Part shown: piece by piece, positions 1 to 24,721 of the stretch
Numbering within the stretch: the stretch's first letter is position 1
Layout: every line of letters begins with the position of its first letter
Source of the DNA: a virus
DNA: 24,721 nucleotides
Reading direction: 5' to 3' (one strand)
IMG/VR virus record: IMGVR_UViG_3300020182_000180
Coordinates: 1-24,721 of that record
Notes under the pieces: model-generated
What the model saw: only the letters and a program-made list of their open reading frames with translations
Database searches by the model: none
Told to the model about the DNA's origin: nothing
Translations under genes and position numbers: made by a program

Positions 1-391
1 CCCAACAACGACCGTCTGATGCTTCTTGAACAAGTCTGTCAGCATACTTGGCAGCATGCTCAGCAAACTTCTCAACACCAACACCATTCAAGATAGTTAT
101 TTGAGCTAGACCTTTTTCTTCCAACACTTGGAAGTCAGCTAGATGAGGATCTTGACTATCCAACACTACCTGATGATCGAACGTAGCTTCTAACCAAGCC
201 TTCAATGGCTTTAGACCCCCAAAGTCTACTACCCAGTTACGCATATCTAATTCATCGCAACCAAATGTGAACTTAAAGCCTAAGCTATACCCATGCAAGA
301 ATCTACAATGAGAATGGTTTGCATGAGGTTGACGGAAACAAGCACTGAGTCCAATGCTGTGTCCATATGTTTTTGTACTATAATGAGCCAA
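1..391 (-). CDS. QueD/6-pyruvoyl-tetrahydropterin synthase-like protein, 3' end outside window
   Basis: This is the first 130 codons of a gene that runs off the left edge. It starts at a TTG, because a TGA lies three codons upstream and the next ATG falls inside the active-site region; a GAAGGAG Shine-Dalgarno lies about 9 bases before the TTG. The protein resembles the T-fold family of 6-carboxytetrahydropterin synthase (QueD) and 6-pyruvoyl-tetrahydropterin synthase. Matching landmarks are Cys29 in HSHCRFLHGY, VVDFGGLKPLK at about 54-64 and DH at 72-73. Canonical QueD uses three zinc histidines, in AAHR and HGH; here the matching positions read Phe19, His33 and Tyr35, so two of three are changed. 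QueD acts in queuosine and 7-deazaguanine synthesis, but the changed ligands make that activity uncertain. It overlaps the upstream small gene by 14 bases and ends the thyX cluster. Confidence 0.75.
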   Translation of the reverse strand, partial: MAHYSTKTYGHSIGLSACFRQPHANHSHCRFLHGYSLGFKFTFGCDELDMRNWVVDFGGLKPLKAWLEATFDHQVVLDSQDPHLADFQVLEEKGLAQITILNGVGVEKFAEHAAKYADRLVQEASDGRCW

Positions 392-614
392 GATGTTTCA
401 CTCCTTCTTCTTCAATTAATTTTATGCCCAGAGCCCAATTCTCTGCAGCGTCTTCTACATATCGATGCGACTTATTGGGAAACTCTTCTACAAAGAATTG
501 TTTACCACTATCGTTATAGAACTTAATATAGAACATTTCTTCCTTCATGTCAACATGTATTTCGCAGTATGCTTTTGAGTGGTCTTTGTAATATGTTGAT
601 AAGTGCTTTCCCAT
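378..614 (-). CDS. Small protein of unknown function (78 aa)
   Basis: I do not recognise a characterised family. I chose the ATG at 614 because an AAAGGAG ribosome site, built into the last codons of thyX, sits about 10 bases upstream; a longer reading frame would run back through thyX without such a site. The protein is soluble-looking and mixed-charge. Its middle reads like a beta hairpin (FYIKFYNDSGKQFFVEEF) and is followed by an amphipathic helix (YVEDAAENWALGIKLIEEE). It sits 7 bases after thyX and overlaps the TTG start of the QueD-like gene by 14 bases, so the three are probably translated from one message. Confidence that it is a real gene is fairly high; function is unknown. Confidence 0.7.
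   Translation of the reverse strand: MGKHLSTYYKDHSKAYCEIHVDMKEEMFYIKFYNDSGKQFFVEEFPNKSHRYVEDAAENWALGIKLIEEEGVKHLGSL
525..553 (-). promoter_or_regulatory. Possible sigma70-type promoter upstream of the QueD-like gene
   Basis: A TTGACA box (548-553) and a TATATT box (525-530) lie 17 bp apart on the minus strand, inside the 78-residue gene. A start near 518 would give the QueD-like gene its own transcript. The boxes match 11 of 12 consensus positions, but the site is inside a coding region of AT-rich DNA, so chance is a serious alternative. Confidence 0.35.
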
Positions 615-621
615 AGTCGTT

Positions 622-1308
622 CTACTCCTTTGTGAATTCAAGCATCTTAGGATAGATTGCCCCAATTGCTTCTGCAATAGCACAGGCTAATTCCATATGC
701 TCTTTTTGTGTACCATTAGCTGAACGAAGTTCACAATAGTGAATCCAGCTACGGATAGTTCCATTAACATATAAAACAGATTTAGTATTACCTTCTGGTA
801 AAACAACTCTAGCTTGCTCTTTAGCAATACCATTATCAATAGCCCAGTTGTATGCCATTTTAGCAGTCTCGATGACTGCCATCTGTTTATTTGCCCACTC
901 ATCATCAAGAGCTGCATCTACATTGTCAATACTATTCTGTCTGTTCTTCGTATCTTGTAGACGTGCATCACGAATCGTAAAAACATCACCAAGACTATTA
1001 ACATCAGCATACCGTTGAGAAAACTCTTGAAAGCTAAAGCTTCTATGACGCAATAGCTGACGGCCAATATCTCTGGTCGTGTGAACTTCAATTGTAGCAC
1101 TTGCCATTTCAAATGGTGACCAGTGTTTATGCTTGATGAGATAATCAAGCAGCTTTGAAGTTGTTTTTGTGTTAGCTTGGTTTGCAGGGTTGGAGACACG
1201 AGCGCAATATGCAATAAGGTCTTGGATGTTATCCAATCCGTTGTTAGCAAGTTCACCTGAATGTATCCTATGACTTAGTTGTGTGTGGGCGAGTAGTCTG
1301 GCTTTCAT
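622..1308 (-). CDS. thyX: Flavin-dependent thymidylate synthase ThyX
   Basis: ThyX makes dTMP from dUMP using FAD, NADPH and methylene-tetrahydrofolate, supplying thymidine for phage DNA synthesis. The ThyX signature is visible at residues 87-100 as RHRSFSFQEFSQRY, which fits the RHR(X)7S pattern with Ser97; Gln94 stands where Asn is more usual. Downstream, the segment around EQARVVLPEGNTKS and the C-terminal half, with ELACAIAEAIGAIYP, fit the family. The 228-residue length is typical. It starts 7 bases after the helicase gene, with a GGAG overlapping that gene's stop. It shares no sequence with ThyA-type synthases such as T4 td, so it is a different solution to the same need. Confidence 0.96.
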   Translation of the reverse strand: MKARLLAHTQLSHRIHSGELANNGLDNIQDLIAYCARVSNPANQANTKTTSKLLDYLIKHKHWSPFEMASATIEVHTTRDIGRQLLRHRSFSFQEFSQRYADVNSLGDVFTIRDARLQDTKNRQNSIDNVDAALDDEWANKQMAVIETAKMAYNWAIDNGIAKEQARVVLPEGNTKSVLYVNGTIRSWIHYCELRSANGTQKEHMELACAIAEAIGAIYPKMLEFTKE

Positions 1309-1315
1309 TTATTCA

Positions 1316-2686
1316 TTACTCCATTTTAAAGTCTTTAAAGCGTTCGTTTGTATTAGATTTATCAAACGCTGGTGTATCGTCTACAACACCTTCCTCAGCA
1401 TTGTCTGCATCAAACAACCTCATCCGAGATTTATCAATACCCAATACGAATCTTTTCTTGTAGTTTAGATCGTTATATCGGTTCTTCAATTGTTTAACCA
1501 TAACCTGTCCAAGAGCCTCTAGCTCTTCAGACGAGACTAATGCGAACATTAGATCTGCGGTAGCGGGTAGTCCAAAAGACTCGGACGTATCCTCAAGCCC
1601 AGGATCTGACGAAGAAAAACCACTACGAGTCGTCTGCGTTGCAGTAAAGATCGGTAGGTTGAATTCAACCGCAAGGCCTCGTAGTTCCTCAGCAATAGCT
1701 TTAATGAGAGTATAAGAATTAACATTTCCTCCTGCTTTCATTCTAGATGAGGTGCATATATTTAGGTAGTCTATAAACACCATCTCTGGAACAAAGTTCT
1801 TTTTTAGCTTCAATTCATTAAGCAGAGCACGGAAGTGACCAGCATGAGCTGAGCCAGTTGGATACTCTTTAATGATCAGTTTACCATTAGTACGAGAAGC
1901 AACATCAGCCACCTTAGATGTAAAGACAGACTTCTGCATGTCTTGTAGATCACCAATAGGAACATTAAGTAAGTTAGCATCAATACGTTCAGCAATACGT
2001 TCTTCTGCCATCTCCATAGTAATGTATAGAACATCTCTTCCCTGTGTTAAAGCATTAGCTGCAATATGACACATGAACAAAGACTTACCCACACCTGTAC
2101 CAGCTAACGCAACATTAAGAGTCTTGTTGGGGATACCACCTTTAGTGATGATGTTGAAGTATTCTAAGTCAAACGCAATACGATCTTCCTGAGCATTATA
2201 GAAGTCAAATCTCTCTTCCATGTTCTCGAGATAGTCGTGACCGATGTTAGTATCAAATGTCACCGCCAGAGCCTTCGTAAGAAGGTCTGGGAGTGCGTTC
2301 TTTGATAGCTCCTGGTGCTTTCCATCAATGATACTAATAGACTCCATGATAGCATTATGGATTGCTCTATCTTGACACCACTTCTCTGTAGTATCAAGTA
2401 TCCAATCAGTATCTGACTTCTCTGTAGCAGTATCAAAGATCGTTGGCATGATCTCACAAGCAGCAATGTATTGATCGTCACTAAACCTATTATTAGATTC
2501 AATCTCAATCTTAAATGCTTCTTGTGTAGGCATCTTATTGTACTTTGCAGCGTACTTAGCTACTTCTTTGAACAGTTGATTATACACACCCTGAAAGTAT
2601 TCAGGTTGAATGAATGGTAGTACCTTTCGCATAAACGCATCATCTGTTATCACGTTCCGTAATATTAACTGTTCTATATTGCTCAT
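1316..2686 (-). CDS. 41: Replicative DNA helicase, T4 gp41-like (DnaB family)
   Basis: This 456-residue protein is the hexameric helicase that unwinds DNA 5' to 3' at the phage fork and pairs with the primase. The N-terminal half is helical; the RecA-like core starts near residue 185. Walker A is GTGVGKS at 196-202, preceded by GGIPNKTLNVALA. Walker B is VFIDYLNI, and a Q/R-finger region lies around TATQTTRSG. Length is close to T4 gp41. It starts with an ATG sharing one base with the stop of the small upstream gene (TAATG) and lies downstream of uvsX, as in T4. A possible extra promoter inside the upstream gene (TTGACA and TATGCT, 17 bp apart, 2749-2777) is weak. Confidence 0.95.
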   Translation of the reverse strand: MSNIEQLILRNVITDDAFMRKVLPFIQPEYFQGVYNQLFKEVAKYAAKYNKMPTQEAFKIEIESNNRFSDDQYIAACEIMPTIFDTATEKSDTDWILDTTEKWCQDRAIHNAIMESISIIDGKHQELSKNALPDLLTKALAVTFDTNIGHDYLENMEERFDFYNAQEDRIAFDLEYFNIITKGGIPNKTLNVALAGTGVGKSLFMCHIAANALTQGRDVLYITMEMAEERIAERIDANLLNVPIGDLQDMQKSVFTSKVADVASRTNGKLIIKEYPTGSAHAGHFRALLNELKLKKNFVPEMVFIDYLNICTSSRMKAGGNVNSYTLIKAIAEELRGLAVEFNLPIFTATQTTRSGFSSSDPGLEDTSESFGLPATADLMFALVSSEELEALGQVMVKQLKNRYNDLNYKKRFVLGIDKSRMRLFDADNAEEGVVDDTPAFDKSNTNERFKDFKME

Positions 2687-2979
2687 TATTTTTCCTTCAT
2701 CCCTTCACCGTTAAGATTTTCCATCATAACGCTTTCTAATACCTTACCAGCATACCGCTGAAACTCAGTATTGTCAACCGAAAGATCTTCGTCAGGACTA
2801 TAATGTAGCGTCACATTGAACTTCAGTGTATCGGATCTGTTATCAATCTTGATATCACCAAAGCTGAATACTGATTCAATAAACTCGCCTTCCTTGATTC
2901 GAATATGCCAATGATCATCATCACCTGGTATCAATTCAAATTGTTTGTTCTGTTCAAACATACCTGGGATAGTAACCAT
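2686..2979 (-). CDS. Small protein between uvsX and gp41, in the T4 gp40 position (97 aa)
   Basis: I do not recognise the sequence. It is acidic and soluble-looking, with a beta-rich centre (HWHIRIKEGEFIESVFSFGD, then KFNVTLHYS) and a helical C-terminus. T4 has gene 40, a head-vertex assembly chaperone, between uvsX and 41, so the place matches, but I see no sequence reason to call it gp40, and T4 gp40 is membrane-associated while this has no membrane segment. It is translationally coupled on both sides by TAATG overlaps, with uvsX upstream and the helicase downstream, which suggests production with the recombination and replication proteins. Confidence 0.8.
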   Translation of the reverse strand: MVTIPGMFEQNKQFELIPGDDDHWHIRIKEGEFIESVFSFGDIKIDNRSDTLKFNVTLHYSPDEDLSVDNTEFQRYAGKVLESVMMENLNGEGMKEK

Positions 2980-4028
2980 TACAATTCTTGCTCCACAATA
3001 TCATCCATTGACACTAAAGATTGATGACCAATCTGATACTGCTTCTTTAAGAATTCTTTGAAATCAGTTCCATCAAAGACTGGATCCCAAAAGGACTTTT
3101 CGAGTGTAGCATCGTATCTAACTTTGCCTCCGACTTCGCCAGTAGATTGGTCAACCACAGCGTACCATCCGTTAGCAGGCTTAGTAACATAACCACCAGC
3201 GAGAGCGCAATCCAGCAGGCCAGAATACTTACGTACACCACCATCCCAAGATACGGTAATAGGAATTTTAGACTTTTCTTTAACATAACGACTCTTCTCT
3301 ACATTGATCACAAAGTGATAACCTTGAATCTCTGTACCTTTCTTATCTTGTTGACGACCTAAGATCCAGATGTTATCTGCTGAGTAGTATATACCTGTAC
3401 CACCACCAACTACATCTTTAGGGAATAGACCTATTTCTTTATATGTGTGATTGATTGCTAACATAGGAATTGCTTTCATAGTCAAGTATGGAGTTGCCAT
3501 ACGGAACAATCCTTTGAGAGCTTTAGCACGAGACATGTCTGCAACAGACTTCTCGTTGATAGCATCATCTAGTTCTTTCTTAGATGCCAAGTTACCAATA
3601 GAGTCAATAACAATGATGACCTTATCATCACGAGAGATTTCTTCTAGTTGGTTAATTAAATCAAACTTTAGTTCTTCTACATTAACAATAGGTGTATGCA
3701 AGATACGAGATGTATCAATACCAAACTGTTCAAAGTAACTTTGTGGTGAACCAAACTCACTATCATAGAATAGCATGATAGCATCAGGGTTCTTTTCTAA
3801 GTAAGCACCTGCCATTAGTAACGCAAATGATGTCTTAAAGTGTTTAGAAGGTCCTGCCAAGACTGTTAGTCCAGGTGTAACACCTCCATCGACAGACCCA
3901 GACAAAGCTACGTTTACCATAGGCACGTCTGTTGGTGTCATATCTTTTTCAGTAAAGAACTTTGATTGAGATAAAACCTCTGTAGTTTTAATCTTACTGT
4001 TCTTCTTTAGTTTGTCCATAATCGACAT
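2979..4028 (-). CDS. uvsX: UvsX, RecA-like recombinase
   Basis: UvsX forms filaments on single-stranded DNA and catalyses strand exchange, supporting recombination-dependent replication and repair with UvsY and gp41. Walker A is GPSKHFKTS at about 59-67, very close to the T4 form, and Walker B is VIIVIDSIGNL. The 349-residue length is slightly below T4 UvsX. I start it at the ATG at 4028 because GGGAG lies 10 bases upstream; a TTG at 4037 is too close to that site, and an ATG at 4019 is possible. It overlaps the end of the sugar dehydrogenase gene by 35 bases. A weak promoter-like pair lies just upstream at 4082-4110. Confidence 0.96.
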   Translation of the reverse strand: MSIMDKLKKNSKIKTTEVLSQSKFFTEKDMTPTDVPMVNVALSGSVDGGVTPGLTVLAGPSKHFKTSFALLMAGAYLEKNPDAIMLFYDSEFGSPQSYFEQFGIDTSRILHTPIVNVEELKFDLINQLEEISRDDKVIIVIDSIGNLASKKELDDAINEKSVADMSRAKALKGLFRMATPYLTMKAIPMLAINHTYKEIGLFPKDVVGGGTGIYYSADNIWILGRQQDKKGTEIQGYHFVINVEKSRYVKEKSKIPITVSWDGGVRKYSGLLDCALAGGYVTKPANGWYAVVDQSTGEVGGKVRYDATLEKSFWDPVFDGTDFKEFLKKQYQIGHQSLVSMDDIVEQEL

Positions 4029-4818
4029 TTTGTTCAATCTCCCGATTGTCTAATTCATATTGTAATCTGTACTCATTGTTTATATTAACACATTTAGCCA
4101 ATAAGGTCAACTGGTCAGAGAACTTAGTGAATGCTGATGTATCTTTAGGGAAGCAAGCTCCACCATATCCCTGTTTGCCATCAAAGCCAGGGACTTTGGT
4201 ATGACTAGACCCAATACGGTCATCCATACCAACAGCCTTAATAATTGTTGCGAAGTTCGCATTTGTTTCTCCTATTGCATCATATAATTGGTTAAAGAAT
4301 AAAACCTTCATGGCCAAGAAGCTATTGATTGTATACTTAACAAAGCTGGCTTCTTCTAGTGTCATATGGAGAGCAGGACATGGGTCACATAAACTATACT
4401 GCTCATACACTTTCTCAACATACTTAGTTGCATCGCACCACCCACCCAGTACATGAAAAGGTGGGGATACAAACTGCTCGTTAGCAGACTTCTCTGTGAG
4501 GAATTCAGGATTGTATACTACGTTGATAGGCCAGTTAGTAGCTATATCAGGAGTGACTGTTGACTTAACAACAATAGTAATATTAGAGCTAACTAATTCA
4601 TTGAGCACATCGTCAATAATACTACTATCAACAGCACCATCGTTTCCCATCGGGGTAGGTACGCACACAAAAGCAATGTCAAATAAAGAGACATCAGTGC
4701 TATCCAGATTGGTTCCATACTTGGGGTCCACAATAGTTTTTGTTACGTGGGGATGACTAAACCCATAGTCCACTGCTTGTCCTACAAAGCCATGCCCCAC
4801 AATCAATATATTTATCAT
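3994..4818 (-). CDS. Short nucleotide-sugar dehydrogenase (UDP-glucose/GDP-mannose dehydrogenase family)
   Basis: The family oxidises the C6 alcohol of a nucleotide sugar to a carboxylate in two NAD-dependent steps, for example UDP-glucose to UDP-glucuronate. Visible are the Rossmann motif GHGFVG (8-13), FVCVPTP (50-56), YNPEFLTEKSA (102-112), a conserved Lys161 in VKYTINSFLAMK, and the catalytic Cys222 in GGACFPKDT. The protein stops at 274 residues, whereas usual family members have about 390-450. The missing part is the C-terminal domain that binds the nucleotide of the substrate. It sits between a small membrane protein and uvsX, not in a sugar operon; a second sugar-nucleotide enzyme lies at 15767-16513. 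Substrate is unknown. Confidence 0.88.
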   Translation of the reverse strand: MINILIVGHGFVGQAVDYGFSHPHVTKTIVDPKYGTNLDSTDVSLFDIAFVCVPTPMGNDGAVDSSIIDDVLNELVSSNITIVVKSTVTPDIATNWPINVVYNPEFLTEKSANEQFVSPPFHVLGGWCDATKYVEKVYEQYSLCDPCPALHMTLEEASFVKYTINSFLAMKVLFFNQLYDAIGETNANFATIIKAVGMDDRIGSSHTKVPGFDGKQGYGGACFPKDTSAFTKFSDQLTLLAKCVNINNEYRLQYELDNREIEQNVDYGQTKEEQ

Positions 4819-4819
4819 T

Positions 4820-5017
4820 TCAAAATGCTGGAAGTGATAATAATAATACTAATTGGACAGCCCACGTTCCTAAGGCAGCAAAAGCTGAAGCTAACATCAG
4901 ACCTTTTATTGCTTGACCCTTAGGTGGAAAGACTGTTGCCCACGATACTAGGATTAATGATATGATCATGAACATATACATGACCGTTGATATTAATGAT
5001 AAAATTACTGTAATCAT
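4820..5017 (-). CDS. Small two-segment membrane protein (65 aa)
   Basis: No known family recognised. The chain is almost wholly hydrophobic: one membrane segment covers roughly residues 2-28 (ITVILSLISTVMYMFMIISL and onward) and a second roughly 40-62 (LMLASAFAALGTWAVQLVLL). A short polar link around PPKGQAIKG joins them, so a hairpin in the inner membrane is likely. Its ATG overlaps the stop of the upstream basic gene (ATGA), and it ends one base before the dehydrogenase gene. Expression with early replication genes suggests a host-membrane role, but nothing in the sequence says which. Confidence 0.75.
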   Translation of the reverse strand: MITVILSLISTVMYMFMIISLILVSWATVFPPKGQAIKGLMLASAFAALGTWAVQLVLLLSLPAF

Positions 5018-5160
5018 ATTGTACTCTCTTTCTTTTGCTTTCTTAATTTTCTTAGTTTGGAATATAAACGCTCTGTACGCTCAGCTACCATTTTCTTTAA
5101 TGATCGTCTACGAGATCTCGCAACTGCTGATTTAGCAATTCGATCTGCTTTCTTTTTCAT
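5014..5160 (-). CDS. Very basic 48-residue protein
   Basis: This small gene fills the gap between the primase-like gene and the membrane protein. Reading from the ATG at 5160 gives 48 residues, starting [20 protein letters not shown] and ending LRKLRKQKKESTI. Twenty residues are Lys or Arg and only four are acidic, with the charges spread over what looks like one or two amphipathic helices. It is coupled by ATGA overlaps at both ends: with the stop of the primase-like gene and with the start of the membrane protein gene. This perfect fit supports a real gene despite its size. Such a charge pattern suits binding DNA, RNA or an acidic partner; the function is unknown. Confidence 0.75.
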   Translation of the reverse strand: MKKKADRIAKSAVARSRRRSLKKMVAERTERLYSKLRKLRKQKKESTI

Positions 5161-6122
5161 AACATAGCTCCATTCTTATATGCATATTCTAATGCGTTAT
5201 TGGCCTCTACTTCCATAGGCCTGTTCTCATACCAGTTTCCACTCTCAGCGTCAAATTGTCTACAGAGAGAAACTATCTCAGTTGCAGAGATGGGATAGCC
5301 CTTCTCTACTGCTTTGCCAGCTACCGCAATCATTATACGATACATCTGACGATACCAACCAGTGCTACTGATTGTCATATACTCTAATGCCATCTTTCTT
5401 GGCCAGAAGGGACAATCACTATAACCTGACCAGTGTATATCTGTATTGTCTAGCTTACCCTTACGATACTCAACGACTTGTTCTCTAAAGGCAGGTGGAA
5501 GTCTATCGAGGAAAGACGCTCCATCTCTAGTATTGCTATATGGCCATTTGGCTTGTAGATATGCCAAGTCCAAAGGCTCACCCACATTACTATAAAAAAA
5601 GTTATTAGCACCTGAGTAGTCCGCTGGAACGTAATACATCCTAGCAATGTCTTTAGTCTGCGCATCTCCAATCTCGTTGAGTTCTTGATTGAGAGCGTAC
5701 CAGAAGTGACGTAGTTCAGTTGCTTCAATCGGGATGCCAGTGTCGAATACAATCCGAAACTTTGGATGGTCGACCGTACTTGAAGCAGTGCTATACACCA
5801 CATAATTCCAGTCACCAAAGCGAGTTCGTAATACATCTTCTAATTCCCCCTCAATGATAAAGTCGTCAACATCAACAGCAGCCCAACTTCCCCAAGCCAA
5901 TACATTGTCGTTCTTTCTAGTAGAGTTAGGCTTAAATACAGCCGGCGATATAAGTTCAGCATCTTGTTTACCATTTAATGGCCTTTCACTTAATTTCTTT
6001 AAAAATTTTACACACTTGTTCCATGACTCAAAATCCATACGCCGATGCGTTTTATTATCATACACAAAACGGTTCTGTTCATCCCACCATCTTGGTGATT
6101 TGAATACTGTTAGACTATACAA
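5157..6122 (-). CDS. Archaeo-eukaryotic-type (AEP) primase/prim-pol candidate
   Basis: The protein shows the ordered motifs of AEP-type primases: an acidic pair in WAAVDVDDF (D84, D86), then [17 protein letters not shown] (about 110-126, with a His-Pro before the FRIV strand), then [10 protein letters not shown] (about 157-166). A helical C-terminal domain follows ([28 protein letters not shown]). There is no zinc ribbon or Toprim fold as in the DnaG-type T4 gp61. It would make primers for the gp41 fork, and it lies directly after the polymerase gene. I chose the TTG at 6122 (321 residues) because GGAGGA lies 5 bases upstream; an ATG at 6152 would add ten residues but has no properly spaced site. 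A strong promoter inside the polymerase gene (6217-6245) points at it. Confidence 0.7.
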
Positions 6123-8742
6123 AGAAGTCCTCCAATGTGGCTTTAGGTTCATCTTCCCAACCTACAGCATCTAGTATGTTGCGGATTGGTTCGAGAAACG
6201 ATTTCTCATACATTTTATTATAGTCTATATGTCGATGTAAGTCAAGCTCTTTTGGTAGAAAGCCTGGATAAGCAATAACGTTTTCCTTGATAGGATTAGG
6301 TTGCTTTAGATATACAAACTTGATCTTCTCACCGTTCTTAACAGTCTCGTATGATTTATCTAACTTATATCTCTTTACATAGTGGTTAAATAACAATGCA
6401 CCTCTAACATGTATAGGACAGCCCTTGGCGTAGATATATCTACGATCGTGCCATTTATCCACATCAGACACTCCACGAGGGAATGATACTTCTTCTGGTG
6501 TTAGCTTAGAGAAGTCAGACTTGAATTGCTTCAAGAATGCTTGAGTAGCTAACTCACCATCGTCGATAATAACTCTGAAGATCTCCTTGAACTTATCTCG
6601 ACAGACCTGAGGAGTAGAAGACTTAACAGCCTCAATGCCCATGATCTTTAACTTAGGCTCAGCATACTGAACACCTTCATTATTGTGTACGTTCAAGATG
6701 TAACGCTTCTTAGCAACCCAGATACCTTTATCAGCAATTACCTCACGAGCCATCTCCATACGATTCTCATATGCATTAGTCTGTATAGAAAGATCAGCGT
6801 ATGACTCTTTAAGTATCTTCTCAAAGTGATCTGCTGTAATCTTATCAATAAACTTGGTAGGATCAGCAGGTTCAAACTTATCTACAAGAGGTTTCATCTT
6901 AACATACAAAGAGTCTGTATCGATAGCAATGACATAGTCTTTATCAGTCTTCAATAGCTTATTCATCTCTTTGTTAATCGCACGCTCTGCCCACTTAATA
7001 GCCAGCTGACCAGAAGTCGTAATAGCTTCTGCCACACGATGATCAAAGTATCTGAAGTAGTTGTTACCTAGAGCGCCATACAAAGAGTTCATCAGAATCT
7101 TAATAGACATCTGCTGGTTGTGGAGTGTGTTAACTTCAGCTTCAAGTTTAGTCTTTGTTTTCTTCCATTGAATAGATGATACATCTTTTGATTGGGACGA
7201 GTTACCTCTTGTGTTTGTACTCATGCCTTCATCATTATCCATAGCATCCGCTTCTTCTATCATCCTACGGACCTGGCTTGGGTCTTGCCCAAGATTTACT
7301 AATTTCTGTTCTGCTTCTAACATACGATTCTTGATGGCTCTACGCTCATCATAGTATTGCTTAATGATCGATGGAATGATGCCCACACGTTCTTTAGTAA
7401 ACTGTTGACCAGTAGCAGCTACAGCATAGTCATCTTCTAATATAAACTCTTGACCATCTAAGATCTTATCTACATTAACACCTGGTATCTTACCTTCAAT
7501 AATAGTCTCTGGTGACATATTGTACTGAACAATGATGTTAGGATATAGAGAGTTAAGGTCAAACGATGCTACCCACTCATGTAATCCAACCATAGGATCT
7601 TTTACGAATGCGCCAGGATAAGGTTGCTTTGCTTTATTAACCTTAGGAGGTACAACAATCTGTTGCTTATTCAGCATACGATACAGAATAGAATCCCAGA
7701 TAGATGTAGTACCAAATGTCTCACTGAAGTTAACACCACCCCGATAAGCCATAGTCATAGCCAACTCAATTAGACCCATCTTCTCTTCTAGTCGCTCAAT
7801 CAATTGAACATCTTTAATGTTATAGTCGATATACTTCTGATGGTCTTCGTGATATAGGTTCTGTAGACCACCATGCTCTTCGATAGATAGCTTACGATCA
7901 CCCAGAACAATAAATGCAACGTGGTCCAACTTATAAGACTCGAGTGTCCCATAGCTGTATCCAAACTTACGGAATAGATCGTAGTAGTCAAGCTGTTGAA
8001 TACCCATCATCTCATAGGCAATATTAGATCTACCTGCAATAACAATATCGCGTTGATCTACTACACCCCAAGGAGAGAACTTCTTATACACATCACCACC
8101 AATGATATTCTTTACACGGTTAATCAAATATGGAAAGTCAAACAGTCTAGTATTCCATCCAGTTATGATATCTGGACACCAACGAGGATCATTCCAATAT
8201 CCCAAGAAGGATAGTAACAGATCTTGCTCATCTTTACACTTCTTATATTGAATACCTTTTACATCATCTATTGGACACTTATCTTCATCATAGTCTTTCA
8301 AAGCCCAGACATAGTAAGTATCAGACTGATTGTTCTTCATAGTAATAGCTGTCACAGGATGAGCAGCCTCTGCTACGAAGGGGAATCCATCTTCTGAATG
8401 GACCTCAATATCTAATGATGTAATGTTTACTTTAGACTTATCAAATGCAATCTCACCACGAAACTTATCAGTAATAAACTGAGTAACGTAGTTAGTCATA
8501 CCGTATATGGGAAAGTTGTCTACATCTGAATACTTCTTTACGAAGTCTCCTGCATCTCTCATTGAATCAAAGTCAATAGGTTGTACAGGTTTATTCTTTA
8601 GATTGTTCCAGCCAGTCTCTTTATCAGTAGCAACAAATAGAGTTGGCTCAAATTTAATCTTCTGATTAAATCTCTTACCATCTTTAAAACCACGATACAT
8701 TATATTGTTACCGTATCGATTAACACTTGTGTAAAAGTTCAT
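6115..8742 (-). CDS. 43: DNA polymerase, family B, T4 gp43-like
   Basis: This is the replicative polymerase with proofreading 3'-5' exonuclease, 875 residues against 898 in T4. Exonuclease motif I is [13 protein letters not shown] with D111 and E113; motif II is in [10 protein letters not shown]; motif III is [12 protein letters not shown]. Polymerase motif A is [11 protein letters not shown], motif B is [20 protein letters not shown], and motif C is [10 protein letters not shown], so all catalytic acids are present. It starts with an ATG behind TAGGAGGA, a strong ribosome site. A promoter at 8772-8800, nested in the terminator of the preceding mini-operon, drives it. Its end overlaps the start of the primase-like gene, fitting coupled production of polymerase and primase. 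Confidence 0.97.
6217..6245 (-). promoter_or_regulatory. Sigma70-type promoter inside the end of gp43
   Basis: On the minus strand a TTGACT -35 box (6240-6245) and a perfect TATAAT -10 box (6217-6222) are separated by exactly 17 bp. Transcription would start near 6210, about 90 bases before the primase-like gene. It lies within the coding sequence for the polymerase C-terminus. Eleven of twelve box positions match the consensus. I infer that it lets the primase-to-queD cluster be made independently of gp43; this has not been shown. Confidence 0.55.
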
Positions 8743-8771
8743 ATGATTCCTCCTAACCTACACGTATTAAC

Positions 8772-8800
8772 AGTATACACCAAAAAGGTAAAGGGGGCAA
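8772..8800 (-). promoter_or_regulatory. Sigma70-type promoter of gp43
   Basis: TTGCCC (8795-8800) and TATACT (8772-8777) are separated by 17 bp on the minus strand. Transcription would start near 8765, about 22 bases before the gp43 ATG. The -35 box is preceded by CTG, giving CTGTTG as in other promoters of the window. It lies inside the arm and loop of the hairpin that should end the preceding operon, so terminator and promoter share bases. Confidence 0.65.
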
Positions 8801-8811
8801 CAGCCCCCCTT
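8791..8811 (-). terminator. GC-rich hairpin terminator after the Hsp20/DUF1127 operon
   Basis: AAGGGGGC and GCCCCCCTT face each other around an AACA loop, giving a stem of at least six GC pairs plus flanking A-U pairs with one extra C. On the minus strand it is followed by TTTACCTTTTT, a broken U-tract, suitable for ending the operon whose last stop is at 8835. On the plus strand it is followed by GATTTTTTATATTTTTT, so it could also stop plus-strand transcripts. Confidence 0.7.
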
Positions 8812-8834
8812 GATTTTTTATATTTTTTATGACT

Positions 8835-9005
8835 TTACAAGTCTTCTGTCTTAGTTAGCATTAGATATTTTGCTTCTTCATGGTAACCCATTCTAGCAAG
8901 TTCTGATGCTGCTCTTGCTTTCCCTACTGATAGGAAGAAGCTGTTAAATCCACTAAAGAGTCCACCAACTGGTGCTAAGGCAAATTTCATTACTGCTTCA
9001 GTCAT
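8835..9005 (-). CDS. 56-residue protein downstream of the DUF1127 gene
   Basis: The gene is short and begins with an ATG sharing its A with the stop of the DUF1127 gene (TAATG). The product starts MTEAVMKFALAPVGGLFSGF and has a hydrophobic N-terminal half and a helical C-terminal half, GKARAASELARMGYHEEAKY. That second half, with alternating Arg and Ala and an EL.R.G core, loosely recalls the small helical proteins found around DUF1127 genes in proteobacteria, but I cannot assign a family. It is the last gene of the Hsp20 mini-operon and is followed by the terminator hairpin. Function unknown; a partner of the DUF1127 protein is a guess from position only. Confidence 0.72.
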   Translation of the reverse strand: MTEAVMKFALAPVGGLFSGFNSFFLSVGKARAASELARMGYHEEAKYLMLTKTEDL

Positions 9006-9235
9006 TAGAAACGTCTCCTTATATCGTCATGCTTATGATGAGCGACATTCCAGATGTCTCCACGACATAGACCAATATCAGTTAAGTCTGCATCAGATAG
9101 TTTATTCAACTCTCTAATAGTTTGCTTAGCTTCTGAAATTTCCTTGCGTGATGTTCGTAGATCTTTAAATAAATCAAACAGAGCTTTAACTGCGTTCTGT
9201 AAGAAGTTGGCTTGTAGTAGTATTAGTTGTGTCAT
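9005..9235 (-). CDS. DUF1127 domain protein (76 aa)
   Basis: The C-terminal half carries the DUF1127 pattern: TIRELNKLSDADLTDIGLCR followed by GDIW (about 41-64), with the usual L..L.D..L.DIG..R.DI spacing. DUF1127 proteins are small, mostly alpha- and gammaproteobacterial; some have been linked to RNA binding and to control of nutrient or stress responses. I chose the ATG at 9235, preceded by GAGG, rather than upstream codons inside hsp20. The N-terminus (MTQLILLQANFLQNAVKALF) looks like an amphipathic helix. It overlaps the end of hsp20 by 50 bases and is coupled to the next small gene. In a phage it may mimic or disturb a host regulator; this is inference. Confidence 0.8.
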   Translation of the reverse strand: MTQLILLQANFLQNAVKALFDLFKDLRTSRKEISEAKQTIRELNKLSDADLTDIGLCRGDIWNVAHHKHDDIRRRF

Positions 9236-9656
9236 TGTGATTCCTCGTTTGACCAATATTGATTTTACGAGGACGCATTTCTTCTGGAATAACATACTTC
9301 AATTCAATTGCTAGTATCCCATCCTGAATATCTGCTCCGTTTACATTTACATGTTCGGACAGCCTAAAGGTTCGTTTAAATTTCTTTGTCGAAATGCCAC
9401 GATGGATAAATTCTCTCCCTTTAGAAACGTGTTCCCCCATTACTGTTAAAGTCCTATCTTTAACCTCAACATTAATTTCTTCTTTTGTAAATCCCGCAAT
9501 AGCAAGTTCGATGAGATATTCTTCATCACCTGATTTAATAATATTGTGTGGGGGGTAGTGGTCTTGAGCATGTTTAGCAGTGAACTCTAGTTCATTGAAT
9601 AGATGGTCAAAACCCACAAAAGATGAACGTGGGAATAGTGTTTGTAAGCCTGTCAT
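9186..9656 (-). CDS. hsp20: Small heat shock protein, Hsp20/IbpA-like
   Basis: A 156-residue alpha-crystallin domain chaperone that holds unfolding proteins in a refoldable state. The N-terminus resembles IbpA (MTGLQTLFPRSSFVGFDHLF). The core runs from about NIIKSGDEEYLIELAIAGF through EEINVEVKDRTLTVMGEH, REFIHRGISTKKFKRTFRLS and DGILAIELKYVIPEE. The C-terminal I-x-I anchor is RKINIG. The start ATG at 9656 has a strong AAAAGGAGA site; an upstream in-frame codon lacks one. T4-like cyanophages also carry hsp20 near gp43, so its presence is expected in marine relatives. It is the first gene of a three-gene operon with its own promoter and a hairpin at the start of its message. Confidence 0.95.
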   Translation of the reverse strand: MTGLQTLFPRSSFVGFDHLFNELEFTAKHAQDHYPPHNIIKSGDEEYLIELAIAGFTKEEINVEVKDRTLTVMGEHVSKGREFIHRGISTKKFKRTFRLSEHVNVNGADIQDGILAIELKYVIPEEMRPRKINIGQTRNHNDTTNTTTSQLLTERS

Positions 9657-9688
9657 TGTTATCTCCTTTTGAGCAAGCAAGATTTTGT

Positions 9689-9713
9689 TGTGATCGGATC
9701 ATTCCGCATCACA
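9689..9713 (-). promoter_or_regulatory. Stem-loop at the 5' end of the hsp20 message
   Basis: TGTGAT and CGGA on one side pair with TCCG and ATCACA on the other, with one unpaired base and a four-base loop. The predicted transcription start (about 9712-9714) coincides with the top of this hairpin, so the RNA would begin with it. It does not cover the ribosome site at 9661-9670. It may stabilise the message or respond to conditions; no function is shown. Confidence 0.5.
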
Positions 9714-9719
9714 GTACTA

Positions 9720-9748
9720 TATATACTATCTTTGACTTCTGAAGTCAA
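9720..9748 (-). promoter_or_regulatory. Strong sigma70-type promoter of the hsp20 operon
   Basis: TTGACT (9743-9748) and TATATA (9720-9725) lie 17 bp apart on the minus strand, preceded by CTG as CTGTTGACT. Transcription would start near 9713, leaving a leader of about 57 bases before the hsp20 ATG. A perfect 17-bp palindrome covers the -35 box. Confidence 0.78.
9732..9748. promoter_or_regulatory. Perfect palindrome over the hsp20 -35 box (operator candidate)
   Basis: The 17 bases TTGACTTCTGAAGTCAA form two 8-base arms that are perfect inverted copies around one central base. The right-hand arm contains the minus-strand -35 box. The dyad symmetry and placement suit a dimeric repressor, host or phage encoded. 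No candidate binder is recognised in the window. Confidence 0.5.
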
Positions 9749-9757
9749 CAGATAATT

Positions 9758-10165
9758 TTATTTATTTCCAATGTTATATTTTGGACAGAGTTCCCATTGA
9801 GCTTTTTCTTTGAATGGGATAATCTTAATTTGACGTAGAGGAGCACAAGTCAGCTCTTGCTTGATTTGTATCTCAACCAAACCCCAATCGCTTAACAATG
9901 TAGCAATTGTATTTCTACGTTCTAAATCATTTGCTTCTAGATTGGCTTTCTTACCATCTAGCATAAACAACTCTTTAAAGTGTACAATGAAGTACCTACC
10001 TTGCTTATGCAAGATGTGGCAGGACTGGAACAGTTTCTTATCTTTACGGGAGGCTACACCTATCCGTGTAAGCGTTTCTCTAACCTTCAAGAAGTCATCT
10101 GGTTCGTTAAGAACCACTTCCAACATATCTTGAGGTTGCCATTCAACAATGTTATTTTCTTCCAC
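9758..10165 (-). CDS. regA: RegA translational repressor
   Basis: RegA binds ribosome sites of many early phage messages and represses their translation, including clamp and clamp-loader genes in T4. The protein aligns along its length with T4 RegA: DDFLKVRETLTRIGVAS, FQSCHILHKQGRYFIVHFKE, LLSDWGLVEI and the end WELCPKYNIG. It begins with GTG at 10165, preceded by AAGG, giving 135 residues. An internal ATG at 10126 (MLEVVLNEPDDF) would match the T4 start and give 122 residues, the T4 length, so the true start is open. It overlaps the end of gp62 by 14 bases and is last in the gp44-gp62-regA group. The hsp20 promoter follows its stop. Confidence 0.95.
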   Translation of the reverse strand: MEENNIVEWQPQDMLEVVLNEPDDFLKVRETLTRIGVASRKDKKLFQSCHILHKQGRYFIVHFKELFMLDGKKANLEANDLERRNTIATLLSDWGLVEIQIKQELTCAPLRQIKIIPFKEKAQWELCPKYNIGNK

Positions 10166-10529
10166 CTTTACTCACCTTCTGTATTATTATAGTTATCTGT
10201 TCAGGTGACAGAAGAGAGAATACTTGTTTGGCTTTTTCATTGCTGTATCCATAGTATTGCTTAATCGCTTCAATATCACTAACCTGTTCAGGTTTCATCC
10301 ATTTTGAAAACCTTTTACGCTTTCGTATGATATTTATAAGAAAATGATATTGGAGTTTATTGGCTGTGTGATGATACTGATTCATCACATTAGCAAAGCC
10401 TACAGTGTCGGGGAAGTAGCTTAATGAACGATTTACCATAAAACCATTGTAAGACTTCTCAGTTAGGTCATCGACCATAACATCTTTCTTAGAATGATTG
10501 ATACTATTTAAGAATTCAAATGGACTCAT
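10152..10529 (-). CDS. 62: Clamp loader small subunit, T4 gp62-like
   Basis: gp62 pairs with four gp44 subunits to load the gp45 clamp at primer ends. The start MSPFEFLNSINHSKKDVM, then FMVNRSLSYFPDTV, ANVMNQYHH and RKRKRFSKWMKPE match the gp62 pattern seen in marine T4-like phages. At 125 residues it is clearly shorter than T4 gp62 (187); the missing part is C-terminal. Its ATG shares a base with the stop of the exonuclease gene (TAATG). T4 has gp44-gp62-regA in direct succession; here an exonuclease gene lies between gp44 and gp62. Confidence 0.9.
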   Translation of the reverse strand: MSPFEFLNSINHSKKDVMVDDLTEKSYNGFMVNRSLSYFPDTVGFANVMNQYHHTANKLQYHFLINIIRKRKRFSKWMKPEQVSDIEAIKQYYGYSNEKAKQVFSLLSPEQITIIIQKVSKGGRK

Positions 10530-11110
10530 TACAATGCCTGCACAATCGTCTGTAGACGCATAACGTCCATAGAGATATCAGCAGAAGGATCATGAGCAAC
10601 AAACTTATCAGCAAGCCCATCGGGGTAAAAGTTATCACGAATGTTATGACCAAAAGTCAACCCATTGATAAGACTAACTACCTCACGGAACTTCCAGTAT
10701 GCATACGGCATAGTGTTGCCAGATGATTCACATAAGGAAATCAATAGAGGTTGATCTAATGTAGCACGACGAGTGAGTACCCAGTCTACATTATCAATAG
10801 CGTTAGAGGTAAAGAACTCAAATGTCTTTGTGATCGATACATCTTCAGAAGAAGGCTTTAGCATAGCCTGAGCTTCTTTATTCTGTTTACTCCACCACTC
10901 AAGAGTGTCCTTATCAATAACACGGTTATGTGCCTTAACTTGTTCCTCCACATCATACTTGATAGTATCACAATAGTCAAGCAGTTCCTCGTACGTGTAA
11001 GGTTCTGTGGTAAAGCGATCAGTATCAAAGTTCAACATAGCTAAACTAACAGCTACACCTTTATTCACATCGAGAGATAATGTCTCGAAATCATATATTA
11101 TACATTTCAT
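10529..11110 (-). CDS. dexA: 3'-5' exonuclease, DexA-like (DEDD family)
   Basis: The start IIYDFETLSLDVNKGVAVSL gives the D-x-E motif of DEDD 3'-5' exonucleases, in the same form as T4 exonuclease A (DexA). The middle carries LEWWSKQNKEAQ, and the aspartates in WVLTRRATLDQPLL and HDPSADISMDVMRL are candidates for the remaining metal ligands. At 193 residues it is a little shorter than T4 DexA (227). I start it at the ATG at 11110, which overlaps the gp44 stop as ATGA. Such enzymes trim DNA or RNA 3' ends. In T4 dexA is elsewhere in the genome; here it is inside the clamp-loader operon, so it is made with the replisome. Confidence 0.8.
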   Translation of the reverse strand: MKCIIYDFETLSLDVNKGVAVSLAMLNFDTDRFTTEPYTYEELLDYCDTIKYDVEEQVKAHNRVIDKDTLEWWSKQNKEAQAMLKPSSEDVSITKTFEFFTSNAIDNVDWVLTRRATLDQPLLISLCESSGNTMPYAYWKFREVVSLINGLTFGHNIRDNFYPDGLADKFVAHDPSADISMDVMRLQTIVQAL

Positions 11111-12048
11111 TTGAAGGTCACCTGTGCCATAATTTCTGTCATGCAAGCAACTGTATTCAACTCGTGATCAGCTACAAACGCATCTTTATATTGATAGTCA
11201 GCAAGAATGATTACAAGCTGAGGTATGCTTTGAGGATCCACATGATCCATCATATTATCATACAACCCGCGAAAGATTGCACTTGTATCCATATCTAGGT
11301 TATCAACAACCCATCTACGCATAGCTTTAAAGTTCTTTTCTTTTAGGGTCGCCACGAGCTCAGATATATTATTAGAGCTACTAGTCCCAGCGCTACTAGC
11401 GTGAATTCCGACATTTCCAATGGCATTACGTTGTCCTTCGTTTATCACTCGACGCCAGTCAGGCGCATGTTTCATTATCAGATCAGCCACAGCCTTTGGT
11501 TCAAAGGTAACAGCTTCTTGTTCAAGGATTGTTGTAAACCGTTTAAAGAATTGACCAGCAAGATCGGCTAGGTCTTTCTTAGAAGTATTAAACTCATACA
11601 CACCACAACGTGAGTGTAAAGGTTCAATGATTCTATTCTTAAAGTTACAAGTAAGAATGAATCTACAGTTATTAGAGAACTCCTCAATAAAGCCACGAAG
11701 AGCTGGTTGTGTAGATTGAGGGTTAAGATAGTCAGCCTCATCTAAGATTACAACCTTGTATCCTCCTTGAAGAGATACAGAAGAAGCAAACTGCTTGATC
11801 TTGCCACGTAGAGTTTCAATGTTACCCTCTTCGGATCCATTGACAATAATATAATCAAGACCAAGCTGATTGCACATAGCTTTCGCTACAGTAGTCTTTC
11901 CAAGCCCAGCAGTACCGGTAAGCAACATATTAGGTAGCTCACCTGTCTTTACAACAGCTTGGAAAGTATTCTTTAGTTCGGTAGGGAGTATAGTATCCTC
12001 AATAGTCTTAGGACGATACTTCTCTACCCACAGGAAATCTTTTGACAT
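11107..12048 (-). CDS. 44: Clamp loader large subunit, T4 gp44-like AAA+ ATPase
   Basis: Four copies of gp44 with one gp62 open and close the gp45 ring on DNA using ATP. The 313 residues contain the N-terminal WVEKYRPKTIEDTILP box, Walker A GTAGLGKTT (45-53), Walker B VVILDEADYL (99-108, DEAD form) and the arginine-finger SRC at 146-148 in LHSRCGV. Length is close to T4 gp44 (319). Its ATG has GAGG 7 bases upstream, and a separate sigma70-type promoter at 12073-12101 precedes it, so it begins a transcription unit gp44-dexA-gp62-regA. Confidence 0.96.
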   Translation of the reverse strand: MSKDFLWVEKYRPKTIEDTILPTELKNTFQAVVKTGELPNMLLTGTAGLGKTTVAKAMCNQLGLDYIIVNGSEEGNIETLRGKIKQFASSVSLQGGYKVVILDEADYLNPQSTQPALRGFIEEFSNNCRFILTCNFKNRIIEPLHSRCGVYEFNTSKKDLADLAGQFFKRFTTILEQEAVTFEPKAVADLIMKHAPDWRRVINEGQRNAIGNVGIHASSAGTSSSNNISELVATLKEKNFKAMRRWVVDNLDMDTSAIFRGLYDNMMDHVDPQSIPQLVIILADYQYKDAFVADHELNTVACMTEIMAQVTFK

Positions 12049-12072
12049 AGTAACCTCATTATATAAATTATT

Positions 12073-12101
12073 ATTGTATCACATTTAGGTTAAAAGGTCA
12101 A
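12073..12101 (-). promoter_or_regulatory. Sigma70-type promoter of gp44
   Basis: TTGACC (12096-12101) and TACAAT (12073-12078) are 17 bp apart on the minus strand. The -35 box begins immediately after the stop codon of the upstream 69-residue gene. Transcription would start near 12066, giving a leader of about 18 bases. It fills the only real gap between gp45 and gp62. Confidence 0.72.
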
Positions 12102-12311
12102 TTATGAATCAGCAGCTGCATCCTGTTGATATGCTTCAGCGAGTTGAATAATCTGTAATGATTGATCCCGCAACTGTCCGATAGTTGATAACTCTTCGCC
12201 CTTAAACGCTCCACGTTGTGTTAGTGCGTCAATCACAGCTACTGTACTACGTGCAATCTTATTAGATAGATCGTAGATTTCTGAGTGAGTTTCTTTTGTT
12301 TCTTTAGCCAT
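12102..12311 (-). CDS. Small protein between gp45 and gp44 (69 aa)
   Basis: No family recognised. I chose the ATG at 12311, with AGGA about 10 bases upstream; longer forms would run into the end of gp45. The product is predicted largely helical: HSEIYDLSNKIARSTVAVID, then a short loop with Gly, then IGQLRDQSLQIIQLAEAYQQ, ending in an acidic Ala-rich tail. It looks like a two-helix hairpin able to dimerise. T4 has no gene here (gp44 follows gp45 directly). It is followed immediately by the gp44 promoter, so it ends the gp55-gp45 transcription unit. A role near the clamp is only suggested by position. Confidence 0.72.
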   Translation of the reverse strand: MAKETKETHSEIYDLSNKIARSTVAVIDALTQRGAFKGEELSTIGQLRDQSLQIIQLAEAYQQDAAADS

Positions 12312-12327
12312 TGTATATGTTCCTGTA

Positions 12328-13008
12328 TTACAGTTTAAAGTCTGATGTTTTTTCACATGCGATCCAATACTTTAGATCCATGTCTGCGTCTAAGCTAGTA
12401 AATTGAGAGATCAGCTTAGTAGAGATTTCAACCTTATAGTCACTAGCAATTAGTTTAAGGTTAGAGATATCAATAATGAAGTTACAATCAGAGAGAGTAG
12501 TTTCACCATCAACATCGATAGAGTATGTATTAGATGTAGAGTTATCTGGATCAATAATAGCTAGATTAATCAATCCGTTTATGAATCTAATAGACATCTG
12601 AGAATGACCCAGAGCACCCGCTGCTCGCTTGAGGTTATTCAGTGTACCCAGATCTAATGAGAATGTCACATCAGGTTCTGGCATTTTAATTGGTTTAGTT
12701 GGACTAGTCAACATCTCTGTATCAGAGAAGAAGTATTTAATCTGAGCTCGTCCTGTACTATCACCAATCAATAGATGCTCGGGTTCAAATCTTACCCGAG
12801 GGCTATCAACTAGTCCTAATACATTCAAGAACTCTTGTAGATCGTATATACCGAACTTCTGAGCAAAAGTCTCAGAGACGGTAGCTTGTCCAAGTACGTT
12901 CTTAGCTTCAGCCATAGTCATAATAGTGTTACCAGGTTTGATAACAACATTACTGTTAACTGTAGCAAAGTTCTTCAACACTTGCATAGTAAAATTGGAC
13001 AGTTCCAT
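12328..13008 (-). CDS. 45: Sliding clamp, T4 gp45-like
   Basis: gp45 is the trimeric ring that tethers gp43 to DNA and, in T4, activates late transcription together with gp55 and gp33. The 226 residues (T4: 228) begin MELSNFTMQVLKNFATVNSN and include FGIYDLQEFLNVLGL, which corresponds to the T4 segment that follows the first strand pair. The C-terminal region ends VEISTKLISQFTSLDADMDL and then KYWIACEKTSDFKL. An AAAGGAAAC site lies before the ATG, overlapping the gp46 end. A second promoter-like pair inside gp46 (13130-13158) may boost it, fitting the high amounts of clamp that replication and late transcription need. Confidence 0.94.
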   Translation of the reverse strand: MELSNFTMQVLKNFATVNSNVVIKPGNTIMTMAEAKNVLGQATVSETFAQKFGIYDLQEFLNVLGLVDSPRVRFEPEHLLIGDSTGRAQIKYFFSDTEMLTSPTKPIKMPEPDVTFSLDLGTLNNLKRAAGALGHSQMSIRFINGLINLAIIDPDNSTSNTYSIDVDGETTLSDCNFIIDISNLKLIASDYKVEISTKLISQFTSLDADMDLKYWIACEKTSDFKL

Positions 13009-13009
13009 T

Positions 13010-14728
13010 TTAGTTTCCTTTTATTTTGGAGAAGTTTTTCTCCTTATATACTTCTATCTTGTTAGCAAACTTGCCTTCAAGAACTTCACCTTTATGAGAT
13101 ATCACAAACACATTGGTATCGCTTCCAAGAGTATAGATGATTTTCATTAGATTGTCAACACCTTCATGGTCTAAAGATGAATCAAATGTCTCATCTAAGA
13201 TTAAAAGATTAGTTGACACAGAGTTCTTCATATTGGCGATCTGCCGCCAAGTGAATAACAATGCTAGATCGATACGTTGCTTCTCACCTTCAGAGAACGA
13301 TGCATAAGAAAAATCATCACGGAAACGTGAGCGAATAGTCTCATTAAAGTTCTCATCAAGATTGAAAGAAACAAAGAAGTCGAGTATCTGTAAGTACTGA
13401 TTACACAGCTTATTGATTACAGGTACATACTGCTTTACAATCTTAGTTTTAATTCCTGTGTCTTTAAGCATAGCGCCTACGACAAGGTTATAGTTATACT
13501 GCTCGTTCAAGGATAGTTTACGTTCTGTAGTAGAATCACCATCTGCCCTCAAATTATCTAACTCAGCTTGAGCTTGATCCATATCAACACTGTTAGCTAG
13601 CTTATCTAACTCAGCTTGTGTTCTACCAATAGCAGAATTGAATTGTGATATAGATTGGTTGTTTGCGTGCATCTCACTCTGCCATTCACGACACTGCTCA
13701 ATGATCACATTAGCTGCTTGTAGCTTCTCTGTATTAGCTTGTACAGCTTCTACTGCTTGATCTATAGCTATCTGTAACTCACGTGACTTCTCTTTACCAT
13801 CTAGTATATGTTGCTCCTTTGTCTCTTCTGTAATAGATTGAGTACATGTAGGACAAGTATCGTTTTGTTCAAAGAACTTAACATCTTTTACTATCTTCTT
13901 GGCATCTGCGTTAAATTTAGCTTTGAACTTTTCAAGCTCAGAGATCTTAGCAGACGATTTGGAAGACTGTTCAGTCGCATCAGGAAGCGAACCCTCAACA
14001 TTAGTAGAGAGTTCCTCATTCTTAGTTTGAGCAGTCTCAACTTCTGATTGAATATCTGATATGAGTGCGAGCTTCTCTTCACGTTGCCCAGAGTTAATAG
14101 CTTTGATATCTCTGATATACTTTTTCTGGCTCTCTATCTTAGTTTTGTTAACCTCGATAGTGTGGGTAGCATCTTTGATCTCCTCACGTAGACCAGACTG
14201 TTGTTCTTTCAATATGTTATTCATCTTAGAGAATACATTGATGTCCAGAAGATCCTCGATTACTTCACGCCGATGATTATTACTCAACTGCATGAATGGG
14301 ATAAAGGAGGAGGAACCCAATACAACAATCTGATGGAAGCTTTTATGGTTCAACTTCAGAATGTTCTGCTCGAGGATCTTCTGGTACTCTTTGGCATGCG
14401 ATGATTGGTTTATCATCGTGCCGCCTTTCCAGATCTCAAAGACGTTTGGCTTAATGCCACGAACAATCTTATATTCAGATCCGGATACTTGGAAAGTAAC
14501 TTCTACAACAGCACTCTTTTTATTGATGCTATTGACTAGTTGATTCTTTCCAATATTTCTATGAGCCTTGCCAAAGAGGCCAAAGCTCAATGCGTCAAGC
14601 ATAGTGGACTTACCAGCACCATTGTGCCCAACAATCAATGTCGACTTATTATTATCTAACGCAATCTCACACCAGCTAGTGCCAGTGCTAAGAAAGTTCT
14701 TCCATCTTAATGTTTTAAATATTATCAT
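13010..14728 (-). CDS. 46: Recombination nuclease ATPase subunit, T4 gp46-like (Rad50/SbcC family)
   Basis: gp46 and gp47 form the phage Mre11-Rad50-type nuclease that resects DNA ends and helps break down host DNA. Walker A is GHNGAGKST (34-42). Long coiled coils surround a zinc hook CPTC (292-295). The ABC signature is FSEGEKQRIDLALLF, and Walker B is LLILDETFDSSLD. Length (572) is close to T4 gp46 (560). Its ATG overlaps the gp47 stop as ATGA, giving coupled production of the two subunits in the order gp47, gp46, the same as the T4 transcriptional order. The gp45 gene follows after one base. Confidence 0.96.
   Translation of the reverse strand: MIIFKTLRWKNFLSTGTSWCEIALDNNKSTLIVGHNGAGKSTMLDALSFGLFGKAHRNIGKNQLVNSINKKSAVVEVTFQVSGSEYKIVRGIKPNVFEIWKGGTMINQSSHAKEYQKILEQNILKLNHKSFHQIVVLGSSSFIPFMQLSNNHRREVIEDLLDINVFSKMNNILKEQQSGLREEIKDATHTIEVNKTKIESQKKYIRDIKAINSGQREEKLALISDIQSEVETAQTKNEELSTNVEGSLPDATEQSSKSSAKISELEKFKAKFNADAKKIVKDVKFFEQNDTCPTCTQSITEETKEQHILDGKEKSRELQIAIDQAVEAVQANTEKLQAANVIIEQCREWQSEMHANNQSISQFNSAIGRTQAELDKLANSVDMDQAQAELDNLRADGDSTTERKLSLNEQYNYNLVVGAMLKDTGIKTKIVKQYVPVINKLCNQYLQILDFFVSFNLDENFNETIRSRFRDDFSYASFSEGEKQRIDLALLFTWRQIANMKNSVSTNLLILDETFDSSLDHEGVDNLMKIIYTLGSDTNVFVISHKGEVLEGKFANKIEVYKEKNFSKIKGN
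13130..13158 (-). promoter_or_regulatory. Sigma70-type promoter inside gp46, pointing to gp45
   Basis: TTGACA (13153-13158) and TATACT (13130-13135) lie 17 bp apart on the minus strand, an 11 of 12 match. Transcription would start near 13123, about 115 bases before the gp45 ATG. It lies in the coding region for the gp46 C-terminus, so chance cannot be excluded, but spacer length and position agree with the other promoters. Confidence 0.5.
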
Positions 14729-15786
14729 GCTATCTCAAAACTCTGTGCTTCTGTCATTAAGTCAGACATCTGCTTTTTAATCCGATCTTTGTCCAGATCA
14801 GTTTCAACAGCGTCTATATAACTATCCAGCAAAACGGATGTGTCGTCAACAGATACTTCGGAGTCCTCAACATTATCTCCAATAAACTCATTGAAGTTTT
14901 CTGCTATCTTCAACTCAAGTATCTTACGATTCTGTATCCTATCGATAAACCTATCAAAGGTATATTGATCAGACTTGTTAATTACCTGAACTTTAACCAT
15001 ACGTCCATCAACATCTGATAGATCATAATGAAGGTAATCAGTTGCAGTATCATCATACCTAATACGTTGGAAAAGAGTATGAGGATTGTGAATAGCATCC
15101 AAGTTACGAGTCTCAGTATCAAGAACATGAAAGTACTTCTTATCATGAGCATCTGCCCAAGAGAATTCCATCTGCGATCCAAGGTATGTTACATTATCTT
15201 GTGTTGACTTTGTATGGAAATGTCCAGAATAAACAGCCTCAAATCTGTTAAAGATAGATCTATTAATCCCATGCTCACACTTGATACCAGGTAACATAGT
15301 ATACCCAATGATGTCAAAGTGACCACCAATAATATCACACTTAGCATTGGCAAGAAAGTCGTGTGCTTCCTTTTCATTTTCATCATTAATCCAAGGAACA
15401 AGACCCATCTTCAATGAGCCATACTCCATTACAGTAGGCTTGTGTACAATAGTAACTTCATTCATATAATGACCCAACAGCTCTTTCAAGCTGTTCAGCT
15501 CATTTGTGTTCTTATAGAATGTGTCATGGTTACCACAGATGATGTCCATGGTAATGCCATAGTCTCTTAGCTTCGCAAGAAAGAACTGGCGGTTACGGTT
15601 AAGAGCACGGAAGTTAATAAACTTCCTGTTATCGAAGTAATCACCAAGGTGAACGATATGATGAATATCATGTTCCAAAAGATAAGGAAAGAATACATCA
15701 GTAAAGAATTTCTCCGCATTATCGAGAAATATGTCAGAACTATTGCGGACACCAAGATGAGTGTCATTAAGAAGGGCTATTTTCAT
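14725..15786 (-). CDS. 47: Recombination nuclease subunit, T4 gp47-like (Mre11/SbcD family)
   Basis: This is the metallophosphoesterase half of the gp46/gp47 complex. The five metal-binding blocks are visible in order: NDTHLG near the N-terminus, HLGDYFDN, CGNHDTF, GGHFDIIG and SGHFHTK. The 353-residue length is near that of T4 gp47 (339). I start it at the ATG at 15786, giving MKIALLNDTHLG; a TTG two codons upstream is less likely. The first 20 bases overlap the end of the epimerase gene, and its stop overlaps the gp46 start as ATGA. The C-terminal third is acidic and probably binds gp46. Confidence 0.96.
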   Translation of the reverse strand: MKIALLNDTHLGVRNSSDIFLDNAEKFFTDVFFPYLLEHDIHHIVHLGDYFDNRKFINFRALNRNRQFFLAKLRDYGITMDIICGNHDTFYKNTNELNSLKELLGHYMNEVTIVHKPTVMEYGSLKMGLVPWINDENEKEAHDFLANAKCDIIGGHFDIIGYTMLPGIKCEHGINRSIFNRFEAVYSGHFHTKSTQDNVTYLGSQMEFSWADAHDKKYFHVLDTETRNLDAIHNPHTLFQRIRYDDTATDYLHYDLSDVDGRMVKVQVINKSDQYTFDRFIDRIQNRKILELKIAENFNEFIGDNVEDSEVSVDDTSVLLDSYIDAVETDLDKDRIKKQMSDLMTEAQSFEIA

Positions 15787-16513
15787 AATCAAGTATATTC
15801 CAGTTAGGTGTGTAACCTAGCCTCAGCAGAGGCTCGATATCAGCTTTTGTAGACTCACGTTCACCATTAGGGTTCTCATCAACATAGTCACCTTTGTAGC
15901 CCATTACTTTTGCTACTTCTCTTACCGGTACAACGTGTCCCGTACCAATATCCACTACTTTCTGTCCAACGTCAACAAAATTATTCATTAAAATCCAAAT
16001 AGCTTGCATAATATCATCAACGTGAACAAAGTCTCGATAATGATTGTTGTTGATATATGTTACATCGTTACGTTGTAGTTTCTTAAACAACATATCATCG
16101 CGGCCAGGCCAGATAGTATGAAACCTCATGCCAATAGCAGGATAGTCTTCACATTGAATCTCATTCATCTTCTTAGTTGTGGCATATGGATTACCCCACC
16201 ACTCATAAGCATTAGATGAAGATGCATATAAGATACGTTTAGAGTTGCTTTCAGAAAAGGCTAACATCTCTCTTGTACCATTCACATTGTTATCATAATA
16301 CAACTCAGGTTGCTCAAATGATACACGGACACCAGCTAGAGCAGCCAAGTGTATAATATAATCAAATTCTAGACCTTCGTACTTTGCCCAATCTTGTCGA
16401 GATCGGATATCCTTATCTTCACCAAATTCGTATACTGTACAGTCATTATTTTTTAGGAACTTAACTAGGCGACTGCCTACCATCCCATCTGAACCAGTAA
16501 CTAATACTCTCAT
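15767..16513 (-). CDS. NAD-dependent sugar-nucleotide epimerase/dehydratase (extended SDR family)
   Basis: The protein is an extended short-chain dehydrogenase/reductase. The NAD-binding motif is TGSDGMVG (6-13), IIHLAALAG follows at 53-61, the catalytic Tyr and Lys are in YATTK (110-114), Ser98-100 lie upstream, and RDFVHVDDI is at 160-168. These place it with WcaG-like enzymes that epimerise or dehydrate UDP- or GDP-sugars; the exact substrate cannot be read. At 248 residues it is shorter than the usual 300-350, with a reduced substrate-binding lobe. It lies between gp55 and gp47, coupled to gp55 by TAATG. With the dehydrogenase at 3994-4818 it could form a short nucleotide-sugar pathway, for the virion, the phage DNA or the host surface. 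Confidence 0.88.
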   Translation of the reverse strand: MRVLVTGSDGMVGSRLVKFLKNNDCTVYEFGEDKDIRSRQDWAKYEGLEFDYIIHLAALAGVRVSFEQPELYYDNNVNGTREMLAFSESNSKRILYASSSNAYEWWGNPYATTKKMNEIQCEDYPAIGMRFHTIWPGRDDMLFKKLQRNDVTYINNNHYRDFVHVDDIMQAIWILMNNFVDVGQKVVDIGTGHVVPVREVAKVMGYKGDYVDENPNGERESTKADIEPLLRLGYTPNWNILDYENSPS

Positions 16514-17115
16514 TATTCATCCTCCATAAAGTTTCCAAGATCTGAATCTACAAGAATTGTCCTCTTCTTGCGCTTCTTCTCTTCAGTAGCATACATCTTA
16601 ATATCAGTATCTTTTTCTTTGATTTTATCAATACGATCTTTTAGTGTATCAACAAATGCTTGAATAGCTTGAGTTGCTTGTACATCAGCATGATCTGTAG
16701 TTGTGTATTGTTCTAATCCACTTTGTGATAGATACTTAATCTTTACATCTTGTTGCTTTTTCTCTTTAGCAATCCTACGGAGAAATGCATACCACGAGAT
16801 CTGTGTGAAGTAAGCAAATGCATTGGGATTGCCTGTGCGTGTAGCTACTTCTATATTGTAGTTCTCAATAGCTTTGAGACAGTTCTCAACTGCATCCATA
16901 ACCATCTCTTCACGATATGTGTATCGGATAAAGTTAGACTTATGAGACAAGCCTTCTGAGATCTTCAGAAAGCATTGAGCAATATAGTCTGTTACTACTG
17001 GTAGGGGGGTTTCGTCTTCTTTTGCTTTTTTTACAATGGTACAATAATCTACAACAGCTTGAGAGAACTCTTTGTTGTTAACATAATGTATGCTTGCTCG
17101 TTTGGTTCTAGCCAT
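16513..17115 (-). CDS. 55: Late-transcription sigma factor, T4 gp55-like
   Basis: gp55 is a reduced sigma factor that steers host RNA polymerase to TATAAATA late promoters. The 200 residues (T4: 185) contain the conserved core: EFSQAVVDYC, IAQCFLKISEGLS, FIRYTYREEMVMDAVENCL, NAFAYFTQISWYAFLRRIAK and EKKQQ. This corresponds to the region 2-like helices that touch polymerase and the -10 box. The start ATG at 17115 has AAGGA 8 bases upstream, and a sigma70-type promoter at 17141-17169 precedes it. Late boxes before gp21 and the tail gene in this window are its expected targets. The C-terminus ends in an acidic tail. Confidence 0.94.
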   Translation of the reverse strand: MARTKRASIHYVNNKEFSQAVVDYCTIVKKAKEDETPLPVVTDYIAQCFLKISEGLSHKSNFIRYTYREEMVMDAVENCLKAIENYNIEVATRTGNPNAFAYFTQISWYAFLRRIAKEKKQQDVKIKYLSQSGLEQYTTTDHADVQATQAIQAFVDTLKDRIDKIKEKDTDIKMYATEEKKRKKRTILVDSDLGNFMEDE

Positions 17116-17140
17116 GATATAGTCCTTCGTCATTTAATAT

Positions 17141-17169
17141 AGTATAGATCAAAAATAATAATGAGACAA
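17141..17169 (-). promoter_or_regulatory. Sigma70-type promoter of gp55
   Basis: TTGTCT (17164-17169) and TATACT (17141-17146) lie 17 bp apart on the minus strand, preceded by CTG. Transcription would start near 17134, about 19 bases before the gp55 ATG. It is back-to-back with a second promoter on the plus strand. Confidence 0.7.
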
Positions 17170-17190
17170 CAGCTAATTTAACTGTTGACC
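17164..17190. repeat. Near-palindrome joining two divergent -35 boxes
   Basis: The nine bases AGACAACAG at the left and CTGTTGACC at the right are inverted copies with two mismatches, separated by nine AT-rich bases whose ends also pair. Each arm carries one -35 box, one per strand. The arrangement would let a single dimeric protein, or two polymerases, act on both promoters. Confidence 0.55.
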
Positions 17191-17213
17191 AATTCCGGTT
17201 ATGTATGTATAAT
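17185..17213 (+). promoter_or_regulatory. Strong plus-strand promoter with no gene behind it
   Basis: TTGACC (17185-17190) and a perfect TATAAT (17208-17213) lie 17 bp apart on the plus strand, with CTG before the -35 box. Transcription would begin near 17220 and run into the complement of the gene at 17244-17888. I see no plus-strand reading frame of useful length and no nearby plus-strand terminator. The 128 bases between gp55 and that gene hold only this promoter pair. Confidence 0.62.
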
Positions 17214-17243
17214 AAGGTGTAGCCTTTGTTGGGGGCAGCATAT

Positions 17244-17888
17244 CTACTTAACAAGAAATCCAATTCGAGGATCGTCGAGTTCTCCATTAGCATCATCATA
17301 TGCATTAATGAACTCAAATCCGTAGGTTTCCATATACACTTTCTTAACACCTAGATCTGATGCCCACACTGGAATCATATGATCATAATCTGGGTCTGGT
17401 GATAAACGTAAATGAACTTCAATAGGTTTATCATTTATAAACTCTACATTCAAATGAGTAACACCTTCACCCAATTGTTTGAAGTGATGTGATAGTGTAG
17501 GTATATAGTCTGTTTTTTTCCACTCGATAAATTTGCTTAGATTATCTAATGTATTAAAACCTTCCCAAGAGTTGATACCAATCCAAGAACCTCCTATATG
17601 AGAATCTGGTTGCCATCTATAGTTAACAGAGTATTGTTTACCTTCAATGTAATCACACCAGAAGTAACCTGCAGGGACTGATCTATAATCACCCTTCTCC
17701 AGTTCTTTTACTTCTGCTCCAACACCCATCCCAGCTAAGTTATATATGGGTCTTACAACATATCTACCAGTCTCAGGTATCTCTGTACTACATGGACCAC
17801 ATCGATATCCCATTAGTTCACTCAACCACAATTTGTTGAACCATTTACGGTGTTGGGGATATTTTAAATAAGCATCTGCATCTTCCAT
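17244..17888 (-). CDS. Protein with ATP-grasp-like motif pattern (214 aa)
   Basis: I do not know a characterised homologue. The order of motifs resembles the ATP-grasp fold: RYVVRPIYNLAGMGVGAEV (42-60) looks like the phosphate-binding Lys/Arg plus Gly-rich loop; CDYIEGKQYSVNYRW (78-92) looks like the hinge strand after the loop; and LNVEFINDKPIEVHLR (146-161) looks like the metal-binding E/N strands, with Glu149, Glu157 and His159. ATP-grasp enzymes join a carboxylate to an amine or thiol using ATP. The protein is much shorter than full enzymes, so it may be a reduced form or may not be active. It starts with an ATG overlapping the Sm-like gene's stop (TAATG) and ends 75 bases before the divergent promoter pair. 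Confidence 0.75.
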   Translation of the reverse strand: MEDADAYLKYPQHRKWFNKLWLSELMGYRCGPCSTEIPETGRYVVRPIYNLAGMGVGAEVKELEKGDYRSVPAGYFWCDYIEGKQYSVNYRWQPDSHIGGSWIGINSWEGFNTLDNLSKFIEWKKTDYIPTLSHHFKQLGEGVTHLNVEFINDKPIEVHLRLSPDPDYDHMIPVWASDLGVKKVYMETYGFEFINAYDDANGELDDPRIGFLVK

Positions 17889-18310
17889 TAGTGTAACTTA
17901 TCCTTATCAAATAGAGGAACAATGTTATCTTCTGCATCTGGATCTTCTTCTTCATCGGTAGCATTTCGATATAGACTCTTCAACATTTCTATATCTTGTT
18001 CATCATCTTCTCTCGTGGGACCCATTTCATTCTCAATAGCTTTTTCATATTGAATAACCAATTGTTTATCTGGTTTAGCCTCACCTACAATGTGTGAATA
18101 GTTTAGCAGTTGAAAGTAATCTGAGTTAAGTTGAAATGACATCCAGGGTCTTAATGAATAGTATCTGAATCCAGAATCTACTTCTTCTGAACGGACAATC
18201 ATCATCGCGTCCTTAATAACAATGTTTATATCCTCACCCTCAGGTTCTTGGAGTACGTTTACAATTATTTCGTCACCATTAGATAACTTAAATTGAGTGA
18301 AGCTTGTCAT
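17888..18310 (-). CDS. Sm-like (LSm/Hfq-fold) protein with acidic tail (140 aa)
   Basis: The first 85 residues read like an Sm fold: FKLSNGDEIIVNVLQEP (strands 1-2, with the L.nG.ei.g.v pattern), INIVIKDAMMIV (strand 3), YYSLRPWMSFQ (strand 4) and a final strand near YFQLLNYSHIVGEA. Sm proteins form rings that bind U-rich or A-rich RNA. I recall that a crystal structure of an Sm-like protein of probable cyanophage origin from marine metagenomes has been published, which supports the reading. The C-terminal third is strongly acidic (DEEEDPDAEDN) and probably disordered. It overlaps the uvsW stop (ATGA) and is coupled to the ATP-grasp-like gene. Confidence 0.72.
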   Translation of the reverse strand: MTSFTQFKLSNGDEIIVNVLQEPEGEDINIVIKDAMMIVRSEEVDSGFRYYSLRPWMSFQLNSDYFQLLNYSHIVGEAKPDKQLVIQYEKAIENEMGPTREDDEQDIEMLKSLYRNATDEEEDPDAEDNIVPLFDKDKLH

Positions 18311-19803
18311 TTGATATCCACCTTTACAATCTCATAATTAAATTCTTGTTTCTCATACATCTTAACACGCTCTGCAGAATGCATCAATGTAAAGTTATTT
18401 CTTTTACCCCAATGTAGATCATCCGCTACGTCAAACAACTTAGTAGTTACGCCATTATCTGATTGACGGAGACCACGACCAATACTCTGTAGAACTTTAA
18501 TCTGAGACTTACTTGGAGAAGCAAATATGATATTGTGTAAGTTACGAATATTAATTCCTGTGCTGAATGTTCCTAACGATGCAACTATAATAGCATTGTT
18601 CTGCTTTTCAACAATCTTACGAATTGCCTCTCTGTCTGATGTTGCTGTATCACCCGATACAAAGAACACCTTCCGTCCCTGCTCTACCTTGTTATTTATA
18701 AGGTCGTAGAGAGGCTTGCCATGAGCGTCCACACGTTGATATAAGACAAGAGTATTTCCCGTAGCAGATATAGCCAAATTGCGAATGAAATTATTACGAG
18801 ACTCATTTCCAATAATGAAGTTAATTTCATCTTGATAAGTTTTCTTTCCAAAGTTTTTCCTTACTTCCTCTGAATAATTCATTAATAGAACTTTAATATC
18901 TAATGCCGCAAGGGTCTCATCATCTTGTAGTGCTTTGGTGGTTGTGACTTGATATACAGGGCCAAAGAGCCCCTCTAGTACCAACTTGTGAGTCAGAGTA
19001 CCATCTAGTGTCCCTGTAAACCCGTAACGATACTTTGCTTCTGTGGCTTTGTTCATAATTGATGATAACGACTTAGATTTAAAACCATGACACTCGTCAC
19101 CCAGGATCATACCAAACTGTTCGAACCACTTTTTGGGTAACTTATAAATAGATTGCCATGTACTAATAATGATGGCAGCATCTGTGTCTTTATCTTTGCC
19201 TGAATATATCTTATGCATTCCACGTGCATCTTGACCATAATCAACAAAATCTTGATGCATTTGTTCAACAAGTGACGTTGTTGGTACAATTACCAATACT
19301 CTACCTGCTTTTGGATGACCCACACCATTAGCAATATATTGTAACCAATACTTAGCTATGAGATAAATTATAAATGATTTACCTGAACCTGTAGGAGATA
19401 ATAGAATTGCTCGAGATCGTTTTAGGGCTGTTTCAATGGCATCGTATTGGTACTCTCGAGGCTGAAATGGAAGCTTTGCGTCAGCAAGTAAATCAGGTAG
19501 TGATTGAAGAACGGATTGACTATCCGGAACCGGTAGACCATAATCAGACTCTTCTGTGTCAAGAGAATATGATCGCTCAGCTGCAAACTTTATTAAATAA
19601 ACATATAGCCCAGCAGAGAGCTCTCCAGTCATGCGATTGAATAGCTTTATCTTACCATCCCAAACTTTATTCTTGTATGCAGGCATAAACTTATACCCTG
19701 GAACAAAAAATGAAAAGTAGTCGCTGATCTCAGCTGCTAAGCCAGGTTCAACATCAACATATAACATACTATAATCTTTTAGTCTACATACAATATCAAC
19801 CAC
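18307..19803 (-). CDS. uvsW: UvsW, RNA-DNA and DNA helicase (SF2)
   Basis: UvsW unwinds R-loops and branched DNA, switching replication from origin to recombination mode. Visible are an N-terminal domain with VPGYKFMPAYKNKVWDGKIK, motif Q near FQPREYQYDA, Walker A SPTGSGKS (about 136-143), the DECH box in ILGDECHGFKS, the SAT-like region in YGFTGTLDG, and motif VI QSIGRGLRQ. I chose the GTG at 19803 because the following residues (VDIVCRLKDYSMLYVD) line up with the T4 start MDIKVHFHDFSHVRID and GGAGG lies 13 bases upstream. That gives 498 residues, near the T4 length of 503. It overlaps the uvsY stop by 8 bases, a coupled arrangement. Confidence 0.95.
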   Translation of the reverse strand: MVDIVCRLKDYSMLYVDVEPGLAAEISDYFSFFVPGYKFMPAYKNKVWDGKIKLFNRMTGELSAGLYVYLIKFAAERSYSLDTEESDYGLPVPDSQSVLQSLPDLLADAKLPFQPREYQYDAIETALKRSRAILLSPTGSGKSFIIYLIAKYWLQYIANGVGHPKAGRVLVIVPTTSLVEQMHQDFVDYGQDARGMHKIYSGKDKDTDAAIIISTWQSIYKLPKKWFEQFGMILGDECHGFKSKSLSSIMNKATEAKYRYGFTGTLDGTLTHKLVLEGLFGPVYQVTTTKALQDDETLAALDIKVLLMNYSEEVRKNFGKKTYQDEINFIIGNESRNNFIRNLAISATGNTLVLYQRVDAHGKPLYDLINNKVEQGRKVFFVSGDTATSDREAIRKIVEKQNNAIIVASLGTFSTGINIRNLHNIIFASPSKSQIKVLQSIGRGLRQSDNGVTTKLFDVADDLHWGKRNNFTLMHSAERVKMYEKQEFNYEIVKVDIK

Positions 19804-20239
19804 CGGCTTCGAACTGCCTCCATTTAATAATATTACCAATCGTCTGATGACGCCAGTTCAGATTATTAACTATTTCATTAAGAGTATCTATCATAGTTTT
19901 TATATACTGTATTTTCATTTCAGACTCTTGAATCTCTTTATCAGAGTCATAGTAGTAATCCATTTCACCCTTCATAACCTTCAGACCTTCTAGTGGGTCG
20001 TATTCCCAACCCAGATCTTTAATCTGTTCTTCTGTCATCTTTCCATTGTACCAAAGCCACTTCTTCTTTAGCAGTGTCTTTTGATCCATCTCCATCTTCT
20101 TCATACGCAACTTTGCATTAGAAAGTAACGCAAGATACTTTGCATGTAAAGCAGGAGTTTGTCGAGAGACCTCATCTAGTTCAGTACGAGGCAGATTTGA
20201 ATCAGTAGCCCACTCTTGGAGCACTTGTTCTAAGTTCAT
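19796..20239 (-). CDS. uvsY: UvsY, recombination mediator
   Basis: UvsY loads UvsX on single-stranded DNA covered by gp32. The 147 residues (T4: 137) are almost all helical and charged. The central block TLLKKKWLWYNGKMTEEQIK with the following DLGWEYDPL is the UvsY signature in marine phages, and the C-terminal helix (MIDTLNEIVNNLNWRHQTIG) ends in IIKWRQFEAGG. The gene starts with an ATG at 20239, with only a weak TGGA site, and is followed by uvsW overlapping its stop. T4 also has uvsY and uvsW side by side. Confidence 0.9.
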   Translation of the reverse strand: MNLEQVLQEWATDSNLPRTELDEVSRQTPALHAKYLALLSNAKLRMKKMEMDQKTLLKKKWLWYNGKMTEEQIKDLGWEYDPLEGLKVMKGEMDYYYDSDKEIQESEMKIQYIKTMIDTLNEIVNNLNWRHQTIGNIIKWRQFEAGG

Positions 20240-20254
20240 AATATAATCCAGTCA

Positions 20255-20797
20255 TTAGTTTAATTCAAAGTAAGAGAACCTAAATGATACAGGTAAAGAT
20301 ATTGGTATAGTATCTCCTGTTGTAGCTTCCATTGATAAGCTACCTACACTTGTTGGTATACAATCTATATATCTGATTGTTCTAGTCGTATTATTATGGC
20401 TGCTTAAAATAGCTACTGTAATGTCAGCAACTGTTGGAGCCGTTGTATCGTTGTTACGAGATCTGTCAAGTCCAGAAGCTTCATTGGTTTGTACAATCCT
20501 TTGTAACCAATCAAACATCTCTTTGTATGCATTTAGATTCTCATCTACTATAACCATACACTCTAATGTCCCAAAGCTCAACTTATCACCAGATATTGGT
20601 ACAGCACTCAATCGTGAGTATGGAAGATCAGCTGCAGGAACATCCATTGAAGGAAGTTGTATAGTCTGACAGAAGTACTCGAGGTTAGGAAAGTTCTTCC
20701 TGTTGATGATTAGTTTAAACTGTGTAGGTTGTAACAAGTTAACATTGTCAAAACCATTTGCTGCATTGGGATCTAGAGTTGCCATTTTATTATCCAT
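20255..20797 (-). CDS. T4-like tail protein, probably gp3-type tail completion/sheath stabiliser (gp19 fold)
   Basis: The sequence has the tail-tube-like pattern: LQPTQFKLIINRKNFPNLEY (strand pair), FCQTIQLPSMDVP, VPISGDKLSFGTLECMVIVD, ENLNAYKEMFDWL, then IRYIDCIPTSVGSL and a C-terminal VSFRFSYFEL. This is the gp19/gp54/gp3 type of fold. In T4-like cyanophages a protein of this kind beside uvsY is annotated as the tail completion and sheath stabiliser gp3, which is my best call; a tube protein is possible. I place the start at the ATG at 20797. An ATG at 20785 has a better GGA spacing, and the late promoter box at 20816-20823 leaves only a short leader, so it may be the true start. Confidence 0.8.
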   Translation of the reverse strand: MDNKMATLDPNAANGFDNVNLLQPTQFKLIINRKNFPNLEYFCQTIQLPSMDVPAADLPYSRLSAVPISGDKLSFGTLECMVIVDENLNAYKEMFDWLQRIVQTNEASGLDRSRNNDTTAPTVADITVAILSSHNNTTRTIRYIDCIPTSVGSLSMEATTGDTIPISLPVSFRFSYFELN

Positions 20798-20815
20798 AAA
20801 AATTCTATCTATGTG

Positions 20816-20823
20816 TATTTATA
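20816..20823 (-). promoter_or_regulatory. T4-type late promoter box TATAAATA before the tail gene
   Basis: The minus strand reads TATAAATA 18 bases upstream of the first tail gene ATG. This is the exact T4 late consensus read by gp55, which this phage encodes. It sits in the intergenic gap, in the right orientation and position. Transcription would start near 20809. Confidence 0.65.
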
Positions 20824-20856
20824 CGATTTATTTCTGGACTTTTTTGAAATTAACTG

Positions 20857-20885
20857 TTGACTTTAGTTAGACTTTGGGGTATAAC
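20857..20885 (+). promoter_or_regulatory. Sigma70-type promoter of the plus-strand gene
   Basis: TTGACT (20857-20862) and TATAAC (20880-20885) lie 17 bp apart on the plus strand, preceded by AACTG. Transcription would start near 20892, about 21 bases before the ATG of the gene at 20913. It diverges from the late promoter box at 20816, separated by about 33 bases. Confidence 0.78.
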
Positions 20886-20912
20886 TATAGTATAAACAAA
20901 AGGAACTAAATT

Positions 20913-21275
20913 ATGACAAATGTAAACGTATTCAAATCAAACATGGAATTCTCAACTACTAAATTCGAGAACTTCTATAAAGCTACTAACTCAATTTCAC
21001 CTTGTTATATAGAGCAAGTTGCTTGTATTGGTTGGGTTGCTTCTTACGAAGATCCTAAGTGGAAGCAAACAGGTTTGTCATACGAAGATGCTGTTAAAGA
21101 ATTTGGCCTTAAGAATGTTATGGCTAAACCTAATGGTTGTGTTAACGGAGATTGGTTAATCGAAGTTAGAGATGGCTTTACATCAGAAGAAATGGAATTC
21201 GATACTCCTAAGCGAGCAGTTGCTTGGTTAGAAACTAAGGTTCCTTTCTCAATGAAATTAGCGGAATTTAAATAA
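20913..21275 (+). CDS. Plus-strand protein of unknown function (120 aa)
   Basis: This is the only plus-strand gene in the window. It has its own early-type promoter, an AAGGA ribosome site about 9 bases before the ATG, and its own terminator. No family is recognised. The product is soluble-looking with two Cys and several Trp: PCYIEQVACIGWVASYEDPK in the first half, YEDAVKEFGLKN in the middle, and CVNGDWLIEVRDGF, then TPKRAVAWLETKVPF at the end. Base use is similar to its neighbours. Set between the tail gene and gp23, it reads as an inserted, independently expressed early gene; a host-takeover role is possible but not shown. Confidence 0.85.
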   Translation: MTNVNVFKSNMEFSTTKFENFYKATNSISPCYIEQVACIGWVASYEDPKWKQTGLSYEDAVKEFGLKNVMAKPNGCVNGDWLIEVRDGFTSEEMEFDTPKRAVAWLETKVPFSMKLAEFK

Positions 21276-21299
21276 AAAAGGGCCACCCGAAGGCAGCCC
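21274..21299 (-). terminator. Terminator of the gp23 transcript (UUCG-loop hairpin)
   Basis: Read on the minus strand, GGGCTGCC and GGTGGCCC pair over eight positions (two G-U wobbles) around a UUCG tetraloop, followed by six U. This is a classic intrinsic terminator. On the plus strand the two wobbles become A-C mismatches and no U-run follows, so it should act only on minus-strand transcripts from gp23. Confidence 0.85.
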
Positions 21300-21308
21300 A
21301 GTTTAGTT

Positions 21309-21336
21309 GGGAGAGGTTAGACCTCTCCCTTTTTTT
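21309..21336 (+). terminator. Terminator of the plus-strand gene
   Basis: GGGAGAGGT and ACCTCTCCC form a perfect 9-bp stem around a TAG loop, followed by seven T on the plus strand. It ends transcripts of the gene at 20913-21275. Minus-strand RNA from gp23 also passes through this stem but has no U-run after it. The two terminators are interleaved between convergent genes. Confidence 0.88.
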
Positions 21337-21340
21337 ATGT

Positions 21341-22654
21341 TTAGTCCAGAATGTTGTCTACACGCATGATACGGTAGTACTGGTTAGTCTTAACAGCTGC
21401 TAGACCATTTGCAGGAGTTGCACCTACGTATGGGTTTGATGCCATTCCGTAACGAGTTTTGAACCCGATACGTGGTTGGAAATCATTTTCGCCAACTGCA
21501 CGAACCATTGTTAATGGTACGTATGGACAGTAGAATACACCTGCGTCATATGGGTTTGTACCCTTATAACCTACAGTGATGTAATCAGTTGTTGCATATG
21601 GATCGATGTACACTTTTGTACGTCCATTAAGAACACCAGCAAATGTATTGCCTGTGTCATCTACTTGCAAGTTAACTGACATTGCAGGAGTGTAATCCAA
21701 CATACCAGAAGCTGTTAGTGCTGTAGCAACATCTGATGAACAGATTACTACGTTACCTTTACCTCTACGTGTGTCTTTTGCGATTTGGTTAGCTTCACGC
21801 TCTAACTGTACAACTAGACCTTTGAACTTCTCAGCTGACCAACGACCGTCTGCATCTGATGCAAGATCGAAGATACCTGCAGTTGTGATGTTTCCAGTTG
21901 TCGCACCAGTTTTAGCTTGGCTGTTGATTGTACGAATTACTTCGCGGTTAATCTCAGCTAAGATTTCTGTTGACAAGATGTTAGCTAATTCTGTTTCAGC
22001 GTCTAAGCCGTGAATTGCTTTCAAGTCTTGTGCTAGTTCTAGTGTGTATTCAGCTTTCAATGCACGTGATTGCGCTGTCACTGTTGATTTCTCAATTGTG
22101 AAGCCCATTTCAGCAAATGCTGATTCACCAGTTGTGCCTAATTGCTCTGCATTTGCAGTAGTCATGCCACCACCAAATGTTGGAGCTGAACCAGCTGAGT
22201 CAACAGCAGCTAAAGTACCTAGACCAGATGGGTCTGCACCTTGTGTGCCAGCAGAGTCGCCTGAGAAACCAGAGATGGCTTCGCCGAACAATGCTTCGTC
22301 GTTTACAGACGCGCCAGCACGTGCTGTTTTGTACTTAGACTTCATTGAGAAGATTAAGCCTGTTGGACCTGACATTGGCTGCACACCACATACGTCATAT
22401 GCCATCATGTTTGGCATAGCACGACGTACTAGTGAGATTAGTACAGGGTTCCAGTTAGCAGCAACTGATGTGTTGTTTGCAGCTGCATCTTCTGTAAGCA
22501 TGTGGTTTTGAGCAGCTTGCTCACCTAATGCTTTTTCTGTGTTTTCAAGAATAACAGCTGTTACGCTGCGCTTGTGGTTGTCTGAGATTTTGCCTGCAGT
22601 ATCTTCATTTAATACTGGAGACCATTTCTCAACGAGACGATCATATGAATCCAT
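21341..22654 (-). CDS. 23: Major capsid protein, T4 gp23-like
   Basis: gp23 builds the hexamers of the head. The 437 residues are shorter than T4 gp23 (521) but typical of marine T4-like phages. Landmarks are MPNMMAYDVCGVQPMSGPTG, IFSMKSKYK, FKGLVVQLEREANQIAKDTR and RGKGNVVICSSDVA, then VYIDPYATTDYITVGYKG and GVFYCPYVPLTMVRAV. The N-terminal 55 residues are a delta region that the gp21 protease should remove: LTE at 53-55 fits the I/L-x-E cleavage rule. The start has a strong AAGGAGA site. It follows gp22 with a 12-base gap and ends before the interleaved terminators. Confidence 0.97.
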   Translation of the reverse strand: MDSYDRLVEKWSPVLNEDTAGKISDNHKRSVTAVILENTEKALGEQAAQNHMLTEDAAANNTSVAANWNPVLISLVRRAMPNMMAYDVCGVQPMSGPTGLIFSMKSKYKTARAGASVNDEALFGEAISGFSGDSAGTQGADPSGLGTLAAVDSAGSAPTFGGGMTTANAEQLGTTGESAFAEMGFTIEKSTVTAQSRALKAEYTLELAQDLKAIHGLDAETELANILSTEILAEINREVIRTINSQAKTGATTGNITTAGIFDLASDADGRWSAEKFKGLVVQLEREANQIAKDTRRGKGNVVICSSDVATALTASGMLDYTPAMSVNLQVDDTGNTFAGVLNGRTKVYIDPYATTDYITVGYKGTNPYDAGVFYCPYVPLTMVRAVGENDFQPRIGFKTRYGMASNPYVGATPANGLAAVKTNQYYRIMRVDNILD

Positions 22655-22666
22655 TATTGGATCTCC

Positions 22667-23608
22667 TTACTTATTTGCTTTTCTGATTGCTTGTAGGTAC
22701 GATTCCATCATTGGAGATGCATTTACTTCAGTATCATCTGAAGCGTCTGTATCCTCTACGATAGATTCCGCGGTTTTTACTTTTGAAAAATATGACTCTT
22801 TAAGTGTCGCTACTTTCTGTGAGAAAGATGCTTCGCTTTCAAAATCGATAGATTCTGCAAGTGATGTTAGCTTTTCGACTTGTGTATCAGCTAGATCTTT
22901 AGACGATTCGCGAATGATCGCTGCACGTTTATATGATACTAACTCTTCCGCAAGTTCCATAGCATTTGATGTTGCTTCATTGACTTGTGCTTCTAAAGCT
23001 TCGTTGGTTGTAGCCAACTCGTCAACTAGGTCAACTTTGGATTCAGGTACTTCGACATAAGATTCTACAAATAGATCTTTCAAGCTATTCATGAAACCTT
23101 CTGCAATCTCAGCACGTAGGCCAGATTGGATTGCAACTTTGTTGTCTTCTACCCATTGTTCAACTACATAATTAAGGTAGCTATCTACTTTCTCAACAAG
23201 ATCAGTTTTCGTTGTTGCGACTTCTTCTGCTAATTGCTCAGCATATTCTGCCTCTAAACGATCTACTTCTTCTGAGATCTTAGATTTTACCGCTGCTTCA
23301 AAGATTACTGCCGTTTTAGCTTTAAACTCTTCTGAAAGAGTAGCTTCAGATTCCACCAGAGCGTTTAGGTCTTCACTAAAATCTCCATCGAACTGTACGT
23401 CTTCTGCCTTCATGCCAGGTGCCGGAGCAACTTTCTTTTGCATTGGTTCACTGTTCTTCTTGTCCCCTTTACGAGCTTTCGCTTTGGGACCAGCGTCTTC
23501 AGCTTTGTCAACGCTTGCCACACTTTGTGCTTCAGCGTTTTTTGGATCGTGAGCTTCTTCGATTCCCTCGTCGAGCTCTACATCCTGGTCTACTAATTGA
23601 TCAGCCAT
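22667..23608 (-). CDS. 22: Prohead core scaffolding protein, T4 gp22-like
   Basis: gp22 is the main internal scaffold of the prohead and is cut to small peptides by gp21 during maturation. The 313 residues are very acidic, Ala/Glu/Val/Ser-rich and helical. The N-terminus is low-complexity (DQDVELDEGIEEAH, then a Lys-rich stretch near PKAKARKGDKKN). The conserved C-terminal part contains LVSYKRAAIIRESSKDLADT, KLTSLAESIDFESEASFSQK and the end MMESYLQAIRKANK. Several L/I-x-E sites could be cut. It lies between protease and capsid genes, as in T4, with AGGAGA before the start. Confidence 0.93.
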   Translation of the reverse strand: MADQLVDQDVELDEGIEEAHDPKNAEAQSVASVDKAEDAGPKAKARKGDKKNSEPMQKKVAPAPGMKAEDVQFDGDFSEDLNALVESEATLSEEFKAKTAVIFEAAVKSKISEEVDRLEAEYAEQLAEEVATTKTDLVEKVDSYLNYVVEQWVEDNKVAIQSGLRAEIAEGFMNSLKDLFVESYVEVPESKVDLVDELATTNEALEAQVNEATSNAMELAEELVSYKRAAIIRESSKDLADTQVEKLTSLAESIDFESEASFSQKVATLKESYFSKVKTAESIVEDTDASDDTEVNASPMMESYLQAIRKANK

Positions 23609-23622
23609 GATTGACTCTCCTA

Positions 23623-24282
23623 TTATATTTTGGATTTCATTAACGAGAGGAAATTCTTAAACTCACGCGTCTGAGTCTCATAGAGATCAGCACGTGGAGC
23701 CTTCTTAATTTCAGTCTCCATTCTTTCAATTACTTGAGATTCAATAATGCCATTGTTCCAAATCCATTCTACACCTTCCATTATTCCATTAACAAAAGCT
23801 GTTGGTGCTGATGGATCTTGCACGATATCAACCGTGTTAAGAACGAAGTCGTCTTTGACGAACATTATGCCATTTTTTTCCTCAAGGCTACCCATACCAC
23901 GAGTTGACACTCCTAGTTGTACACCACCTTCAAGTAAACCTTTTACAATATTACCCATTGGAGTATCCAATACTTGTGCCTTTCCTACAACATCATTCCC
24001 TTTCCAAGAAAGTTCTGTGATCTTGTGTGAAACTTTATCCAGATTTACAGTCGGTCCTTCTGGGTGATTCAACTCACCTACCGCTCTGTTCTGGGAAACT
24101 TGTTCTGTAACGTATTTATCTACCGCGCCTTCCATTATGGCTTTAGGATATATACGTCCATTTCTATTCTTTGATTCGGCTTGCATGAACACACCTTCAA
24201 TGAAGTGATTCTTAGAACCATCTTCTTTAGCTTCCACAATGCATTCAATGCCTTGTTCGTTATATTCTGCTATCAATTTCAT
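23623..24282 (-). CDS. 21: Prohead core protease, T4 gp21-like
   Basis: gp21 is a serine protease that degrades the scaffold and trims capsid proteins. The 219 residues (T4: 212) include the prohead-protease pattern: GVFMQAESKNRNGRIYPKAI at 30-49, GELNHPEGPTV with catalytic His73, and LGVSTRGMGSL with nucleophile Ser126. FVLNTVDIVQDPSAPTAFV lies after it, and ends of this type of protease are usually removed by self-cleavage. The ATG at 24282 has AGGA upstream, and two tandem late promoter boxes precede it, so it heads the gp21-gp22-gp23 late unit. Confidence 0.95.
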   Translation of the reverse strand: MKLIAEYNEQGIECIVEAKEDGSKNHFIEGVFMQAESKNRNGRIYPKAIMEGAVDKYVTEQVSQNRAVGELNHPEGPTVNLDKVSHKITELSWKGNDVVGKAQVLDTPMGNIVKGLLEGGVQLGVSTRGMGSLEEKNGIMFVKDDFVLNTVDIVQDPSAPTAFVNGIMEGVEWIWNNGIIESQVIERMETEIKKAPRADLYETQTREFKNFLSLMKSKI

Positions 24283-24304
24283 GTTCTTGCGTCCTAATAT
24301 GTTC

Positions 24305-24321
24305 TATTTATACTATTTATA
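24305..24321 (-). promoter_or_regulatory. Tandem T4-type late promoter boxes before gp21
   Basis: Two exact TATAAATA boxes lie at 24314-24321 and 24305-24312 on the minus strand, one base apart, between the stop of the upstream gene and gp21. The second is 23 bases before the gp21 ATG. Both match the consensus used by gp55 in T4. Confidence 0.72.
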
Positions 24322-24338
24322 TACTTTAAAAGTTGGCG

Positions 24339-24659
24339 TTATAACCAAATTCTTTGTGGTGCACCTGGAGTAACACCGTGTGTTTCATCTAGTGCTTCTA
24401 CAGCTTCTCTAACTTCATCACCTATTAAACGGATATTCACATGCCAACCATCTAAGGCTTGCATCTCAGGATACTCCATGTCATTATCATCTGTCAGTGT
24501 ATTGCCTGTAGGTTCACTTAGTGTTCCCACAACATCAATAGCATAGTTAGATGTGTTAGGTACAAACTCATCATCATTATAGAAGTCTGATAATACTGTA
24601 GTCATTGCGGCTTCGTTAGCTAACTTTAAATAAAAGTCAATCTTTATACTGTTATCCAT
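24339..24659 (-). CDS. Small structural-region protein upstream of gp21 (106 aa)
   Basis: I cannot name this family. I chose the ATG at 24659, whose first bases overlap the stop of the upstream gene (ATGGATAA); longer forms would read through the coding end of that gene in another frame. The product starts MDNSIKIDFYLKLANEAAM and contains a beta-rich middle (SNYAIDVVGTLSEPTGNTL) and DGWHVNIRLIGDEV, ending TPGAPQRIWL. It looks soluble and acidic. T4 has prohead core genes 67 and 68 between 20 and 21, so a head-related role fits the place, but the sequence does not show it. The late boxes for gp21 follow its stop. Confidence 0.75.
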   Translation of the reverse strand: MDNSIKIDFYLKLANEAAMTTVLSDFYNDDEFVPNTSNYAIDVVGTLSEPTGNTLTDDNDMEYPEMQALDGWHVNIRLIGDEVREAVEALDETHGVTPGAPQRIWL

Positions 24660-24721
24660 CTGAATCTGAATACTGATCTGGGAATTGTTCTTCATGTGCT
24701 GCAAGCATTAATGCCTCAGTA
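24652..24721 (-). CDS. C-terminal end of an upstream gene, 5' part outside window
   Basis: The last 22 codons of a gene entering from the right end are visible, reading TEALMLAAHEEQFPDQYSDS and then DG before TAA at 24652-24654. The acidic end and its place just before the 106-residue gene and gp21 suggest a small head or prohead gene, perhaps in the position of T4 gp67. The overlap with the next gene's ATG (8 bases) supports the reading frame. Nothing more can be said without the upstream sequence. Confidence 0.65.
   Translation of the reverse strand, partial: TEALMLAAHEEQFPDQYSDSDG

Follow-up and report, generated by a model that had tools for sequence, protein, structure and literature searches.

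Based on profile searches, structure models and gene order across related genomes, we propose that in a marine clade of T4-type phages the primase gp61 has been non-orthologously replaced by a VirE/VapE-related archaeo-eukaryotic-type primase (AEP), which now works together with the gp41 helicase. We place the probability of this reading at roughly 0.8. The primosome formed by gp41 and gp61 is the textbook pairing. The DNA analyzed here, referred to as the window, is the entire IMG/VR record IMGVR_UViG_3300020182_000180, a genome fragment of 24,721 nt.

The window carries a T4-type replication and head cluster in which gp43, gp41, gp44/62, RegA, UvsX and UvsW occur together (Table 1), and its remaining genes follow the order of Phage C48C1. 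The AEP reading frame lies on the minus strand, as the initial annotation had claimed, and with the C48C1 AEP as query at least 600 relatives are found in IMG/VR, so that a chance open frame can be dismissed. Its TTG start, with which a Met aligns in many relatives, overlaps the stop of gp43 (TTTGTATAG); a further in-frame ATG is located upstream, at 6152, from which all residue numbers are counted here. The placement directly after gp43 and upstream of uvsX and gp41 described earlier holds, except that a UDP-glucose dehydrogenase gene intervenes before uvsX. The same intervening gene is found in C48C1 and many relatives. Related contigs retain the order gp43-AEP-uvsX-gp41: of the 137 AEP loci with sufficient upstream DNA, 131 are preceded by a co-oriented gp43 (median gap 35 bases), and at the 53 loci with 7 kb of downstream sequence, uvsX follows in all and gp41 in 52. 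We note that sugar-nucleotide genes are present inside the replication cluster of the window, namely the dehydrogenase and an epimerase (15767-16513), and that a 6-pyruvoyl-tetrahydropterin-synthase-like gene and a thymidylate synthase gene (2-391 and 622-1308) lie downstream of gp41.

Table 1. Features of the AEP gene and its neighbourhood in the window (residues numbered from the ATG at 6152).
Feature	Coordinates	Strand	Remark
AEP-type primase gene	5157..6122	-	321 aa from TTG at 6122; 331 aa with ATG at 6152
AEP motif I, WAAVDVDD	5862..5885	-	D94/D96/D97 invariant; Asp residues putative metal ligands by homology
AEP motif II region	5754..5795	-	Ala123 in place of the usual AEP His; K131/R133 invariant
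AEP motif III D163 and downstream R171-M172	5637..5666	-	R171-M172 agrees with motif IV, 'Rh', as given in PMC5862659
AEP helical C-terminal domain, residues 207-329	5166..5534	-	PriCT-like in position; seen in models
gp43, family B DNA polymerase	6115..8742	-	directly upstream of AEP, overlapping
UDP-glucose/GDP-mannose dehydrogenase	3994..4818	-	between AEP and uvsX; passenger, common in relatives
UvsX recombinase	2979..4037	-	profile match
gp41-type DnaB helicase	1316..2686	-	presumed AEP partner; N-terminal hairpin conserved
RegA	9758..10165	-	phrog_242
gp62 clamp loader subunit	10152..10529	-	phrog_225
gp44 clamp loader subunit	11107..12048	-	homologous to C48C1 and T4 gp44
UvsW helicase	18307..19839	-	UvsW_N, ResIII

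The window protein is almost certainly a member of the AEP superfamily. It matches PHROG 9765, 'DNA primase', with an E-value of 2.5e-36 and other phage primase-helicase PHROGs more weakly; searches of Pfam, NCBIfam and PDB sequences returned no match for it, and PF08800 matches weakly in 4 of the 45 non-redundant family members (50-78% identity) that were used to assess conservation. Across these 45 members D94, D96, D97, K131, R133, D163, Q165, K167, D168 and R171 are invariant. The hhhDhD/E pattern of motif I is present as AAVDVDD, with D94 and D96 as its acids, and the hD of motif III is provided by D163, which aligns in register with the corresponding Asp of VirE-type proteins. The sxH of motif II is in contrast lost, reading sTA with Ala instead of His in the 45 members and SSP in the Vibrio phage V6Aob; the surrounding region is YSTHKHT in the VirE-type protein of Monoglobales phage CHVD 5762, YSTASST in the window family and YSSPNCT in the Vibrio relatives. 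All motifs quoted in the initial annotation are present in the window protein and are followed by a helical C-terminal part in the AlphaFold model, although in the 'HPKFR' motif K131 and R133 are conserved and the His is not.

The motif II His is required in many AEPs but varies among AEP families, some of them active, and the Arg of motif IV might compensate for its absence (PMC5862659); the His is hence not defining for every AEP, and the superfamily membership stands. Its loss possibly reflects strong divergence or an altered reaction. The replaced His would also suit a catalytically dead AEP that merely bridges template and helicase, which we regard as improbable in the extreme, as both acids of motif I as well as D163, K131, R133 and R171 show no variation across 45 diverse members and as active AEP families likewise include ones in which this His varies. 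In S-2L PrimPol, the counterparts E85, D87, D88, D146 and R157 are described as catalytic or nucleotide-binding, with D88 tentatively linked to primer start (PMC8065100), and the 'Rh' motif IV is essential in PolpTN2 (PMC5862659). By homology with these two enzymes, the invariant residues of the window AEP would serve corresponding roles.

An AlphaFold2 model of the window AEP, built on the family alignment (pLDDT 85.8), identified the AEP domain of S-2L PrimPol (6zp9) as top match in a Foldseek search of the PDB (E 5.7e-5, probability 1.00), the only PDB match below 1e-3. A second model, of member L150 from the other branch of the clade (pLDDT 89.4), again placed 6zp9 first (E 1.7e-5), followed mostly by further AEPs, i.e. 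AsfvPrimPol, LigD-Pol, Prim-PolC and human PrimPol, in agreement with an RRM-like catalytic core in both models. Compared with predicted viral structures, the AEP model yielded 69 matches with E below 1e-3, among which VirE-type proteins, primases and primase-helicases are numerous. Against AEPs of solved structure, TM-scores remain modest, at 0.33 by query and 0.5 by target, as expected in a divergent AEP family. Profile-profile alignment using HHalign relates the window family to the N-terminal domain of VirE-type proteins (CHVD 5762 and six relatives) with a probability of 96 over residues 77-203, and with an E-value of 2.9e-9 for one pair. The earlier assignment to the AEPs is thus corroborated by two structure models, PHROG profiles and the alignment to VirE-type primase domains. 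The C-terminal domain is helical in both AlphaFold models. A PriCT homology of this part gained no support from Pfam (0 of 45 members) or from profile-profile alignment. The C-terminal helix resembles the HIM2 helix of gp61 (IEAQIKFTEWKKV), a likeness that is not counted as evidence.

The distribution of the two primases was assessed using P-SSM7 gp61, a three-sequence gp61 profile and PHROG 47 as gp61 queries. The first two recover gp61 in P-SSM7, T4 and phiM19, and none in C48C1 (complete, 156,191 bp), V6Aob (98,689 bp) or seven IMG/VR contigs of 70-160 kb. PHROG 47 agrees with the gp61 profile, adds HTVC008M to the gp61-bearing phages and has no match in Vibrio phage henriette or in another ten AEP contigs, 35-53 kb long; it also detects DnaG, with matches in 11 of 14 cellular control genomes. 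Conversely, the AEP profile finds no AEP in the gp61 phages P-SSM7, T4, phiM19 and HTVC008M, while C48C1, contigs of 145-160 kb and V6Aob, the latter from a distant T4-type lineage and with an AEP of the window family, combine AEP and gp41 without gp61. A complete gp61 together with a missing AEP match would have spoken against a replacement, and the outcome is the opposite, with clear AEP matches and no gp61 in C48C1, V6Aob, henriette and IMG/VR contigs of up to 160 kb. The proposal of the initial annotation that the AEP may replace gp61 hence gains support from mutual exclusion in relatives, from which the absence of gp61 in the genome of the window, itself a fragment, is deduced. An apparent co-occurrence of gp61 and AEP in two MAG bins (L269, L270) was traced to separate contigs of differing length, as each bin holds several phage contigs and the AEP contigs and gp61 contigs are disjoint. 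These bins, labelled Rhodobacteraceae and Sphingobacteriales, mix T4-type phages.

Alternatively, a divergent gp61 or another DnaG-type primase may have been missed, with the AEP being an accessory gene. Extreme divergence can escape profiles, and the window is a fragment, but we consider this very unlikely, since the same profiles recover gp61 of T4, P-SSM7, phiM19 and HTVC008M and the DnaG-detecting profile matches most cellular controls. Moreover, when 155 kb of C48C1 were searched in all six frames with the HMM filters switched off, the best gp61 E-value was 3.5, which is noise. In P-SSM7 and HTVC008M gp61 is located directly before nrdA, whereas only short ORFs precede nrdA in C48C1, consistent with loss of gp61 there. 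The AEP phages group as a single clade in a gp41 tree (support 92/96), and this clade adjoins gp61-bearing cyanophages and HTVC008M, with the deeper order limited by long branches. Neither the AEP phages nor P-SSM7 yielded a gp59 helicase loader, and its absence is therefore uninformative on the AEP.

Many AEPs function in repair or lesion bypass, forks of T4-type phages also begin by recombination, and the motif II change might signal a different reaction. The AEP could accordingly be a second, PrimPol-like polymerase for repair or repriming, with the fork primed by host DnaG or transcripts. We judge this unlikely: gp61 is missing exactly where the AEP occurs, in two lineages, the AEP gene sits with gp43, uvsX and gp41 and is intact across the clade, and no T4-type helicase is known to use host DnaG.

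Among known systems, T4 gp61 (phrog_47, DnaG type) likewise comes from a T4-type phage with gp41, gp43, gp44/62, gp32 and UvsX, and presumably does the same job. The folds are however unrelated, and the gene position differs; no zinc ribbon or Toprim matches were detected in the window AEP, and its hhalign probability against the gp61/DnaG type is 0.6%. The template must therefore be recognized differently than by gp61, as the AEP family has no zinc ribbon. VirE/VapE-type AEP domains (phrog_9765, phrog_256; e.g. CHVD 5762) share the motifs in register over 120 residues, but there the AEP domain is joined to an AAA+ helicase of the same protein, and motif II still reads STHxH. The window AEP, at 321-331 aa, instead stands alone with no P-loop domain; its helical C-terminus is a different one, and its motif II has Ala. 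S-2L PrimPol resembles the window AEP in its fold, in the metal-site acids followed by a second Asp, and in the downstream Asp and Arg (PMC8065100). It differs by a fused PriCT-2 and a further C-terminal domain, by the retained motif II His, and by belonging to a phage that is not T4-type. In Bacillus phage 0305phi8-36 an AEP is encoded beside a DnaB helicase (gp181/gp182) and joint action has been proposed, but a DnaG primase and a Pol III type polymerase are encoded by this phage as well, and its replisome is not that of T4 (PMC2147016).

The Vibrio phages henriette 12B8 and V6Aob have a stand-alone AEP of the same family (29-30% identity) that has also lost the motif II His, and they carry no gp61; gp41 is present in V6Aob. 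Their AEP gene is located elsewhere in the genome, after uvsY and before a Dda-like helicase, and gp43 is split. The V6Aob AEP found no loci in IMG/VR when used as query. Directly after the AEP both phages have a helicase gene that is not gp41 (V6Aob, L002 14974-17274, Dda-like; henriette, L191 19980-22269), and gp43 is present as two ORFs in henriette (L191 8417-11697) and in Synechococcus phage ACG-2014f (L184 3018-6034). Cyanophage S-TIM5 contains a stand-alone AEP-like ORF (F417_gp072, L193 7482-8468), annotated as hypothetical, that adjoins a DUF5906 'DNA primase'; gp61 was looked for in this genome and not found.

For primer synthesis by the AEP, the chemistry of the primer, contact with gp41 and the roles of single residues, we infer the following mechanism. 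The stand-alone AEP, made beside gp43, would take over the job of gp61 and work with the gp41 ring on the lagging-strand template. The two metal-bound acids of motif I and D163 would join the first nucleotides, with K131, R133 and R171 holding the triphosphate in place of the missing motif II His, after which gp43 and the gp45 clamp would receive the primer. The helical C-terminal domain may bind the template or gp41. In T4, the N-terminal hairpin of gp41 (residues 104-118) is where gp61 docks, using HIM1 together with its C-terminal helix HIM2 (PMC10359460). Altered gp61-docking residues in gp41 of AEP phages were considered and rejected, as this hairpin is equally conserved in AEP phages and gp61 phages, compatible with a shared docking site on gp41. 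The hairpin also builds the N-terminal ring of gp41, and its conservation is therefore no proof of docking. Speculatively, a VirE-lineage primase freed of its AAA+ helicase might have been refitted onto gp41 in at least two lineages, docking on the gp41 hairpin that recruits gp61, possibly via its conserved C-terminal helix, and, in the absence of a zinc ribbon and of the motif II His, making primers of another length or chemistry (DNA or mixed) than the pentaribonucleotides of T4.

It is already known that AEPs occur widely in phages and that they can function alongside DnaB-type helicases. The records of C48C1, V6Aob and henriette carry the label 'DNA primase', hence the annotation as such was already in place. 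In a review of T4 relatives, gp41 and gp61 both appear in the core genome (PMC2993671), and a survey of jumbo phages reports primases of the DnaG type for the T4-like group and AEPs for another (PMC7824862); no description of an AEP substituting for gp61 in T4-type phages was found in the open-licence papers searched.

In conclusion, an abundant marine clade keeps the T4 replisome while carrying an unrelated primase, which means that gp61 does not qualify as a core marker across the T4-type phages as a whole. The clade offers a natural replacement experiment, from which one can learn how a primase with a different fold is accommodated by a DnaB-family ring and what determines primer length and start site.
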